Shown here: positions 1 to 64,000 of the stretch, piece after piece
How positions within the stretch are numbered: position 1 is the first letter of the stretch
Layout of the letters: every line of letters starts with the position of its first letter
Source: Halolamina pelagica
Lineage (GTDB): Archaea; Halobacteriota; Halobacteria; Halobacteriales; Haloferacaceae
Assembly (NCBI RefSeq): GCF_900115675.1
Contig: NZ_FOXI01000004.1
Span: 186,001-250,000, forward strand
Direction of reading: 5' to 3'
DNA: 64,000 nt
The notes under the pieces: generated by a model
The model's database searches: none
What the model was told of the DNA's origin: nothing
Seen by the model: only the letters and a program-made list of their open reading frames with translations
Program-made: the position numbers and the translations under genes

Positions 1-1059
1 CCGGACGCGGTAGCTTCCGGCCGTCGATGACTCGGAGATGGCATCGAGATACGCCCGATCGGCGGCCGCTTCCGGACCGGCGTCGATCGGCTCCGTGGTC
101 GGCTGTTGGGGGTCGAACTCTCCGGACGCTGGATCGGTCGTGGCGCCATCGACCGCGTTCGGGTTCACGAGTGCTTTCGTCGCGGTTGCGGCGTCGCCGT
201 GGCGGCCGCCGAGGATGTCGAGCACGCCGACCCCGACTGTCGCAACGTCGACTGCGCGGGCACCGGCGGGGTCGTGGCGCCCAAAAACCGCCCGCTGTTG
301 GGCGAGTACGGCGGCGTTGGTCGAGAGTTCGACGTGCCGGTTGGCGAGCACGTTTCGGATCGGCGCGCCGGCGTAGCGGGCGTTGCCTCGAGCCATCGCT
401 ACTGCGGTCAACCGCGTCGTCAGCCCGCGTGCCAGGCCTTCGCCGGCCAGGGCGTCACGGTTCAGCCGCCGTTCGTACTCGCGGGTTCGCTGGTGGAGCG
501 CGAACACTGGCGTCTCGACGGTGAGCGTAACGTTCATCCGTCGGTGAGCGACAGTCCGCCCTTCCTCTATGGCCCGGACGGTGACGTTCCGGACGGTCAC
601 GCGCATCGCCGCGCCGCCGTCGACGGGGACGACCTCGACCCCAGACTTCGCACGCCGAAGCGACGCTGTCGACCCGTCGACTGTGGGGAGGCCGATTCGT
701 GCCTCGGCCGCGCCGTGCTCCCGCCTGACGCCGGAGAGCGATTCGCGAGCGGCGAGCGCGATGCGGAGTCTGAGTCCGTCGAGGAACGGTCGGGAGTCGT
801 TGATCGCCCGCCCCGCTGCCGTGTCGGCCGGCGTCGTGACAGGCTCGCGGGCGGCGTCGTGGGCGGCATCACGGACCGCGTCGCTGAGCGCCGGCCGCGC
901 GTCCCGGACCACGTCGTCCATCGCCGCCGCGGCGGGACGTTCGATCGACGGCCGTGCCCGATCAGCGACCCCCGTCGCGTACACCGAGGCGCCGAGGAGG
1001 AGCAGCACCCCGACGAGCGCGAAGGGGACCCGGCCGCGATCGTCGTCTGCCAACCTCAT
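1..1059 (-). CDS. Pilus-cluster membrane/secreted protein, probably DUF7286 (partial)
   Basis: The gene reads leftward and runs off the window edge, so only the first 353 codons are seen and no stop is reached. It starts MRLADDDRGRVPFALVGVLL: a short charged stretch and then one hydrophobic segment at about residues 11-30, like the N-terminus of pilin-like or anchored exported proteins. The rest is soluble and rich in Ala, Arg, Asp and Val. The start ATG overlaps the stop of the preceding gene by 4 bases (ATGA). It is the last visible gene of a cluster holding a secretion ATPase and a TadC-like protein, so an envelope or pseudopilus role is likely. The DUF number is from memory; the molecular function is unknown. 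Confidence 0.72.
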   Translation of the reverse strand, partial: MRLADDDRGRVPFALVGVLLLLGASVYATGVADRARPSIERPAAAAMDDVVRDARPALSDAVRDAAHDAAREPVTTPADTAAGRAINDSRPFLDGLRLRIALAARESLSGVRREHGAAEARIGLPTVDGSTASLRRAKSGVEVVPVDGGAAMRVTVRNVTVRAIEEGRTVAHRRMNVTLTVETPVFALHQRTREYERRLNRDALAGEGLARGLTTRLTAVAMARGNARYAGAPIRNVLANRHVELSTNAAVLAQQRAVFGRHDPAGARAVDVATVGVGVLDILGGRHGDAATATKALVNPNAVDGATTDPASGEFDPQQPTTEPIDAGPEAAADRAYLDAISESSTAGSYRVR

Positions 1060-1904
1060 GGCGACCACGTCCGGACGGATATCTCGACGGTGTCCAGCGC
1101 GAGCAGTTCGACGGCCGCTTCCGGGCTCCCGGTTCCCTGCCGGAGGTCGCTCGCGACACGATCGGCCATCGCCGCTGCGATCTGTCTGTTGGCGGCGCGG
1201 GTGTCGCCACGTTCGACTGCTGCGCTCGTGTCGACGCCGTAGCGATCACTTACCCGCTGGTAACGGTGACGAACGAGGTCGTCGAGCGGCGCGTCGTCGG
1301 CGAGCGCAAGTCGCCCCTTCTCGGGGGGCAGGATCCCGTCGACGATCGAGTTCACAACGACGCGGGCGAGACCGGCGTACCTCTCCTCGGACGCCACTCC
1401 GGCAGTTTCGGGGGGATCGACGCCACTCGGAACGCGGATCGTCTCGGCGTGCACGTCCGCCGACTGTGGCGGCGCGTTGCCGACGGCGAACTCCCGGCCG
1501 AGGTGGGCGTCCGGGAACGGCCGCCAGCGGACGACGACCCGCGTTCGTGGCGGGAGTCGTTCGTCGACAGCCGCGCGAACCGCCGTTGCGAACCCCGTGT
1601 TGGTCCGCGTCAGCGCGTCACCGTCGACGTGGACGGTCCTGATGGCGACGTCGGCCAACAGCGACGCCAACGTCCCGTGGGCGACGCGTTCGTACTCGGA
1701 GTTCGTGTCGGGGTCGGTCGCGCCCTTCGGCGTCGGTTCGAGCGTGTACGCGACGTCCGCGGTCGTCGCCGCCAGCGTCTCCGCGACCGCATCGGCCCGG
1801 TCGGCGTGTGCCACCCCCGGCGACGCCGGCACGCTCGTCACGGTGACCGCGGCCGCACTGATCAACAGCAGACAGAGACAGGCGTCGATGGCGGCTGCCG
1901 TCAC
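1056..1904 (-). CDS. Pilus-cluster exported protein, probably DUF7284
   Basis: A 282-residue protein of unknown function. It begins VTAAAIDACLCLLLISAAAV, a single N-terminal hydrophobic segment of the kind that serves as signal anchor or pilin-like helix. The remainder is soluble, acidic and rich in Arg, with no catalytic motif I recognise. I chose the GTG at 1904 because it overlaps the stop of the upstream gene as GTGA, the overlap style used elsewhere in this cluster. An ATG at 1928 would add eight residues (MAPGGGSP) that look like non-coding extension. By context it is a minor component of the pilus-like apparatus encoded here. The family number is from memory. Confidence 0.72.
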   Translation of the reverse strand: MTAAAIDACLCLLLISAAAVTVTSVPASPGVAHADRADAVAETLAATTADVAYTLEPTPKGATDPDTNSEYERVAHGTLASLLADVAIRTVHVDGDALTRTNTGFATAVRAAVDERLPPRTRVVVRWRPFPDAHLGREFAVGNAPPQSADVHAETIRVPSGVDPPETAGVASEERYAGLARVVVNSIVDGILPPEKGRLALADDAPLDDLVRHRYQRVSDRYGVDTSAAVERGDTRAANRQIAAAMADRVASDLRQGTGSPEAAVELLALDTVEISVRTWSP

Positions 1905-2308
1905 CGGTGAACCACCACCCGGAGCCACCCTGCACGTACCCGGCCCGGCGCAGTCCGAACTGGGACGTGACGACCCGCCGTCCGGAACTCCGAGCCCGGT
2001 GGCGGGACGTCACCGGCCGACCAGCGCTGTGACCCGGCCCGTAGTTCGACACGGACCGACCAACCGGCCGGCCCCGCCGCTCGGGCGTCGTCGAGTCGCT
2101 CGGCCGTCGCGACGCCGGCCGGGGCCACGACGTCGTGGACCCGCGAGAGCGTCGGCTCCGCGAGTTCGCGATCGGCCGTCGGGGCGACGCCGGCGAACAC
2201 CGTCGCGTACAGCGAGAGGCCGAGCCCGACCGCGGCGACGGCGACGAGCGCCGCCGTCGGCGACGCCTGGCCGCGTTCAGGCGCCGACGAGCGTGACGCG
2301 GTAGCCAT
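1901..2308 (-). CDS. Pilus-cluster small membrane protein, probably DUF7285
   Basis: A 135-residue protein. After a short polar N-terminus with the sequence ERGQASPTAALVAVAAVGLG comes one hydrophobic helix at about residues 15-38, then a soluble Arg/Ala-rich domain. A polar stretch, a small residue and a long N-terminal helix resemble class III pilins and pseudopilins, but no certain cleavage site can be assigned by eye. The ATG at 2308 lies 32 bases inside the end of the upstream gene, so translation is probably coupled. Its stop overlaps the next gene. The DUF number is from memory. A pseudopilin-like role is inferred from position and topology only. Confidence 0.68.
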   Translation of the reverse strand: MATASRSSAPERGQASPTAALVAVAAVGLGLSLYATVFAGVAPTADRELAEPTLSRVHDVVAPAGVATAERLDDARAAGPAGWSVRVELRAGSQRWSAGDVPPPGSEFRTAGRHVPVRTAPGRVRAGWLRVVVHR

Positions 2309-2741
2309 CCCAGTCCACCCCCGTGACGGTGATCTCGTCGGACGCGATCCAACTCGGCTCGCGTGCCAGTGCCGCTTCGACGGCTTCACGGAACGCCGCG
2401 CGGGTCGAGAACACCGCCTGCGGTGCTCCCTCCCGGAGAACCGCGCGTAGCTCACCGTCGTCGACTGGGACGACCGGTCCGAACGCGAACGTCGCCCGCG
2501 CAGTGCCGGCGTCGTTACGCATCGCGATACCGTGCGGGCGGAGCCGGACAGCGTCGGCGCCGTGGTCGTGGCTCGCCCCCGCCGGCGCGGGACCGGCCGC
2601 GACCGCGTCGACGGTGTCCGCGACGCCAGTCGCGTCCGGCGCGGGCCGAGCCGGGAGCGTTCCGGCGACGGCGAGAAACGCGACGGCGGCTACCACGAGC
2701 CCGGCGTGTAGGGCCGGCGACTCCGTCGGAGGTCCGAGCAT
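2277..2741 (-). CDS. Pilus-cluster exported protein, probably DUF7283
   Basis: A 154-residue protein with an N-terminal hydrophobic segment (about residues 12-32, HAGLVVAAVAFLAVAGTLPA), then a linker rich in Ala, Pro and Gly and a compact C-terminal domain with many Val, Thr and Asp. It looks exported or membrane-anchored. It starts its own transcription unit: the gap of 39 bases to the TadC-like gene contains a 20-base sequence that recurs before the ATPase gene. No enzyme motif is visible. The family number is from memory. Confidence 0.7.
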   Translation of the reverse strand: MLGPPTESPALHAGLVVAAVAFLAVAGTLPARPAPDATGVADTVDAVAAGPAPAGASHDHGADAVRLRPHGIAMRNDAGTARATFAFGPVVPVDDGELRAVLREGAPQAVFSTRAAFREAVEAALAREPSWIASDEITVTGVDWDGYRVTLVGA

Positions 2742-2759
2742 GGCACGGAGTGGTCCCGG

Positions 2760-2779
2760 TTTCGTACTTGAACTCTCGG
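2760..2779 (-). promoter_or_regulatory. Repeated promoter element, copy 1
   Basis: The plus strand reads tttcgtacttgaactctcgg. The identical 20 bases occur at 6505-6524. Read on the minus strand it contains the AT-richer core CAAGTACGAAA, 20-30 bases before the ATG at 2741, where an archaeal BoxA/BRE should lie. The flanking bases toward the gene are also similar in the two copies. I infer a shared promoter or activator site for the two halves of the pilus-like cluster. Confidence 0.6.
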
Positions 2780-2780
2780 C

Positions 2781-4538
2781 TCAGAGCACCGCCCCCGCGG
2801 CGACGACCGCGGCCACGTACGCTGCCGTCGCGGTGGGGAGTGCGAGGCCGATCCGATAGCCCAGGAGCGACCGGTCGATCCCGCGCTCCAGCGCCGTCGC
2901 CAGCCCGGTCAGGATCGCAGCGAGCAGGAGTACGTAGACGCCGACGACCGGTCCCAGTGCGCCGGGACCGAGCGCCGTCGCCGGTGCCGCGCTCGTTGTC
3001 GCCCCCGAACCGGCGTTCAGGGTGCCGCCAGCGTCGGCCGGGATCCGGCCGACCATCGCGACGGAGACGCCGCCGACGAGCGGGCCGAACAGCGCGGCGG
3101 TGTTCGAAAGCGTGCCGGTGATCGCCGCCAGTTCGCGTCGTGCGTCGCGTTCGACCCGAGCGAGTTCGCGGAGGTGGTCCCCGGCGGCGACCAAGGCGTC
3201 ACCCGCCGGGGGCCCCTCCGTCGCCGCGAGTGCGATCAATCGCCCGGCGTCGCGGAGCCGCGGGCTGGGCAGGTGTCGGAACGCACCGAACCGTCCGAAG
3301 AAGGCTGCTTCGACCGGTAGCCCGAGACGCGAACCCCGACTCGACGCGGCGGCGAGCAACTCGCCGGTGTCGCCGCCGAGTTCCTCGGCGGCCACTTCCA
3401 GCGCCCGTTCGACCGCGACGCCGTCGCCGACGCGTCGACCAACGAGTGCGAGCGCGTCCGGGAGGCCGGACTCGGCCGCACGGACCTCTCGGTGGCGCTC
3501 CCGGACGGGAGCGAACAGCCACAGCAACGCGGTGCCGGTCCCCGCGCCGACGGCGACGATCGGCACCGCCCACGGGAGAAGGAAGGCACACCCGGCGCCC
3601 GCGCTACCGCCGGCCACTCCCCCGAGGAGGGCTGCGCTCCGGCGACGGTCCGGGACCTCCGGGTGGGTGGTGTCGATCCGCGGCGGCGGGAACGAGACGG
3701 GACGCTCTGCGAGGAGCCACCCACTCGCCCCGAGCAGGCCTATCGGGAGGAGCAGGTTGTAGAGCACCGCTAACGTGCCGATACCGACGTTCACACCCGC
3801 GAGCCGAGCCGCGGGGAGCACGCCGACAAGCGCGAGCGGGAGCAGGACGCCGAACGCGTACAGCCCCGTCACGGGCGCCCGGATCTCGCCGGCGAACGAC
3901 GCCGCGCGCTCTTCGACGCCCGACCGAGCGGCCGCCAGCGCGCGCTCAGTCCCCCGGTCGCGCACGTCCGTCGGTGCGTCGGCCGCGTCGACGACGAGTG
4001 CGGCGGCGCGCTCGATCCAGGGAGCGTGCTCCCCCCACTCGGCGGCGAACGACGCCAACCCCGCCTCTGGGGTCCCGCGCGCTCGACTCGCGTGGGTTGA
4101 CAGCGACGCCGCGAGATCGCCATCGCCCGACTGGGCGGCGAACGTGACCGCCCGCTCCAGGCTCGGCTCGACCCGGAGCCGGAGGGTCAGCCGGCCGAAC
4201 AGGGCCGGAGCGTCGCCGACGGCACGCGTGCGCGAGAGTTCGGCAGCGGCGACGGGGACGTAGCGAACGACGAGCGGTGGACCTGAGCCGAGCCCGATCG
4301 CCAGCGGAATCAGCGGGAGCGACCCGGCGGCGAGAGTGGCGAACACGCCAACGGTTGCGACCGTCGCGCCGATCGCCTCGGCTGCCGCCACGAGTTCGGG
4401 TGCGGCAGGCAACCCCAGGCGCTCGCAGGCCTCGGCTAGCTCCTCCTCGACCGCCGGCTCACGAGGCCACCGTGACGCGATCGAACCGACGAGTCGATCC
4501 GGCTTCACTGACCGATCGGCCGGCGGCCGTGCTACCAC
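2781..4538 (-). CDS. TadC/PilC-like type II secretion F-family platform protein
   Basis: A 585-residue integral membrane protein with about seven hydrophobic stretches, at roughly 50-85, 220-245, 255-280, 305-345, 475-500, 525-550 and 563-585. They alternate with cytoplasmic regions rich in Arg and Glu. This is the layout of archaeal type IV pilus platform proteins, which carry two copies of the T2SSF domain. The domain assignment rests on topology and on the ATPase gene directly upstream. The platform protein is expected to sit in the cell membrane and couple the cytoplasmic motor to pilin assembly. The GTG start overlaps the ATPase stop by seven bases, as is usual for such pairs. It is probably made from the same transcript as the ATPase. 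Confidence 0.82.
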   Translation of the reverse strand: MVARPPADRSVKPDRLVGSIASRWPREPAVEEELAEACERLGLPAAPELVAAAEAIGATVATVGVFATLAAGSLPLIPLAIGLGSGPPLVVRYVPVAAAELSRTRAVGDAPALFGRLTLRLRVEPSLERAVTFAAQSGDGDLAASLSTHASRARGTPEAGLASFAAEWGEHAPWIERAAALVVDAADAPTDVRDRGTERALAAARSGVEERAASFAGEIRAPVTGLYAFGVLLPLALVGVLPAARLAGVNVGIGTLAVLYNLLLPIGLLGASGWLLAERPVSFPPPRIDTTHPEVPDRRRSAALLGGVAGGSAGAGCAFLLPWAVPIVAVGAGTGTALLWLFAPVRERHREVRAAESGLPDALALVGRRVGDGVAVERALEVAAEELGGDTGELLAAASSRGSRLGLPVEAAFFGRFGAFRHLPSPRLRDAGRLIALAATEGPPAGDALVAAGDHLRELARVERDARRELAAITGTLSNTAALFGPLVGGVSVAMVGRIPADAGGTLNAGSGATTSAAPATALGPGALGPVVGVYVLLLAAILTGLATALERGIDRSLLGYRIGLALPTATAAYVAAVVAAGAVL

Positions 4539-6487
4539 GGTTCCCCAGCCGGATCCGCCCGGTCGGTCGGTCGTTCCGCCCGGATCGCCGCCGGTCGCGT
4601 GACGCCGTCACTCGCGAGGGAGCCCAGGTGATCGGCCCGGTCGGCGAGCGCCGCGAGGGTCCCGCCGTAGTCCTCTGCCGGCGTCGTGAGCGTCGTGAGG
4701 AGGCTGCTCTCACCGCGGTCGAGCCGGCCTGTGGGTTCGAGGTCCCCGTCGTCGTCGAGTTCGAACAGCGGGTGGAGTTCGGTGCCGTCGGCGACTGACT
4801 CGACCTCCTCGATCGCGACCGCACGCCGGCCGCGTTCCGTGTCTGCCAGCGTGAGCACGAACCCCGTTGCGGCAAAGGCCGACTCGCCCACATCGAGGTC
4901 CTCGGTCATCCGGGTCCGAACCGCCTCGGCGCCGTCGCCGTGAACCGTCCCGAGGACGGTGCCCGAAGCGGCGCCGACGCGCATCGCCTCGTACAGCGTG
5001 CCCGCCTCCTCGCCCCGGACTTCACCGACGATCAGCGCGCCCTCCCCGAGTCGGAGCGCGGTCCGGAGCGCGGACGCGGGGCTGGTCTCCCCGGAGTCGT
5101 CGTCGCCGCGTGCGACCCGGAGCGACTGGACGTCCCGGCCGGCAGCACGCAGCGCGGCGGCCGGGAGCTCCGGCGTGTCCTCGATCAGCACCGTACGCGT
5201 TCTGCGTGGGAGTGCCCACAGCAGTGCGCCGAGCGTCGTCGTCTTCCCGGCCCCGCGGGCGCCCGCGACGAGCCCGGTCGAGCCGCGCTCGACGGCGAGC
5301 GAGAGCAGCGCCGCTGCCCGCGCCGATAGCGAGCCCGTAGCGACGAGGCGCGGGAGCGTCCACGGCTCCGAGTCGTGCCGGCGGACCGCGAACGCCGGCC
5401 CGGGTGAGAGCGGGCGCGTGACGCCGGCGACTCTGACCTGCTCGCGGTCTTCCGGCGGGCCGATCGACAACGTCGCGTCGACCTGCGGCGTCGACCGCGA
5501 GAACGCACGGCCGCTCGCCCGCCGTACCCGGGAGGCCAGTGCGCCGACGCCCTCGGGGGTGAGCCTGACGTTCGTCGGCATCGTCTCGCCGTCGACGACC
5601 ACACGGATCGGCGTCTCCGCCGCCGGCGCGGTGACGTAGGCGTCCGAGACGCGTTCGTCGGCGAACAGGTCGGCGAGCACGCCGTTCCCGCGGGTGTGCT
5701 TTCGGAGCGTGGCCGAGAGATCCGCGAGGGGTACGTCGGCGTCCCGGCCCGCATCGGCGTCAGCGACCCGCCGCACGGCGCGAGCGGGGGCGAGATTCCC
5801 GGTCTCGCCCGACTCGGCGAGCCACGTCGCCGCCTCGTCGAGGAGTTCGAACGCCCGGGCGTCGAACGACGCCGACACGGGGGTGAGGTGGTAGCGGGCT
5901 CCCGGATCCGCGTCGGCCTCGAGCGCGTACCGCCGGACCGTTCCGCCTGTCGAGAGCGCGGTCGTGTCCCGCAATCGGGCGTCCGCCGGCGGTCGGTGGT
6001 CGACCTTGGCTCGCGCGATCGTCGGCCCGTCGTGGGAGCGCAGCGCGGCGTCGTAGCCGTCCGCGCGTCCCGCGCCCGAGGCGAGCCCGGTTTCGGCGGC
6101 GAGTCGGCCGACAGGTCCGGTCCGACCGGTCGCTTCGTGGGCTGCAGCCAGTGGGTCCGTCCGCGCGGTCGCGGCGAGTTCGGCGTCGTGGTGCTCGACG
6201 AGCGCGGCGAACCGCCCGGCGGCGTGGAGCAGGCCGACCGCCTCGTCGGTGTACCAGCGCTCGTAGCCAGCCGACCGGACCCGGACGGCGTCGGCGTCCC
6301 GGTCCGCGAGCGCGTCGATCGTCGTCGCCCGGCAGGCGGGCTCGTCGACGAGGTCGCCGTCGCTTGCGCAGTCGTCGGCGTCGATCCGGAGTTCGACGCG
6401 GTCCTCGGTTCCCGTGGCGCCCACTTCGACGAACGACGGGCGGCAGCCACAGGCTCCTTCGTCGGCGCTTCGCGGAAGCAGTGACAT
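4532..6487 (-). CDS. Secretion/pilus motor ATPase (T2SS/T4P/T4SS, GspE/TadA type)
   Basis: A 651-residue hexameric motor ATPase for a type IV pilus-like system. Walker A is GARGAGKT at 409-416, an Asp-box-like segment LIEDTPEL lies near 434-441, Walker B is ALIVGEVRGEE around 484-494, and the His box GTVHGDG is at 513-519. The first 60 residues hold four cysteines (13, 15, 40, 52) that could bind a metal. This short Cys-rich head precedes a long family-specific N-terminal domain. The gene starts a transcription unit with the repeated 20-base element 18-37 bases upstream, and its stop overlaps the TadC-like gene. It should drive pilin polymerisation from the cytoplasm. It could equally belong to a secretion rather than an adhesion machine, because no classical pilin gene is visible in the window. 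Confidence 0.88.
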   Translation of the reverse strand: MSLLPRSADEGACGCRPSFVEVGATGTEDRVELRIDADDCASDGDLVDEPACRATTIDALADRDADAVRVRSAGYERWYTDEAVGLLHAAGRFAALVEHHDAELAATARTDPLAAAHEATGRTGPVGRLAAETGLASGAGRADGYDAALRSHDGPTIARAKVDHRPPADARLRDTTALSTGGTVRRYALEADADPGARYHLTPVSASFDARAFELLDEAATWLAESGETGNLAPARAVRRVADADAGRDADVPLADLSATLRKHTRGNGVLADLFADERVSDAYVTAPAAETPIRVVVDGETMPTNVRLTPEGVGALASRVRRASGRAFSRSTPQVDATLSIGPPEDREQVRVAGVTRPLSPGPAFAVRRHDSEPWTLPRLVATGSLSARAAALLSLAVERGSTGLVAGARGAGKTTTLGALLWALPRRTRTVLIEDTPELPAAALRAAGRDVQSLRVARGDDDSGETSPASALRTALRLGEGALIVGEVRGEEAGTLYEAMRVGAASGTVLGTVHGDGAEAVRTRMTEDLDVGESAFAATGFVLTLADTERGRRAVAIEEVESVADGTELHPLFELDDDGDLEPTGRLDRGESSLLTTLTTPAEDYGGTLAALADRADHLGSLASDGVTRPAAIRAERPTDRADPAGEPW

Positions 6488-6504
6488 AGCCCGGCTGGCC
6501 CCGC

Positions 6505-6524
6505 TTTCGTACTTGAACTCTCGG
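6505..6524 (-). promoter_or_regulatory. Repeated promoter element, copy 2
   Basis: The same 20 bases as at 2760-2779, with no mismatch, here 18-37 bases before the ATG of the ATPase gene at 6487. On the minus strand the core CAAGTACGAAA is in BoxA position. Two identical promoter-distance elements in a cluster otherwise built of overlapping genes point to common control. Confidence 0.6.
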
Positions 6525-6529
6525 ACCGA

Positions 6530-6949
6530 TCACCCCCGGATGGTGACGACCCGCCCATCGTCGCCATCGGCGAGCCCCAGCACGAGTCTGTGATCGCCGG
6601 GCGTCCCGAACTGGACGGGTCCGTCCCGCACCGCGAGCGGGGGTTCGAGCCGGCGCGTCCTGACGCCCCCGGTGTCGAGCGCGTACCGGACGACACAGTC
6701 CGGGTGACAGCGCACCGAGAAGGAATCGACGCCGGCGGCGACGAGCGACCCCGCCGGCAGCGAGACGGTGACGACCCGGCGCGCACCGGGGTCGTCGTCG
6801 ACCAACAGTGACGCCCCGGCGCGCTCGATACGGCCCACGTCGCGGTCGAGCGCCGATGCGGTGCGGTCGGCGGCGGCCGACTCGACGGCCGGCAGGGCGG
6901 CCGAGAGCAGCGCCGCCGCGAGTACGACGGCCAACAGCGCCCGGATCAC
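6530..6949 (-). CDS. Pilus-cluster exported protein, probably DUF7311
   Basis: A 139-residue protein starting at GTG (VIRALLAVVLAAALLSAALP), so the first 20 residues form a signal-peptide-like or anchor helix. The mature part is beta-rich in appearance, with a Cys pair (C81, C85: CHPDC) and a Gly-rich end. The GTG overlaps the TGA of the upstream coiled-coil gene as GTGA. It is separated from the ATPase gene by 42 bases that include the repeated promoter element. Probable external or envelope component of the machine. The function is not known and the family number is from memory. Confidence 0.72.
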   Translation of the reverse strand: MIRALLAVVLAAALLSAALPAVESAAADRTASALDRDVGRIERAGASLLVDDDPGARRVVTVSLPAGSLVAAGVDSFSVRCHPDCVVRYALDTGGVRTRRLEPPLAVRDGPVQFGTPGDHRLVLGLADGDDGRVVTIRG

Positions 6950-7407
6950 TGCAGATCGCGCAGCCGATCGCGGAGTTGCCGGTCGTCCGCGTCGTCGTTC
7001 GACGACGGGTCGGCTATCGGTGACCCGCCGTCGGAGTCGCCCGCACCACCGTCGGTCTCGATCCCCCCACCGTCGTCGCCGGTTGACTGCGTGACTCGGT
7101 CGTGTGCTTCGGTCGGAACCGGCGCCCCGTCCTCGTCGAGTCGGCGTTCCAGCCGGTCGACTGCCGCGACGGCGGCGTCGGCACGTCGTTCGACGCTCTC
7201 GTTCACCGCGGAGACGCCGCCGAGGAACCCGCGGACCGCCTGCAGGGCGGCGTCGAGTTCGTCGACGCGAGTTTCGAGATCCGCGATTCGGGACTCGAGA
7301 TCCTCGCTGTCGACGGGGGGGTCGGTTCGATCCGTCGCCGCCTCCCCGTCGACGGCGCGTTCGACAGCCGCGATCCGTCGTTCCAACGCGTCGTCGCTGT
7401 CGGCCAT
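6946..7407 (-). CDS. Coiled-coil protein, probably DUF7310
   Basis: A 153-residue, soluble, very acidic protein. Residues 1-95 show heptad-like spacing of Leu, Ile and Val between charged residues (ALERRIAAVERAV, ESRIADLETRVDELDAAL) and should form a coiled coil. The C-terminal 60 residues are low-complexity, rich in Asp, Gly and Ser, and end in a short basic-acidic helix (RQLRDRLRDLQ). It is the first gene of the pilus-like cluster and faces cetZ across a 95-base divergent gap. A TATA-like stretch (minus strand CGCTTATCA, near 7430) lies at promoter distance. A scaffold or regulator role is only a guess from the coiled coil. Confidence 0.72.
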   Translation of the reverse strand: MADSDDALERRIAAVERAVDGEAATDRTDPPVDSEDLESRIADLETRVDELDAALQAVRGFLGGVSAVNESVERRADAAVAAVDRLERRLDEDGAPVPTEAHDRVTQSTGDDGGGIETDGGAGDSDGGSPIADPSSNDDADDRQLRDRLRDLQ

Positions 7408-7471
7408 GGGGCGGCTGGTCGCCCGATCGGTGATAAGCGTCGGGGTGGCGATTTCCCCGGTTGCGGGGTGA

Positions 7472-7479
7472 ACTTAAGT
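7472..7479 (+). promoter_or_regulatory. BoxA of cetZ
   Basis: acttaagt is centred about 27 bases before the cetZ ATG, so the transcript should be leaderless. There is no ribosome binding site before the start. Confidence 0.55.
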
Positions 7480-7502
7480 CGATTCCGGCCGAACGGCTGG
7501 CC

Positions 7503-8636
7503 ATGAAGAGTGTCCTCGTCGGTGTCGGGCAGGCGGGCGGGAAAGTGGCGACAGCGCTGGCGGAGTACGACGACGAGATGGGGTTTCGCGCCGTTCGGGA
7601 CGCCCTGGCGATCAACAGCGCGAAGGCGGACCTCCAGGGGCTCCCACTGGACACGGTGCTGATCGGACAGGACGTGGTCAAAGGCCACGGCGTCGGCGGT
7701 GACAACGAACTCGGCGCGGAGGTGATGCAGAGCGATGCCGACGAGGTGATGACCGAGCTGAGCGACCGGATCGACTCCGAGACGGAGGCGGTGTTCGTCG
7801 TCGCCGGCCTCGGCGGCGGGACGGGCTCCGGCGGCGCGCCCGTGCTCGCGAAGGAGCTCAAACGCGTCTACGACGTGCCCGTCTACGCCGTCGGCATCCT
7901 CCCCGGCCGGGACGAGGGGGCGCTGTACCAGGCCAACGCGGGACGGTCGCTGAAGACGCTGGCCCGCGAGGCCGACTCGACGATCCTGATCGACAACGAC
8001 GCCTGGCGCGAGAGCGGCGACAGCGTCGCCGAGGGGATGGCGGCGATCAACGAGCGCATCGCGCGCCGGATCGGCCTGCTGCTCGCGGCCGGCGAACCGA
8101 TCGAGGACCGCTCGCTGGGGCTGGGCGGCGAGTGCGTCGACCGGGACGTGGCCCAGAGCGTCGTCGACACCAGCGAAGTGATCAACACGCTCCGGACGGG
8201 CGGGCTCGCCGCGGTCGGGTACGCCGAGTCCCCGGCCAGCGAGGACGCGGACGACAACGTCAACGTCGTCACCAGTACGACCCGGCAGGCGCTCCTGACG
8301 GGGACCAGCCTGCCCGACGCCTCGACGGCCGACGCCGCGCTGCTTGTCGCCGCTGGACGCCCCGAGAGCCTCTCGCGGAAGGGGGTCGAGCGGGCGCGCT
8401 CGTGGGTCGAGGAGGAGACCGGCAGCATGGCGGTCCGGGGTGGGGATTTGCCACTTGCGACCGACCAGATCGCCTCGCTGGTGCTGCTGGGTGGCGTCGA
8501 GCGCTCGCCCCGGATCCAGGAGTTCATGAACCGCGCCGCCGAGGCACAGGCCGAAACCGACGGGCGAAGCGAGGGAGAGCGCAAGCGCGACGCCGCCGAC
8601 GCGTTCCAGAACGACGAACTCGACGACCTGCTCTGA
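7503..8636 (+). CDS. cetZ: CetZ-type tubulin/FtsZ superfamily GTPase
   Basis: A 377-residue cytoskeletal GTPase. The N-terminal nucleotide loop (GVGQAGGKV, residues 7-15), the segment GHGVGGDNELGAE typical of CetZ at 61-73, and the tubulin signature GGGTGSG at 104-110 are all present. CetZ proteins polymerise at the haloarchaeal cell envelope and control cell shape and motility-related remodelling; they differ from the division FtsZs, one of which lies at 12964. The C-terminus ends in an acidic tail (NDELDDLL) that may bind partners. The ATG at 7503 fits a leaderless transcript; an in-frame upstream extension would lie before the BoxA. It is transcribed away from the pilus-like cluster. I cannot say which CetZ paralogue it is. 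Confidence 0.88.
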   Translation: MKSVLVGVGQAGGKVATALAEYDDEMGFRAVRDALAINSAKADLQGLPLDTVLIGQDVVKGHGVGGDNELGAEVMQSDADEVMTELSDRIDSETEAVFVVAGLGGGTGSGGAPVLAKELKRVYDVPVYAVGILPGRDEGALYQANAGRSLKTLAREADSTILIDNDAWRESGDSVAEGMAAINERIARRIGLLLAAGEPIEDRSLGLGGECVDRDVAQSVVDTSEVINTLRTGGLAAVGYAESPASEDADDNVNVVTSTTRQALLTGTSLPDASTADAALLVAAGRPESLSRKGVERARSWVEEETGSMAVRGGDLPLATDQIASLVLLGGVERSPRIQEFMNRAAEAQAETDGRSEGERKRDAADAFQNDELDDLL

Positions 8637-8649
8637 ACGTCCCCACCGC

Positions 8650-8657
8650 CTATTTCT
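8650..8657 (+). promoter_or_regulatory. BoxA of the PncC gene
   Basis: ctatttct is centred 27 bases before the ATG at 8680, in the gap after cetZ. A leaderless transcript separate from cetZ is likely. Confidence 0.5.
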
Positions 8658-8679
8658 CCCCGGCGCCCCTGTCGCCGGT

Positions 8680-9207
8680 ATGCGCGAGTACGCCGACGAT
8701 CCACCGATCGAGGAGCGCATCGGCGACGCCCTGCGCGAGCGAGACGTAACGGTCGCCGTCGCCGAGTCCTGTACCGGCGGGCTGATCGGCTCGCTGCTGA
8801 CGGACGTGCCGGGCTCGTCGGACTACTTCGATCGGTCGCTGGTCACCTACTCCTACGACGCCAAACTCGAGGAACTGGCCGTCTCCCGCGAGAGCCTCGA
8901 CGGCCACGGCGCGGTCTCGGCGCCCGTCGCCGAGCAGATGGCCGCCGGCGTGCGCGACCGTGCGGGGACGACCTTCGGCCTCTCGACGACGGGGATCGCC
9001 GGCCCGGAGGGCGGCAGCGAGGAGAAACCCGTCGGGACGGTGTTCATCGGGCGCGCCTACGCCGCCGACTGGGGGACTGGCGGCTCGTACACGGAGGTCT
9101 CCCGGCACGAGTTCGACGGCGACCGGACCGCGATCAAAGAGCAGATCGCGCGGAAGGCACTGGAACTGTTGCTCGCCGACGTTCGCGAGGACCTGTCGGA
9201 ACGCTGA
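8680..9207 (+). CDS. pncC: CinA C-terminal domain nicotinamide-nucleotide amidohydrolase
   Basis: A 175-residue stand-alone CinA C-terminal domain. PncC enzymes deamidate nicotinamide mononucleotide to nicotinate mononucleotide, recycling NMN for NAD synthesis. The family's diagnostic motifs are there: VAESCTGG at 27-34, carrying the catalytic Ser/Thr region, and STTGIAGPEGG at 102-112. The length matches single-domain PncC; the N-terminal ADP-ribose pyrophosphatase domain of bacterial CinA is absent. It follows cetZ by 43 bases but has its own BoxA. Cytosolic. Confidence 0.88.
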   Translation: MREYADDPPIEERIGDALRERDVTVAVAESCTGGLIGSLLTDVPGSSDYFDRSLVTYSYDAKLEELAVSRESLDGHGAVSAPVAEQMAAGVRDRAGTTFGLSTTGIAGPEGGSEEKPVGTVFIGRAYAADWGTGGSYTEVSRHEFDGDRTAIKEQIARKALELLLADVREDLSER

Positions 9208-9233
9208 TTAGGCCGTCGGCGCTCTGCCGGGGC

Positions 9234-10169
9234 ATGGTTCGACTCTGGGTGCTCAACACGCTCCCCGCCCACTGGGAGCGCTGTCGCGACGGGCCGACCG
9301 ACGCCGACGCCCACCCGGAGCGACAGCTGGGCCACCCGTGGCACGGCATCCCGTCGGGCGGACGCGCCCCGGACCCGCGCGAGCTCACGCCCGGCGAGGA
9401 CCTGTTCGTCGTCCGGCGGACCGGCGGCGTCGGCGTCTCGGGGGTCTGGACGTTCGAGGCGGCGCGGGAGGTCGAGGATCAGGAGATCGTCCCCGACGTG
9501 TGGCGCGACCACGAGGGCGAGACGCGGGACTACGACTGGCTGCTCTACTGTCGCGGGAGCCCGGAACGCGAGGTCGAGCCGCCGATGCGGGAGGACTTCG
9601 GCGGCTCGTTCCCGTTCCACCACTCGAAGCTGACGGGGACCGGCATCGCGATGGAGGGCGACGACCGGGCGGCGTACGTGAACGCGCTGATCGACCACGG
9701 GGTCTCCGAGACGGCGGAACGGCGGCTCCGGGACGCGCTGGAGACGCCAGCGACCGGCGGGGTCCGCGCCGCCGATAGCGACCCGCCGGCGCGGACCGAG
9801 TACACGACGACCCGAACGATCCGGGACACGAAGCTCTCCACGATGGCCAAGGAACTGTACGACCACCGGTGTCAGCTCTGTGGCGACCGCCGCGAGCGCC
9901 GCGACGGGGGCGCGTACGCGGAGGCCCACCACGTCAAACCGCTGGGGGACCCCCACCGCGGCCCGGACACCGCGTCGAACCTGCTCGTGCTCTGTCCGAA
10001 CCACCACGCGGACTTCGACTACGGACGCGTCCGGGTCGACCCCGACTCGCTCGTCGTCGAACACGCCTACGACGACGCCGTCGACGGGACGTTCCTGACC
10101 GTCGACGCCGATCACGACCTCGACCCGGCGGTTCTCGCCTACCACAACGACCGGATCGCGTCGTTCTGA
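9234..10169 (+). CDS. HNH endonuclease with N-terminal EVE/PUA-like domain
   Basis: A 311-residue protein with two parts. Residues 211-263 form an HNH nuclease domain of the zinc-bound type: CQLC at 213-216, AHH at 231-233 and CPNHH at 254-258. Residues 1-115 look like an EVE or other PUA-fold domain: it starts MVRLWVLN, then GEDLFVVRRTGGVGVSGVW and, later, YDWLLYCRGS. EVE-HNH fusions are known as restriction nucleases that cut modified DNA. The EVE call is by pattern only and weaker than the HNH call. The gene stands alone between pncC and a hydrolase gene, with no methyltransferase nearby, which fits a modification-dependent enzyme. Confidence 0.75.
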   Translation: MVRLWVLNTLPAHWERCRDGPTDADAHPERQLGHPWHGIPSGGRAPDPRELTPGEDLFVVRRTGGVGVSGVWTFEAAREVEDQEIVPDVWRDHEGETRDYDWLLYCRGSPEREVEPPMREDFGGSFPFHHSKLTGTGIAMEGDDRAAYVNALIDHGVSETAERRLRDALETPATGGVRAADSDPPARTEYTTTRTIRDTKLSTMAKELYDHRCQLCGDRRERRDGGAYAEAHHVKPLGDPHRGPDTASNLLVLCPNHHADFDYGRVRVDPDSLVVEHAYDDAVDGTFLTVDADHDLDPAVLAYHNDRIASF

Positions 10170-10230
10170 GCCGCTGACACGCCTTTCACCGACCGAAACG
10201 TTTTGCGGGGAGGCGGTCGCTGGCACGGGT

Positions 10231-10725
10231 ATGGACAAGAAAGGCCACGTGCTCAACGCCGTCCTGTTGGCGATCGGCGTCGGGTACGTCCTCGAACCAT
10301 CCGGCGACGTGCCGACCTTCGTCGCCATCGCCGAGGTCTCGATGCCGCTGGTGCTCGGCGCGCTCTTCCCCGACGTGGACACCGCCTTCGGCAAGCACCG
10401 CAAGGCGCTGCACAACCTCCCGGTGCTCGGGATCTTCCTCGCGTACCCCTTCTTCTTCGGGAACCTGAGCTTCGTCTGGGCGGGGATCCTGAGCCACTAC
10501 GTGCTGGACATGCTGGGGAGCAAGCGCGGCATCGCGCTGTTCTACCCGCTCTGGAGCGAGGAGTTCGGGTCGCCGACGGGTGTCACCACCACAAGCAGGT
10601 TCGCCGAGATAGTCACCATCGTCGTCACGCTGATCGAGATCGCGGTGTTCGCGGCCTTCGTCTACCTGCTGCCGCAGTACCTCCCGCCGGGGCTCGAGCT
10701 CAGCGGCGTGACGACGATGATCTAG
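10231..10725 (+). CDS. Metal-dependent hydrolase, YdjM/LexA-binding membrane family
   Basis: A 164-residue membrane protein of the YdjM (DUF457) type. It keeps the family's polar metal-site residues between membrane helices: PDVDTAFGKHRKALHN at about 49-64 and HYVLDMLGSKRG at about 90-101. Hydrophobic segments lie at about 8-25, 35-47, 65-90 and 125-150. Members are predicted membrane-embedded hydrolases; the substrate is unknown. Its stop codon shares the CTAG at 10722-10725 with the stop of the converging PHP gene. Confidence 0.83.
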   Translation: MDKKGHVLNAVLLAIGVGYVLEPSGDVPTFVAIAEVSMPLVLGALFPDVDTAFGKHRKALHNLPVLGIFLAYPFFFGNLSFVWAGILSHYVLDMLGSKRGIALFYPLWSEEFGSPTGVTTTSRFAEIVTIVVTLIEIAVFAAFVYLLPQYLPPGLELSGVTTMI

Positions 10726-11483
10726 TACACCGCCACGTCGTCGAACCGGCCGTCGTAGGCGATGTGGTCGGGGTGGGTGGGCTCGGTGCCCGAGAGGAAC
10801 AGGCGGTCGATCTTCCCCCAGGAGTTCTCGTAGCCCAGGTGGGCGAACTCCGCGGCGTTCCAGAAGCGGTGGCGCGGGCCGGCGCGGTGGACCACGTCTC
10901 GGTCGGCGTTCGAGACGAGTGCGTCGACGAGATCGGCCTCGCTCTCGACGTCGGCCTCGAACTCCGTCCAGGCCCCGCCAACGCTCCCCCGAAGGTGGGC
11001 GTAGGAGGAGCCGAAGGACGGCAGCCCGGCCTCCTCGATGATCCGCTTGGCGCGCTTGTTGACGTGGGGCGGGGATTTGACGTTGTAGCTCTCGACGGCG
11101 TCGATGTGGTCGGCGTAGGCCCGGATCTCCGGGCGGCCGAGGCTGACGTTCAGCAGCGTCGGGTGCGGGACACAGAGCGCGGCGTCCTGCTCGGCCAGCG
11201 CGGAGAGCGCCCCCTCGAAGGAGATGAAGTCCGGGATCGGCTCCGAGATCCCCACCGCGAGCAGGTGCCGACGGTTCTGCCAGTTGCCCGTGAAGATCTC
11301 CCGGGCGGGAACCACCAGCAGTTCGTCGTCGCTGTGGCGCTCGGCCCGCTTCCGGATCGTCGGCAGCCGCGTGAAGTGGGGGGCGTACACCAGCACGTCG
11401 ATACCACGGGCCTTCGCCCGCTCGACGACCCTGCCGTCGAGCACCTTGACGTGCATGTCGACCCGCGTCGGCGCCGTAGTCAC
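10722..11483 (-). CDS. PHP-family (PHP-associated) protein
   Basis: A 253-residue protein of the PHP phosphoesterase superfamily. The first strand reads RVDMHVKVLD: the D-x-H part of the usual DxHxH metal motif is present, but the second His is Lys. Further His-containing segments follow (YAPHFTRLP, VCVPHP-like CVPHPTLLN, SSYAHLRG, RHRFWNAAEFAH). I chose the GTG at 11483, giving VTTAPTRVDMHVK, because the first beta strand of the PHP fold needs it; the ATG inside it would cut the strand. The missing His may mean fewer metals or a changed reaction. The C-terminus (TEPTHPDHIAYDGRFDDVAVY) is typical of haloarchaeal homologues. Substrate unknown. Confidence 0.78.
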   Translation of the reverse strand: MTTAPTRVDMHVKVLDGRVVERAKARGIDVLVYAPHFTRLPTIRKRAERHSDDELLVVPAREIFTGNWQNRRHLLAVGISEPIPDFISFEGALSALAEQDAALCVPHPTLLNVSLGRPEIRAYADHIDAVESYNVKSPPHVNKRAKRIIEEAGLPSFGSSYAHLRGSVGGAWTEFEADVESEADLVDALVSNADRDVVHRAGPRHRFWNAAEFAHLGYENSWGKIDRLFLSGTEPTHPDHIAYDGRFDDVAVY

Positions 11484-11578
11484 GTACGACTGCAGTCGGT
11501 CGCCCCCCAAATAGCCTCCGTGTTCCGGTCCGGGCGTCGGGGAGAACCCTTTTGGCGTCCCCACCCGACCGAGCGGGT

Positions 11579-11878
11579 ATGAGTCGCTGGAACTGCGGGA
11601 TCGACGGCTGTGGTCGGGCGTTCGACGGTCCCGAGGACGTGATCGTCCACCAGACAACCGAGCACCAGCGCCACGAGTGTGCGGTCTGTGGCACGATCGT
11701 CCCCGAGGGGTACTTCGCGATCCGGCACGCGTTCGACGAACACACGCGCTCGGAGTACGTCCGCGCCTACGACGCCGACAGCAGCGACGTGCGCGCCCGC
11801 GAGGCGGTCAAAGAGGAGATCGAGGAGAACGCCGACCTCCAGAGCGTCGTCCGCCAGTTGAACGCGCGCTCGGAGTAG
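11579..11878 (+). CDS. Two-zinc-finger protein, probably DUF7565
   Basis: A 99-residue protein with two C2H2-like fingers: CGIDGCGRAFDGPEDVIVHQ followed by TEH (C5, C10, H23, H28 by spacing) and HECAVCG followed by HAFDEHT. The C-terminus is a charged helix. Such small zinc proteins in haloarchaea are usually regulators or RNA/protein binders, but this one has no assigned role. The ATG at 11579 follows a TTTTGG stretch at BoxA distance. It diverges from the PHP gene with 95 bases between the starts. The family number is from memory. Confidence 0.75.
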   Translation: MSRWNCGIDGCGRAFDGPEDVIVHQTTEHQRHECAVCGTIVPEGYFAIRHAFDEHTRSEYVRAYDADSSDVRAREAVKEEIEENADLQSVVRQLNARSE

Positions 11879-12000
11879 CTCGCGGCGCCGACGCCGCACT
11901 CGACGAGGAACTGTTTTGGCTCCGTTGCAGCGTCCACTGGTGATCGGTTTGGAGCCTGCTCGCCGAGTTCAGGCTGCGAATCGGTGAGCCAGCAGGACCG

Positions 12001-12186
12001 CTACGGGCTGGCGCGGAACTCGCCGTGTTTCATCCCGAAGAAGAACGCGACGATCGAGAAGACGATCATCGAGGGGAGCACCATCATGAACACCGTCGAG
12101 GGCGTCATCATGGCCGTGAGCGCGACCGTCGCGACGGCGACGATCACGACGAGTGGGGCGACCGACCGTGTGAAGTCGTACTCCAT
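12001..12186 (-). CDS. Small two-helix membrane protein, possibly DUF7333
   Basis: A 61-residue membrane protein, MEYDFTRSVAPLVVIVAVAT onward, with two hydrophobic helices (about 9-28 and 30-51) and a short charged end (GMKHGEFRASP). No function is known. It follows spt5 on the same strand with 72 bases between them, so it may be a late member of the secE-spt5 transcript or have its own promoter. The family number is tentative. Confidence 0.68.
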   Translation of the reverse strand: MEYDFTRSVAPLVVIVAVATVALTAMMTPSTVFMMVLPSMIVFSIVAFFFGMKHGEFRASP

Positions 12187-12258
12187 ACCCGCCCTTGTGG
12201 CCGGACAGACAAAGTCGTTGAGAAACCAGCAGTCAGTAGCTGTCCGGGATCGCGTCGC

Positions 12259-12696
12259 TTAGCGCTCCTCGCTGTCCAGCACGCGGATCTGGTCGCCACG
12301 CACCGTGACCGGGATCGGCACCGTCGCCTCGTAGAGCTCGACGGTCACCTGGTCCTTCCCCTCGTCGATGCGCTGGACCTGCGCCTTCTCGCCCTTGAAC
12401 GGGCCGGCGATGAGTTCGACGATGTCGCCCTCGGCGATCCCCTCCACGTCGGGGGTCGGCGAGAGGAAGTGCTCGACCTCGGTCATCGACGACGTGCCCG
12501 GGACGATCCCGTTGGCGTGGGGGATCTCGTCGAGGATGCGCTCGATGATCGAGTCGTCCTCGGCCTCGACCATCACGTAGGAGGTCAGCGAGTCCGGCGC
12601 CAACACGGCGTGGATCTCGGGCATCTCCTTCGAGGCGATCATGTCCGCGACGGTCTCCTCCTGGCTCGCGGTGGTCTTGACGGCGTAGATCGGCAT
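12259..12696 (-). CDS. spt5: Transcription elongation factor Spt5 (NusG homologue)
   Basis: A 145-residue archaeal Spt5. Residues 1-85 form the NGN domain (starts [20 protein letters not shown]), which binds the RNA polymerase clamp coiled coil and, with Spt4, closes the cleft for processive elongation. Residues 86-125 form one KOW domain ([19 protein letters not shown]). It lies directly after secE, with start and stop codons adjacent, the nusG-secE coupling conserved from bacteria to archaea. Cytosolic, essential in related organisms. Confidence 0.95.
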
Positions 12697-12870
12697 CTAC
12701 GCACCACCCGGAATGAAGCTCATGATCGCGAACATCAGGAAGCCGAGCAGCCCGATGAGGAAGATGCCGGCGCCGGCGACCTTGGCGACCATCGAGAACT
12801 CCTCCCACTCGGGGGTGCTCGCGAGTTTGAGCACGCGGATGTACTCCGAGAGGTCGTATTTGACGTCCAT
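12697..12870 (-). CDS. secE: Protein translocase subunit SecE (Sec61 gamma)
   Basis: A 57-residue subunit of the SecYEG membrane channel, starting MDVKYDLSEYIRVLKLASTP. It has the amphipathic N-terminal helix with the STPEWEEF motif, then one membrane helix (about 31-54, AGAGIFLIGLLGFLMFAIMS). The length is normal for archaeal SecE. Its TAG stop abuts the spt5 ATG directly. A TATA-like stretch (minus strand ATTCAATAGATAG near 12905) about 37 bases upstream suggests a short leader. Confidence 0.92.
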   Translation of the reverse strand: MDVKYDLSEYIRVLKLASTPEWEEFSMVAKVAGAGIFLIGLLGFLMFAIMSFIPGGA

Positions 12871-12963
12871 CTTGGCGGGAACTTCTCCCCGGCGCCTTTT
12901 CTATCTATTGAATACGTGCTCCGTGCGTCGCGACCGAAAACGAGCGGATGGCGGCCGCGCCGA

Positions 12964-14109
12964 TCAGTTCACGTCCTGCAGCTGCTCCGGCGAGGGGCTA
13001 CCTTGGGCGCCGTCGCCGCCGCCGTAGATCTGCGGTGACTCCACCCCGGTCACGACGATCATCGTGCGCATCCGGCCTTCGATCTCCTCGTCGACGGAGG
13101 TGCCCCAGATGATGCGGGCGTCGGGGTCGATCCGGTCGTAGATCTCCTCGACGACGCCCTCGGCCTCGCCGATGGACATGTCCGAGCCGCCGGTGACGTT
13201 GACCAGCGCGGAGTTGGCGCCGGAGATGTCCACGTCCAGTAACGGCGACCGGAGCGCCGACTGCACCGAGTCCTCGGCCTTGTCGTCGGTGTCGGACTCC
13301 CCGAGGCCGATCATCGCGACGCCGCCTTTCTCCATCACGGTCCGCACGTCGGCGAAGTCGAGGTTGACCAGTCCGGGCTTGGTGATGAGTTCGGTGATGC
13401 CCTTGACCGAGCGCATCAGCACCTCGTCGGAGACTTTGAACGCCTGCTTGACCGGCAGCTTGCCGACCGCGTCGAGCAGCCGGTCGTTGGGGACGACGAT
13501 GACGGTGTCGGACACGTCACGCAGCCGTTCGAGCCCGGCTTCGGCGTTCGTGCGCCGGACCTCGCCCTCCGCGGTGAAGGGGGTGGTGACGATCGAGATG
13601 GTCAGCGCGCCGGCGGCCTGGGCGGCCTTGGCGACGACGGGCGCCGAGCCGGTGCCGGTACCGCCGCCGAGGCCGGCGGTGACGAACACCATGTCCGAGC
13701 CGGCGATCGAGTCCTTGATCTCCCCCTGGGACTCGATGGCCGCCTCCTCGCCCACCTGCGGGAGCGAGCCGGCGCCGCGGCCCTGGGTCTTCTCCTTGCC
13801 CATCAGGATCTTCGTGTCGGCCTCGATGGAGACGAGGTGCTGGACGTCGGTGTTGGCCGCGACCAGCTTCGCGCCGTGGATCCCCTCCTCGTGCATCCGG
13901 TTGACCGTGTTGCCACCCGCGCCACCGCAGCCCACGACGGTGATGTTGGTCTTCAGGTCCTGCAGGACGTCCTGCAGCTGCTCGTCGGTCATCTTCCCCG
14001 ACGTCGGCGCCTCGTCGGCGCCGCCGTCCGACGGGGTCTCCTCCTCGGCCGTCGCGTCGGGCTCCTCGCCCTCGGCCTCGTCGATAGCTTCCTCTACGAT
14101 AGAGTCCAT
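12964..14109 (-). CDS. ftsZ1: Cell division GTPase FtsZ1
   Basis: A 381-residue FtsZ. The nucleotide-binding G-loop ([15 protein letters not shown], 58-72), the tubulin signature GGGTGTG at 148-154 and the polymerising T7 region are intact. A 40-residue acidic tail precedes the GTPase domain. The start [13 protein letters not shown] and the position beside secE-spt5 match FtsZ1 of other haloarchaea, where FtsZ1 arrives first at midcell and recruits FtsZ2 and SepF. The promoter seems to lie in the 73 bases upstream. This differs clearly from the CetZ at 7503. Confidence 0.93.
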
Positions 14110-14182
14110 TTGACCCTGGCTATACGGTGGAGCCTATTCATCTTTCTCCCTTTCCGGCTCCCAGCGCGGCGTCGACGGCGGT

Positions 14183-15520
14183 TCAGACCGGGAACCGCTC
14201 CTCACGTTCGCTCAGCACCGCCGACGGCGGGATCTCCTCGTCGCCGACCTCGACGGGCTCGCCGCCCGAGAGCCGTCCCATCTTCGGCCCCTCCGGGACG
14301 CCGAGCTTCTGGGCTTTCTCGGGGTCGAAGGCCTCCTCACGGGCGATTACGGCGTCGTCGTGGACGTGAACCTCGTCGTAGGACGCTCGCAGGATCGCGG
14401 CGAGTTCGTCGACCAGTTCCCCATAGTGCTCCCCGTCAGGAACGGCGGCCGCTCCTCGCGCGCGGGTCCCGTTCTCGATCGTGTCGAACGCGACCGTCGC
14501 CCCGGCCACCGCGGCCCGGGTCGCCTCGCCGTCGACGTTCTGGGCGGCCGCGAGCAGGTCGTCGGGGAGGCTCACCGCCGTCCAGTTCTCGGGCTCGTCG
14601 GGGACGTGGGCGCCGAACCGGAGCCCCTCGTCGACGGTTGCGACGGTGGACTCGAGCGACCGAACGAGCGGGAGCGGGCGATCGCCCACGGTCCGGACCC
14701 ACGTCTCGCTCACGACGCGGTAGCCCAGTTCCTCGACGGTGCGGGCGAGTTCGGGGTGGTCGCCGTCGAGCAGCGCGTGGGTGGCGCCGCTGCGCTCGAA
14801 CGCGGTTTCGAGCACCGCACGCGCCTCGTTGCTTCGCGGGTGCCCCAGCTCCGACAGCTGCCAGTCGCTGGCGATGTGGCCGACGGCCCACGGCGTCTCC
14901 CGGAGCACGCGAAAGAACCGCGGGGCGTAGTGGCCGCCGCCGACCCCGAGAAGCTGGCGCTCGCGGTGGGCGTCGACGCCCCGGAGCGAGAGCACGGCCT
15001 GCGCGACCGCACGGGCGCCGTCGGGGTCCTCCCACTGTTCCTCGGCGCTGCCCAGTTCCGCGAACATCGACGGCGTGTCGAGCGCGGTCGGGCCGTGGTG
15101 GGTCCCCTCGATGGCCACGTCGTACCCCGCTGGCGCGTGCGCGTCGAGCGCGCTCACGTACGCCGACAGCGCGCTGGGTGCGGCTTCGGCGAGGTCGCCG
15201 TCCTCCCCGCCGTACTCCGCCTCGCCGAAGTTCCCCGTGAAGTGGCCGGTCAGCAACGCCCCCGTCTCGCCGGCGTGGCGCGAGACGAACACCAGCAGGC
15301 GCGGCGCCTCGCTGAACGCCGGCGCCGGATCGTCGAGGTGGATGTGCAGGTCGTCGAACGCCCGGAGTTCGAACGGCCCGTCGCGGTAGTACGTGCCGCC
15401 GCCCGCCGCGTCCGGCCGGTCCTCGTCCTCGTGTTCGGTCCAGTCCCCCTGGGCGAGCAGCTGCTCGCCGATGTGCTCCGACGCGCGGTCGGCCCGCGAG
15501 ACGACGATGCCGATACTCAT
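14183..15520 (-). CDS. dtdA: D-aminoacyl-tRNA deacylase (archaeal GEK1/DTD2 type)
   Basis: A 445-residue archaeal D-Tyr-tRNA deacylase, which removes D-amino acids from mischarged tRNA. It begins [20 protein letters not shown]. Conserved DTD2 blocks include [11 protein letters not shown] and [11 protein letters not shown], the segment [20 protein letters not shown] and [12 protein letters not shown], whose His and Asp/Glu residues bind zinc. The C-terminal 170 residues, with an acidic and Ala-rich character, are an extension seen in haloarchaeal forms. The ATG at 15520 faces aroE across 90 bases. Cytosolic quality control. Confidence 0.88.
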
Positions 15521-15610
15521 TGCTCCCGACTCGGCCCCCGTCGGCCAAGTAGCCGTCGGCTCCGGCTCCAGCCCGCGACCTTTTTCCGCCGCGCTCACCC
15601 CACGGGAGCC

Positions 15611-16420
15611 ATGGACGTGTACGGGCTGATCGGGCGACCGGTCGAACACTCCCTCTCGCCGCCGATGCACGAGGCCGCCTACGCGGCGCGCTCGCTGGAC
15701 GCGCGATACGTCACGCTCGAACCCCAGCCGGAACGGATCGACGAGGCGATCGCGGGCGCCGACGCGCTGGGCGTCGCCGGGCTCAACGTGACGGTCCCGT
15801 TCAAGCAGGACGTGCTCCCGGCCCTGGACCCGACCCCAACCGCGGAAGCGGTCGGCGCCGTCAACACGATCACCTTCGACGGCGGGACGCCGGAGGGCCA
15901 CAACACCGACACCGAGGGCGTGATCCGGGCGTTCGAGCACCACGACGTGGCCGTCGAGGACCAGTCGGCCGTCGTCGTCGGCGCGGGCGGGGCGGGTCGA
16001 GCAGCGACCTACGCGCTCGCCGACGCCGGCGCCGATACCTTCGTCGCCAACCGCACCGTCGAGCGGGCGGCGACGCTCGCCGACGAGTTCGCCGACCTCG
16101 GTGTCGAGGCCGGCGGACTGGACGACCTCGACGAACGACTCCCCGGGGCGGACCTGCTGGTGAACGCCACCAGCGTCGGGATGGACGACCCTGACGCCTC
16201 GCCGGTGCCGGCGGCCCTGCTCCACGGCGATCTCGCGGTGCTCGACGCGGTCTACTCGCCGCTCCGGACCAGGCTGCTGCGTGACGCGGCCGACGCGGGC
16301 GCGACGACCGTCGACGGCGCGTGGATGCTGCTGTACCAGGGCGTCGCGGCCTTCGAGCGCTGGACCGGCGTCGACGCTCCCGTCGCGGCGATGAACGCGG
16401 CGCTCCGGGACCGGCTCTGA
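15611..16420 (+). CDS. aroE: Shikimate dehydrogenase
   Basis: A 269-residue enzyme that reduces 3-dehydroshikimate to shikimate with NADPH. The substrate site is clear: [12 protein letters not shown] at 13-24, NVTVPFKQD with catalytic Lys65, N85 in GAVNT and NTDTEG at 98-103. The dinucleotide loop is GAGGAGRA at 124-131, then the NR motif VANRTVERA. The C-terminal [12 protein letters not shown] is also typical. It supplies chorismate, which the pab cluster 0.8 kb downstream uses. Start at the first ATG after a short TTTTT stretch. Confidence 0.95.
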
Positions 16421-16467
16421 CACTGAAGCCCGTGTTTCCCGGGCGAAACGGCCGAGGGCGACGCTGG

Positions 16468-16475
16468 CTTTTTAC
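16468..16475 (+). promoter_or_regulatory. BoxA of the HhH protein gene
   Basis: ctttttac is centred about 30 bases before the ATG at 16502, which fits a leaderless or nearly leaderless transcript. Confidence 0.45.
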
Positions 16476-16501
16476 GATCGGGGGTCATCTTCGCCGACAG
16501 C

Positions 16502-17149
16502 ATGGTACTCGGGAAGCTCAAACGGCTCCTCGGACTCGACTCCGGTTCGAACGACTCCGGGCGGTCCGAGCGCGACGTGACGGTGCAGGACCGCGACGAC
16601 ACCGACGCCGAGACCGAGGCGGCGGTGAAGGGCGTCGACGAGTCGGCCGGGGACGAACAGACCGACGAGAGCGAGTCGACGGCCGACGCGGCGTCGACTG
16701 CGGCGGACGAACCGACCACGGGGACGGAGTCGGCCGATGACGAAACCGAGCCGTCCCCGGAGTCCGAACCGGACGACGAACCCGTCGCCACTGACACCGA
16801 CGCCGGCGCGTCGACGGGGTCGCTCGTCGACGAAGAGGCCGCTCAGGAGGAGCCCTCGGAGAGCGCGGAACCGGCCGAAGCCGCCGGCCCCGAGTCCGAG
16901 GACGAGACGACCGACGTCGACGAGACTGGCCCCGAGGTCGAGGAGGAGGCATCCGAGACGGACGAGGACTCGCCGTCGGTCGACGAGATCAAGGGGATCG
17001 GCCCTGCCTACTCCGAGCGACTGGGCGAGATCGGGATCGAGACGATCGCGGAACTCCGCGACGCCGACGCCGCGGAGGTGGCCGAGCGGACGACGGCCCC
17101 AAAGGGGACGGTTCAGAAGTGGATCGACCGCGCGAACGACCGGGACTGA
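16502..17149 (+). CDS. Acidic-linker helix-hairpin-helix protein
   Basis: A 215-residue protein in three parts. A short basic head (MVLGKLKRLLGLD) is followed by about 135 residues of low-complexity Asp/Glu/Ser/Thr sequence, which should be disordered. The C-terminal 55 residues (from SVDEIKGIGPAYSERLGEIG) form a helix-hairpin-helix domain like those in DNA repair and polymerase proteins, normally binding DNA without sequence preference. The basic head could contact membrane or nucleic acid. No catalytic residues are visible. It lies between aroE and pabB but has its own promoter, so no functional link is implied. Confidence 0.78.
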   Translation: MVLGKLKRLLGLDSGSNDSGRSERDVTVQDRDDTDAETEAAVKGVDESAGDEQTDESESTADAASTAADEPTTGTESADDETEPSPESEPDDEPVATDTDAGASTGSLVDEEAAQEEPSESAEPAEAAGPESEDETTDVDETGPEVEEEASETDEDSPSVDEIKGIGPAYSERLGEIGIETIAELRDADAAEVAERTTAPKGTVQKWIDRANDRD

Positions 17150-17164
17150 CGACGGACCCGCCCG

Positions 17165-17171
17165 TTTTTAG
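17165..17171 (+). promoter_or_regulatory. BoxA of the pab operon
   Basis: tttttag is centred about 28 bases before the pabB ATG, predicting a leaderless pabB-pabA-pabC transcript. Confidence 0.5.
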
Positions 17172-17195
17172 CGCCTTCCCGCCGACGGTGGAGTC

Positions 17196-18794
17196 ATGAC
17201 TGAAACCACGGTGGTCACGACGCGCGAGCAGTTCCACGCCGTGGCTGCCGACGCGCCGGCGGACGCCCGGGTACCCGTCGAGGTTCGGACCGTCGTCGCC
17301 GACCCGTTCGACGCCTACCGGCGGGCCCGAGATGAGCGCGGCGGGGCGTTCCTCGAAACCACCGGCGGGCAGGCGGGCTGGGGCTACTTCGGTGTCGATC
17401 CTGTCGACAGGCTCACCGTCTCCGGCGACGCCGTGCTGGCCGGGAACTGGCGGGCCGACGACGCCGACCGCCGGTTCGGCTCGAAGCGCTCCGAGACGTT
17501 GGCGGCACTCGACGGCCTGCTCGGCGGCGAGCAGTTGGCCCGCGGCGACTGCGACGTGCCCTACCCCTGTGGCGCGATCGGCTGGCTCTCCTACGACATC
17601 GCTAGAGAACTGGAGTCGTTGCCCGAGAGCGACCGCGACGACCGCGGGCTCCCGGCGCTCCAGGTCGCCGTCTACCACTGCCTCGCCGCGTGGGAGGAGC
17701 CACGCGACGGCGACACGACGCTACGAATCACTGCCTGTCCGGAGGTGGCTGGGGACCCGGATGAAGCCGCCCTCGACGCCTGCTACGACCGCGCGCTGGC
17801 CGACGCCCGCGAGCTGGCTCGGCAGGTTCACGTCGGCGACCCCGATGTCGGGCCCGCCCCAGCGGCGGCGGACGAGGCAGCCTTCGAGAGCACCTGTGGC
17901 CGCGAGCAGTTCCGCGAGCGCGTGCGCCGCGTGAAGGCGTACGTCCGCGAGGGCGACACGTTCCAGGCGAACGTCTCCCAGCGCCTCGCCGCGCCCGCGG
18001 CGGTCCACCCCGTCGACGCCTACGCGGCACTCCGAGCGGTGAACCCCGCACCGTACTCCGGGTTGCTGGAGTTCCGGGGCGTCGACCTGGTGAGTGCGAG
18101 CCCCGAACTCCTGCTGGATCGCGACGGCGACCGCCTGCTCACCGAACCCATCGCCGGCACGCGGCCGCGAGGTGACACCGACGATGCGGACGCCGCGCTG
18201 GCCGACGACCTCGCGGCCGACGAGAAGGAGCGCGCCGAGCACGCGATGCTGGTCGATCTGGAGCGCAACGACCTCGGCAAGATCAGCGAGTACGGCAGCG
18301 TCGAGGTGACCGAGTACCGCCGGATCGACCGGTACGCGGAGGTGATGCATCTCGTGTCGCTGATCGAAGGGCGGCTCCGCGAGGACGCGACGCTCGCCGA
18401 CGCCGTCGCCGCGACGTTCCCCGGTGGCACCATCACCGGCGCACCGAAGCCCCGGACGATGGAGATCATCGACGAACTCGAAGGCCGTCGAAGGGGCCCG
18501 TACACGGGGAGTATGGGGATCTTCGGCTTCGACGGTCGGGCGACGCTCAACATCGTCATCCGGACGCTGGTGCGCCACGCCGACGAGTACCACCTCAGCG
18601 TCGGCGCCGGGATCGTCCACGACTCCGAGCCGGACGCGGAGTACGAGGAGACGCTGGACAAGGCCCGGGCGCTGATCCGCGCAGTCGACGACGCCCTGGA
18701 GCAGGGCGAACTCGGGGTCGCCGAGGACCCGGGCGCCGACGGCGGCGACGCGGCCGCGGAACCCGTCGACGGAGAGCCGAGGGCCGAGCGATGA
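17196..18794 (+). CDS. pabB: Aminodeoxychorismate/anthranilate synthase component I
   Basis: A 532-residue chorismate-utilising enzyme. The C-terminal half holds the catalytic domain: PIAGTRPRG at 318-326, [34 protein letters not shown] and GPYTGSMG. With its glutaminase partner it aminates chorismate. I name it PabB because pabA and a class IV aminotransferase-type lyase follow in an overlapping operon, the folate/pABA arrangement. Residue 320 is Ala, as in anthranilate synthase; E. coli PabB has Lys there, so the active site alone does not decide. The last 35 residues are an acidic, Ala-rich tail. The alternative is a TrpE. Confidence 0.82.
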
Positions 18795-19393
18795 GCGGCC
18801 CCGAGATCCTCGTGATCGACAACTACGACTCGTTCGTCTACAACCTCGTGCAGTACGTCGGCGAGGCGGTCCAACCGATCGACGGCGAGGTGACGGTCCG
18901 GCGCAACGACGCCGTTGATGCGGCCGACATCCGCGACGTCGATCCGGCCGGAATCGTCGTCTCCCCCGGCCCGGGGACGCCCCGGGACGCCGGCGTCTCG
19001 ATGGCCGTGTTCGCCGACCTCGAGTACCCGACGCTGGGTGTCTGTCTCGGCCATCAGGCGCTCTGTGCGGCTAACGGCGCACCGGTCGGCCACGCCGACG
19101 CGGTGGTTCACGGCAAGCCATCCGGGATCAGTCACGACGCCGACGGCGTGTTCGCTGACCTGCCCCAGGGGATCACCGTCGGGCGTTACCACTCGCTGGC
19201 GGTCGAGCGTTCGGCGATCCCGGACCGGCTAGCCGAGACGGCGACGACCGACGACGAGGACGTGGTTATGGCGGTCCGCCACCGGAAGAAGCCCCACGTC
19301 GGCGTCCAGTTCCACCCCGAGAGCATCCTCACCGAACACGGCAAGACGATGATCAAGAACTTTCTCGCGATCAGCCGAGAGTGGGAGCCATGA
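18791..19393 (+). CDS. pabA: Glutamine amidotransferase component II (PabA/TrpG)
   Basis: A 200-residue class I glutamine amidotransferase that releases ammonia for the component I enzyme. The oxyanion and nucleophile motifs are complete: SPGPGTP near 58-64, GVCLGHQAL with nucleophile Cys85, and [10 protein letters not shown] with the His-Glu pair near the C-terminus. Its ATG overlaps the pabB stop (ATGA, 18791-18794) and its own stop overlaps the pabC start, so the three subunits are translationally coupled. Confidence 0.92.
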
Positions 19394-20268
19394 GCGACGG
19401 ATCCGACCGCGTCTTCCACGCCGACGGCGAGCTCGTTCCGGCCGACGAGGCGACTGTCTCCGTCGAGGACCGCGGGTTCCAGTACGGCGACGCCGCCTTC
19501 GAGACGCTCCGGGCCTACGGGGGCGAGGTGTTCGGCTGGGACGCCCACGCCGACCGGCTCGACGAGACCTGTGACCTGCTGGCGATCGACCATGGGCTGC
19601 CCCGCGAGGACCTGCACGACCGGATCCTGGCGACGCTCGACGCGAACGGCCTCGACGACGCCTACGTCCGGCTCTCTATCTCTCGGGGGGTGCAACCGGG
19701 GAAACTCGATCCGGACCCCGAGGTCGACCCGACGGTGGTCGTCGTCGTCAAACCGCTCCCGCGTGGCGGTCTTGCTGGCGAACCGGTCTGGGACGGCCCG
19801 GCGACGCTGCGGACGGTCGCCACCCAGCGGATCCCCGACGCGGCCGTGCCCGCGCGGGCGAAGACCCACAACTACCTGAACGGGATCCTCGCCCGGCTCG
19901 AACTCCGTGGTACCGACGCCGACGAGGCGCTCATGCTCGATTCGGCGGGTCACGTCGCCGAGGGGGCGACCAGCAACGTGTTCGCGGTCGACGCCGACGG
20001 ACTGCTCACCCCGGCGCTCTCGGGCCCGGTGCTCCCGGGGATCACTCGGGCGACCGTGCTCGACATCGCCGCGGAGGAGGACATCCCCGTCCGCGAGGGC
20101 ACGTTCGGTCCCGAGACGCTTCGCTCGGCGGAAGAGGTGTTCTGTACGAACTCCACGTGGGAGGTCCGGCCCGTCGAGTCCGTCGACGGCGCGACCGTCG
20201 GCGGCGGCCCGGTAACCGAACTGCTCGCCCAGCGCTACCGCGAGCGCGTCGAGGACGCGTACTACTAG
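19390..20268 (+). CDS. pabC: Class IV aminotransferase fold, aminodeoxychorismate lyase
   Basis: A 292-residue PLP enzyme of fold type IV. The PLP lysine is K158 in ARAKTHNYLN and the cofactor-phosphate region EGATSNVF follows near 195. Members include branched-chain aminotransferases, D-amino-acid aminotransferases and aminodeoxychorismate lyase (PabC). The tight operon with pabB and pabA argues for the lyase that releases pABA and pyruvate. The ATG at 19390 overlaps the pabA stop as ATGA; a GTG nine bases upstream is less likely. The TAG stop lies in a CTAG shared with the converging small membrane gene. Confidence 0.85.
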   Translation: MSDGSDRVFHADGELVPADEATVSVEDRGFQYGDAAFETLRAYGGEVFGWDAHADRLDETCDLLAIDHGLPREDLHDRILATLDANGLDDAYVRLSISRGVQPGKLDPDPEVDPTVVVVVKPLPRGGLAGEPVWDGPATLRTVATQRIPDAAVPARAKTHNYLNGILARLELRGTDADEALMLDSAGHVAEGATSNVFAVDADGLLTPALSGPVLPGITRATVLDIAAEEDIPVREGTFGPETLRSAEEVFCTNSTWEVRPVESVDGATVGGGPVTELLAQRYRERVEDAYY

Positions 20269-20414
20269 CTCGCGGCCAGCAGGATCGTCGCGACGGCGTA
20301 CAGTAGGATCAACAGCACTGCGGCGACGATGAACTTGAGCACTCGCCCGTCCTCTTCGGGCGTCTCCCCGTCGGGCAGGCTGTCGTCGTACAGGTCGCCG
20401 TCCTCCTCGCTCAT
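20265..20414 (-). CDS. Small acidic single-pass membrane protein
   Basis: A 49-residue protein, too short for many gene finders. The first 23 residues are acidic (MSEEDGDLYDDSLPDGETPE) and residues 26-48 form one membrane helix (VLKFIVAAVLLILLYAVATI). An acidic head followed by a single anchor helix is common among unassigned haloarchaeal small proteins. Its TAG stop is shared with pabC in the palindrome CTAG. Function unknown. Confidence 0.65.
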   Translation of the reverse strand: MSEEDGDLYDDSLPDGETPEEDGRVLKFIVAAVLLILLYAVATILLAAS

Positions 20415-20455
20415 TGTCGGAGCGAGGGGGCCCGACCGTATCAATCCGTCCTTCC

Positions 20456-20884
20456 TCAGAAGCCGATCCGGGACTCGGTCGACCGGTGGATGTCGTCGTC
20501 CTCGCCGCTCTCGCTCGCGCCCACGCGGACGAACCCGTAGCCGTCGTCGTCGAGGAACACGGTGCCGTCGGCGATTTCGACGGGGAGTTCGTCGAGGACG
20601 GCGCCCTCGCAGGGGCCGAACGTGCACTCGCCGCTGTCGGACTCGAACGTGGCGCCGTGGCGCTTGCAGACGAGTTCGTCGTCCCGGATCGCGGCGCCGT
20701 CGCCGGTGTCGAGGTTCACGTCGCGCCAGTGCTGGCAGTAGTTGAACCACGCGGCGACGCCGTCGCCCGTCCGGACGAGGACGACCTCGCGCTCCTCGTC
20801 GCTCTCGCGGTCCGCGACGGTGACCAGGAGCGTGCTGTCGTCCGGTACGGCGTCGACGTCGGCGATGCGGTCCCCGGCGGGCAT
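20456..20884 (-). CDS. Rieske [2Fe-2S] ferredoxin-like protein
   Basis: A 142-residue soluble protein with a Rieske domain. The two cluster-binding boxes are C50-x-H52 (YCQHWRDV) and C73-x2-H76 (CKRHGATF), followed by the extra Cys pair C87/C92 (GECTFGPCEG). There is no membrane helix and no oxygenase domain, so it resembles the free Rieske ferredoxins that pass electrons to oxygenases or act in nitrite-reductase-like systems. No partner enzyme is encoded next to it. Cytosolic. The last 20 residues are polar and variable. Confidence 0.87.
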   Translation of the reverse strand: MPAGDRIADVDAVPDDSTLLVTVADRESDEEREVVLVRTGDGVAAWFNYCQHWRDVNLDTGDGAAIRDDELVCKRHGATFESDSGECTFGPCEGAVLDELPVEIADGTVFLDDDGYGFVRVGASESGEDDDIHRSTESRIGF

Positions 20885-21053
20885 TTGGCCGGCTTACACA
20901 ACCGGTGCTGAAGGGCGTTGGGGTCTGTGGGTGACGGGTCTTCGACGGTCCCACGGCGGGGGGAGATCTGAACCACGGTCACTCGGTGCTATATTCCTGC
21001 CGACCGGACTCTCAGCTACGGGTTCGCTGTTCGTCGTCGTCGGCTGGAGAACA

Positions 21054-21128
21054 TAGCGGGAGGTAGATTTGAACTACCGATCTCCGGGTTATGAGCCCGG
21101 CGGAATCTCCTGGCTATCCCATCCCGCT
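21054..21128 (-). tRNA. Initiator tRNA-Met (CAT)
   Basis: The minus strand folds as a complete tRNA: acceptor AGCGGGA/TCCCGCT, anticodon arm CCGGG-CTCATAA-CCCGG with anticodon CAT, and T arm GGTAG-TTCAAAT-CTACC. Two features mark the initiator: the first base pair is A-U and the anticodon stem carries the three stacked G-C pairs (GGG/CCC). There is no intron and CCA is not encoded. Haloarchaeal elongator tRNA-Met genes usually carry an intron, which also fits. It lies upstream of nothing obvious on its strand; the nearest gene is gtrA. Confidence 0.92.
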
Positions 21129-21197
21129 ACCTGTACCAAACCGGGTACGACGGTTAAGCGTTCTGTTTCGGTCGCCCTCTGTCGGTTATTCCCGTGG

Positions 21198-21644
21198 TCA
21201 GTCGGCGGTCACGCGCCAGGTGAACAGGCTCTCCAGCACGTAGTTCAGGAGCAGCGAGCAGCCGATCGCGATGGGGAACGTCGCCAACTCCCAGAGGTTG
21301 ACGCCGAGCGCCTTGAACGCGACCGGCAGCCGCGTCAGGGCCGCTACCACCCCGACCTGCACGGCGACGCCGCCGCTGCGCACCAGGTTCGACTTCAGGA
21401 ACCGGCGGAGGATCGCCCACCCGCCGTCGTCGCCGTGGGCCGCGAACGTCCAGCGCTCGTTGACGACGAACATGACGACGATCGCCACTTCGGCGCCGAC
21501 CAGCTTCGCGATCTCGGGTGGGACGCCGACGCCGGCGCTCAACACCGAACTCGTCGTGAGGTCGAAGACGGCGCCGACGGCGCCGACCGAGACGAACTGG
21601 CCGAAGCGGTCGACGGCGAGCAGTTCGTCGGGAACTCCTCTCAC
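21198..21644 (-). CDS. GtrA-family membrane protein
   Basis: A 148-residue protein with four membrane helices (about 14-38, 44-64, 90-110, 118-138) and the family pattern FVSVGAVGAVFD near the start and VVNERWTF after helix two. GtrA proteins are thought to flip or present polyprenyl-phosphate-linked sugars. Its GTG start overlaps the stop of the glycosyltransferase gene (GTGA), so the pair probably makes and translocates a lipid-linked sugar for surface glycosylation. Confidence 0.87.
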   Translation of the reverse strand: MRGVPDELLAVDRFGQFVSVGAVGAVFDLTTSSVLSAGVGVPPEIAKLVGAEVAIVVMFVVNERWTFAAHGDDGGWAILRRFLKSNLVRSGGVAVQVGVVAALTRLPVAFKALGVNLWELATFPIAIGCSLLLNYVLESLFTWRVTAD

Positions 21645-22408
21645 CGCCCACCTCGCTCGATCAACAGTGGTCGGTCGAGCCGTGCAGCCAGCAGCTCGTG
21701 GAGCCGATCACCGCGAACCGCTTTCGCGCGGTGGCGTGCGGTCAGCAATCCGGTGAACAGCGAGAGGGTGTCGCTCACGGGGTCGACCGTCGACTCGGGC
21801 TGGTCCTCCCAGACCACCGGCACCTCCGCGATCTTTCCGCCCAGCGCGCCCGCGATCGCGAGCAGTTCGATGTCCCACGCGAACCCCGACTCGGTGAGGT
21901 GGCGCCGGAGCCGCGACCAGAAGTTCGCCGACACGGCCTTCGCGCCGCACTGGTAGTCGTACAGGTCGGGGTCGAGTAGCTGTCGGGCGAGCCACGCGAA
22001 CCCGTCGCCGAGGAAGCGCCGCAGCGTCTTCTGGTGGGACTGGACGGTCGCCTCGGGGTGGCGCCGCGAGCCCGCCGCGAGGTCGAACTCGCCCGAAGCC
22101 ACGGGGTCGATCACGTCCGCCACCGAGTCCGCGGGCGTCGAGCCGTCGGCGTCGGCGAACGCCAACACGTCCGTCGAGAGGTCGTCGAACCCCTCGGTGA
22201 TGGCGGCCCCCTTCCCGCGCCGGCGGTCGGCGACGTGCACCGTCGCCGGGAGGTCGGCGAGGGCCTCACGGTCGCCCGGCGACGGGTCGTCGAGTTCGAT
22301 CCGGAACTCCGCGGGGTCGAGTCGCTCGTCGAGCGCGCGCACGTAGCGCGAGAGGCGGTCCACGTCCGGCCGATAGGCGGGGACCACCACGCCGACGGAG
22401 CGAGACAT
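21641..22408 (-). CDS. Family 2 glycosyltransferase (dolichyl-phosphate sugar synthase type)
   Basis: A 255-residue GT-A glycosyltransferase beginning MSRSVGVVVPAYRPDVDRLS. The nucleotide-sugar DXD region is FADADGS at about 88-94, preceded by RGKGAAITEGF, the KG..I..G pattern of dolichyl-phosphate glucose/mannose synthases. No C-terminal membrane domain is fused; the next gene, gtrA, supplies one. The product is inferred to be a dolichyl-phosphate-linked hexose used in N-glycosylation or glycolipids. The sugar cannot be read from the sequence. Confidence 0.85.
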   Translation of the reverse strand: MSRSVGVVVPAYRPDVDRLSRYVRALDERLDPAEFRIELDDPSPGDREALADLPATVHVADRRRGKGAAITEGFDDLSTDVLAFADADGSTPADSVADVIDPVASGEFDLAAGSRRHPEATVQSHQKTLRRFLGDGFAWLARQLLDPDLYDYQCGAKAVSANFWSRLRRHLTESGFAWDIELLAIAGALGGKIAEVPVVWEDQPESTVDPVSDTLSLFTGLLTARHRAKAVRGDRLHELLAARLDRPLLIERGGR

Positions 22409-22476
22409 GTGGCGGCGTTCCGCGCCATCGGGGAAAAAGCGTCCGAACTCCTGTGGCTCTCGGGGGGACGCCCGGT

Positions 22477-25400
22477 TCAGCCCCACTGCCCGAGCCCGGT
22501 CTGCTCCTGTCCGGACTTCACTTCGTCCCACGAGAGCCCCAGCGCCTCGATCACGCGCTCGATCGGGCCCTTGAGCGTCTTGTCGAGCATTTTCGGCCAG
22601 TCGATCTCGAACTCCGCGGGCACCTCCTCGGCGTACTCGAAGCAGATCACGTCCGGGTCGCGTTTGAACTCCCGGTAGAGCGGATCGGTCTGGGGGTCGA
22701 ACCCCTCCTCGTTCTCCATGCGCTGCCAGAACTCGGGGTGGACCTTCTTCAGGTAGAGCCGTTTGGGCTTGGAGCCGCGCTGGAAGTTCGTCCCCAGCAG
22801 CAGGTTCGCGTACTTCGCCCCGCGGACCTGCGCGGTGTCGGTGTCGTAGGCGTCGAGGCGCTTCCCGATGCCGCCGGGGATGCCGACCTCCTCCAGGTCG
22901 GCGTCGCCCTCCTCGAAGGTGGTGATCTCGTCGTGGAGGTACTCCTTCACGTCGTCGAGGTCGCCGCCGCGGACGATCATGTCGATCACCTCCTTCTGGA
23001 CGCGCTTGGTGACGGGGGCGATGTCCGAGCGCTTGTACTCGAAGCCGGTGATGTCGATGTCGTCGACGTCCTTCCCTTCCTTCCAGACGATGTGGCCGGC
23101 GTAGCGCTTCTTCTTGCCCGCCTGGAAGAACCGCCGATAGAGCTTCTCGAACTCGATCTGGAACCGGTGGCTCCCGGCGTTGAGCTCCTCCCGGGCGAAG
23201 TCGTCGTAGCGCTCGTTGATGTGCTCCTCGATGCCGAAGGACTGCTCGATGGCGTCGTCTTTGGAGATGTCGCCGCCCAGCGAGAGCATCACGGAGTCGG
23301 TGTTGTGGAGCACGACCCCGCCGACGCCGTCGATGAAGTTCTCGTTCTCAGCCACGCTGAGGTCGTAGACGGAGCCGTCGTGCTCGACTTCTTCGACGAC
23401 CGGGTCCTGCCCGCTGCGGTAGGAGTCACACGTTCTGATCGTGTAGGAGTCCTTCGAGTCGCGATACTTCAGCGAGTGCTTCTTCCCCCGCTGGGTGAGC
23501 AGCGTCGATAGCCCCGCTGCGAGTTCGCGACTGACGGTCTCGTAGTCGAAGTTCCGCTCTGCGTACTCGTCGCTGTACCGGGGGAACTCCCGTGAGCCGT
23601 CACCCTCGACGAGCGTATCGAGGAACAGTGACTGGAGACCTTCCGGAAGGTGGTAGACGAACGAGGGGATCCGCTTCCCGCGAGAACGCTGGCCCGCGAA
23701 CTCGCGGAAGAACACCGCCGCGAGTTCGTTCATCATCTGGAGCTTCCGGGTGCCGTCGTCGTACGTCACCGACGACTCGCCGTCGGCGGTTTCGTACGCG
23801 ACGGTTCGTTCGGCCTTCGTGTCGCCGGTGATCACGCTGGCCGTGACGTTCTCGAACAACTGCTCGTAGTCTTCGCGTAGCCCCTCGAGCCATTCCGAGC
23901 GTGATTCGGCGATGCTCGCACCGAATTTGCGGTCCGTCGTCTCTTCGGTCGATGCGCTCCCTTCCGTCACGTACGCGGCGAGCAGGCGGACCAGCGCTCG
24001 CCCGTCCTCGCTCTCGAGGTCGACGTAGCGCCGTGCCTTCGGCGTCGAGTCGAGTTCGCCGTGGTGTTCGTGGCCGAACCAGACGTACTCGCCGTCGGTG
24101 TGGACGCGTTTGCCTTTCTCTTCGGCGTTCTCGGCGCCGACGCTCCGGCCGTCCTCGTAGGTTCGGGTGTAGCCGGCGAGGACTTCGTACACGTCGACAG
24201 TCCCCTGCTCGTCAACCGCGGGCAGCCCGGGAACGCGAAGCGGCTCGTCGACGTCCTCCGGCGCGGCCTCGACCATTTCGTCGCCATCCTCGACGACGTA
24301 GGAGTGATCCCGCGTCGTCGTGGACTCGCCGAACTTGTGCTGGAGGTTCACTACCGGCTTATCGGTCTCGTGGCGGATCGCCTGCGTGATCGGCTGCCAC
24401 TCCGACTCGCCGTCCCCGTTGACGGAGAGCGCTTCCCAACCTGGTAACTCCCGGCGGGACTTGCCAGGACTGGCGGCGGCGACCGTCCCGCCGTCGGTGG
24501 TGATCCGCACCTCGCCCGCCGCCGTTTCCTCGGCCTGCTCGAACAGCGTCTCGATTGGGAGGACGCGCACGTTCCCCTCCGGATCGCGTACGACGACCGG
24601 CCGGTCGCCGGTAACGCTGTCCCCGTAGGCCACCTCGTGGCCGATCTCCTCACTGGCGGTCTCGGTGAACTCGATGACCTCCCGGCCCGTCGCCGTCACC
24701 GCGGCGGCGCCCTCGGTGTCGTAGAGGCGGAAACGGTCCCACCCCGATACGCCGTAGAGCGACTGGCCGACGAACTGGAAGGTTCCGTTCCGTCCGGCCA
24801 GCAGGCTGTGATTGTCCGCGACAGTCACGCAGTAGACGCCGTCGTCGGCGGTGCTGGTCGACCCGCTCCGGTGCATCCGGAGCGTGTTCTTCGACCCTTC
24901 GTCGACGTAGATTCGCCACGAGCCGCCGTTTTTCCCGTAGTTGGCGGTCAGCCCGAGGTGAGTACAGAGCCGGAGTACGTCGTCTCTGAGTCGCTCGCTG
25001 GAGGTGGTGTATCGCCACGAGTTCGGCTGGCGGTCGCCGTCGCCCGCGACGAGCGTATCGAGGAAGCGTCGCTTCTGGCGCTCGCTCAGGTCGAACACGA
25101 ACTCCGGGACCTGCTTCTCGAAACTGTCGCTGCCACAGAGCCGTTCGAGCGTTTCCGCAAGTAGCCGTGAGGTGAACTGGTAGCCGTTCTCGTCGACGTA
25201 GTAGTCGAACCCCATCCGGTCGAGCAGGTCGCCGATGGTGGCGTGGTCGTCGTCGCCGCCGTCGGTGACTGCTGGCTGTTGAGCGATCTGGATCGTCGTC
25301 GCCGACCCGCGGAGTTTCTCGCCGAACTGCTTCTCCTCGGAGGTGTAGACGTTGCCTTCCGTGACGTACCACGCCAGCAGGTCGAAGAAGTCGTCGCCGC

Positions 25401-28400
25401 CGAACGTTCGAGGGATCCACTTCCGGCCGGACTCGCGGTGGACGAAGCTCCGCTCACAGACCGACTCGATGTACTCCCGGTGCTCCTCGTACTCCTCGGC
25501 GTCGAAGACGTACCCCTCCTCGCCGACGTCGTTCTTGAGAACTTTGTCGGGGTAGTAGCCCAGTTCTGCGGCGAACGTGTGTCCGTGGACCTCCGGCCGG
25601 ACCCATACCTCGTAATCGCCTTCGAGGTAGTCCACGAGGTCGACTTCTTCGAGGTCGCTCCCGTGCTCCATCGACCAGTCGTGTGGCAGTTCGTAGTTCG
25701 TCGCCCGGTCGAGGTTGCCGGCTTCGACGAAGCTGTACCCGTCCTCGGTGATGCCGTTGGTCTCGTTCTTCCGGACGAGCATCCGGTGGTTCGGCGTGAC
25801 GCTGAAGTCGATCTTGCTCGTCTGGATGTCGACCAGCTCACCTTCGTAGTCGGGGTAGGCGTGGGTCTCCTCGACGGGCTTGACCTCCATCTCCTCGGAA
25901 TCGGGGTCCAGCGAGTAGACCTCGTCGCCGACGCCGAGGTCTCGGATGTTTCGCACGCCCTCTGGCGTCAGCACGTCGGTGTCAGGCGCGAAGCAGTTCA
26001 TAATTACCTTGACACCTCCCTGTTGCCGGTCGTAGCGCTCGTACGCCTCGGAATCGGGGTCGTGCTGGTCCCGGAGTTCCTTCTTCTCCTCGCGTTCGGT
26101 GAGGAGTTCGTCGATCATCTCCCGCATGATCCCGTCGGGCTCCTTCCGGAAGTGGGTGCCATCCGGCGCGTGGTAGGTCTCGCCGTCGTACTCCTCGGGG
26201 TCGACTTTCGTCTCCGGCGAGGAGTTGATCGTCGCCATCGACATCGGGTACAGCGACTGACCGACCCACTGGTAGTGGCCGTTCCGGCCGGCGAGCACGA
26301 CGTGGTTGTCCTCTGCGGTTACGCAGTAGACCTTCCCGTCGTGGGACTCGACCGTCGCGTTCGTGGACTTCTGGAAGGAGCCCTGTTTGCCGATCGAGAC
26401 GTACCACGTTCCATCGTCCTGCTTCGTGGCCGTCGGCTTCTCACCGCACCGGACCGCGATGTCGACGATGGCCTCCTTCAGATGGTCGCTTTTCGTCCAG
26501 AACTTCTGCAGGCCGGTGTCGGTCGTACTCCCATCACCGGCGACGAGGGCATCGAGCAGTCCACGGAGGAGCTCACCGTCGAGATCGAACACCCACTCAG
26601 GTAGCTGCTTGTCCGCGTACCCCTTCCCACAGTGTTCGCTCAGCCAGTCGAGCAGGTAGAGATTGGAGATGTTGACTCCCCGTTCGTCGACGTTGTAGTT
26701 GATCCCCATCTCGTCGAGGAGCGTCCGGATTCGTTCCCGCCCCTGCTCGTCGTTCTGGTGGAGCGTGAATCGACCGGCCGATCGGTCGATACTGCCCTCG
26801 GTGACGTACCAGCCGAGCAGTTCCAGCCAGTTCGACATCTCGAACGAGATCGGCGTTTCGCGGTGTCCGCGGTCGAACTTGAGGAACAGGTCGTCGGCGT
26901 GTTCGTCGACGACCTCCTGATGCTCGCGGTAGCAGTCGAGCGGGAGCAGGTACTTCCCGACTTTCTGCTGAAGCCCTATCGCCTCGGAACTCCCGTGTGC
27001 GAGATCCAGCTCCGTCTGAACTGCGTCGGGCATCGCGCCACGGAAAACGCCGAGGTCGTCGTCCGAGTAGACGACGACGTTCCCGCGGTCGACCTCGTCG
27101 ATGAAGTCGAACGTCGACGGCGTGCGGCCGTCCATCGGCTGGTGGTTCGGGAAGGCGAACCGTTCGGTGTCGGTGAACTCCCGGTACTCGGCGAACTCGA
27201 AGTCGTCCGGGTCCTGCTCGTCCCACCTGCGCTCTTTCGAGGCGAGGAACCGGTGGTTCTCGGTCACCTTGAAGTCGTGCGTGTTGCCGCTCAGGTGATG
27301 CAGTTCCCCGAAGGAGTTCTCGTAGCTATGTGTTTCCGCGACGGGCTTCACCTCGCACTCGAACGTGTCGGGGTTCAGCGTGTATATCTCGTCGTCGACG
27401 TTCAGATCCTGAATGTTCCGCGGCCCGTCAGGCGTCAGTACGTCGGTGTCGCCGCTGAAACACTTCAGGTCGAGCACGGTGACGTTCTCCTTCACGCCCG
27501 AGATCGGCTCGAAGACGGCACCGCCCTCGAAGTCCTCGGCGGCCTCCTGCTGGCCCTTCGACGGCAGCCCGAACTCGCCGTAGGCCTTGTGCAGCACGTA
27601 CATGTCGACGGCGTCGCCGGCCGTCGGCGCGTCCTCCAGCTTACAGCCGACGAACGAACGCACTTCGTCCCAGAACGCGATGACGGACTGCTTGCGGTCG
27701 ATCTCGACGCAGAGCTCCACGTCCCGGAGGTTGTACTCCAGCAGTTGCTCGGGGTCCTGCTCCCAGAGGTCGCCGATGTCGCCGGAGTAGTGTTCCTTCC
27801 CGACGTCGAGTTCGCGCTCGCCGATGGCGTCGAGGCGGAACGACTCCAACTCCTTGATGACGATCTGCTTGTAGCCGTACAGCAGGTCGAAGACGACCCG
27901 CCCCTTCACGTCCGGGCCGCCCCAGTCCGAACGCCACACCTCGTTCACCCGGGAGAGCCGGTCGATGTCGAGGTCGTACTCGGTGCTGGGGTCGACCATC
28001 TCCAGCCGGTCGAGCACGTACGGCATGTCGAAGTCCTCGAAGTTCCAGCCCGTGAGTACGTCCGGGTTGGTCTCCTGGATGTACTCGACGAACGCGTCGA
28101 GCATCGCCGGCTCCTCGTCGAAGACGCGCACGTCGACGCTGCCGGAGTCCGCGATCTGCTCGTACTCGTCGAGCACCGCCGGGGCGTCGACCTCCGCGTC
28201 GGGCGCGTCGAACAGCCAGACGACGTACTCGTCGTCGTAGGAGTCGTGGGAGGTGAGACAGACGATCGGCTCCTCGCCGTCCTCGGGGAAGCCGGAGCGG
28301 TCGTCGACCTCGATGTCGAACGTGTTGACTCGGAGGTCGGCCTCGGTCGGCGCGTCGACCGCGACCAGCTCCTCGTCGTCGTAGCGCACCTGGATCCGGC

Positions 28401-28968
28401 CGTCGTCGAGTCGGCGCTCGGGCACCTGCAGGCCGGCGCTCACGTCCTTGTCGATCAGGAATCGGTTCGGGAACAGGATGTCCGCCTCGTAGTGCTCGTC
28501 GAAGTCGTCGCGGATCTGGCCCACGTCCCGCGGCGTCCGGCCGATCACTTTCGTCAGCGGCTCGCCACGGATCGACTCGAAGCGCTCGCCGTTGGGGTCC
28601 TCCTCGCGGGTGTCGAGGACCACGTCGTACTCCTCGGTCAGCGCGCGGTTCTCGATATCCTCCGTCGGGACGTAGAAGTACGGCTCCACGCCGAGCACGC
28701 GGACGTGTTCGTACTCGTTGTCGGCGGTGCGACCGAACACGTGGACGACGGGGTACTCCTCGGCGCCGGAGCCCTCGACCGTGTAGTCCACCTGCGTGAC
28801 CTTCAGCTGGACGACGCCCTCGCTGTCGGGGAACTTCAGGTCCGCGGCGTCGACCACCTCGCTGACTGTCTGCCCGGCGTCCCCGGCGACGACGGCCGCC
28901 TCCTCGTCGGGTCGGCCACCGTCGGGAGCCTCGAACTCGTCGAGACCCCACTGCTCGCTGTCACTCAT
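22477..28968 (-). CDS. polB: Replicative DNA polymerase B with three inteins
   Basis: A 2163-codon frame. Removing three inteins (402, 411 and 439 residues) leaves an extein of 911 residues, normal for haloarchaeal PolB1. The proofreading exonuclease motifs are FDIEV (217-221), NFEDFDMPY (309-317) and YNLRDVE (412-418). The spliced polymerase motifs are DLK-SLYP (A), KVIMN-SLYG (B) and YGD-TDS (C), and each is split by an intein. The protein replicates the chromosome with PCNA. The start is the ATG at 28968, 26 bases after a GTTTTAAC BoxA on the minus strand; an in-frame extension further upstream would cross the promoter. No frameshift was found, so all three inteins must splice for activity. 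Confidence 0.95.
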   Translation of the reverse strand: MSDSEQWGLDEFEAPDGGRPDEEAAVVAGDAGQTVSEVVDAADLKFPDSEGVVQLKVTQVDYTVEGSGAEEYPVVHVFGRTADNEYEHVRVLGVEPYFYVPTEDIENRALTEEYDVVLDTREEDPNGERFESIRGEPLTKVIGRTPRDVGQIRDDFDEHYEADILFPNRFLIDKDVSAGLQVPERRLDDGRIQVRYDDEELVAVDAPTEADLRVNTFDIEVDDRSGFPEDGEEPIVCLTSHDSYDDEYVVWLFDAPDAEVDAPAVLDEYEQIADSGSVDVRVFDEEPAMLDAFVEYIQETNPDVLTGWNFEDFDMPYVLDRLEMVDPSTEYDLDIDRLSRVNEVWRSDWGGPDVKGRVVFDLLYGYKQIVIKELESFRLDAIGERELDVGKEHYSGDIGDLWEQDPEQLLEYNLRDVELCVEIDRKQSVIAFWDEVRSFVGCKLEDAPTAGDAVDMYVLHKAYGEFGLPSKGQQEAAEDFEGGAVFEPISGVKENVTVLDLKCFSGDTDVLTPDGPRNIQDLNVDDEIYTLNPDTFECEVKPVAETHSYENSFGELHHLSGNTHDFKVTENHRFLASKERRWDEQDPDDFEFAEYREFTDTERFAFPNHQPMDGRTPSTFDFIDEVDRGNVVVYSDDDLGVFRGAMPDAVQTELDLAHGSSEAIGLQQKVGKYLLPLDCYREHQEVVDEHADDLFLKFDRGHRETPISFEMSNWLELLGWYVTEGSIDRSAGRFTLHQNDEQGRERIRTLLDEMGINYNVDERGVNISNLYLLDWLSEHCGKGYADKQLPEWVFDLDGELLRGLLDALVAGDGSTTDTGLQKFWTKSDHLKEAIVDIAVRCGEKPTATKQDDGTWYVSIGKQGSFQKSTNATVESHDGKVYCVTAEDNHVVLAGRNGHYQWVGQSLYPMSMATINSSPETKVDPEEYDGETYHAPDGTHFRKEPDGIMREMIDELLTEREEKKELRDQHDPDSEAYERYDRQQGGVKVIMNCFAPDTDVLTPEGVRNIRDLGVGDEVYSLDPDSEEMEVKPVEETHAYPDYEGELVDIQTSKIDFSVTPNHRMLVRKNETNGITEDGYSFVEAGNLDRATNYELPHDWSMEHGSDLEEVDLVDYLEGDYEVWVRPEVHGHTFAAELGYYPDKVLKNDVGEEGYVFDAEEYEEHREYIESVCERSFVHRESGRKWIPRTFGGDDFFDLLAWYVTEGNVYTSEEKQFGEKLRGSATTIQIAQQPAVTDGGDDDHATIGDLLDRMGFDYYVDENGYQFTSRLLAETLERLCGSDSFEKQVPEFVFDLSERQKRRFLDTLVAGDGDRQPNSWRYTTSSERLRDDVLRLCTHLGLTANYGKNGGSWRIYVDEGSKNTLRMHRSGSTSTADDGVYCVTVADNHSLLAGRNGTFQFVGQSLYGVSGWDRFRLYDTEGAAAVTATGREVIEFTETASEEIGHEVAYGDSVTGDRPVVVRDPEGNVRVLPIETLFEQAEETAAGEVRITTDGGTVAAASPGKSRRELPGWEALSVNGDGESEWQPITQAIRHETDKPVVNLQHKFGESTTTRDHSYVVEDGDEMVEAAPEDVDEPLRVPGLPAVDEQGTVDVYEVLAGYTRTYEDGRSVGAENAEEKGKRVHTDGEYVWFGHEHHGELDSTPKARRYVDLESEDGRALVRLLAAYVTEGSASTEETTDRKFGASIAESRSEWLEGLREDYEQLFENVTASVITGDTKAERTVAYETADGESSVTYDDGTRKLQMMNELAAVFFREFAGQRSRGKRIPSFVYHLPEGLQSLFLDTLVEGDGSREFPRYSDEYAERNFDYETVSRELAAGLSTLLTQRGKKHSLKYRDSKDSYTIRTCDSYRSGQDPVVEEVEHDGSVYDLSVAENENFIDGVGGVVLHNTDSVMLSLGGDISKDDAIEQSFGIEEHINERYDDFAREELNAGSHRFQIEFEKLYRRFFQAGKKKRYAGHIVWKEGKDVDDIDITGFEYKRSDIAPVTKRVQKEVIDMIVRGGDLDDVKEYLHDEITTFEEGDADLEEVGIPGGIGKRLDAYDTDTAQVRGAKYANLLLGTNFQRGSKPKRLYLKKVHPEFWQRMENEEGFDPQTDPLYREFKRDPDVICFEYAEEVPAEFEIDWPKMLDKTLKGPIERVIEALGLSWDEVKSGQEQTGLGQWG
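23302..24618 (-). mobile_element. PolB intein 3 (motif C, YGD/TDS), LAGLIDADG type
   Basis: 439 residues. It starts with Ser (SVTGDRPVVV), ends HN and is followed by extein Thr, so it is a Ser-nucleophile intein with a canonical C-terminal block. Block B has TTRDHSY. The homing endonuclease carries two dodecapeptide motifs, LLAAYVTEGSAST and FLDTLVEGDGSRE, both with an acidic residue, so it may still cut DNA. It interrupts the catalytic YGDTDS between Asp and Thr. Confidence 0.9.
24763..25995 (-). mobile_element. PolB intein 2 (motif B, KxxxN/SLYG), LAGLIDADG type
   Basis: 411 residues starting Cys (CFAPDTDVLTPEG) and ending FVGQ before extein Ser. Block B is VTPNHRM. Endonuclease motifs are LLAWYVTEGNVYT and FLDTLVAGDGDRQ. 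The C-terminal block lacks the usual penultimate His (Gly instead) and ends in Gln rather than Asn, the same as intein 1. It breaks the KVIMNSLYG template-binding motif. Confidence 0.9.
26257..27462 (-). mobile_element. PolB intein 1 (motif A, DLK/SLYP), LAGLIDADG type
   Basis: 402 residues starting Cys (CFSGDTDVLTPDG) and ending WVGQ before extein Ser. Block B is VTENHRF. Endonuclease motifs are LLGWYVTEGSIDR and LLDALVAGDGSTT. Its splicing ends resemble intein 2 more than intein 3 (similar first 13 residues, same Gly-Gln end), so 1 and 2 appear to be related copies at different sites. Confidence 0.9.
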
Positions 28969-28990
28969 TGGCGGTGGTTTGCCGGGATCC

Positions 28991-28998
28991 GTTAAAAC
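28991..28998 (-). promoter_or_regulatory. BoxA of polB
   Basis: GTTTTAAC on the minus strand is centred about 26 bases before the ATG at 28968, the leaderless spacing. It supports the chosen start against the longer frame. Confidence 0.55.
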
Positions 28999-29070
28999 GA
29001 CGGTGGTCCGCGGGTGTGGAACTCGCACACCCCCGAAAGGCATTTACCCCGGCGCTTGGTAGTGATTAAC

Positions 29071-29247
29071 ATGCCTGACGAGAGCGGTCTGCCGAAGGCG
29101 GCATCGGAGCGCCCGGGACCGGCCGACGACGGCTTCGAGACCGTCGAAACCTACGAGGTCGACGGCGGCGTCGTGTTCTACGACGCGGAGGCCCCGCTGG
29201 CGTGGCTCCGGAGCGACGCGACGGTCTCGCTCGCGGAGCGACGCTGA
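29071..29247 (+). CDS. Small acidic protein, probably DUF7331
   Basis: A 58-residue soluble protein (MPDESGLPKAASERPGPADD onward). The C-terminal 35 residues (ETYEVDGGVVFYDAEAPLAW) look like a small beta-hairpin domain with conserved aromatic residues. The ATG lies 26 bases after catttacc, so the transcript should be leaderless. It is divergent to polB. Function unknown and family number from memory. Confidence 0.72.
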   Translation: MPDESGLPKAASERPGPADDGFETVETYEVDGGVVFYDAEAPLAWLRSDATVSLAERR

Positions 29248-29291
29248 GGCGGACTGCGAACCCTTTTCTCGCTCGGTCCGGGAGTGAACCC

Positions 29292-29693
29292 GTGAGCGAC
29301 GACGACCCGGTCGAGGGGTTCGTCGAGGGATCGGTCGAGCCGTTCGACGAGTCCGACGAGAGCTACGACGGGCCGAAAACTCGGGACATGGAGGCCGAAC
29401 TGCGTGATCGAACCGGCGTCGACGCCGGCGGCACCGGGCTCGAAACCGGGGTCGACTCCGAGACGGCTTCGGCGTTCTGGGCGGCGGTGATCTACGTCAA
29501 CGCCGGCGTCCTGCTGGTCGCGCTTGGGCCCGTCGTCTACGCGCTGCGGGGGCTCCCGCTGGTCTCGGCCGTCCTGGTCGCTGGCGGCGTGGTAGCCTTC
29601 CTGCGTGCCTACTCGGTGTACCGGGAGTTCGACGCGACCGGTGAGGAGGATGCGGCCGGTGAGGAAGCATCGGACGCCAGCGACGGAAACTGA
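29292..29693 (+). CDS. Two-helix membrane protein, probably DUF7322
   Basis: A 133-residue protein with an acidic N-terminal half (starts VSDDDPVEGFVEGSVEP) and two membrane helices (about 61-80 and 84-105, WAAVIYVNAGVLLVALGPVV then a Val/Ala-rich stretch). The C-terminal tail is acidic. GTG at 29292 is the first start after the previous gene and comes 44 bases behind it. No enzyme motif; function unknown. Family number from memory. Confidence 0.7.
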   Translation: MSDDDPVEGFVEGSVEPFDESDESYDGPKTRDMEAELRDRTGVDAGGTGLETGVDSETASAFWAAVIYVNAGVLLVALGPVVYALRGLPLVSAVLVAGGVVAFLRAYSVYREFDATGEEDAAGEEASDASDGN

Positions 29694-29739
29694 GCCCGCC
29701 CCGGAACCGTTTTCCGCGACGATCGCCTCTCGCCGAGCG

Positions 29740-30183
29740 ATGCGACCGGTCGAGACCCCCGACGGGGAGCGCCACCTGCTGCTGTCGACGACCGACGGAG
29801 CCGCGCGGCTCCGCGATCCCGCGACGGGCGAGGAGCGGACCGTCGACGCCGACGCGATCGAACCGGCCGACGACGAGGCGCTGTCGGTCGCCGCCGAGGG
29901 GGTTCCGGAGCCAGTGCGGCAGGTAGTGACGGCGGCCCACGACGAGCGCACGCTGGGGGTGCTGGTGACGCTCGTCGACGACGGGCCGACCCCGGTGGTC
30001 GACCTGCTCTCGCACTCGGGGCTGTGTGAGAGCGACTTCAACGGGCTGTTCGCCGAACTCCGTGCGGCGGGGCTGGTTACGGAGTGCCGCGTCGCTGGCG
30101 AACGTGGCTACGAAGCGACGGAGACGGCCGCGGAAGCGGTCGAACTGCTGCGCGCCGACGCGCCGGGGGCCGACGACGCCTAA
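29740..30183 (+). CDS. Winged-helix-like protein, probably DUF7346
   Basis: A 147-residue soluble protein. The N-terminal 50 residues are beta-rich (RHLLLSTTDGAARLRDPATG). Residues 60-140 look like a winged helix (RTLGVLVTLVDDGPTPVVDL, then an ESDFNGLFAELRAAGLV recognition-helix-like segment). That suggests a DNA-binding or regulatory protein, but no family with known function is recognised. Its TAA stop overlaps the TAG stop of the converging rad50 in a shared ctaa (30180-30183). Confidence 0.7.
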   Translation: MRPVETPDGERHLLLSTTDGAARLRDPATGEERTVDADAIEPADDEALSVAAEGVPEPVRQVVTAAHDERTLGVLVTLVDDGPTPVVDLLSHSGLCESDFNGLFAELRAAGLVTECRVAGERGYEATETAAEAVELLRADAPGADDA

Positions 30184-32873
30184 TCGTCGCCCTCCAGGAT
30201 CGCTTCCGCTCGGGCAAGCGTCGCGGCGTCCTCCCGGCGCGCGGTCGAGCGGTTCGTGGTCGTGTCCTTCTCGACGGTAACCAGTTCGTCGGCGGCGTCG
30301 ACCAGCTCCTCGTCGTGGCTCACGATCAGGATCTGGCGCACGCCGAACCCGCGCATCTCCTCGACCAGGTTCACTAACCGGGAGACGTGCCCCGAGTCGA
30401 GGAACACCGTCGGCTCGTCGAGGATCAGCGGCGGCGTCGGCGCCGCGCCCTCGATCCCCTCGGAGAGCAGGCGGTAGATCGCACACCGCAGCGAGAGGTT
30501 GAACAGCGCGCGCTCGCCGCCGGAGAGCTGCTCGGGCGACAGCGGCGTGCCGTCCTTCTGGTAGACGGTCAGGTCGTACTCGCCGTCGAGTTCGATGTGG
30601 GAGTAGGCGTCGTTGCCGTAGGCGAGGTCGAACGTCTCGTTCAGCATGCGCTCGAGGGTCTCGACGTTGCGCTGGCGGAGTTCCGCCCGGAGGTCGCCGT
30701 AGGTCTGCTCCAACCGTTCGGTCTCCTCGTGAAGCGACTCCAGATCGGCCACGGTCTCGGCGAGTTCCTCGCGATCGGCGCGGAGCGCCTCGAGCTCCTG
30801 AATCTCCTTCTCCACGCTGCCGATCTGCCCGGTCAGCTCGTCGCGTCGCTCGGCGAGGGAGTCGAGTTTCGCCTCGACTTTCTCGAGGTAGTCGGCCGCG
30901 TCGTCCCGCTGCGTGCGGGCGTCCTCGACGCGATCGCGATCGAACTGTTCGCGGAGTTCGTCGCGACGCTCCCGGAGGGCTTCCAGCCGGTCGCGGCGCT
31001 CGTCGGCGAGTTCGGCCTTGCTCTCGCGTTTCTCACGCAGGCGTTCGATCTCGTCCTCGTCGTCGTCGATGGCATCGAGGGCGTCCGCCACGGCGTCGAG
31101 TCGCTCGCGGCGCTCCTCGAGGTCGTCCAGTTCCTCGTCCAGTTCGCCGACACGGTTGCGTGCCTGCTCGGCTTCGGCCTCCGTCTCCTCTGCCTCGGCC
31201 TCCGTCTCCTCGGCCTCCGCTTCGAGTTCGTCGGCTTCCTCGCGGAGTTCCTCGGTCGCCGCGCGGTCCGCCTCGATCTCGGCCTCCAGTTCGTCGACGC
31301 GTGCTTCGAGCATCTCCCGGCGCTCCGCGAGCGTCTGGGCGCGGCTCTCGGCGTCGGTCAGCGCCTCGGCGTCCTCGATCTCGGCTTTCAGGTCGGCCTT
31401 CCGGCCGTTGAGCCGGCCGAGTTCAGCAGAGAGCTCCTCCACGCGCTCGCGATCGGACTCGAGGGAGTCGACGTGCGGGGAGTCCTCGACGGGCTGGCCG
31501 CACTCCGGACAGTTCCCTTCCTCGAGCAGTTCCTCGGCCTCCTCGACGCGGTCTCGTGCCGAGGCGAGCGTCCCGACCGTCTCCTCGATCTCCGCCTGCA
31601 CCTCGTCGAGTTCCTCGCGGAGCGTCTCGCGGTGGGCGTCGGCCTCGCCGATCTCGACGGGAGCGTCGGCGAACCGTGACTCGATCGCCTCGCGTTCCTC
31701 GACCACCTCCTCCAGGTCGGCACGTACTTCCTCGAGGTCGGCCTCGTCGCCGTCGGCTTCGCGCTCCAGTTCGTCGGCGCGCTCGTGCTTCTCGCCGGCG
31801 TCCTCCCGCAGCCGCCTTGCCTCGTTCGCAAGACTCTCAGCCTCACTCTCGCGGGCCCTCACCTCGTCGCGTTGCTCCTGGCGCTGCTCCCGCAGGTCCG
31901 CCTCCCGATCGTCGATCGTCTCGCGGGCGTCGGCGACCGCGTCCGCGGTGGCGGCCCCGATCCCGGCGTCGTCGGCGAGCGCTTCGAGTTCGCTCTCGCG
32001 TTCCTCGATCCGCTCGCGGAGCTCGGTGATCTCCTCGAGCAGCGCCTCGCGCTCGCTCTCGGTCTCGCGGATCGACGCCTCGAGCTCCTCGATCTCCCCG
32101 CTCAGTTCCTCGAGTTCGCTCTCGCGCTCCTCGGCCTGCTCGATGATCGACTCGGCCTCCTCCTTCGTCTCGCGGGCGTCCTCGCGGTTCCCCTCGAAGC
32201 GCTCGATCTCGTCGTCGAGCGCCGCCAGGTCGCTCTCCAGTTCGTTCAGCCGGTCGTGGAGGTCCTTCGCCTCCTTCGCCGCGATCTGCTCGTCGAGCTT
32301 GTTGAGGCCGCCGCGCTTGTCCGAGAGCACGTCCTCGACGCCGAGGCGCGCGTCGCTGGCTCGCTCGCGGTACTCCTCCAGCTTGCCGAGCTGGAGCAGG
32401 TCGTCGATCATCTCCCGGCGCTCCCGCGGGGAGGCGTTGATCAGTCGGTTGACCTCGCCCTGACGGATGTACGCGCAGTTGCGAAACGAGTCGCTGTCCA
32501 TCCGGAGCAGGTCCTCGCCGACGAACTCCCGCACGTCGCGGGCGCCCTCGACGACGCCGTCGGGACCGTCGAGCGTGCAGGTCCGGGTCGAGATGGAGTC
32601 GCCGGACCGGCGGAGTTCGCGGGTGATCTTGAACTCCTCGCCCGCGTGGGTGAACCAGAGTTCGACGTCCGTCTCGTCGGCGCCGGTCGTCACGGCGTCG
32701 TCGAGGGTGCCGTCGAGCGCCCGCGAGCCGTAGAGCGCGAAGAAGCAGGCCTCGAGCAGCGAGGACTTCCCGGAGCCGTTGAGCCCGTGGATCACGGTCA
32801 CGCCATCCTCGAAGCGCAGGTCGGTGTCGGCGTAGGGCTTGAAGTTCCGCAGGCGCAGGCGGTCGAACTTCAC
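30180..32873 (-). CDS. rad50: DNA double-strand break repair ATPase Rad50
   Basis: An 897-residue SMC-like ATPase. Walker A is GLNGSGKS at 30-37, the zinc hook CPEC is at 455-458, the ABC signature LSGGE at 783-787 and Walker B LILDEPTVFLD follows near 820. Between them are two long, highly acidic coiled coils. With Mre11 it tethers and processes DNA ends. The GTG start overlaps the mre11 stop as GTGA, so the complex is made stoichiometrically. Length and architecture are those of other haloarchaeal Rad50s. Confidence 0.96.
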   Translation of the reverse strand: MKFDRLRLRNFKPYADTDLRFEDGVTVIHGLNGSGKSSLLEACFFALYGSRALDGTLDDAVTTGADETDVELWFTHAGEEFKITRELRRSGDSISTRTCTLDGPDGVVEGARDVREFVGEDLLRMDSDSFRNCAYIRQGEVNRLINASPRERREMIDDLLQLGKLEEYRERASDARLGVEDVLSDKRGGLNKLDEQIAAKEAKDLHDRLNELESDLAALDDEIERFEGNREDARETKEEAESIIEQAEERESELEELSGEIEELEASIRETESEREALLEEITELRERIEERESELEALADDAGIGAATADAVADARETIDDREADLREQRQEQRDEVRARESEAESLANEARRLREDAGEKHERADELEREADGDEADLEEVRADLEEVVEEREAIESRFADAPVEIGEADAHRETLREELDEVQAEIEETVGTLASARDRVEEAEELLEEGNCPECGQPVEDSPHVDSLESDRERVEELSAELGRLNGRKADLKAEIEDAEALTDAESRAQTLAERREMLEARVDELEAEIEADRAATEELREEADELEAEAEETEAEAEETEAEAEQARNRVGELDEELDDLEERRERLDAVADALDAIDDDEDEIERLREKRESKAELADERRDRLEALRERRDELREQFDRDRVEDARTQRDDAADYLEKVEAKLDSLAERRDELTGQIGSVEKEIQELEALRADREELAETVADLESLHEETERLEQTYGDLRAELRQRNVETLERMLNETFDLAYGNDAYSHIELDGEYDLTVYQKDGTPLSPEQLSGGERALFNLSLRCAIYRLLSEGIEGAAPTPPLILDEPTVFLDSGHVSRLVNLVEEMRGFGVRQILIVSHDEELVDAADELVTVEKDTTTNRSTARREDAATLARAEAILEGDD

Positions 32874-34156
32874 AGGTACTCCTCCATTGTGCCCTGTTTC
32901 TCGGACTCGGCTGTGGGTTCGTCGGCAGCCTCCTCACCCTTCGTGGCTGCCGCCGACGGTTCCTCCGAGGAGTCGTCCGTGGATTCGTCCGGGGGGTCGT
33001 CTGTATCCGAGGAGTCGTCCGCGGGGTCGTCGGCCTCGTCCCCGGCGGCACTCTCGAAGGCGTCGGGCTCCTCGTCGAGCAGTTCGCTCACCCGGTTCTT
33101 GACCTCCCCCCGCACGTTCGAGTCGGCCACCTTGCTCTCGCGGACGGTCTCGTCGACGCCGCGGGCGGCCGTCGAGAGCCCCATCTCGCTGACGCGCTCG
33201 TTCACCGCGTCGTCCGGGTCGGCGAAGCTGACGCCGATCTCGGCCTCCTCCTCGATCTCCCGGCGGTCGGTGACGCGGACGAGCAGGGCGCCCTCCGCCT
33301 CGCCGGCCTCCTCGATCGCGGCTGGGGTGACGGGTTCGCCCTCGCCGGTGATCTCGACGATACAGACCGCGTCCGCGAGGTCGTGCTGTCGTACCTGCTC
33401 GCGCACGCGCTCGACGCCTTCGCCCTCGGCGAGGTCGACCGAGACGAACGCGAACGGCCGGGTGTCGAGGCTGCGCCGGCGGATGTCCACCTCGCCGTCG
33501 AACGTGACGAGGTTGTAGCCGCGGGCGTCCTCCTCGCTCGCGCTCGCGCGCTCGGTCGACCCGCAGTAAGTCACCCACGTCCCCGAGACCTCGGCGGTGT
33601 CGGGTTTGTGGTTGTCCCCGAGCAGCACCGCGTCGAACTCGACGGTCGCCTCCGCGAGGACCGTCTCGGTGTCCCACTCGCCGAACTCGAAGGGGGTGAA
33701 CAGCCCGTGGGAGACCAGGGCCGCGTGGTCGACGTCGTGGTCGGCGAACTCGTAGTCGAGGTCGTCGCGGCGCGATTCGGGCACCCAGTCGAGCCCGTAG
33801 AACGCGGTGTCGCCGACGACCTCGGGCGTGTCGTCGAGCCGCGTCGCGAGTCCGGTTCCCTCGAACAGGTCCAGCCACTCGCCGGTCCGCGTGGCCTCGT
33901 GATTCCCGACGACCGCGAGGAACGGGATGTCGGCGTCGGCGAGGCGTCGGAGCGCCGAGAGGACGGCCATCAGGTCCGGCAGCTCGGGCCGGCGGTCGTG
34001 GAACAGGTCGCCGGCGTGGACTACCGCGTCGACACCCTCCTCGATCGCGTCGTCGACGACGGCGTCGAACGCCCGGCGGAAGTCCGCCCGGCGCTCGGGG
34101 GAGTGGTACTGCTGGTAGCCGACGTGGGTGTCGCCCGTGTGTATCACCCGAGTCAT
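32870..34156 (-). CDS. mre11: DNA double-strand break repair nuclease Mre11
   Basis: A 428-residue calcineurin-like nuclease. Metal-binding motifs in order are HTGDTHVGY (6-14), HAGDLFHD (47-54), VVGNHE (near 85), SHGLF and LLGDNHKPD. The last 100 residues are an Asp/Glu/Ser-rich tail ending TMEEYL. The MTRVIHTGD start at 34156 is preferred because an in-frame upstream extension is Arg/Pro-rich and atypical. Together with rad50 it forms the MR complex. Haloarchaeal MR has been linked to repair and to chromosome compaction. Confidence 0.95.
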   Translation of the reverse strand: MTRVIHTGDTHVGYQQYHSPERRADFRRAFDAVVDDAIEEGVDAVVHAGDLFHDRRPELPDLMAVLSALRRLADADIPFLAVVGNHEATRTGEWLDLFEGTGLATRLDDTPEVVGDTAFYGLDWVPESRRDDLDYEFADHDVDHAALVSHGLFTPFEFGEWDTETVLAEATVEFDAVLLGDNHKPDTAEVSGTWVTYCGSTERASASEEDARGYNLVTFDGEVDIRRRSLDTRPFAFVSVDLAEGEGVERVREQVRQHDLADAVCIVEITGEGEPVTPAAIEEAGEAEGALLVRVTDRREIEEEAEIGVSFADPDDAVNERVSEMGLSTAARGVDETVRESKVADSNVRGEVKNRVSELLDEEPDAFESAAGDEADDPADDSSDTDDPPDESTDDSSEEPSAAATKGEEAADEPTAESEKQGTMEEYL

Positions 34157-34230
34157 CTGCCCACGGCTACGACCCCTCCCGGGAAGAGCGTTGCGCGAGC
34201 GGGGTGGAAGTGGTCTGTGGCACGCGAGGC

Positions 34231-34656
34231 TCACTCCTGTCCGTCGGCGGCAGCGTCACGGAGCGCGCTGAGCGTCGACAGCACGTCCCGCCCTCGGGCC
34301 GCGAGCGCGTCGTCGCCGCGACGGTCGGCGAGCGCGACGGCGCGGCGGAGGTCGGCCTCCCGGTCGGCGTCGACGAACGCAGCTGCCGTGCTCACTCGAT
34401 CCATCGCCGCCTCGGCGTCGGCGACGACGCGTCGGGGATGCTCGACGCGACGGAACTGCGTGTCGTCGGTGTGGCGCTCGCGGTGTCGAGCGGCGCCGTT
34501 GGCCAGCCGAGCCAGCGCCCCTGCGACGGCGTCCGGATCGGTCACGGCGAGTTTCGTCGCCCCATCACACTTGAGGGTTCGGGCGGAACCGGGAGGCAGC
34601 GACGCTGTGCTGGCCGTCCGTCCCGCGGTGGATTCCGACGCGACCCGAAGCCTCAT
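34231..34656 (-). CDS. Small Ala/Arg-rich protein of unknown function
   Basis: A 141-residue soluble protein, helical in appearance. It starts MRLRVASESTAGRTASTASL and continues with repeated Ala/Arg/Asp-rich helices (DAVAGALARLANGAARHRER, EADLRRAVALADRRGDDAL). I recognise no functional family. I chose the ATG at 34656; another ATG at 34683 would place its start codon over the start of pan on the other strand. The gene is divergent from pan, and the tail of its region abuts mre11, so it may be conserved in this neighbourhood. Confidence 0.6.
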   Translation of the reverse strand: MRLRVASESTAGRTASTASLPPGSARTLKCDGATKLAVTDPDAVAGALARLANGAARHRERHTDDTQFRRVEHPRRVVADAEAAMDRVSTAAAFVDADREADLRRAVALADRRGDDALAARGRDVLSTLSALRDAAADGQE

Positions 34657-34661
34657 AAGAG
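34654..34661 (+). promoter_or_regulatory. BoxA of pan
   Basis: cataagag is centred 25 bases before the pan ATG. It also contains, on the other strand, the start codon of the divergent gene at 34656, so the two genes use the same few bases. Confidence 0.45.
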
Positions 34662-34682
34662 TCAGCCGCTTACGGTCCGCCA

Positions 34683-35897
34683 ATGAGCGATACGGTTGAC
34701 GACGTCGAACTCCCCTACGAGGAGACGGCGTCGCAACAGGAGAAGATCGAGTCCCTGCGCGAACGCCTCGAGGATCTGGAGGACCAGAACGAACAGATGC
34801 GTGACAGCCTGCTGGACGCCAACGCCGAGAACAACAAGTACCAGCAGAAGCTCGAACGGCTCTCCCACGAGAACGAGAAGCTCAAGCAGTCGCCGCTGTT
34901 CGTCGCGACGGTTCAGGAGATCAACGACGACGGCGTCGTCATCAAGCAGCACGGCAACAATCAGGAGGCCCTGACCGAGGTCACCGACGAGATGCGCGAG
35001 GAGATCGAACCCGACGACCGCGTCGCGGTCAACAACTCGCTGTCGGTCGTCCAGAAGCTCACCCGCGAGACGGACGTGCGGGCCCGCGTGATGCAGATCG
35101 ACCACTCGCCGGACGTCACCTACGCCGACATCGGCGGCCTCGACGACCAGATGCGCGAGGTGCGCGAGACGGTCGAACTCCCGCTCCGCGAGCCCGAGAC
35201 GTTCGACACGGTCGGCATCCAGCCCCCGAGCGGCATCCTGCTCCACGGGCCGCCCGGGACCGGGAAGACGATGCTCGCGAAAGCGGTCGCCAACGAGACC
35301 GACGCGAGCTTCATCAAGATGGCCGGCTCCGAACTCGTCCACAAGTTCATCGGCGAGGGCGCCAAGCTCGTCCGGGACCTGTTCGAGGTCGCCCGCGAGA
35401 ACGAGCCCGCCGTCATCTTCATCGACGAGATCGACGCCATCGCCTCCAAGCGGACGGACTCGAAGACCTCCGGCGACGCCGAGGTCCAGCGGACGATGAT
35501 GCAGCTGCTCTCGGAGATGGACGGCTTCGACGAGCGCGGCGACGTGCGCATCATCGCGGCGACGAACCGCTTCGACATGCTCGACGAGGCGATCCTCCGG
35601 CCGGGCCGCTTCGACCGCCTCATCGAGGTTCCCAAGCCCGATCCCCCGGGTCGCGAGCTCATCTTCCAGATCCACACCCGCGACATGAACGTCGCCGACG
35701 ACGTTGACTTCGGCGCGCTCGCGGAGATGACCGAGGACGCGTCCGGCGCCGACGTGAAGGCCATCTGCACCGAGGCCGGGATGTTCGCCATCCGCGACGA
35801 CCGGACCGAGATCGAGCGCCGGGACTTCGAGGAGGCCTGGGCGAAACTCCGGCAGAGCGAGACCGTCGAAGCCGGCGAGTCGCCCGCGTTCGCCTGA
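34683..35897 (+). CDS. pan: Proteasome-activating nucleotidase (PAN)
   Basis: A 404-residue AAA+ ATPase that unfolds substrates for the 20S proteasome. An N-terminal coiled coil (about 18-66) is followed by an OB domain (about 70-140) and the AAA+ module with Walker A GPPGTGKT (189-196), Walker B VIFIDEID (244-251), the SRH region AATNRFDMLDEAILRPGRFD and the pore-loop region HKFIGEGA. The last three residues are AFA; the classical HbYX docking tail is not exact (Phe for Tyr). A proteasome chaperone-like PAC2 gene lies 1.8 kb away. Start at ATG 34683, leaderless. Confidence 0.94.
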   Translation: MSDTVDDVELPYEETASQQEKIESLRERLEDLEDQNEQMRDSLLDANAENNKYQQKLERLSHENEKLKQSPLFVATVQEINDDGVVIKQHGNNQEALTEVTDEMREEIEPDDRVAVNNSLSVVQKLTRETDVRARVMQIDHSPDVTYADIGGLDDQMREVRETVELPLREPETFDTVGIQPPSGILLHGPPGTGKTMLAKAVANETDASFIKMAGSELVHKFIGEGAKLVRDLFEVARENEPAVIFIDEIDAIASKRTDSKTSGDAEVQRTMMQLLSEMDGFDERGDVRIIAATNRFDMLDEAILRPGRFDRLIEVPKPDPPGRELIFQIHTRDMNVADDVDFGALAEMTEDASGADVKAICTEAGMFAIRDDRTEIERRDFEEAWAKLRQSETVEAGESPAFA

Positions 35898-35943
35898 TCG
35901 GCGCGTCGCCGGGTTTTCCTTCCCGCCTTCCCCTCGGGTAGCC

Positions 35944-36264
35944 ATGCCCGAGGACCTCTCCACGGCCCAGCAGCAGGTCGCGAACTTCCTCGACGAGAAC
36001 GAGATGCACGCGCCGCCCGCCTACCGACTGCTCGATCTCGCCGCCGAAGTCGGCGAGGTGGCTGCCGACACCGCGAAATCGAGCGAGTACGGCGACTCGC
36101 CGGGGTCGCTCTCGGTTCCGACCGACGAACTCGGCGACGCGCTGTTCGCGCTGCTCGCGCTGGCGGACGAACTCGACGTCGACGCCGGCGACGCGCTCGA
36201 AACGTCGCTCTCGAAGTACGGGAGCCGGAGCGAGGAGGCCGGCGACGCCGGCTCCGGCGCCTAG
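35944..36264 (+). CDS. MazG-like nucleotide pyrophosphohydrolase
   Basis: A 106-residue all-alpha NTP pyrophosphatase of the MazG superfamily. The metal-binding pattern is LAAEVGEVAAD (about 33-43) with a second acidic helix DELGDALFALLALADEL (about 61-77). Such enzymes hydrolyse non-canonical or excess NTPs to NMP and pyrophosphate. The C-terminus is a short low-complexity tail. Single domain, cytosolic. Its TAG stop shares CTAG with the converging small membrane gene. Confidence 0.87.
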   Translation: MPEDLSTAQQQVANFLDENEMHAPPAYRLLDLAAEVGEVAADTAKSSEYGDSPGSLSVPTDELGDALFALLALADELDVDAGDALETSLSKYGSRSEEAGDAGSGA

Positions 36265-36383
36265 AGCAGGTAGAAGATCGCCGTCGGCACCGCGAACAGC
36301 AGCAGCGTCATCGCCACCAGAATCAGCCCGTAGCCACCGAGAGTGCCTGCGAGCGCGCGCCACGATGGGTGATCGGCGTCCAT
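36261..36383 (-). CDS. 40-residue single-pass membrane protein
   Basis: MDADHPSWRALAGTLGGYGL and then LILVAMTLLLFAVPTAIFYLL: a short polar head and one membrane helix filling the last 25 residues. It is too short for most gene finders, but the codons show the same GC-rich third positions as its neighbours. Its stop lies in a CTAG shared with mazG. Unknown function; I recall similar tiny haloarchaeal proteins next to MazG but cannot give a firm family. Confidence 0.6.
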   Translation of the reverse strand: MDADHPSWRALAGTLGGYGLILVAMTLLLFAVPTAIFYLL

Positions 36384-36439
36384 ACCGGAAACGGGAGCGC
36401 GCCCGAACTTAGTTCTCCCGGGTCAGTCGACCTGGGGAA

Positions 36440-37387
36440 CTAGCCGATGTACCGCAGCTCCTCGTCGCTGGGGCCGGCGCCGCCGCCCTCCTGCATCTGC
36501 TGGATCTTGCTCACGACCTCCTCCATCTCCTCGGCGCGCTTCTCCAGCGCGGCGAAGTCGACGCGGAAGTCGAGCTGCTGCTCGAGCGTCTCGAGCACCG
36601 CCTGCGCGCTCTTGGGGTCGACGAGGTAGCCGCTCGTCTCGCCCATCAGGCAGGCCACGTCGAGGTCGCGGCGGCCGCCGAGCCCGAGCAGCAGGCCCGA
36701 GACGCCGACGATGCCGCCGGCCGGCTCGTCGCCGCGGAACTCCACGCCGGCCGCCGAGAGCGAGTCGGTGAGTTCGGCGTCGCTGACGGCCCCGAGCACG
36801 TTGTGCTCCTCGATGAGTTCGCCAGTCGGCACGCCGCCCAGCGCGTAGGCCTCCTCGACGCCGAACCCCTCGGCCACGTCGAGGAACGCCTCCGTCAGCT
36901 GGTAGTGGCCCTCGTTACTCCCAGCCTGGTGGTTGCCGGTAAGCACGAGCAGATCGCCGTCGGTGGGCACCGTCCCCGGGTCGTCGTTTTCGGCGTCTTC
37001 GCTCCCATCAGCGTCTGCCTCGCCGTCCTCGGCATCGACCTCGCCGCCGTCGGCGAGCGCGTCGCCTTCGGGGTTCTCGTCGTCCCCGTCGACTCCTTCG
37101 TCGTCTTCGCTCCCCTCGTCTTCGGCCTCCACCTCGGTCGGCGTCGGCGAGGAGAGGTCGACGGCGTGGAAGGAGGCGTGGGTCAGCGAGGCGACGCCGT
37201 CGTCGTCCACGTCGACCTGCGGCGGGAACTCGTCAGCGTACACGCGCCGGACGAGCGTGCTCTCGAACTCCTCCAGCAGGTGCTCGGCGGCGAGTTTGCC
37301 GACGTGGCCGACGCCGGGCAGCCCCTCGACCAGTACGGGGTCCCGGAACTCGGGGTCCGCGACGGTCTCGATGTCGATGGGTTCCAT
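36440..37387 (-). CDS. Proteasome assembly chaperone family protein (PAC2)
   Basis: A 315-residue PAC2-family protein (ATP-grasp-like chaperone fold). The family pattern LVEGLPGVGHVGKLAAEHLL is at 18-37 and the second half carries GGVPTGELIEEHNVLGAVSD and MGETSGYLVDPKSAQAVL. An insertion at about 83-145 is nearly all Asp, Glu and Ala/Gly and should be disordered. The C-terminal helix is charged and ends RYIG. It is last in the L44e-S27e-aIF2-alpha-Nop10 operon, an arrangement common in archaea. Role inferred as protein-complex assembly; an exact client is not known. Confidence 0.86.
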   Translation of the reverse strand: MEPIDIETVADPEFRDPVLVEGLPGVGHVGKLAAEHLLEEFESTLVRRVYADEFPPQVDVDDDGVASLTHASFHAVDLSSPTPTEVEAEDEGSEDDEGVDGDDENPEGDALADGGEVDAEDGEADADGSEDAENDDPGTVPTDGDLLVLTGNHQAGSNEGHYQLTEAFLDVAEGFGVEEAYALGGVPTGELIEEHNVLGAVSDAELTDSLSAAGVEFRGDEPAGGIVGVSGLLLGLGGRRDLDVACLMGETSGYLVDPKSAQAVLETLEQQLDFRVDFAALEKRAEEMEEVVSKIQQMQEGGGAGPSDEELRYIG

Positions 37388-37430
37388 ACACGCGAATGGT
37401 CCACCGGCGGGTAAAGGTGCGTCGAAACCC

Positions 37431-37622
37431 TCAGTTCGTGTCAGGACCGGCGTCGCGGGCCCGCCGGCGGTACTCGCCGTAGGGGTCCGCGGGGTCGAAC
37501 GGCGCCGGCGCGGAGTTGATCGCCTCGGCGCCGCAGTCGGGACACGTCGAAGAAAGCGTGTAGACGGGTCGATCGTGTTCGGACCTCCACGCCGAACAGA
37601 CGCGGACGTCCGACTTCGTCAT
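37431..37622 (-). CDS. nop10: H/ACA RNP protein Nop10
   Basis: A 63-residue protein of the box H/ACA ribonucleoprotein, which with Cbf5, Gar1 and L7Ae guides pseudouridylation of rRNA. The zinc ribbon is visible as C9 (VCSAWRS), then CPDC near 27-30, and the second half [10 protein letters not shown] makes the helix that lies on Cbf5. The start overlaps the aIF2-alpha stop as ATGA. One of the usual four zinc Cys positions is not obvious, as in some haloarchaeal forms. Confidence 0.9.
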
Positions 37623-38413
37623 TCGTCGTCTTCCTTGCGCTCGCGGTGGTACTCGGCGGTGCCGCCGAGCGCCTCGATCGCGGTCTCGGCGCGTGCCGCG
37701 GCCGCCTCGAGTTCGGCCTCCGCGGTCTTGTAGTCGGGCGCCTGCACCTCGATGCGGTACTCCGGGGCGCCGACGTAGGAGACCTCGAGTTCGACCTCCT
37801 CGGGAACGTCGTGGTCACCCTCGCCGCCGGCGGCCCGGAGCGCCTCCTTCACGTCGTCGACGCCGTCGGGACCGGGCGAGCGGATGTCCACGTAGCCGGT
37901 GACGTTGACGTACGGCACCGAGACGTTCTCCCGAGCGGTCTGGACGATCGCTTGGGCGTCCTCGTCCTCGAGGGACACGTCCTCGAGCGCCTCCATCCCG
38001 TGGACGGCGGCCTCCTCGAACGCCTCGTACAGCGAGTCGTACTCGGCCAGCAGCGCCTCGGCCACGTCGTCGCGGTCGTGGTCCTCGCCGAAGGCGAGTT
38101 CCATCCACTTGTCGACCTTCTGCTGGTTCTTCCACTTCTGGATCGTCTCCTTGCGCTGGTGCTCGTTGACGTCCTTCAGCGAGAGGTCGACCTGCTGGGC
38201 CGACTCGTCGACCTCCAGCACCTTCGCGACGACCGTGCGACCGACGCTGACGTGGTCCCGGACGTTCTTGATCCAGCCGGAGGCGACCTCCGAGATGTGG
38301 ACCAGCCCGCGGTGCTCGTAGCCCTCCATGTCGACGAACACGCCGAAGTCGGCGATCTCGTCGACGGTACCGACGACGAGCTCACCCGGTTCGGGCCACT
38401 CGTTCCCCGCCAT
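37619..38413 (-). CDS. Translation initiation factor aIF2 subunit alpha
   Basis: A 264-residue archaeal eIF2-alpha. Residues 8-85 form the S1 OB-fold ([20 protein letters not shown], then GLVHISEV), followed by a helical domain and a C-terminal alpha-beta domain that binds the gamma subunit. With aIF2-beta and gamma it delivers initiator Met-tRNA to the small subunit; the initiator tRNA gene itself is at 21054. It sits in a translation operon after S27e, six bases away. The start ATG is at 38413. Confidence 0.94.
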
Positions 38414-38419
38414 CTGGAG

Positions 38420-38593
38420 CTATCGCGCCTCGACGACGTCGGCGACTTCGCCGTTGATGTCGGCCTTCCCACCGGTGGGCGTCGCCAGCGTGGTGCCACA
38501 GACGGCGCAGTTGACCGTCGTGGACGCGTTCTGGAAGACGATCTGCTCGTTCTCGCAGTCCGGACAGACCACGGTGATGAAGCTCCCCGTCAT
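38420..38593 (-). CDS. rps27e: Small-subunit ribosomal protein S27e
   Basis: A 57-residue zinc-ribbon ribosomal protein ([20 protein letters not shown], with CPDC near 10-13 and CAVC near 29-32). Length and sequence are typical of archaeal S27e. The start overlaps the L44e stop as ATGA. Part of the 30S subunit. Confidence 0.94.
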
Positions 38594-38871
38594 TCCTGGA
38601 ACTCCAGGCGGCCGGTCCGCCACCCCTCCCGCATGTGGGCCTTGTTGCAGTCCGAGCAGATGTACTTCAGGTGTGTCTTCTTGGTCGGCTTGTTGCCGGC
38701 CGGCACCTTCGAGAACTTCCCGGAGTTCCCGATGACTTTCGTGCCGCGCTCCTGCTGGCGGGCGGCCCACTTCATGCCGGTCTGGCGGCCGGATCGGACC
38801 TTCTCGACCTCGTGTTCGTGGTGAGCGTCACAGTGCGGACAGTACGTGTTCATACGGCGTGGCATCTCCAT
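38590..38871 (-). CDS. rpl44e: Large-subunit ribosomal protein L44e
   Basis: A 93-residue zinc-binding 50S protein starting [20 protein letters not shown], closely like Haloarcula L44e (MQMPRRFNTYCPHC). The zinc ligands are CPHC (11-14) and CSDC (near 72-75). [20 protein letters not shown] and the C-terminal GRLEFQE are conserved; the tail reaches the tRNA E site. It leads the operon to PAC2. The AT-rich minus-strand stretch GTTTTAAGC at 38908-38916 is its likely BoxA, giving a leader of about a dozen bases. Confidence 0.95.
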
Positions 38872-38907
38872 GGATATTCGCCTCTTGTCGGCGAATTCGG
38901 GAGGGCA

Positions 38908-38916
38908 GCTTAAAAC
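38908..38916 (-). promoter_or_regulatory. BoxA of the L44e operon
   Basis: GTTTTAAGC on the minus strand is about 40 bases before the L44e ATG, so this transcript should carry a short leader. It drives a five-gene translation operon ending at 36440. Confidence 0.5.
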
Positions 38917-38948
38917 CCGTTTGGTCTCGACCGACGGGGGAGCGAAGC

Positions 38949-38956
38949 GGTTAAGG
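38949..38956 (+). promoter_or_regulatory. BoxA of the 38980 gene
   Basis: ggttaagg is centred 27 bases before the ATG at 38980; the transcript should be leaderless. Confidence 0.5.
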
Positions 38957-38979
38957 AACGTCTGGGCGAACGCAAGCGC

Positions 38980-39246
38980 ATGAAGCAGCTCATCGTCCAC
39001 GGCGACGCGGGGGTCCGACGCGACGACGTTATCGAGGTCGACGGGGAGGAGCTGATCTGTTTCGCCGTGAACAAACAGGGCGACTGGCACGGCCCCGAGG
39101 AACCCCAGCTGTGGTGTACGGTCGGGACCGAGGAGGAGCGCGAGACCTACGACAAACGGGAGTACGTCCCCCACTGGCTCGACACCGAGAGCGTCGACGC
39201 CGCGGACGTCGAGGTCGTGAGCGAGAAGAACCCGCTGAACGTCTGA
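38980..39246 (+). CDS. Small conserved haloarchaeal protein (HAH_0734 family)
   Basis: An 88-residue soluble protein ([20 protein letters not shown] onward) with a beta-rich look and conserved aromatic and Cys residues ([30 protein letters not shown]). The family is known only by a locus tag of Haloarcula as I recall. No cofactor or catalytic motif is certain. It has its own leaderless promoter and faces away from the L44e operon. Confidence 0.72.
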
Positions 39247-39262
39247 GAACCGATCGCGGCTC

Positions 39263-39395
39263 GCGACCGGTCGGGTGCCCCGACGACGGAGCGTGACGCC
39301 GCGATCGTGTCGCCGATTACGGTGTGCGACCGGTCGAGGCCTCCGTGCCTCGACGGCAGAGCGTACCGCCGCAATCGTGTCGCCGATCACGGCGC
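39263..39395. repeat. Imperfect tandem duplication
   Basis: Two adjacent units, 39263-39325 (63 bases) and 39326-39395 (70 bases). Each begins gcgaccggtcg, has a variable middle, and ends in a shared block (gccgcgatcgtgtcgccgat in the first, one base different in the second). The units lie wholly in the 183-base gap between the 38980 gene and the DUF2298 gene. Both contain short inverted repeats. I see no coding frame in them. Confidence 0.7.
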
Positions 39396-39429
39396 GCGCA
39401 ACCTGCCGCGGCCGACGTTTTCGGCCCGC

Positions 39430-41784
39430 TCACTCCGGGAGCTCCGACGCCGTCACCTCGTACACGACCACGTCACCCTCGACGAACACGGGCTCGTAGC
39501 CCGCTCGGTCGCTGAAGTTCACCAGCCCGTCCCCGTAGCGCCCGCGCTCGGCGGCGCCGACCCAGACGTACTGCACGTCGTGCTCCCGGATCAGTGACGC
39601 CGCCTCGGCGGGTGATCCGGTGTAGAGCGCGTCGACGGCCTCGGCCCGGGCGTAGTAGGCGTCCGGCCCGCGGTAGCCGACCTCGTGGGCCCAGCCGGCG
39701 ACCGTGGGAACGCCGGTGAGGCTGGCGGCGATGGAGGCCTCCCAGCTGTACATCCCGGGCTCACCCCCGGTCCCGGGCGCGGAGACGATCACCGTCTCGC
39801 CGTCGGCGTTCCGGTCGAGCCAGTCGACCGCTGCGAGTTCGCTCTCGTCGTACCAACCGGGCATCGAGGTGGCGTCGAGCGTCGGCTCCTCGCTGCCCGC
39901 GAAGTGACCCGAGAGCGCGAACCCGCCGTAGAGCGAGGTGGACACGACGAGCGCCGCGACGAGCACCGGCACGGCGACGCCACGGCCGAGCGCGGGGGGG
40001 TCCGCCGCCCGGACAGCCCGCGTCGCGCGGCCAAGCAGCCCCGCGACGGCGGCGCCGGCGGCGACGCCCCAGAACACCCAGATCTGCATGTACGTCTTGA
40101 ACACCGTGTTCATCCGGAGCGGGCCGGCCTGCTCGTTGACGAAGACGAACTCGACGATGGTCACCAGCCCCGCGCCGGCGACGATCAACACCGTCTCGTA
40201 GCTCGCGTCGCGGAACCGCAGGACGACCCAGCCGACGACCAGCAGCGGGAGCGTAAAGGCCAGCACGTCCATCGGGAGCGTGATCGCGAGGGCGCCGACG
40301 GCGACGATCGCCAGCGCCAGCGACCAGCGCCGGTCACGCTCGACCCGTCCGAGCAGGTGGAGGCCGAACACGACGAGGAACGCGCCGTGGACCGCGAACA
40401 GTTCGAGAACCCCGCTCCGGGCCGCGGCCGGGAGGAACTCGATCGTCCGGCTGCTGCCGCCCGTCATCGTCCCGGCGAGGAACGGTGCGGCGAGTACGGC
40501 CGCGACGGCGCCGAGCGCGCCGACGATTCCCAGCGGGACGAGCAGGCGTTCGAGCTCCGCGAGCGCGCGGGCTGCTGCGTCGCCGCCGTCAGCCGTGCCG
40601 AGCGAGTCAGCCGCCCGCCGTCGGCCCGCCCGGACGCGCTCGGCGACGCCGTGCGGGAGGAGCGCCGTCGGTTCGGCGGGCGCGAGCGCCAGCGCGAGGT
40701 AGGTGACGCCGAAGACCGAGGGGAAGCTCCACGTGCTGGTGACGATCTGGAACAGCCCCAGCAGCGGGACGACGGCGAGCAGGGCCAGCCGTCGTCGGCG
40801 CTCGTCGGCGGGGGTCAGGTAGAGGGCGAAACCCAGCGCCGCCGCGAGCAGCAGGAACGGCGTCCCCATCATGTGGGCGTGCATGTCGCCGTTGAGCCAC
40901 GCGAACAGCGGGAACTCGTTGATGGTGGGGAACGTGGAACCGCCGACGGCGTCGGTGATCACGCGGCTGGCGTTCCAGTAACTGAACCCCTCGCCCGAGA
41001 GCGGCAGCACCTTGACCCCGGGCGCGAGCGACTCTCGGAGTCCTGGGGGGAGGAGGCCGAGCAGGAGTCGACCGATCGTTGCGAGGTTGCTCGCGAAGCC
41101 GACGAAGAAGGCGGCGAACGCGCCGCCGAGCCGGGCGTCGACGCCGCGCTCGGCCGCGACGTTCGACGCGAGGTCGTACGCGGCAGTCACGAGCATCGCG
41201 TAGAAACCCGCGAGCGCGAGGTTGTACGCGAGTTCCGGCGCCGTGCCGGTCAGGTAGGTCAGGATCGCCGCCACCAGGTGGCCGCCGTAGTAGTACTGCA
41301 CCGGTTCGCCCGCGAACCAGAAGTCCTCGGGGGGGAGCGTCCCCGAACGCAGCAGCGACCGGAGCATCCCGAAGTCGAGGTACTTCTCGCCGCCGGCGGC
41401 GTGGACCGCCGGGTCGACGCTCCGGATCGCGATCAGGAAGAGGAACGCGGCGACGAACACGACCGCGGTCTCGGCGACGACACGGCGGTCGGCCACGAGA
41501 TCGTCGGCGAGTCGAGGATCGCCCTCGCGGAGCGCGTCGCGGTCGAGCCCCAGCGCGGCGGCGATCGCGACGAGGACGGCGACGCCGGCAGCGACCGTGA
41601 GCGGGCCGAAGGAGAGCTTCCCCAGCCAGTACACCGGGAGCCAGATCGTGACCAGCGCCACCGGGAGCGCGAACCCGACGCCCCGACTCCGAAACCGGGC
41701 GAACAGCCGGGCAGCCAGTGGGTATCCGAGCACCGCCAACCCGGCGAAAACCGCCAGCCAGACGAGCACGGCGAGATACTGCAT
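39430..41784 (-). CDS. DUF2298 polytopic membrane protein
   Basis: A 784-residue integral membrane protein with about 14 hydrophobic segments and a soluble C-terminal domain from about 635. Diagnostic for DUF2298 are EKYLDFGMLRSLLRSGTLPP (about 130-150) and AGEPVQYYYGGHL (about 158-170), with polar residues in an otherwise hydrophobic setting. The organisation is that of GT-C type glycosyltransferases, and members are suspected envelope sugar transferases, but no activity is proven. The C-terminal part (HEVGYRGPDAYYARAEAVDA) resembles other GT-C tails. It is not in an operon. Confidence 0.85.
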   Translation of the reverse strand: MQYLAVLVWLAVFAGLAVLGYPLAARLFARFRSRGVGFALPVALVTIWLPVYWLGKLSFGPLTVAAGVAVLVAIAAALGLDRDALREGDPRLADDLVADRRVVAETAVVFVAAFLFLIAIRSVDPAVHAAGGEKYLDFGMLRSLLRSGTLPPEDFWFAGEPVQYYYGGHLVAAILTYLTGTAPELAYNLALAGFYAMLVTAAYDLASNVAAERGVDARLGGAFAAFFVGFASNLATIGRLLLGLLPPGLRESLAPGVKVLPLSGEGFSYWNASRVITDAVGGSTFPTINEFPLFAWLNGDMHAHMMGTPFLLLAAALGFALYLTPADERRRRLALLAVVPLLGLFQIVTSTWSFPSVFGVTYLALALAPAEPTALLPHGVAERVRAGRRRAADSLGTADGGDAAARALAELERLLVPLGIVGALGAVAAVLAAPFLAGTMTGGSSRTIEFLPAAARSGVLELFAVHGAFLVVFGLHLLGRVERDRRWSLALAIVAVGALAITLPMDVLAFTLPLLVVGWVVLRFRDASYETVLIVAGAGLVTIVEFVFVNEQAGPLRMNTVFKTYMQIWVFWGVAAGAAVAGLLGRATRAVRAADPPALGRGVAVPVLVAALVVSTSLYGGFALSGHFAGSEEPTLDATSMPGWYDESELAAVDWLDRNADGETVIVSAPGTGGEPGMYSWEASIAASLTGVPTVAGWAHEVGYRGPDAYYARAEAVDALYTGSPAEAASLIREHDVQYVWVGAAERGRYGDGLVNFSDRAGYEPVFVEGDVVVYEVTASELPE

Positions 41785-41933
41785 TGCCGGGATCCGCGGT
41801 CCGAACCGGGAAACCCCTTTCGGGTATCCCCGGAACGGATTCGACCTCTACTCCGCTCCGATCCGGGAAAAGTTGACGTTCGAACTACGAGCCCCGGGAA
41901 ACGGGGCGACCCGGACACCTCCCCCGGTTTCAC

Positions 41934-42011
41934 GATTCAGAAAAGAATCTTTCTAAGTTCGAAATCTATCGGGGGGTGATGCGTAACGTTCATGGGTGTG
42001 ACAACCCCATG
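41934..42011 (+). promoter_or_regulatory. sufC upstream regulatory region with two inverted repeats
   Basis: gattc-agaaaa-gaatc (41934-41949) is an inverted repeat directly upstream of the TATA-like ttctaag (41951-41957). A second dyad, catggg...cccatg, spans 41991-42011 inside the leader. The sufC start at 42031 is about 75 bases from the box, so the operon has a leader, unlike most genes here. These could be operators or RNA hairpins; no known consensus is matched. Confidence 0.4.
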
Positions 42012-42053
42012 TGCTCCCACGAGGCTACGAATGGCTACACTCGAAATCAATAA
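41979..42053 (+). CDS. Candidate 24-codon Cys/His-rich leader ORF before sufC
   Basis: ATG at 41979 stands 25 bases after ttctaag, the leaderless distance, and opens a frame of 24 codons ending TAA at 42051-42053, 23 bases inside sufC in another frame. The peptide starts MRNVHGCDNPMCSH; the core H-x-C-x4-C-x-H could bind iron, zinc or an Fe-S cluster. If translated it would couple ribosomes to the sufC start. A plain chance ORF is the alternative; there is no homology evidence. The in-frame ATG at 41992 would instead extend sufC by 13 residues. Confidence 0.35.
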   Translation: MRNVHGCDNPMCSHEATNGYTRNQ

Positions 42054-42951
42054 CCTACACGCGGAAGTCGCCGAGAACGGAGAGCGAATCCTGCGCGGGG
42101 TCGACCTGGAGGTCAACTCCGGGGAGATCCACGCCCTGATGGGCCCGAACGGCTCGGGCAAGTCCACGACCGCCAAGGTCATCGCGGGCCACCCGGCCTA
42201 CGAGGTGACCGAGGGCGAGATCACGCTCCACCTCGACGACGAGGACCTCGCGGACGTCGACGAGGACCTCGACGAGGAACACTACCACTGGGACCTGCTC
42301 GGACTCGAACCCAACGAGCGGGCCGCCCTGGGCATCTTCCTCGCCTTCCAGTACCCGGCCGAGATCGAGGGGGTCACCATGACCAACTTCCTCCGGCAGG
42401 CGCTCAACGCCAAACTCGAGGAGCGCGAGGAGCTCTTCGAGGACGAGGACGAAGCGGACGCCGAGGAGGAGGAGGACGACGACGAGGGCTACGAGACCTC
42501 CCCGATGGAGGGGCCCGCGGACGACGGCGACATCGGCGTCGCCGAGTTCCAGCAGATCCTGAGCGAGAAGATGGAGCTGCTGGACATGGACGAGTCCTTC
42601 GCCCAGCGGTACCTCAACGCCGGCTTCTCCGGCGGCGAGAAGAAGCAGAACGAGGTGCTGCAGGCCGCGATCCTCGAGCCCAGCATTGCCGTGCTCGACG
42701 AGATCGACTCCGGGCTCGACATCGACCGCCTCAGCGACGTTGCACAGGGCATCGAACGACTGCGCGACGAGCAGGGCACCGGCGTCCTGCAGATCACCCA
42801 CTACCAGCGGATCCTCGACTACGTGGAGCCCGACCGGGTCCACGTGATGCTCGACGGCGAGGTCGTCATGGACGGCGACGCCGAACTCGCGAAGAAGCTC
42901 GAGGAGAAGGGGTACGACTGGGTGCGCGAGCAGGTTTACGAGACGGCTTAA
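42031..42951 (+). CDS. sufC: Fe-S cluster assembly ATPase SufC
   Basis: A 306-residue ABC ATPase of the Suf machinery. Walker A is GPNGSGKS (38-45), the signature FSGGEKKQNEV is near 208, and Walker B IAVLDEIDSGLD follows. An insertion at about 130-172 is a run of Glu/Asp (EEREELFEDEDEADAEEEED) absent in bacterial SufC, a halophilic addition. It powers the SufBC2D scaffold that builds Fe-S clusters. First of a three-gene operon, four bases before sufB. The ATG at 42031 gives MATLEINNLHAEVA, as in homologues. Confidence 0.94.
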   Translation: MATLEINNLHAEVAENGERILRGVDLEVNSGEIHALMGPNGSGKSTTAKVIAGHPAYEVTEGEITLHLDDEDLADVDEDLDEEHYHWDLLGLEPNERAALGIFLAFQYPAEIEGVTMTNFLRQALNAKLEEREELFEDEDEADAEEEEDDDEGYETSPMEGPADDGDIGVAEFQQILSEKMELLDMDESFAQRYLNAGFSGGEKKQNEVLQAAILEPSIAVLDEIDSGLDIDRLSDVAQGIERLRDEQGTGVLQITHYQRILDYVEPDRVHVMLDGEVVMDGDAELAKKLEEKGYDWVREQVYETA

Positions 42952-42955
42952 ACCC

Positions 42956-44386
42956 ATGAGTTCAGACCAGGACCACCTACAACAGACCGACACCGAGGAG
43001 CGCTTCGACTTCAAGAAGGACTCCGAGGCCGCCTACGCGGCGGAGAAAGGGCTGACCGAGGACACGATCCACGCGATCTCCGACGACAAGGACGAGCCCG
43101 ACTGGATGCGCGAGCGCCGCCTGCGCGCGCTCAAGCAGTTCCAGGCGATGCCGATGCCGACCGACTGGCCGGGCCAGCCCGACCTCTCCGAGGTCGAGAT
43201 CGACGAGATCGTCCCGTACATCCGACCGGACATCGACACCCGTGGCGGCGTCGAAGACTGGACGGATCTCCCGGACGACATCAAGGACACGTTCGACAAG
43301 CTGGGCATCCCCGAGGCGGAGAAGAACGCGCTCTCGGGCGTCGGCGCCCAGTACGAGTCCGAGGTCGTCTACCAGAACATGCGCGAGCGCTGGGAGGACA
43401 AGGGCGTCGTGTTCATGAACATGGACCAGGCGGTCCAGGAGCATCCGGAGCTCGTCAAGGAGCACTTCATGACCGACTGTGTCCCCCCGAGCGACAACAA
43501 GTTCGCGGCGCTGCACGGCGCCATCTGGTCGGGCGGCTCGTTCGTCTACGTCCCCGAGGACGTGACGGTCGACATGCCCGTCCAGGCGTACTTCCGGATG
43601 AACTCCGAGGGGATGGGCCAGTTCGAGCACACGCTCATCATCGCCGAGGAGGGCTCGGAGGTCCACTACATCGAGGGCTGTTCCGCCCCGAAGTACTCCG
43701 CGTTCAACCTCCACTCCGGCGGCGTCGAGGTGTACGTCGGCGAGAACGCTCACGTGCAGTACTCGACCGTGCAGAACTGGTCGAAGAACACGTACAACCT
43801 CAACACCAAGCGCGCCCTCGTCGAGCAGGAGGGTCGCATGGAGTGGATCTCGGGCTCGATGGGCTCGAAGGCGACGATGCTCTACCCCTCGACGGTGCTG
43901 AAGGGGCGTGGGGCGTCGGACAACCACATCACCATCGCCTTCGCGGGCGAGGGACAGGACATCGACACCGGCGCGAAGGTGTACCACAACGCGCCGGACA
44001 CGAAGTCCACCATCGAGTCGAAGTCCATCAGCAAGGACGGCGGCCGCACCAACTACCGCGGCCTCGTCCACATCGCCGACGGCGCCGAGAACTCCTCGAC
44101 GGCCGTCGAGTGTGACGCGCTGATGTTCGACAACGAGTCGACCTCCGACACGATGCCGTACATGGAGATCAACGAGTCGAAGGTCGACGTGGCCCACGAG
44201 GCGACGGTGGGGAAGATCGGCGACGAGGACATCTTCTACCTCCAGACCCGTGGCCTCGACGACGACGACGCCAAGCAGATGATCGTCTCGGGCTTCATCG
44301 AGCCGATCACGGAGGAGCTCCCCATCGAGTACGCCGTGGAGCTGAACCGACTGGTGGAGCTGGAGATGGAGGGAAGCCTCGGATAA
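42956..44386 (+). CDS. sufB: Fe-S cluster assembly scaffold protein SufB
   Basis: A 476-residue SufB with the right-handed beta-helix core. Conserved blocks are CVPPSDNKFAALHGAIWSGG, VHYIEGCSAPKYSAFNLHSG and NYRGLVHIADGAENSSTAVE, ending with the SufB/D C-terminal region (LPIEYAVELNRLVELEMEG). Cys in EGCSAP and the Glu/His residues of the core are those implicated in cluster assembly. The TAA stop shares one base with the sufD ATG. Confidence 0.94.
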   Translation: MSSDQDHLQQTDTEERFDFKKDSEAAYAAEKGLTEDTIHAISDDKDEPDWMRERRLRALKQFQAMPMPTDWPGQPDLSEVEIDEIVPYIRPDIDTRGGVEDWTDLPDDIKDTFDKLGIPEAEKNALSGVGAQYESEVVYQNMRERWEDKGVVFMNMDQAVQEHPELVKEHFMTDCVPPSDNKFAALHGAIWSGGSFVYVPEDVTVDMPVQAYFRMNSEGMGQFEHTLIIAEEGSEVHYIEGCSAPKYSAFNLHSGGVEVYVGENAHVQYSTVQNWSKNTYNLNTKRALVEQEGRMEWISGSMGSKATMLYPSTVLKGRGASDNHITIAFAGEGQDIDTGAKVYHNAPDTKSTIESKSISKDGGRTNYRGLVHIADGAENSSTAVECDALMFDNESTSDTMPYMEINESKVDVAHEATVGKIGDEDIFYLQTRGLDDDDAKQMIVSGFIEPITEELPIEYAVELNRLVELEMEGSLG

Positions 44387-45600
44387 TGAGCGCGACACTC
44401 AAACAGGGCCTCTCCGAGGAGGTCGTCCGCGACCTCTCGGCGACCCGGGACGAGCCCGAATGGCTGCTGGAGCGGCGCCTCGACGCGCTCTCCGCGCTCG
44501 ACGACCTCGACCTGCCGGACGTCATCCAGACGCCCGGCCGTCGGTGGACGAACCTCACCGACCTCTCCTTCGAGCAGCTGGTCGACCCGCTGAACCAGTC
44601 CGACGAGACCGAGCGGGTCACCGCCGAGGGCGTCGAAGTCCTCGACTTCGAGACCGCGCTCGACGAGCACGAGGACCTGCTCCGCGAGGAGTTCGGTGCC
44701 ACGCTCGACCCGCAGAGCAACTACCTCACCGCGCTGTCGGCGGCGCTGTTCACGACGGGCACGCTGATCTACGTCCCCGAGGGCGTCGACGCCGAGGACG
44801 TGAAGATCCGGACCGAGATGCGCTCGGACTCCCTGTTCAGCCATACGCTCGTGGTGACCGAGGAGAGCGCGTCCGTCACGATCCTCGAAGCGATCGGCGA
44901 CGAGGGGCCGACCGCGGACGACGAGGGGCGCTACTTCAGCAACCTCGTCGAGGTCGCCGCGGGCAAGAACTCGAACGTCCAGTTCGGGTCGCTGCAGAAC
45001 CTCTCCGAGGACGCCTACTGCTACACGCTCAAACACGGCGTGGCCGCGGATGACGCCACGGTCGACTGGATCGAGGGCAACTTCGGCACCCAGATCACGC
45101 GATCCGACGTCGAGACGGAACTCGACGGCGAGGGCAGCGAATCCCAGATCGTCGGCGCGTTCTTCGGGCACGAGGACCAGCACTTCGACGTGAACGCCCG
45201 CGTCTGGCACAACGCCGAGCACACGACCGCGGACCTCGTGACCCGCGGCGTGCTCGACGACACCGCGCGCTCGGTGTACGAGGGCGTCCAGGACGTCGGC
45301 CGCGACGCCTGGGACACCTCCTCCTACCAGCGCGAGAACACCCTGATGCTGAGCGACGACAGCGAGGCCGACGCCTCGCCGAAGCTGATCATCAAGAACC
45401 ACGACACCGAGGCCAGCCACTCCGCGACGGTCGGACAGGTCGACCAGCAGGACCTGTTCTACATGAACTCCCGCGGGATCAGCCCGCGGCAGGCCCGGAA
45501 CATGCTCGTCGAGGGCTTCTTCGTACCGGTGCTCGAGGAGATCGCCGTCGAGGAGTTCCGCGACGACGTGCAGGACCTCGTCCACGAACGCCTCGACTGA
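44386..45600 (+). CDS. sufD: Fe-S cluster assembly protein SufD
   Basis: A 404-residue SufD paralogue of SufB, completing SufBC2D. The beta-helix core contains ESASVTILEAIGDEG and AGKNSNVQFGSLQNLSEDAY, and the C-terminal block SHSATVGQVDQQDLFYMNSR and ISPRQARNMLVEGF is the SufD signature. The ATG overlaps the sufB stop by one base. No cysteine desulfurase or SufE-type gene lies nearby, so sulfur delivery is encoded elsewhere. Confidence 0.94.
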   Translation: MSATLKQGLSEEVVRDLSATRDEPEWLLERRLDALSALDDLDLPDVIQTPGRRWTNLTDLSFEQLVDPLNQSDETERVTAEGVEVLDFETALDEHEDLLREEFGATLDPQSNYLTALSAALFTTGTLIYVPEGVDAEDVKIRTEMRSDSLFSHTLVVTEESASVTILEAIGDEGPTADDEGRYFSNLVEVAAGKNSNVQFGSLQNLSEDAYCYTLKHGVAADDATVDWIEGNFGTQITRSDVETELDGEGSESQIVGAFFGHEDQHFDVNARVWHNAEHTTADLVTRGVLDDTARSVYEGVQDVGRDAWDTSSYQRENTLMLSDDSEADASPKLIIKNHDTEASHSATVGQVDQQDLFYMNSRGISPRQARNMLVEGFFVPVLEEIAVEEFRDDVQDLVHERLD

Positions 45601-45630
45601 GGCGGCTCCCGCCGTCCGTTTTCGCGCCGA

Positions 45631-46842
45631 CTAACTGAACATCTTTTCGCGGCTGATCTGGAGCCTGAGAAACGCCGGGATCGCCACCAGCGCCAGCAGT
45701 ATCTCCGCGCCGCCGGCGAAGCCGAACGCGGCGGGGTAGCCGAAGTCGTCGGCGATCAGGCCCCCGCCGACGACGCCCGTGAGAAAGCCCAGACTCCCGG
45801 CGATGTTGAACCCGCCGAGGGCGACGCCCCGCTCGTCGCCGGGCGCGAGGTCGACGACCAGCGCCATCGTCGCCGGCGCCATCAGCGCGCCGAGGACGCC
45901 GACGGCGACCATCCCGAACTGGACCGCCAGCAGCGCGTCGCTCCGGACCGGGAACGTCGACTCCGCGGTGCCGATCCCGAGCACGACCACCCCGTAGAAC
46001 GCCGACCCGGCGACGATGGGGGCCGTGCGGCCGAACCGGTCCGAGAGTCGGCCGAAGGGGTACTGGAGCAGGCCGAAGGGGGCGAAAAACAGCGCGAGCG
46101 TGATCCCCGTCTCCGCGGGCGAGAGGTCGAACGCCGTCCGGAAGTAGACGGTCCCGACCAGCGCGAAGAAGCCGGCGGTCATGCGGTCGGCGAAGCCGAA
46201 GGCGAACGGCACCGCGAGCGATGGCGTCCGACGGAGCGCGCCGAGCGCCTCGCGCACGCCCTCGTGGTCGCCCTCCGGAGCGCGGTCGGCGACGAGCAGC
46301 GTCGCGGCGCCGACGAGCGTCAGCAGCACTGCCCCGGTCCACAGGGGCACGAACGGGCCGATCGCGTAGAGCTGGCCGCCGATCGGCGCACCGAGCGCCG
46401 TGCCGATCCCGATCGCGATGCCGGCGGCGCCCATGTTCCGGCCGTTCCCCTCGCCGAGGTCGGCGAGCATCGACATCGCCAGCGAGAACGCGCCGACGGT
46501 GGCGGCGCCCTGCAGGAAGCGGACGACGAGCACGAGCCAGAACGCCGGCTCGGTCGGTCCGAGCAGCGCGAGGACGCCGTAGCCGAGTGCGCCCAGCACC
46601 GCCCCGGCGGCGACGAACGGGATGCGACGCTCCGCGGTGTCGCTCGCGGCGCCCCACACCCCCGCGGCCAGTGCGAACGCGGCGAACTCGGCGGCGAGGA
46701 ACCACGTACTGGCGTCGAGGTAGTTGCCGCTGCCGAAGCCCATCGCGGCCACGAGCCGATCCACGCCCGGGTACAGCAGCGTCTGGGAGAGCATCACCGC
46801 CCAGACGACGAGTGCGAGTGCGGTCCGGTCGCGGGAAGACAC
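45631..46842 (-). CDS. MFS transporter
   Basis: A 403-residue transporter with about 12 membrane helices. It starts at GTG (VSSRDRTALALVVWAVMLSQ); a longer in-frame extension would run over the ferritin-like gene. The loop 2-3 signature GVWGAASDTAERRIPF and the mirror LSDRFGRTAPIV are typical of drug/metabolite MFS proteins. The substrate is not readable. Convergent with sufD and divergent from the ferritin-like gene. The C-terminus ends ISREKMFS. Confidence 0.86.
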   Translation of the reverse strand: MSSRDRTALALVVWAVMLSQTLLYPGVDRLVAAMGFGSGNYLDASTWFLAAEFAAFALAAGVWGAASDTAERRIPFVAAGAVLGALGYGVLALLGPTEPAFWLVLVVRFLQGAATVGAFSLAMSMLADLGEGNGRNMGAAGIAIGIGTALGAPIGGQLYAIGPFVPLWTGAVLLTLVGAATLLVADRAPEGDHEGVREALGALRRTPSLAVPFAFGFADRMTAGFFALVGTVYFRTAFDLSPAETGITLALFFAPFGLLQYPFGRLSDRFGRTAPIVAGSAFYGVVVLGIGTAESTFPVRSDALLAVQFGMVAVGVLGALMAPATMALVVDLAPGDERGVALGGFNIAGSLGFLTGVVGGGLIADDFGYPAAFGFAGGAEILLALVAIPAFLRLQISREKMFS

Positions 46843-46948
46843 ACGGGGGGGTTCGGGTTGCGGGGGCTTCCGACTTCCGGGTTCGGTCGAGGCCGAACCA
46901 CCCGCTGAAGGGCCGGGCTTAAGTCCCTCCCTCTCGGAGTCGGCACTG

Positions 46949-46990
46949 ATGAGCACGGTACCGGTCGCCGACTGGCGGTGGTCGCGGTGA
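46949..46990 (+). CDS. Candidate 13-codon leader ORF of the ferritin-like gene
   Basis: MSTVPVADWRWSR. The ATG at 46949 lies about 29 bases after gcttaag (46917-46923), so it would be the first codon of a leaderless transcript. The TGA at 46988-46990 overlaps the GTG of the next gene as GTGA, the same overlap used between real coupled genes here. This explains how the GTG could be reached without a ribosome binding site. Confidence 0.4.
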   Translation: MSTVPVADWRWSR

Positions 46991-47484
46991 GCGTCGACCA
47001 GCGGGTCGACTCCGACCACCAGCTCGCCCGCCTGCTCCAGATCGGGGTCGTACTCGAGGAGGTCGTCGAGGCACGCGCGTACCGACACTACCAGAGCCTC
47101 GCCGAGGAGGATCGCGACCTCGAGGCCGACGTGGAGGCGCTGCTGGAGGAAGCCGCGACGGAGTCGGCCCGCCACCGCGAACGGCTGGAGGAGTTGGTCG
47201 ACGAACTCGACGCCGAGTCGATCCCCTTCGAGAGCGTCGAGACGCTCGTCGAGGCCCGCTACGGGCGCACCAAGCCCGAGGACTTCGACGGCGTGCTCTA
47301 CGACCAGCTCTGCAACGAGGAGACGGCCTACAAGTTCTACGACGACCTCATCGACGCCATCGAGGCGAGCGACGCGGCGTTCTCGCTCGAACGCGATCGC
47401 GTGCTCGAGGTGCTGACGGAGATCCGCGACGAGGAGGCGGAGGGGGTCGAGGAAGTCACCCGGATCATGGAGGCTCGCGAATGA
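46987..47484 (+). CDS. Ferritin-like/rubrerythrin-type domain protein
   Basis: A 165-residue four-helix-bundle protein. Helices carry Glu residues spaced as in ferritin-like di-iron sites: GVVLEEVVEARAYRHYQ (E and H near 23-34) and CNEETAYKFYDDLI with further E/H in ATESARHRERLEEL. The assignment to ferritin-like is by pattern; whether the metals are present is inferred. GTG at 46987 is favoured because it overlaps the stop of a mini-ORF. Its stop overlaps the DtxR regulator, so the two act together, probably in iron handling. Confidence 0.8.
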   Translation: MSVDQRVDSDHQLARLLQIGVVLEEVVEARAYRHYQSLAEEDRDLEADVEALLEEAATESARHRERLEELVDELDAESIPFESVETLVEARYGRTKPEDFDGVLYDQLCNEETAYKFYDDLIDAIEASDAAFSLERDRVLEVLTEIRDEEAEGVEEVTRIMEARE

Positions 47485-47915
47485 ACACGGCCAACCAGTA
47501 CCTGAAAGCGATCTATCTGGTCCAACGGATGGACGACGGCCCGGCGGCGACGGGGCGTGTCGCCGACTCGCTCGACGTGAGTCCCGCCAGCGCCAACGAG
47601 ATGATCGGGAAGCTGGAGGAGCGCGGGCTCGCCGAACACGAGAAGTACAAGGGGGTCTCGCTCACCGAGGAGGGGATCACCCGTGCGGAGAACGCGCTCC
47701 AGACGTACTGCATCCTCGAGCGCTTCCTCGCGAACGTCCTCGGCGTCGAGGAGTTCCGCGACGAGGCCCAGCAGCTCGAGCCGGTGATCGACGAGACCGT
47801 CGCGGAGCGGCTCGACACCATCATCGACCGGGCCGACGAGTGTCCCGACTGCTTCGACGCCGAGGCCGACGCGTGTTGCTACCTCGCGGGGACGTGTGAG
47901 TCCGGGGCAGACTGA
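47481..47915 (+). CDS. DtxR/SirR-type metal-dependent regulator
   Basis: A 144-residue DtxR-family repressor. Residues 1-65 form the winged helix (QYLKAIYLVQRM, then DSLDVSPASANEMIGKLEER), and the dimer/metal domain follows (ITRAENALQTYCILERFLAN, LEPVIDETVAERLD). The C-terminus is Cys-rich (DECPDC, ACCYLAGTC), which could sense iron or redox state. It lacks an SH3-like domain, unlike the second DtxR protein at 59527. The ATG overlaps the ferritin-like gene stop (ATGA). It likely represses its own operon or iron genes in metal-replete cells. Confidence 0.87.
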   Translation: MNTANQYLKAIYLVQRMDDGPAATGRVADSLDVSPASANEMIGKLEERGLAEHEKYKGVSLTEEGITRAENALQTYCILERFLANVLGVEEFRDEAQQLEPVIDETVAERLDTIIDRADECPDCFDAEADACCYLAGTCESGAD

Positions 47916-47999
47916 GACGAGGAGAGGACGCGACCGACCTGAATTTCCTCTAACTGGCTACAGATATTTATCACGTAAGAGATCAATATACCCTCCCGG

Positions 48000-48749
48000 A
48001 TGGAGTGTCCGACGTGTGGACAAGAACTCGATACGGAGCAGGGAATCCGAATGCATCACACGCGGGTTCACGGTGTTACCCTACCGAACAGGCAGTGCAA
48101 GGGGTGTGGAACGTGGTTCTACGATCCGAAGTCACGGCGGAAGTTCTGTGACGGGTGTAGCCCAAATGCTGGCGAACATAACGGGAACTGGAAGGGTGCG
48201 GAGGAGACTACCGACTGCGAGCGGTGTGGCTCCTCGTTCAAGTACTATCCATCCGATAAGAAGGGCGTCTACTGTCCGGAGTGTGTCGCCGATAGTGACG
48301 AATTCCTTGGAGATTCGTACACAAAGAATGCAGAACGAGTGGAAAAGGTGTGCGACCAGTGTAGTGAGACCATGAACGTGTTGCAATCGAAATTGGAAAG
48401 AGGTCACGGTCGGTTCTGTTCCCGTGAGTGTCTCGGTGACTGGCTATCGGAGAACGTCGTCGGAGAGCAACACCACCAGTGGAAGGAGGGTGAATCCTCG
48501 TACACAGGTGATTGGTGGGACGTGAGAAGCAATGCCCGGGAACGGGACAATCACGAATGCCAAGTGTGCAGTACAACCCGCGAATAGAACGGACAGAAGT
48601 TGGATGTTCACCATATCTGTCCCGTCCGCGAGTTCGATAACCCACAAGACGCACATCGGCTGGAAAACGTCGTGACACTCTGCCGTAGCTGTCACCGAAA
48701 AGTCGAAAGCGGTTCCATCCCGACACCAAATGTGTCCGGCGAACGATAA
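48000..48749 (+). pseudogene. HNH endonuclease gene interrupted by an in-frame TAG
   Basis: One frame of 250 codons runs from ATG 48000 to TAA 48747-48749 with a single in-frame TAG at 48585-48587. The N-terminal 190 residues hold several zinc-ribbon pairs (CPTCGQ, CKGCGTWF, CERCGSSF, CDQCSETM, CSREC). The HNH domain is split: CQVCSTTRE before the TAG and DVHHICPV, then CRSCHRKV, after it. So the catalytic DHH lies beyond the stop. The base composition is clearly more AT-rich than the surroundings and its promoter (atatttatc, 47964-47972) is AT-rich, so it was probably acquired, perhaps from a virus or homing-type element. It ends 34 bases before the tRNA-Gln. A sequencing error or amber readthrough is the alternative. 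Confidence 0.8.
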
Positions 48750-48783
48750 TGCTCTTGTATTCGCCGACTCAAATCACAAGTAC

Positions 48784-48886
48784 AGTTCCGTGGTGTAGTG
48801 GCCAATCATATGGGCCTTTGGACGTGTTCAGTTCAATCTGACACGAGAGAAAGCCCATGACGGCGGTTCGAATCCGCCCGGAACTA
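48784..48886 (+). tRNA. tRNA-Gln (TTG) with intron
   Basis: Acceptor AGTTCCG/CGGAACT, anticodon stem TGGGC/GCCCA, loop CTTTGG|A with anticodon TTG, T arm GGCGG-TTCGAAT-CCGCC, discriminator A. A 30-base intron (48822-48851) follows the base after the anticodon, the standard 37/38 site of archaeal introns. Removing it leaves 73 bases. Haloarchaeal tRNA-Gln(UUG) is known to carry a short intron at this site. CCA is not encoded. Confidence 0.92.
48822..48851 (+). other. tRNA-Gln intron
   Basis: Thirty bases between positions 37 and 38. gtgttcag pairs with ctgacac around a small loop, so exon and intron can form the bulge-helix-bulge recognised by the archaeal splicing endonuclease. The exact end could differ by one base. 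Confidence 0.8.
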
Positions 48887-48937
48887 TAACTTCTCCGCCA
48901 CTGTTAGCGATTCCCAGTAACACTCGCGTCAGCGCGC

Positions 48938-48947
48938 ACTCAAGTTT
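48938..48947 (+). promoter_or_regulatory. BoxA of the VOC gene
   Basis: actcaagttt is centred about 26 bases before the ATG at 48968; leaderless. Confidence 0.45.
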
Positions 48948-48967
48948 CTCCAGCGCCTACTGCATGT

Positions 48968-49957
48968 ATGGCTGACTCAACGCCCACACCGGGCATCCAC
49001 CACGTCACCTGCGTCGCCGGCGACCCGCAGCGGAACCTCGAGTTCTGGGTCGAGACGCTCGGGCTCCGGCTCGTCAAGCGCTCCATCAATCAGGACGACC
49101 CGAGCACGTACCACTTCTTCTTCGCCGACGCCGAAGGGACCCCCGGAACGAGCATGACGTTCTTCCCGTGGGAGGATCTGCCCCAGGGGAAGGTCGGCTC
49201 CGGACAGGTCGCCCGCACCGCGTTCCGCGTCCCGGAAGGGAGCCTCGACTACTGGGAGGAGCGCTTCGAGGAGTACGGCGTCGACTACGACGAGCGCGTC
49301 GACCGCTTCGGCGAGCAGGTCCTGCCGTTCCGCGACCCCGACGGGCTCCCCGTCGAACTGGTCGCCACCGAGATCGGCGATGACGACCCCACGGTGCCGT
49401 GGACGGAGTTCGTCCCGGAGTCGGCGGCGATTCGCGGGTTCCACTCGATAACGCTCTGGCTCGAGGACCCCGAACCGACCCAGGAACTGCTGGAGACGAT
49501 GGGGCTCGAACGCGTCGGCACCGAGCAGGCAGAGGGCGACACGCCGGGCGACGAGCGGACGCGCTTCGCCGCGGCCGGCCCGGTCGGGACGTACGTCGAC
49601 GTGCTGCCGACGGTGCAGGGCGGGCGCAACGGCCACGGGACCGTCCACCACGTCGCGTTCCAGACGCCGACCGACGCGGACCAGGACGCCATGCGCAAGG
49701 CCGTCCGCTCGCGCGGGCTCAACCCCACCCAGCAGATCGACCGCCACTGGTTCCGGTCGGTCTACTTCCGCGAGCACGCCGGCGTCCTGTTCGAACTCGC
49801 CACCAACGGCCCCGGCTACGACAGCGACGAACCGCTCGACGACCTCGGCGGCCGACTGGTGCTCCCCGGCCAGTTCGGGGACCACCGCGAGGAGATCGAG
49901 GCGAACCTCCCGGACGTGACGATCCCCCGTAGCGAGCGCGCCGAAGCGGACGACTGA
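48968..49957 (+). CDS. VOC-family ring-cleaving dioxygenase-like protein
   Basis: A 329-residue protein made of two glyoxalase/VOC modules. The first begins GIHHVTCVAGDPQRNLEFWV and includes FRDPDGLPVELV; the second starts GFHSITLWLEDPEPTQELLE and has TVHHVAFQTP and HAGVLFELATNGPG. Such repeats with His and Glu ligands (HHV, HSI, HHV, FEL) place an Fe(II) or Mn(II) at the active site, as in MhqO-type hydroquinone dioxygenases. The actual substrate is unknown. Stand-alone gene after tRNA-Gln. Confidence 0.87.
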   Translation: MADSTPTPGIHHVTCVAGDPQRNLEFWVETLGLRLVKRSINQDDPSTYHFFFADAEGTPGTSMTFFPWEDLPQGKVGSGQVARTAFRVPEGSLDYWEERFEEYGVDYDERVDRFGEQVLPFRDPDGLPVELVATEIGDDDPTVPWTEFVPESAAIRGFHSITLWLEDPEPTQELLETMGLERVGTEQAEGDTPGDERTRFAAAGPVGTYVDVLPTVQGGRNGHGTVHHVAFQTPTDADQDAMRKAVRSRGLNPTQQIDRHWFRSVYFREHAGVLFELATNGPGYDSDEPLDDLGGRLVLPGQFGDHREEIEANLPDVTIPRSERAEADD

Positions 49958-50061
49958 GCTGCTGCCCCCGTTCTCCCCCGCTAGCTGTCTTCCGCCAGCG
50001 GCGGCGACGCCAACCGACGGCCGTGGGGTTTCTGGTGGCAGCTACTCACCGATGGCTGGAG

Positions 50062-50082
50062 TTGAAGCAAATTTTTCTTCAA
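50062..50082. repeat. Inverted repeat before the DUF3311 gene
   Basis: ttgaag (50062-50067) and cttcaa (50077-50082) flank an A/T-rich nine-base spacer. It lies 63-83 bases before the DUF3311 ATG and about 105 bases after the VOC gene, so it could be an operator of the transporter operon or a terminator of the upstream gene. Confidence 0.4.
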
Positions 50083-50144
50083 GATACTCCGATGTTCGCC
50101 GTTCCGGTACTATTATCACGAACAGATGAGAATTCGCCTCCACA

Positions 50145-50360
50145 ATGCCGACCCGTACTGCATCGGTGGCGTGGGGCGCCGCGTTCCTCCTGCTGGCGGC
50201 GCTCTCGATCCCGTGGTTCCTCTGGAACGATTCGACCGTCGTCGCCGGCTTCCCGGTGTGGCTCTGGTGGCACATCGGCTGGATGGTGCTGGCGTCGATC
50301 GTCTTCGCCGTGTTCACCCAGCGTGGCTGGGGCGTCTGGATGGGGGGGTGGTCGGCGTGA
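50145..50360 (+). CDS. DUF3311 small membrane protein
   Basis: A 71-residue protein with two membrane helices (about 8-27 and 37-58) and a Trp-rich pattern (IPWFLWNDSTVVAGFPVWLW), as in DUF3311. Genes of this family almost always precede a sodium:solute symporter and probably form an accessory subunit. The TGA overlaps the symporter GTG. actattatc at about 50110-50118 is a likely BoxA 27-30 bases upstream. Confidence 0.88.
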   Translation: MPTRTASVAWGAAFLLLAALSIPWFLWNDSTVVAGFPVWLWWHIGWMVLASIVFAVFTQRGWGVWMGGWSA

Positions 50361-51931
50361 TCCCCTCGCCCGCGGCGACTGGCGCGCTCCAGTCGGCGGT
50401 GACGATCCAGATCGGCATCGTCGTCGCCTACCTCCTGCTCGCGCTGGGGGTCGGGCTGGTCGCCTACCGACTGACCGACCGCACCGCGGAGGACTACTAC
50501 CTCGCCTCGCGGACGCTGGGGACGGTCGTCCTGCTCTTCACGACGTTCGCCACGCTCCTGTCGGCGTTCACGTTCTTCGCCGGGCCGAACATCGCCTACG
50601 GTCTCGGCCCGGAGTGGATCCTCGTCATGGGGCTGATGGACGGGATCATCTTCGGCGTGCTCTGGTACGTCGTCGGCTACAAGCAGTGGCTCGTCGGCCG
50701 CGAGCACGGCTACGTGACGCTGGGCGAGATGCTGGGCGACCGGTTCGGCTCGCCGGTACTCCGAGCCACGGTCGCGCTCGTCTCGCTGTTCTGGCTGTTC
50801 CCGTACGTGATGCTCCAGCAGGTCGGCGCCGGCGGCGCGCTCTCGGCGCTGACCAACGGCGCCGTCCCCTACTGGGCCGGCGCGGGCCTGATCACCGTGT
50901 TCATGATCGTCTACGTCGTGCTCTCGGGGATGCGTGGGGTGGCCTGGACCGACACCCTCCAGGGCCTGTTCATGCTCACGATGGTCTGGGCGGCGTTCGT
51001 CTGGGTGCTCTCCGCCGTGGGCGGCATCGGCGCCGCGACCGACGCGGTGGCGTCGACGAACCCCGGGTTCCTCTCGCTCGGTGACGGGTCGGCGTCGCCG
51101 TCGCTGTTCGGCGGCGGCGCCTACTCGCTGCCGTGGATGCTCTCACAGGCCATCGGCATCGCCTTCGGCGTCGCGATGTTCCCGCAGGTCAATCAGCGCT
51201 TCTTCGTCGCCGACTCCGAGACGGTCCTGAAGCGCACGATGGCGCTGTGGCCAGTCGTCGTGCTCCTGCTGTTCGTCCCGGCGTTCATGCTCGGCGCGTG
51301 GGCGGCCGGCCTCGGCGTCCCGATGCCCGAGAGCGGCAACATCCTCCCCGGCCTGCTCGCGGAGTACACGCCGACGTGGTTCGCGGCGCTGGTCGTCGCC
51401 GGCGCGATGGCGGCGATGATGTCCTCCTCGGACTCGATGCTGCTCTCGGGGTCGTCGTACTTCACCCGGGACCTCTACCGCCCGTTCGTCAACGCCGACG
51501 CCAGCGAGCGCCGCGAGGACCTGATCGCCCGCGTCGGCGTCGCCGTCTTCGCGACGCTGGCGTTCGTCGCCAGCCTGTTCAACCCGCCGTCGCTGTTCGT
51601 GATCGGCGACACCGCCTTCGGCGGGTTCGCACAGCTGGCACCCCCCGTGATCGTCGCGCTCTACTGGTCGCGGACCACGCTGTCGGGGATGCTCGCGGCG
51701 ATCCTCGGCAGCCAACTGTTCTACATGGTCACGACGTTCACGCCGGCGGCGGGCGAGACGATGACCGTCTGGGGGATCGTCGTCCCCGGCGTGATGGAGA
51801 GCTTCGCGGGCTGGTCGTCGTCGGTGGTCGGGATGGTCGTCGGGCTCGTGCTGGTCGTGGGCGTCTCGGTGATCACCGATCCCTCGGTCGCCGAGCAGCC
51901 GTCGGTGCTGCAGGGCCCGACCGACGACTGA
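50357..51931 (+). CDS. Sodium:solute symporter (SSS family)
   Basis: A 524-residue transporter with about 13 membrane helices. It begins VIPSPAATGALQSAVTIQIG. Family features are RTAEDYYLASRTLG after helix one, GYVTLGEMLGDRFGSP, and the Ser-rich Na+ site region AAMMSSSDSMLLSGSSYFTR. GTG at 50357 overlaps the DUF3311 stop (GTGA), so a longer upstream frame is rejected. The solute cannot be told; DUF3311-linked members often move monocarboxylates or panthothenate-like anions. Confidence 0.9.
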   Translation: MIPSPAATGALQSAVTIQIGIVVAYLLLALGVGLVAYRLTDRTAEDYYLASRTLGTVVLLFTTFATLLSAFTFFAGPNIAYGLGPEWILVMGLMDGIIFGVLWYVVGYKQWLVGREHGYVTLGEMLGDRFGSPVLRATVALVSLFWLFPYVMLQQVGAGGALSALTNGAVPYWAGAGLITVFMIVYVVLSGMRGVAWTDTLQGLFMLTMVWAAFVWVLSAVGGIGAATDAVASTNPGFLSLGDGSASPSLFGGGAYSLPWMLSQAIGIAFGVAMFPQVNQRFFVADSETVLKRTMALWPVVVLLLFVPAFMLGAWAAGLGVPMPESGNILPGLLAEYTPTWFAALVVAGAMAAMMSSSDSMLLSGSSYFTRDLYRPFVNADASERREDLIARVGVAVFATLAFVASLFNPPSLFVIGDTAFGGFAQLAPPVIVALYWSRTTLSGMLAAILGSQLFYMVTTFTPAAGETMTVWGIVVPGVMESFAGWSSSVVGMVVGLVLVVGVSVITDPSVAEQPSVLQGPTDD

Positions 51932-51952
51932 CGCCGCCGACCGGTCCTCGTT

Positions 51953-52336
51953 TCACTCTCGCTGCCACGCTTCCCGCAGGAACACCAGCACGCCGCCGAA
52001 CATCGCGAGGTTCCCGAAGAAGGCGAGTCGGTCGCCGCTCCCGTCCCCCTCCTCCGCGTTCCAGAAGTCGTGCATCGTCGTCGTCACCACCGCGAGGAAC
52101 GTCGCCGCCGCGGCGGTCGCGAGCCGCGGGAGCCGCCAGAGCGCGATCCCCAGCCCCGCGGCGACCATCGACCCCGACGCGAGTGGGGCGAGCGTCTCGG
52201 GCATCGGCACGCCGGCGGACTCGGCGTACTCGACGGTGTCCTCCATGTCCCGGAAGTCCTCGGTGGCTTGCAGCGCGAGTCCGAGGCCGAGCGCGACGCG
52301 GCCGAGTCGCGAGAGTGAACGGTCGTCGTCCGTCAT
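51953..52336 (-). CDS. DoxX-like membrane protein
   Basis: A 127-residue membrane protein with about four helices (about 9-24, 45-65, 67-85 and 103-120). The arrangement LGRVALGLGLALQATEDFRD, then ETLAPLASGSMVAAGLGIAL, resembles DoxX/DUF6790-type quinone-related proteins. The assignment is weak. It is convergent with the symporter gene (21 bases between stops). Confidence 0.65.
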   Translation of the reverse strand: MTDDDRSLSRLGRVALGLGLALQATEDFRDMEDTVEYAESAGVPMPETLAPLASGSMVAAGLGIALWRLPRLATAAAATFLAVVTTTMHDFWNAEEGDGSGDRLAFFGNLAMFGGVLVFLREAWQRE

Positions 52337-52424
52337 GCGTGACAGTTTCCGGGCGACGACCAAAAGCGTGACTGCGGCGTCGGCGACGCCGCGCACGTGC
52401 GCTGATCGGCCGAATTCGCAGGGA

Positions 52425-53177
52425 TCAGTCGAGCTCGAACGTGATCCGCTCCTCCTTGCTGCCCTTCGTCTCCCGACCGGTGACCGTCACCGCGCCGATC
52501 TCCTCGGTGTTCGAGACGTGCGTACCCGCGCAGGCGGTGCGGTCGAACGGCTCCGAACTGTCCGGCGCGCCGCCGATCTCGACGATCCGGATCTCCGTGA
52601 TCGAGTCCGGCAGCAGCGAGAGGCGCGTTCGCTCGGGGTCGAGTTCGTCCTCCGCGGTCTCGCGATCCAGCACGTACCACTCCACGGACCGGCCCTGCTC
52701 GACCAGTTCGTTCATCCGGTCCTCGACGTGCTGGAGTTCGTCGTCGTGGAAGCGCTCGTAGGCGCAGTCGAGCGTCGCCTTGTGTGCGCGGACCTGGTTG
52801 CCGGTCGTCTCCGCGTCGTACTCCTCGAGCAGCAGCGCCGACAGCAGGTGCTGGGCCGTGTGGTAGCGCATGTGGCTGGACCGTCGCTCCCAGTCGAGTT
52901 CGCCGGTGACCGTCGACCCGGCCTCGGGGAGTTCGTCCTCGTCGACGCCCGCCCCGGGTTCGAGGTAGTGGTGGATCCCGTCGTGTTTCTGTACGTCGAC
53001 GACGTTCCAGGCGCGGCCGTCGGGGTCGGTGATGGTGCCGTGATCGGCGGGCTGGCCGCCGCCCTCGGGGTAGAAGTGGGTGCGGTCCAGTACGACGCGG
53101 TCGTCGCCGACGGTCCGCTCGACGGTCGCCTCGAACTCCCGGACGGTAGAGTCCTCGAGATAGCGCTGCTCGGTCAT
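52425..53177 (-). CDS. Alanyl-tRNA editing protein AlaX
   Basis: A 250-residue free editing domain that hydrolyses Ser-tRNA(Ala) or Gly-tRNA(Ala). The zinc site is complete: RYHTAQHLLSALL (H106-x3-H110) and CAGTHVSN (Cys-x3-His near 215-219). The N-terminal part DRTHFYPEGGGQPADHG is the typical AlaRS-like beta barrel. I chose ATG 53177; an in-frame upstream extension is low-complexity and crosses a promoter-like region. Cytosolic. Confidence 0.9.
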   Translation of the reverse strand: MTEQRYLEDSTVREFEATVERTVGDDRVVLDRTHFYPEGGGQPADHGTITDPDGRAWNVVDVQKHDGIHHYLEPGAGVDEDELPEAGSTVTGELDWERRSSHMRYHTAQHLLSALLLEEYDAETTGNQVRAHKATLDCAYERFHDDELQHVEDRMNELVEQGRSVEWYVLDRETAEDELDPERTRLSLLPDSITEIRIVEIGGAPDSSEPFDRTACAGTHVSNTEEIGAVTVTGRETKGSKEERITFELD

Positions 53178-53295
53178 ACGGCTGGGGTGCGCCCCGACGC
53201 ACCTAACGGTTCGGTCCGCAGCAAGGTTGCGGGGCGACCGATCCGGTCGATCGGCCGACGACGAGCCGAGACCGCCAGTTTCCCGGTCCCGCAAC

Positions 53296-53303
53296 GACTA
53301 AGA
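53296..53303 (+). promoter_or_regulatory. BoxA upstream of the 53328 mini-ORF
   Basis: gactaaga is 25-32 bases before an ATG at 53328 and about 70 before the HD gene ATG. The leaderless start is thus the mini-ORF, not the HD gene. Confidence 0.45.
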
Positions 53304-53327
53304 GCGGAACGGTCCTCCCTTCCGATA

Positions 53328-53384
53328 ATGAACTACGCACGCTGTACAACCGGACCTGGAGGGGGACCATGGGCGTCGAGATAA
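53328..53384 (+). CDS. Candidate 18-codon leader ORF of the HD gene
   Basis: MNYARCTTGPGGGPWASR, ending at TAA 53382-53384, which overlaps the HD gene by 16 bases. Its ATG is at leaderless distance from gactaaga. Inside it lies a strong Shine-Dalgarno-like ggaggggga (53358-53366) for the HD start at 53369, rare in this window. Translation through the mini-ORF could open or pass that site. Confidence 0.4.
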   Translation: MNYARCTTGPGGGPWASR

Positions 53385-54064
53385 GGGACGCGCCGGTCTC
53401 CGCCGAGGAGTTCGCCGCGATGGAGGAGTTCGTCCACGACTACCTCGCCGCGAGCGTCGAGAGCGAGGACGACGGCGGCCGGATGCGCTGGTACCCGTGG
53501 CACTCCGCGGACTACCGGTTCAACCACATCCGGAACGTCGTCGAGATCGCGACCCGCATCGCGGAGGCGGAGGGCGCGAACGTCCACGTCGTCCGCGTGG
53601 CCGCCGTGTTCCACGACGTGTCCAAACTCGAGGCCGAACAGGACCGCCACGCCGACGCCGGGGCCCGCGTCGCCCGCGAGTACCTCCAGAGCCGGGGGGA
53701 CTTCCCGGACTCGTTCGTCGACGAGGTCTGTGGCGTCGTCGCCGACCACTCCTACCAGGGGCCGCTCTCGGACGTGTCCCTCGAGACGCAGTGCCTGATC
53801 GAGGGCGACGTGCTGGACAAGGTCGGCGCCAACGGGACGGTCCTCATGCTGCTCCGGATGGGGTACGAGGCCCGCACCCACATGGACGCCGCGGAGATGG
53901 TCGACCGCGTGCTCGAACGCGGGAAGGAACACTGCGAGCGCGTCCAGAGCGACACCGCCGAGTCGATCGGCCACCAGCGGCTCAAGCGCGTGAAGTGGTT
54001 CCGGGAGTGGCTGGAGGAGGAGGTCGCCGGTATCAGCGAGGAGAGCCGGTCGACGGAGTTCTGA
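53369..54064 (+). CDS. HD-domain phosphohydrolase
   Basis: A 231-residue HD-fold protein. The metal ligands are H53 (RFNHIRN), H82-D83 (FHDVSK), a His in VVADHSY and an Asp in EGDVLDK. This set matches the YedJ/oxetanocin-like nucleotide phosphohydrolases (HD hydrolases). The ATG at 53369 is preceded by a Shine-Dalgarno-like ggaggggga, unlike most genes here. The substrate is not known. Convergent with the epimerase gene (21 bases between stops). Confidence 0.85.
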   Translation: MGVEIRDAPVSAEEFAAMEEFVHDYLAASVESEDDGGRMRWYPWHSADYRFNHIRNVVEIATRIAEAEGANVHVVRVAAVFHDVSKLEAEQDRHADAGARVAREYLQSRGDFPDSFVDEVCGVVADHSYQGPLSDVSLETQCLIEGDVLDKVGANGTVLMLLRMGYEARTHMDAAEMVDRVLERGKEHCERVQSDTAESIGHQRLKRVKWFREWLEEEVAGISEESRSTEF

Positions 54065-54085
54065 GCCGTCGAGACGCCGGCGGTT

Positions 54086-55078
54086 TCAGAGCGTATCGAG
54101 CACCGAGAGCACCGCCTCCTCGTTCTCGCGGCCGGGGTCGTACTCCGCGCCGTCGCGGTCGGATTCGCGGTGCTCCGCGACGGTCCGGGCCATCGCCTCG
54201 TCGAGCGGCGTCGACGCCCAGCCGAGGTCGGCCAGTTTGTTCGTGTCCAGCAGGTGCGGGTAGTCCCGGTAGAGGACGAAGTCCTCGGGCGAGAGGCCGG
54301 CCGCGCCGAGTTCGCGCTCGCCCGCGTGGACAGCCTCGACCTCGGTGTCCATCGCGTCGGCCATCAGGTCCAGCATCTCGTCGATGGTGACCGCGCGCCG
54401 GTCGCCGACGTTGTAGAACTCGCCCGGCTCACCCTCCTCGGCGACGATGCGGAGCGCGCTGGCGACGTCCTCGACGTACGCGCGGTGCCAGAGGTTCTGT
54501 CCGTCGCCCGGGACGACCACGCGGTCGTAGTTGTCCACGCGATCGAGCCAGTAGTCCATCCGCTCTGTGTAGTCGTGGGGGCCGTAGATGATGCAGGGCC
54601 GGACGGACATCGCGTTGACGCCGTCCTCGGCGGCCTCGACGACCTTCCGGTCGCCCTCGGCCTTGCGGTTGCCGTAGGTCTCGCCGGAGTCGTCGACGGC
54701 CTGCTCCTCGGTGCAGGGCCGCATCGGCGTCTCCTCCTCACGTTTGGGGATCTCCTCCTCGCCGTAGGCGTCGCCGGAGGAGATGTAGACGTAGCCGTCC
54801 ACGTCCGCGAACACGTCGGTCGCGATCGCCACGTCCGCGGGGTAGTAGGCCACGCAGTCGATGACGATGTCGGGTTCGACCGACAGTTTGGCGGCCTTCA
54901 GGTCGGTCTCGTCCCGGCGGTCGCCCTCGACGTGGTCGACGCCCTCGCGGTCCGCGAAGGGGTTGTCGTGGTTGCCGCGGTTGAAGATGGTGACGTGGTA
55001 GTCGTGATCGAGCAGTTCCTCGACGGTGTGGCGGCCGACGAACCGGGTGCCGCCGACGACGAGCGCGCTGTCGGACAT
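54086..55078 (-). CDS. NAD-dependent epimerase/dehydratase (SDR)
   Basis: A 330-residue extended SDR. The NAD loop is VVGGTRFVGRHTV (7-19), the catalytic region is SSGDAYGEEE and ETYGNRKAEGD (Tyr-x3-Lys), and PCIIYGPHDY is the family's substrate region. The C-terminus is acidic and ends LSVLDTL. Homologues act on nucleotide-sugars or reduce acyl groups, but the substrate is unknown. A longer upstream frame is not supported. Divergent gap of 150 bases to the 55228 gene. Confidence 0.85.
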   Translation of the reverse strand: MSDSALVVGGTRFVGRHTVEELLDHDYHVTIFNRGNHDNPFADREGVDHVEGDRRDETDLKAAKLSVEPDIVIDCVAYYPADVAIATDVFADVDGYVYISSGDAYGEEEIPKREEETPMRPCTEEQAVDDSGETYGNRKAEGDRKVVEAAEDGVNAMSVRPCIIYGPHDYTERMDYWLDRVDNYDRVVVPGDGQNLWHRAYVEDVASALRIVAEEGEPGEFYNVGDRRAVTIDEMLDLMADAMDTEVEAVHAGERELGAAGLSPEDFVLYRDYPHLLDTNKLADLGWASTPLDEAMARTVAEHRESDRDGAEYDPGRENEEAVLSVLDTL

Positions 55079-55199
55079 GGCCGGGCGTTCGTGGGCGAAG
55101 GGGAAAGCGTCCCGGAAGCCGGGCATCCGTTCGTTCGACCGGTTCGACACGCACGCCGTCCCCGTTCGCTTTCGGACGACGACAACCGCCGCTATTTTC

Positions 55200-55213
55200 A
55201 TGGCACGTGCCAT
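55200..55213. promoter_or_regulatory. Perfect palindrome between BoxA and the 55228 start
   Basis: atggcacgtgccat reads the same on both strands for 14 bases. It follows gctatttt (55191-55198) and ends 14 bases before the ATG at 55228, the position of an operator that would block RNA polymerase loading. A possible TF with CACGTG core; no known regulator is matched. Confidence 0.5.
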
Positions 55214-55227
55214 CAAACAACAGAGCG

Positions 55228-55530
55228 ATGACCACCTACACGCTCGTCGTCCGCGAGACGAGCAGCCACGACGGCGTCGACGCCGACGTCCTCGACGAGG
55301 ACGGGTTCATCGAGACGACCACGCAGTTCAGCTACGGCGATTACGGCGTCCACTCCGAGCGCGAGGACGACCGACCGGACCGAATCGAGGAGGAGTTCAC
55401 GGTCGAGGCGGGCAGCATCGACGTCCAACTCGAACGGAACGGCCACACGTTCGCCTTCCGCGCGCTCGCCGACGGCGAGGAGGCCGCCCGCGTCGAGATA
55501 TCGGACGCCGACTGGGACCTCCAGGCCTGA
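55228..55530 (+). CDS. Small beta-rich acidic protein of unknown function
   Basis: A 100-residue acidic soluble protein, MTTYTLVVRETSSHDGVDAD onward, with alternating polar/hydrophobic residues suggesting a beta barrel or OB-like domain (FTVEAGSIDVQLERNGHTFA). No family recognised. It lies just after a perfect 14-base palindrome in a promoter position. Start at the first ATG after the box; a GTG at 55207 lies within the palindrome and is unlikely. Confidence 0.68.
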   Translation: MTTYTLVVRETSSHDGVDADVLDEDGFIETTTQFSYGDYGVHSEREDDRPDRIEEEFTVEAGSIDVQLERNGHTFAFRALADGEEAARVEISDADWDLQA

Positions 55531-55544
55531 CGCCGGCCAACTGT

Positions 55545-56738
55545 TCAGACGCCCTGGCCCATCAGGTGGCTCCGGAGCACGTCCGGCGCCTTCGTCGCCG
55601 CCTCGGTGTTCAGGACCACCGCCTCGTCCTCACTTCCCAGTGTGCCATCCTCGGCGAGCGCCCACAGGCCCGCCGCGGCGACGCCGCCGGCCAGTCCCAC
55701 CTCGACCGTCTCGGTCGAGGCCACCGCGACCGCACTCTCCAGCGCGTCGGGGTCCTCGACGGTCAGCGCCTCGCCGCCGGTCTCTCGGATCGCGGCCAGC
55801 GCCAGCGGGCCGCCCGGCGGGTCCGCGACTTCGAGTTCGCCGACGATCGTGTCCGGCGTCTCCCACGGCTCGGTGTCGTCCCGGCCGGCCTGCCACGCAG
55901 CCGCGATGGGCGCACAGCCGTCGGCCTGGACGGCGTACACCGGCGGCAGGTCGTCGATCAGCCCCAGTTCCACGCACTCCCGGAGGCCGTCGACGACGCC
56001 GACGACGAGTTCGCCCGTGCCCGCGGGGAGGACGACGGCGTCCGGCGCGTCCCAGTCCCGATCCGCGAGGAGTTCGTAGGCGACCGTCTTCAGCCCGTCG
56101 TGGCGGAACGGCGAGGCGAACGCGCCCAGGTCGACGTAGTCGGACTGGAGCTCCTCGGTGAGCGCGTTGACGGCGTCGCCGAGCCGGCCGGGGACGACCT
56201 TCATCTCGCCGCCGTGGACGTTCACCATCGCCTTGTTCGAGAACGGCGAGCGCGTCGGGACGAACGCGTAGGAGCGCAGGTCAACCTGGCCGGCGTAGGC
56301 CGCCATCGACTGGCCGGCGTTGCCCGGCGAGGCGCAGGCGACGAGCTCCGCGCCGGACGCGTCGGCCGCGGTCACCGCGACGGCGAGCCCGCGGTCGAGC
56401 ACGGAACCGGTCGGGTTGCGCGCCTCGTCTTTGATCGCGACCCCACCGAGGCCGAGTTCGTCGGCGAGGCGGGGGGCGTCGACGCTCGGGGTCCCGCCCT
56501 CGGCGGCCGAGAGCGCCGAGTCGGCCTCGAAGGGGAGTACCGTGTCGCGATCCCAGGCTCGCGGGCCCGCGCGCACCGCGTCGGGGTCGACGCCGTCGAG
56601 GTCGTACTCCGGCCGGCGTGGCGCGCCGCAGTCCGGGCACGGGCCGGCGCCGGCGATGGCCGCCGGCTCGGCGTCATCGGCGGCGAGGCTGGCGCCGCAG
56701 TCGGTGCAGACGAGTCCGACGAACGCGTCGCTGAACAT
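55545..56738 (-). CDS. Threonine synthase-like PLP-fold protein lacking the PLP lysine
   Basis: A 397-residue fold-type II protein with a zinc ribbon at the start (C11, C14, C34, C37). It keeps the family's loop KDEARNPTGSVLDRG, but where threonine synthases have GSFKDRG, residue 114 is Leu and the Lys that would bind PLP is gone. The phosphate-side loops SPGNAGQS (137-144) and LPAGTGELVVGV remain. Without the Schiff-base lysine, aminotransferase or lyase chemistry should fail, so it could be a binding or regulatory protein. The C-terminal half and length match threonine synthase. It lies beside a thiolase/DUF35 pair. Confidence 0.8.
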   Translation of the reverse strand: MFSDAFVGLVCTDCGASLAADDAEPAAIAGAGPCPDCGAPRRPEYDLDGVDPDAVRAGPRAWDRDTVLPFEADSALSAAEGGTPSVDAPRLADELGLGGVAIKDEARNPTGSVLDRGLAVAVTAADASGAELVACASPGNAGQSMAAYAGQVDLRSYAFVPTRSPFSNKAMVNVHGGEMKVVPGRLGDAVNALTEELQSDYVDLGAFASPFRHDGLKTVAYELLADRDWDAPDAVVLPAGTGELVVGVVDGLRECVELGLIDDLPPVYAVQADGCAPIAAAWQAGRDDTEPWETPDTIVGELEVADPPGGPLALAAIRETGGEALTVEDPDALESAVAVASTETVEVGLAGGVAAAGLWALAEDGTLGSEDEAVVLNTEAATKAPDVLRSHLMGQGV

Positions 56739-56842
56739 GCGTCGACCCTGGAACCGGTCCGGGAAGGGCCTGCCGGAATGCCGACGACTCCGCGCTCGTC
56801 GACTCCGGCAGGCCTTTAGCCGAACACCGTTAATTCACACAC

Positions 56843-58021
56843 ATGAATGGCGTGCGCGTGGCCGGCGTGGGGCTCACCCACTTCGGCTCGCACCCCGAAC
56901 GGACCGGCCGCGACCTGTTCGCCGAGGCGGCGCTGAACGCGCGGGACGACGCCGGCGTCCCGCTCGACGACGTCGAACAGTTGAACGTCGGCAACTTCGC
57001 CGGCTCGCTGCTGGAGGGGCAGGGCCACACGGCGCCGCTGCTGGCCGAGGCCGCGGGCCTCGACTGTCCGGCGACGCGCTACGAGGAGGCCTGCGCGTCG
57101 GCCGGCGTCGCGGTCCGCGAGGCGGTCCGGGCCGTCCGCTCGGGCGAGGCCGACGTCGTGCTCGCCGGCGGGATGGAGCGGATGACCAACAACGACACCC
57201 CGGAGACGACCGAGGCGCTCGCGATCGCCGCCGACGAGCTGTTCGAGATCCGCGCCGGGGTCACCTTCCCCGGCGCGTACGCGCTGATGGCGACGGCCTA
57301 CGCAGAGGCGTTCGACGTGGACGAGGAGACCCTGAAAACCGACCTCGCGAACGTCGCGTCGAAGAACCACGACAACGCGCTCCCCAACGAGTACGCGCAG
57401 TACCAGCGCGAGATCTCCGTCGAACAGGCGCTCGACGCCCCGCCGGTCGCGGAGCCGCTGGGACTGTTCGACTGCTGTCCGGTCACCGACGGGGCCTCGG
57501 CGGTCGTCCTCGTGAGCGAGGAGTACGCGGCCGACCACGACCTCTCCGCGGACGTGGCGGTCGTCGGTACCGGACAGGGGACCGACCGGATGGCGCTGCA
57601 GGACCGCGAGTACCTCGCCCGGACGCCCGCGGCCGACGACGCCGCGGCGATGGCCTACGACGACGCGGGCATCGACGCCGCCGACGTGGACGTGGCGGAG
57701 GTCCACGACTGCTTCACGATCGCCGAGGTGCTCGCGATCGAGTCCCTCGGCTTCTACGAGCCCGGCGAGGGCCTCGGCGCGGCCCGGCGCGGCGAGACCC
57801 GGGCCGACGGCGAACTCCCCGTCAACCTCTCGGGGGGCCTGAAGGCGAAGGGCCACCCCGTCGGCGCGACCGGCGGCTCACAGATCGCGGAGATGACGCG
57901 ACTGCTCAGGGGTGACCACCCCAACAGCGACGAGGTGCCGGACGCCGAGGTCGGCGTGACCCACAACGCGGGTGGCACGGTCGCGTCTGCAGTCGTCCAC
58001 GTGCTGGAGGTGGCAGAATGA
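56843..58021 (+). CDS. Thiolase family protein (acetyl-CoA acetyltransferase type)
   Basis: A 392-residue thiolase. The nucleophilic Cys is C84 in EEACASAGVAV, the catalytic His is in AKGHPVGATGGSQ, and CFTIAEV precedes it. Instead of the second active Cys in the C-x-G motif, the end reads THNAGGTVAS, as in archaeal and SCP2-type thiolases. The stop overlaps a DUF35 gene. Archaeal thiolases of this type work with HMG-CoA synthase in the mevalonate route; no synthase is here, so a beta-keto thiolase of fatty acyl or acetoacetyl type is also possible. Confidence 0.86.
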   Translation: MNGVRVAGVGLTHFGSHPERTGRDLFAEAALNARDDAGVPLDDVEQLNVGNFAGSLLEGQGHTAPLLAEAAGLDCPATRYEEACASAGVAVREAVRAVRSGEADVVLAGGMERMTNNDTPETTEALAIAADELFEIRAGVTFPGAYALMATAYAEAFDVDEETLKTDLANVASKNHDNALPNEYAQYQREISVEQALDAPPVAEPLGLFDCCPVTDGASAVVLVSEEYAADHDLSADVAVVGTGQGTDRMALQDREYLARTPAADDAAAMAYDDAGIDAADVDVAEVHDCFTIAEVLAIESLGFYEPGEGLGAARRGETRADGELPVNLSGGLKAKGHPVGATGGSQIAEMTRLLRGDHPNSDEVPDAEVGVTHNAGGTVASAVVHVLEVAE

Positions 58022-58389
58022 GTGACGCCGGCTTCGACGAGTGGCTCCACGCCTTCGTCGCCGACGACGGCTACTACCTCGCCTGCGAGAACGGCCACGG
58101 CCACCTGCCGCCGCGGCGGGTCTGCCCGGACTGTGGCTCGACCGAGTTCGCCGAGGAGTCCCTGCCCGAGACGGGAACCGTCGCGGCGGTCACGACCGTC
58201 CACGTCCCGGCGCCGTCGTTCGAGGCGGACGCGCCCTACGACACCGTCGTCGCCGACTTCGGCGCCGTCCGGCTGACGGGCGTCGTCGACGCCGAGCCCG
58301 GAACGGTCGAGATCGGCGACGCTGTCGAACCCTCCGTGGGCGCGAGCGAGACGACCGGCGACGACGTGCTGGTGCTGCGCCCGGTCTAA
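58018..58389 (+). CDS. DUF35 zinc-ribbon/OB-fold protein, thiolase partner
   Basis: A 123-residue protein with a rubredoxin-like zinc ribbon (C23, C36, C39, with His in the first pair position) and an OB-fold (GTVAAVTTVHVPAPSFEADA). In archaea a DUF35 subunit bridges thiolase and HMG-CoA synthase and may shuttle the CoA intermediate. The ATG overlaps the thiolase stop (ATGA), a coupling seen in such pairs. Cytosolic. Confidence 0.88.
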   Translation: MSDAGFDEWLHAFVADDGYYLACENGHGHLPPRRVCPDCGSTEFAEESLPETGTVAAVTTVHVPAPSFEADAPYDTVVADFGAVRLTGVVDAEPGTVEIGDAVEPSVGASETTGDDVLVLRPV

Positions 58390-58403
58390 AAGGAGTCCCG
58401 TCG

Positions 58404-59423
58404 TTACTCCGCGTTCGCTTCGTTCTCCGTGGCCGCCTCGCCGGCCTCACCAGCCTCGTCCGGGTCGTACTCCCGGATCACCGAGTGGTCGTCGGGGAGT
58501 CCGCCGTCGAGCACGTAGTCGAGGAACGCGTCGGCGCGCTCGACGTGCGGGAGGAGCTTCGCGCGGTCGAACACGAGCAGTTCCGCGCCCGCGGCGCGGG
58601 CGAGCGCCTCGCCGTCGGCGACCGGGCTCATCTCCGTCTCGCGGCCCCAGACGATCGTCGTCGGCACGTCGAGGTCGGCGAGCGTGGCGCCGAGGTCGAG
58701 GTCGGTGTCGAGGTCGCCGGCGAGGAACCCGGCGGGCGCGAACCGCGCGTTCTCCTGGTGGGCGGTCCGCCACTCGTACTCGGCCCACTCCTCCTCGGGG
58801 CCGTCCGGGTCGGCGTAGCCGTGATCGGCGTTGAAGTAGTCGATCGCGGGCTCGGAGGTGACGGCGTTGAACAGCGCCTCGCCCACCAACGGCGACCGGA
58901 CCAGTTCGCGCACCCACGTCCCGCCGCCGGGCCCGGTCGTCGTGGTCGGACAGACGAGCACGAACCGCGAGACGGGGACCTCCCGTGCCGCTGCGGCCGC
59001 GTAGGCAGCCGAGAGCGAGGAAGCGACCACGGCCGGGCCGTCGGCGTCGCCGAACTCGCCGAGGAACGACTCCACGAACGCCTCGTACAGCGGCGCGGAG
59101 TAGCGAACCGGCGGGCGGTCCGAGCGCCCGTAGCCCGGGAGGTCCGGGGCGATCACGTGGTACTCCCGGGCGAGTTCGTCGAACACCGCGCGCCACTCGC
59201 CCGACGAGCCGGCGGCGTTGACCCCGTGCAGGAGGACGAGATCCGGATCCGCCGGGTCCCCGGCCTCGGTGTAGGCGACGTTCATCCCGCGCCAGCGGTA
59301 CGTACGCTGCATCCCGTCGAGCGCCGGCGGGAGGTCGCCGGCGTCGCGGCGGAGGAGGGCGTTCGTGGCCGCGGCGGCGCCGATCCCGAGGGTCGCGTAG
59401 CTGAGGGCGCGTCGGAGTTTCAT
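58404..59423 (-). CDS. Alpha/beta-fold hydrolase
   Basis: A 339-residue alpha/beta hydrolase with an N-terminal hydrophobic stretch (ALSYATLGIGAAAATNALLR), so probably membrane-attached. The oxyanion HGVNAAGSS follows beta-3, and the nucleophile elbow reads VVASSLSAAYAA, so Ser in S-S-L-S replaces the usual GxSxG glycines. The acid is in an Asp-rich segment and the catalytic His is in LLPHVERADAF. The tail is acidic. Likely an esterase or lipase-like enzyme; substrate unknown. Confidence 0.82.
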   Translation of the reverse strand: MKLRRALSYATLGIGAAAATNALLRRDAGDLPPALDGMQRTYRWRGMNVAYTEAGDPADPDLVLLHGVNAAGSSGEWRAVFDELAREYHVIAPDLPGYGRSDRPPVRYSAPLYEAFVESFLGEFGDADGPAVVASSLSAAYAAAAAREVPVSRFVLVCPTTTTGPGGGTWVRELVRSPLVGEALFNAVTSEPAIDYFNADHGYADPDGPEEEWAEYEWRTAHQENARFAPAGFLAGDLDTDLDLGATLADLDVPTTIVWGRETEMSPVADGEALARAAGAELLVFDRAKLLPHVERADAFLDYVLDGGLPDDHSVIREYDPDEAGEAGEAATENEANAE

Positions 59424-59526
59424 TCAGTCCCAGCTACGTGTTCCGGGTGCTTAACTCCACAGTTCCCGGCCGCTGCCAGGCGGTTCGATCGTGGATTTTT
59501 TGACGCGGTGAAACAAAACGTTCGAC

Positions 59527-60201
59527 ATGCTGAGTGACGCGATGGAGGACTATCTGAAAGCGATCTACGTGCTCCAGCGCCAGGATGGCGCGCCCGTCTC
59601 CACGTCTGCCGTCGCGGAGTACCTCGACAAGACGCCGCCGACGGTGACGAGCATGATGGAGAAACTCGACGACCGTGGGCTGATCGACCGCGAGAAGTAC
59701 CGCGGCGTCGAGCTGACCGAGGAGGGCGAGACGGTGGCGCTCGAGGTGGTCCGGCACCACCGACTGCTCGAGGCGTACCTCGCCGAACATCTCGACTTCG
59801 ATTGGACCGAGGTCCACGACGAGGCGGACACCCTCGAACACCACATCAGTGAGGACCTGGAGCGCCGGATGGCCGAGGCGCTCGACGATCCGGTCGTCGA
59901 TCCCCACGGCGACCCGATCCCGACCGAGACGCTGGAGCCGGTCGACGAGGCGGCCGGCGAACGACTGAGCAGTTTCGGCGTCGGCGACCGCGTCGTCGTC
60001 TCCCGGGTGCTCCACCGCGAGCAGGACGAACTCGACTACCTCTCGGCGGCGGGGCTCACGCCGAACACGACGATCGAGATCGTCGACGTGGCGCCGTTCG
60101 GGATGGTGACGGTCCGCCTCGACGACGGCGAGGAGCAGAGCCTCCCCGAGGACGTCGCTGACGCGATCCGGGTCAGGGCGACGACGGGGGAGGTCGCCTG
60201 A
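59527..60201 (+). CDS. DtxR/IdeR-type metal-dependent regulator with SH3-like domain
   Basis: A 224-residue full-length DtxR-family repressor. Residues 1-60 are the winged helix (EDYLKAIYVLQRQD, then EYLDKTPPTVTSMMEKLDDR), followed by the dimer/metal domain with HHRLLEAYLAEHL and LEHHISEDLERRM, and a C-terminal FeoA/SH3-like domain (VGDRVVVSRVLHRE onward). It senses Mn(II) or Fe(II). Together with the GDT1-type transporter gene two bases downstream it points to manganese or calcium homeostasis. gattttttgac at about 59493-59503 is a plausible BoxA, giving a leaderless transcript. Confidence 0.9.
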   Translation: MLSDAMEDYLKAIYVLQRQDGAPVSTSAVAEYLDKTPPTVTSMMEKLDDRGLIDREKYRGVELTEEGETVALEVVRHHRLLEAYLAEHLDFDWTEVHDEADTLEHHISEDLERRMAEALDDPVVDPHGDPIPTETLEPVDEAAGERLSSFGVGDRVVVSRVLHREQDELDYLSAAGLTPNTTIEIVDVAPFGMVTVRLDDGEEQSLPEDVADAIRVRATTGEVA

Positions 60202-60203
60202 GC

Positions 60204-60977
60204 GTGCCGGGAGCGATCGCGCTTCCCCTGCAGTCGGGGCTCGACGCCGTCGTCGGGCGGTACGCCGAACACGGCCCGCTAGCGGCCGCGTTCCTGGCGA
60301 ACCTGCTCGCGACCTTCGGGGACAAGGGACAGTTGGTCGTCATCACCCTCGCGACCCGGTACGACGCCAAGGCGGTCTTCGTCGGCGCCATGGGGGCCTT
60401 CACGCTCTGGTCGGCGCTGGAAGTCGCGTTCGGGCAGTACGTCGTCTCGGTGCTGCCCGCGGGCGTGGTGACGCTGATCACCGGCGGCCTGTTCGTCGCC
60501 TTCGGGCTCTGGACGGTTCGGTCCTCGATCCGGGGGTTCCGCGACGACGAACAGTCGCTGTCGCTGACCTCGGGTACGGGTCTCGACGTGGGGCTCACGG
60601 GGATGCTCGTCCCGGACGCGCTGCTCGCGCGAGTCGGCAGCTACGGCGGCCTGCTGACGGGCTTCCTGTTCGTGCTGTTCGCCGAGTTCGGGGACAAGAC
60701 CCAACTGCTGACGATCAACCTCGCGGCGACGTTCCCCGACGCCCCCGTGTCGGTGTTCGTCGGCGTCGTCGCCGCGCTGGCGCTCCGGACCGGCATCGAC
60801 GCCGTCATCGGCGAGAGGGTCGAGGCGGTACTGCCGACCCACTACATCGAGGCCGGTGCCGCCCTCGTCTTCCTCGCGTTCGGGGTCGTCGTCCTCGGCG
60901 CGCCGACGGTGGTGCTCTACGCCGCGATCGGGGCGCTGATCGTGGCGGCCGCCGTCGGCGTGCTTCGACGCCGCTGA
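60204..60977 (+). CDS. GDT1/TMEM165 (UPF0016) cation transporter
   Basis: A 257-residue membrane protein with two copies of the GDT1 module and about six helices. The second motif is a proper EFGDKTQL, but the first reads TFGDKGQL: the Glu that binds the metal in the usual ExGDK[TS] is Thr and the Ser/Thr is Gly. Family members export Mn2+ or exchange Ca2+. Loss of one acidic ligand would weaken one half-site, so function may be altered. GTG start two bases after the regulator gene. Confidence 0.87.
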   Translation: MPGAIALPLQSGLDAVVGRYAEHGPLAAAFLANLLATFGDKGQLVVITLATRYDAKAVFVGAMGAFTLWSALEVAFGQYVVSVLPAGVVTLITGGLFVAFGLWTVRSSIRGFRDDEQSLSLTSGTGLDVGLTGMLVPDALLARVGSYGGLLTGFLFVLFAEFGDKTQLLTINLAATFPDAPVSVFVGVVAALALRTGIDAVIGERVEAVLPTHYIEAGAALVFLAFGVVVLGAPTVVLYAAIGALIVAAAVGVLRRR

Positions 60978-61014
60978 GGAATGGGGCGGTTTTTTCGCAG
61001 TTCCGCCCCCTGCA

Positions 61015-61773
61015 GTGACTGTGTTCGAAGTCGTTCCGTCGCTCGTCGCCGGCGCCGCGTTCGGGCTCGCACTCGCGGCGCCGCCGGGGCCGATGAACGC
61101 GGTCATCGCCGAGGAGAGCGTGCTCCGCGGCTGGGTCGCGGGCGTGAAAGCCGGGTTGGGCGCGGGGCTGGCGGACTTCGTCTTCTTCCTGCTCGCGCTG
61201 GCCGGGGTGGTCGGCGTCGTCCAGCAGTACCCGACGCTTCAGGGCGTGCTGTTCGGCGTCGGCGGGCTCCTGATGGTCTACTTCGCCTACGGCGCCGCCA
61301 ACAGCGTCCGGGCGACGTTCGCGCCGTCCTCGGTCGACCGGCGGGCTGGAACCGGGACGGACGACCAGGGGGGAATCGACGCGGGCGGCGACACGAGCGC
61401 GCCGGCCGACCTCGGCGAGTCGACCGGGTTCCGTCGCGCGTTCGTGCTCGCGCTCACGAACCCCTACCAGATCCTGTTCTGGCTGACCGTCGGCGTCGGC
61501 CTGCTCGACCCCGGGCGGTTGGACGTGCTGGCGGTGGTCCCCTACGTCGGCGACGCGCTGACTGGCGTGTTCGTCGTCGAGACCGGCAGCCCCGCGCTGA
61601 TCGTCGGCCTGTTCGGCGGCATCGCGCTCTGGCTCGCCTGTTTCCCGGCGGCGCTGGTACAGGCCGGCCGCCGGGTGGACTCGTTCGCGCCCGCCGTCGC
61701 CGCCCTCAGCGCGCTGGTGCTCGGGGGGTTCGGCGTCAGTTTCCTCCTCGAAGCGTGGCGCGTGCTGGGCTGA
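61015..61773 (+). CDS. LysE-family translocator
   Basis: A 252-residue membrane protein with about six helices, starting VTVFEVVPSLVAGAAFGLAL. The LysE pattern is APPGPMNAVIAEESVLRGWVAG and, in the second half, RRAFVLALTNPYQILFWL. A hydrophilic loop of about 45 residues lies between helices three and four. Members export amino acids or metals. GTG at 61015 or 61021. It may belong to the preceding transcript (37 bases after it). Confidence 0.85.
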   Translation: MTVFEVVPSLVAGAAFGLALAAPPGPMNAVIAEESVLRGWVAGVKAGLGAGLADFVFFLLALAGVVGVVQQYPTLQGVLFGVGGLLMVYFAYGAANSVRATFAPSSVDRRAGTGTDDQGGIDAGGDTSAPADLGESTGFRRAFVLALTNPYQILFWLTVGVGLLDPGRLDVLAVVPYVGDALTGVFVVETGSPALIVGLFGGIALWLACFPAALVQAGRRVDSFAPAVAALSALVLGGFGVSFLLEAWRVLG

Positions 61774-61824
61774 CCGGCGTCGACTGACGAACCGCTTTTC
61801 ACAACTGCACCCGACCACCGGTGC

Positions 61825-62871
61825 ATGTTCGACAAATCGACGTGGATCCGGCTGCCCCGGAACGTCGTCGTCGGCCACGGGGTGCTCGCGGAACTCGGCG
61901 ACGCCGTCGGCGAACTCTACCTCTCGGGCACGCCGCTGGTCGTGACCAGTCCCTCGCCGAACCGGATCGTCGGCGACCGCGTCCGCGACCAGCTCCCGGA
62001 CTCGGAGACGGTGGTCGTCGAGGAGGCCAGCTTCGACCAGGTGCAGAAGGTCATCGACGCCGCCGAGCGGGCCGAGGCGGGCTACCTCGTCGGCCTCGGC
62101 GGCGGCAAACCCATCGACACCGCGAAGATGGCCAGCGACGAACTCGACGTGGGGTTCGTCTCCGTCCCGACCGCGGCGAGCCACGACGGCATCGTCTCCG
62201 GGCGGGGCTCGATCCCGGAGGGGGACACGCGCCACTCCGTCGCCGCCGAGCCGCCGCTGGCGGTCGTCGCCGACACCGAGGTGATCGCCGACGCGCCGTG
62301 GGAGCTGACAACTGCAGGCTGTGCGGACATCATCTCGAACTACACCGCCGTCGCGGACTGGAAGCTGGCCCAGCGCCTGAAGGGCGTCGAGTACTCGGAG
62401 TACGGCGGCGCGCTCTCCCAGATGACCGCGGAGATGCTGGTCGACAACGCGGACCTCATTCGGCCGGGACTGGAGGAGTCGGCGTGGATCGTGGTGAAGG
62501 CGCTGGTCGCCTCGGGCGTGGCGATGTCCATCGCCGGCTCCTCGCGGCCCGCCTCGGGCGCGGAGCACCTCTTCTCCCACCAACTCGACCGGATCGCCCC
62601 GGGACGGGCGCTCCACGGCCACCAGGTCGGCGTGGGGTCGATCATGACCGCGTACCTCCACGACGGCCCGGACGGGCTCTGGAAGGACATCCGCGACGCG
62701 CTCGCGAGCCTCGACGCGCCGACGACGGCCGAGGGCTTGGGCGTGAGCGACGAGGAACTGCTGGAGGCGCTGACCAGCGCCCACGAGATCCGGGACCGCT
62801 ACACGGTGCTGGGCGACGGGATCACCGAGAAGGCCGCGCGGGACGTGGCGGAGACGACGGGCGTGATCTAG
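61825..62871 (+). CDS. egsA: NAD(P)-dependent glycerol-1-phosphate dehydrogenase
   Basis: A 348-residue enzyme that reduces dihydroxyacetone phosphate to sn-glycerol-1-phosphate, the backbone with the stereochemistry of archaeal lipids. The nucleotide motif is GGGKPIDT (92-99); the zinc ligands by alignment pattern are D168 in CADIIS, H248 in GAEHLFS and H264 in LHGHQVG. Length and sequence are typical. TAG stop shares CTAG with the converging NUDIX gene. Single gene, essential in archaea. Confidence 0.95.
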   Translation: MFDKSTWIRLPRNVVVGHGVLAELGDAVGELYLSGTPLVVTSPSPNRIVGDRVRDQLPDSETVVVEEASFDQVQKVIDAAERAEAGYLVGLGGGKPIDTAKMASDELDVGFVSVPTAASHDGIVSGRGSIPEGDTRHSVAAEPPLAVVADTEVIADAPWELTTAGCADIISNYTAVADWKLAQRLKGVEYSEYGGALSQMTAEMLVDNADLIRPGLEESAWIVVKALVASGVAMSIAGSSRPASGAEHLFSHQLDRIAPGRALHGHQVGVGSIMTAYLHDGPDGLWKDIRDALASLDAPTTAEGLGVSDEELLEALTSAHEIRDRYTVLGDGITEKAARDVAETTGVI

Positions 62872-63389
62872 AGCGGTAACGCCGCCACGTCCGGGTACCG
62901 CAACCGGTCCGGGAACGCCGACAGCCACGCCGCCTCGTCGACGCTCCCGTCACGCGGCCGGGGATCGCCGCGGAGGTACTCGGCCTCGAAGACGACGATC
63001 AGTCGCGGGAGCGGCGGTCGACCCGTTCCCGCCGCGACGTGCACCGCCCGTTCGGCACGCAGGAGGCCGGTCAGCCGGCACTCGATGCCGGCTTCTTCGT
63101 AGGTTTCGCGACAGGCAGCCGCGGCGAGGGACTCCCCCGGCTCCTGCTTGCCCGCTGGTTCGGACCAGCCGCCCTGGTCGGCTTCGCGGACTAAAAGCGC
63201 CTCTGTCGTGCCGTTGTGCTCCCGGCGAACCCACGTCCCGGCGCCGCCGACGGTGCCAGCCGCGGCGCGTTCGGCGGCCGCGTCGTAGGTCGCCGGATCG
63301 ACGTGCCACTCCGTCTCCGTGACCGCGACGGTCCCGTAGCGCGCTTCCAACCGGTCCAGGGTGTCGTCGACGGCACGAGCGGGGTCCAC
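62868..63389 (-). CDS. NUDIX hydrolase
   Basis: A 173-residue NUDIX hydrolase. The Nudix box runs from G80 to about residue 102 and keeps the Gx5E (G80, E86), the REx2EE block (R94 E95, E98 E99) and the final G101; this binds Mg2+ or Mn2+ and cleaves a nucleoside diphosphate linked to another group. A GTG start (VDPARAVDDTLDRLEARYG) is used. The N-terminal 75 residues are extra. Substrate unknown, as usual for NUDIX. Confidence 0.88.
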   Translation of the reverse strand: MDPARAVDDTLDRLEARYGTVAVTETEWHVDPATYDAAAERAAAGTVGGAGTWVRREHNGTTEALLVREADQGGWSEPAGKQEPGESLAAAACRETYEEAGIECRLTGLLRAERAVHVAAGTGRPPLPRLIVVFEAEYLRGDPRPRDGSVDEAAWLSAFPDRLRYPDVAALPL

Positions 63390-63727
63390 GCGTGGCCGTT
63401 CCGTCCGGGGTGTAAAGAAGACCGTCGCTCGTCGAAGGTGAGGTCGTCCCCGAGCCGGGAGCGGGCGCTCGGGAACTGAGAACCGCCGCGCGACCTGTCC
63501 TGGATCGCGCGACGAGAGTGGTCGGGCGAGCCGGTGGCGCCAGTCCGCCGCGCCGTGGGGGCCACCCCGTCGCGGCGGGGGTCGGCTCGTCCGACCGGGG
63601 ACGGGTGCGTCGCCATCACCCGTACGCTATCCTTGGTCGCTATCGGTGATAAATCCCCGGACTTCGGGGCGACGATCGCCGGGCCGGAACCCGAACCACC
63701 TTGTCGCTCCGGACCCTGCGCTCGCGT
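63390..63727. other. 338-base gap between divergent genes
   Basis: No convincing reading frame, tRNA or repeat array was found. There is a short GC-rich inverted repeat (cccgg-act-tcgggg near 63657-63670) and a TATA-like gataaatc (about 63649-63656) roughly 75 bases before the DUF420 start. It may hold long leaders or two promoters; I see nothing else in it. Confidence 0.5.
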
Positions 63728-64000
63728 ATGCTGGAACCCCTCCGGTCGCGCGCCCGTGACCGTCCGCGGGCGACCGTCGCCGTGCTCTCGGTGCTCGGGT
63801 ACGCGCTGGTGATCGGGACGTTCGCGGGCGCGATCCCTGCGGCCGCGTTCCCCGACCTGACGAACGCGCAGGTGAACCTGTTCTCCCACGCCATCGCCGC
63901 CATCAACACGACGGCGACGGTGCTGCTCCTCCTCGGCTGGAAGTGGATCCGCGAGGGCGAGGTCGAGAAACATCGCAAGGCGATGGGGAGCGCGTTCGGG
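63728..64000 (+). CDS. DUF420 membrane protein (partial)
   Basis: The first 91 codons of a gene cut by the window end. It starts MLEPLRSRARDRPRATVAVL, with hydrophobic segments at about 16-41 (VAVLSVLGYALVIGTFAGAI) and 53-70 (HAIAAINTTATVLLLLGW). DUF420 proteins include cytochrome oxidase assembly (CtaM-like) and other heme-linked factors. The His in LFSHAIAAINT and in EKHRKAM fit the family pattern. No stop is seen, so length and function are open. Confidence 0.78.
   Translation, partial: MLEPLRSRARDRPRATVAVLSVLGYALVIGTFAGAIPAAAFPDLTNAQVNLFSHAIAAINTTATVLLLLGWKWIREGEVEKHRKAMGSAFG

Follow-up and report, generated by a model that had tools for sequence, protein, structure and literature searches.

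What does a threonine synthase-like protein do once it has lost its PLP lysine? This question is raised by a gene of Halolamina pelagica that lies in the window (the whole stretch of 64,000 nucleotides analysed here), where an open reading frame on the minus strand encodes a protein of 397 residues, hereafter P0001, with the following features:

55545..56738, minus strand: lysine-less threonine synthase-like protein P0001, 397 aa (fold-type II PALP domain and N-terminal zinc ribbon)
56397..56399, minus strand: codon 114, CTC (Leu), at the PLP-lysine position (K61 of Thermus threonine synthase by alignment)
56628..56708, minus strand: zinc ribbon Cys11, Cys14, Cys34 and Cys37 (translation; conservation across relatives)

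P0001 matches the Pfam PALP domain over residues 77-378 (204 bits), its AlphaFold2 model (pLDDT 93.8) adopts the fold-type II fold, and its top Foldseek matches are the threonine synthase structures 6NMX, 2ZSJ and 1UIN. Its best NCBIfam match, PRK08197, is below the cut-off (249.9 versus 303 bits), as is its score for TIGR00260 (128.4 versus a curated cut-off of 167.1). The closest named relative is H. rubra, with 92% identity along the full protein.

An earlier note on this DNA had read the family motif GSFKDRG as GSVLDRG, with a leucine at residue 114. Translation and alignment to solved structures bear this out: L114 in the motif NPTGSVLDRG (within ...KDEARNPTGSVLDRG...) aligns with the PLP lysine K61 of Thermus threonine synthase. 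The alignment of homologues suggested by the same note reveals that the loss is conserved, since leucine is found in 7/7 Halolamina genomes and lysine is absent from all sampled Haloferacaceae positional copies. Across 196 aligned sequences, position 114 is a lysine in 83 (four of which are more distant threonine synthase-like genes of the H. pelagica genome itself) and another residue in 113, namely Leu (61), Thr (12), Ala (11), Val (7), Arg (7) or Tyr (5), and more rarely His (3), Ile (2), Asp (2), Phe, Asn or Gly. A sequencing error at codon 114, which the note would have deduced from homologues all bearing lysine, is rejected and retains next to no probability: seven independent Halolamina genomes agree and leucine is also present in Haloferax, Halobellus and others. 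Nor does another lysine appear to have taken over the PLP role, the second outcome that would have gone against the claim. At the sequence level, no substitute conserved lysine was found in the lysine-less members, whose conserved lysine columns (103, 169, 217 and 383) are those of the lysine-bearing members. Two sequences at the margins of this survey deserve mention. In Halobacteriales archaeon QS_9_68_17 (L108), an asparagine stands at the lysine position in an otherwise intact pocket, which may mean that the lysine was lost very recently or that this metagenome-assembled genome contains an assembly error. A small genome of the same order (G098, L296:1-1701) encodes a protein with an arginine at this position, the loop PVGNGEL, Asp301 and the tail RSQMMSRGV, and this protein is another lysine-less lineage.

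The earlier note had also taken the remainder of the cofactor pocket to be preserved, and this part of the claim fails at the following sites:

56007..56027, minus strand: former PLP-phosphate loop, residues 238-244 PAGTGEL (PTGGGVG in lysine-bearing orthologues, PVGNAGN in Thermus threonine synthase)
55836..55838, minus strand: E301, aligned with A240 of Thermus threonine synthase

With the Thermus residues assigned the roles that they have in the structures of that enzyme, P0001 keeps N140 (N87 in Thermus), G240 (G187), T378 (T317) and R212 (R160), so that the asparagine at PLP O3' (N140) and the threonine at the ring nitrogen (T378) are both in place. By contrast, the phosphate loop G-N-A-G-N reads G-T-G-E-L, and the PLP contacts N188, G190, N191 and A240 of the Thermus enzyme are replaced by T241, E243, L244 and E301, with further changes of G318 to E379, T85 to P138 and N154 to A206. 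Position 301, which lies at the PLP ring in this fold, is a glycine in all lysine-bearing members and a glutamate in 77/77 lysine-less members of the Haloferacaceae. Besides K114, the columns kept in lysine-bearing and lost in lysine-less members are G241, M219, K216, G301, V243 and Y237. Over independent pairs, the correlation of K114 with G241 and G301 goes in the same direction, with pairs too few for significance. The lysine by itself is no sign of activity, because two Natrinema sequences nested in a lysine-less clade (L063 and L087) carry it together with a broken phosphate loop and E301. Concerning the zinc ribbon, which the note had described as preserved, the four cysteines do persist in Halolamina, but many relatives within the Haloferacaceae, among them Haloferax, Halobellus and Haloplanus, have lost it.

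How often the cofactor site was lost was addressed with a tree from which column 114 was omitted along with 18 more columns of the pocket or linked to it, and in which deep lysine-bearing branches were included. This tree requires six changes of lysine state, at least four of which are forced by well-supported branches. Two of the changes fall inside single genera: in g51, G146 has an arginine while its sisters G113 and G139 have the lysine, and in g32, G136 has a threonine while G143 and G092 have the lysine. In earlier trees without the deeper lysine-bearing sequences, the lysine-less groups were basal, and adding those sequences made lysine basal. We prefer the later tree, although support for its base is not firm; that lysine is the ancestral state also follows from its role throughout the fold-type II family. 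On this reading, the Haloferacaceae lost the lysine and the phosphate loop, and several other lineages of haloarchaea did so independently.

Genomic context offers a further view on these losses. The neighbours in the window are as follows:

56843..58021, plus strand: thiolase, a neighbour outside the system (Pfam; adjoins the gene almost only in Halolamina)
58018..58389, plus strand: DUF35/OB-fold zinc-ribbon protein, a neighbour outside the system (Pfam; neighbour comparison)
59527..60201, plus strand: SirR/DtxR-type metal-dependent regulator with a FeoA domain (Pfam)

The position beside a thiolase/DUF35 pair, to which the note had drawn attention, is real in the window, but this neighbourhood is not conserved: among about 140 loci, the pair (clusters c42/c43, five members) adjoins the gene almost only in Halolamina, and a functional link to it was rejected. 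In many haloarchaea, the order is a divergent crtI-like gene, the gene itself, the SirR-type regulator, a GDT1 transporter, LysE, HD and AlaX, with the regulator directly downstream on the same strand at 45 loci; in Halolamina, the gene is inverted relative to this common order. Within the window, the SirR-FeoA regulator, the GDT1 transporter, LysE and a glycerol-1-phosphate dehydrogenase stand in a row (59527-62871), an order conserved in many haloarchaea. The crtI-like/SirR/GDT1 order is common to the lysine-less forms of Haloferax, Halobellus and Halogeometricum and to the lysine-bearing forms of Halobacterium, Haloarchaeobius and Halostella. Likewise, the Natrialbaceae order LSm-gene-GGGP synthase, all on the same strand at L082, L085, L094, L102 and other loci of this family, includes lysine-bearing (Natrialba, Halopiger) and lysine-less (Natrinema) forms; the gaps in it are mostly large and no operon was shown for this arrangement. 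Most of the lysine-less sequences occupy a locus that lysine-bearing forms share, and the two kinds of gene there are positional orthologues. Metal-related neighbours were discarded as a marker of lysine loss, as they flank lysine-bearing orthologues too.

The gene has remained under purifying selection after the loss. Its dN/dS between Halolamina species is 0.11-0.22, compared with 0.10-0.14 for a lysine-bearing paralogue (C18:150474-151661), no listed match contains an internal stop, and dozens of residues are invariant across the lysine-less lineages. The search for a second, intact threonine synthase proposed in the earlier note was successful: a canonical enzyme is encoded elsewhere in the genome (C22:93780-95219) and has relatives in 96/99 genomes. 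The H. pelagica genome encodes 11 other PALP proteins in addition to P0001. Among them, the C18 paralogue (L124) is lysine-bearing and tailless; it also occurs in several other Haloferacaceae genera and is without counterpart in many others, e.g. g5, g24 and g28. A further threonine synthase-like protein (L006, C28:6727-7680) keeps the lysine in GVLKDRAT and has the unusual phosphate loop FSMGDGCT. Whether the two paralogue classes show complementary loss was examined with a Fisher test, which gave no significant result, and subfunctionalisation between them is a lead only. In Haloferax volcanii, a lysine-less copy is expected between HVO_0817 and the SirR gene HVO_0819 (PMC4300041, PMC11349517), and its position suggests the name HVO_0818. 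Yet a transposon insertion mutant of thrC3 (HVO_2969) in this species requires added glycine, serine and threonine (PMC4300041), and the lysine-less copy is therefore no replacement for thrC3.

If not catalysis, what has been preserved? The trait that persists is found at the extreme C-terminus, together with a set of residues in the body of the protein:

55548..55574, minus strand: C-terminal tail RSHLMGQGV, directly before the stop codon (conservation across members)
55830..55856, minus strand: residues 295-303 PDTIVGELE (P295, D296, G300 and E303 invariant in tail-bearing members)
56220..56222, minus strand: N173, invariant in tail-bearing members
56184..56186, minus strand: R185, invariant in tail-bearing members and proposed partner of the tail carboxylate

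The typical C-terminus is RSHLM[G/S]xG[I/V], and M-x-x-G-[IV] stands directly at the stop in 161/192 members, all 161 of which have N173, R185, P295, D296, G300 and E303. We compared 49 lysine-bearing positional members, 77 lysine-less members of the Haloferacaceae, 38 other lysine-less members and 23 lysine-bearing paralogues from genomes that also carry a lysine-less copy. In the first three groups, the six residues are present at 100%, and M393 and G396 at 95-100%; in the paralogues, these eight residues are mostly lost. N173 is gone throughout the tailless lysine-bearing copies (C18-type, the g3 pair L207/L208, L195/L198 and L197), together with most of the others. Against a docking role, five lysine-less members without a tail still keep these six groove residues. 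In the AlphaFold2 model of P0001, confidence is low in residues 381-397 (the last 17 or so). Such a tail seems to be particular to haloarchaea, because nearly all of the 19 matches fetched from beyond the order are canonical threonine synthases without it. On the strength of this co-variation, tail and linked residues may form a docking interface, a proposal for which we see the balance as even.

From the observed losses, selection, tail and co-variation, we propose that P0001 is a PLP-free fold-type II pseudoenzyme that has kept an assembly or partner-docking function, a reading that we consider probable as a whole. Its first part is the firmest: conserved loss, purifying selection, the absence of a replacement lysine and a separate threonine synthase make it very probable that the protein is a pseudoenzyme. 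The earlier note had suggested a pseudoenzyme with a new function. This idea, widened to a function that may be either new or residual, is supported on these four grounds and not on an otherwise intact pocket or a conserved thiolase/DUF35 pair. A function in assembly or regulation is a weaker proposition, placed just short of an even balance. In the scenario that we have in mind, the ancestor at this locus would have been a lysine-bearing PLP enzyme with a zinc ribbon and the conserved tail, from which lysine and phosphate loop were lost repeatedly. The cofactor site of the Haloferacaceae would also have gained acidic residues (E243, E301 and usually E/D379), so that both binding and use of PLP have most likely ceased. 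The fold, the tail, the co-varying residues and some of the pocket residues on the substrate side (S137, N140 and R212) are retained. The tail would dock on N173/R185/P295/D296/G300/E303 of its own or of a neighbouring subunit, R185 possibly meeting the terminal carboxylate, and the protein may serve as a partner in assembly or as a regulator that responds to a ligand, and not as a catalyst. Tail and groove could also be plain quaternary structure without regulatory meaning. More speculatively, the haloarchaeal PLP enzyme might have had a second, non-catalytic tail/groove function from the start, with one lineage after another dropping catalysis and retaining just this function, and the tailless paralogues keeping only catalysis. 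We regard such a bifunctional ancestor as rather doubtful; if true, evolution would have split a bifunctional PLP enzyme time and again, and the regulatory complex involved would be of a new kind.

Other explanations share part of this evidence. The terminal G-x-G-[I/V]-COOH might insert itself into the catalytic pocket of a different fold-type II enzyme, so that the protein would regulate a true PLP enzyme, in line with the conservation of a flexible tail up to its terminal Ile/Val, with the number of other PALP proteins in the genome, and with the binding of C-terminal Ile tails by CysK homologues, including CYSL-1, which is devoid of biosynthetic activity (PMC5562914). We find this unlikely, as the tail co-varies with residues of its own protein, which favours self-docking, and no partner was found; a crude check of haloarchaeal CysE, in which none of the reading frames examined showed a GxGI tail, also counts against it. 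Somewhat less likely still is a new PLP-independent enzyme, in which E243, E301 and E379, joined in most relatives by E206 (Ala in P0001), would build a new site for catalysis or metal binding where the cofactor used to sit. Among the lysine-less Haloferacaceae, E243 and E301 do not vary, E206 reaches 82% and E/D379 is frequent, and a metal-dependent regulator and a GDT1-type cation transporter are common neighbours of the orthologue. However, E243 is absent from most other lysine-less lineages, and the metal-related neighbours do not track the loss.

A further possibility is that PLP or PMP is still bound without the Schiff-base lysine and supports an altered reaction. Lysine loss alone is indeed no proof of lost PLP binding, because a fold-type II Lys-to-Ala mutant (PDB 3x44, among the structure matches listed) was solved with substrate bound, and N140, G240 and T378 are kept in P0001. 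Moreover, some PLP enzymes of another fold work with a histidine in place of the lysine (ColD). The heterogeneity of residue 114, with no single conserved substitute, the replaced phosphate loop and the glutamate at the ring site nevertheless make this quite improbable. A decaying relic, as the repeated loss of catalytic residues and the disappearance of the zinc ribbon in a subset might suggest, is harder still to reconcile with the low dN/dS, the uninterrupted frames and the invariant residues, and we consider it very improbable.

To our knowledge, pseudoenzymes of the PLP fold-type II class have been little described. A survey of open-licence papers on threonine synthase pseudoenzymes, haloarchaeal threonine synthases and the locus tags of H. 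volcanii turned up neither an account of this family nor any mention of HVO_0818 (the H. volcanii copy presumed by position), which is weak evidence of novelty. At a single locus, the cofactor site has disappeared repeatedly, in two cases inside one genus, with lysine-bearing orthologues nearby, and these losses form a natural series in which to look for roles of a PLP enzyme beyond catalysis. It also comes with a warning for annotation, since the closest family models name the lysine-less proteins threonine synthase although another gene fills this role.

Compared with known systems, P0001 shares with threonine synthase (ThrC; PRK08197/TIGR00260; 2ZSJ, 1UIM, 6NMX, 2D1F) the fold, the domain order, NPTG(S/T)xxDRG and the equivalents of N87, T317 and R160, but it differs by the missing lysine, the change of the GNAGN loop to GTGEL, the glutamate at the A240 position, scores under both curated cut-offs and the RSHLMGxG[I/V] tail. 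The lysine-bearing haloarchaeal orthologues (GTFKDRGQ...PTGGGVGLV; Halobacterium, Haladaptatus, Halopiger and others) are closer in locus, zinc ribbon, tail and co-varying residues, and are distinguished by having kept the lysine, the GGGVG loop, G301 and some 25 residues linked to these. For a shift from synthesis to binding, which we suspect for P0001, the nearest parallel is CYSL-1 of C. elegans, a CysK homologue that has lost biosynthetic activity and binds the C-terminus of EGL-9 (PMC5562914). It belongs to another subfamily, and there it is the partner's tail that docks, whereas P0001 carries the conserved tail itself. More generally, the tails of CysE, CdiA-CT and EGL-9 dock on CysK homologues (PMC5562914), which may serve as a precedent, and not as proof, for the tail of P0001. 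Finally, the cysteine synthase complex, in which the CysE tail sits in CysK, likewise relies on a conserved flexible C-terminal tail with a terminal isoleucine; in P0001, such a tail is borne by the PALP-fold protein itself, and its docking site would be the groove proposed here.
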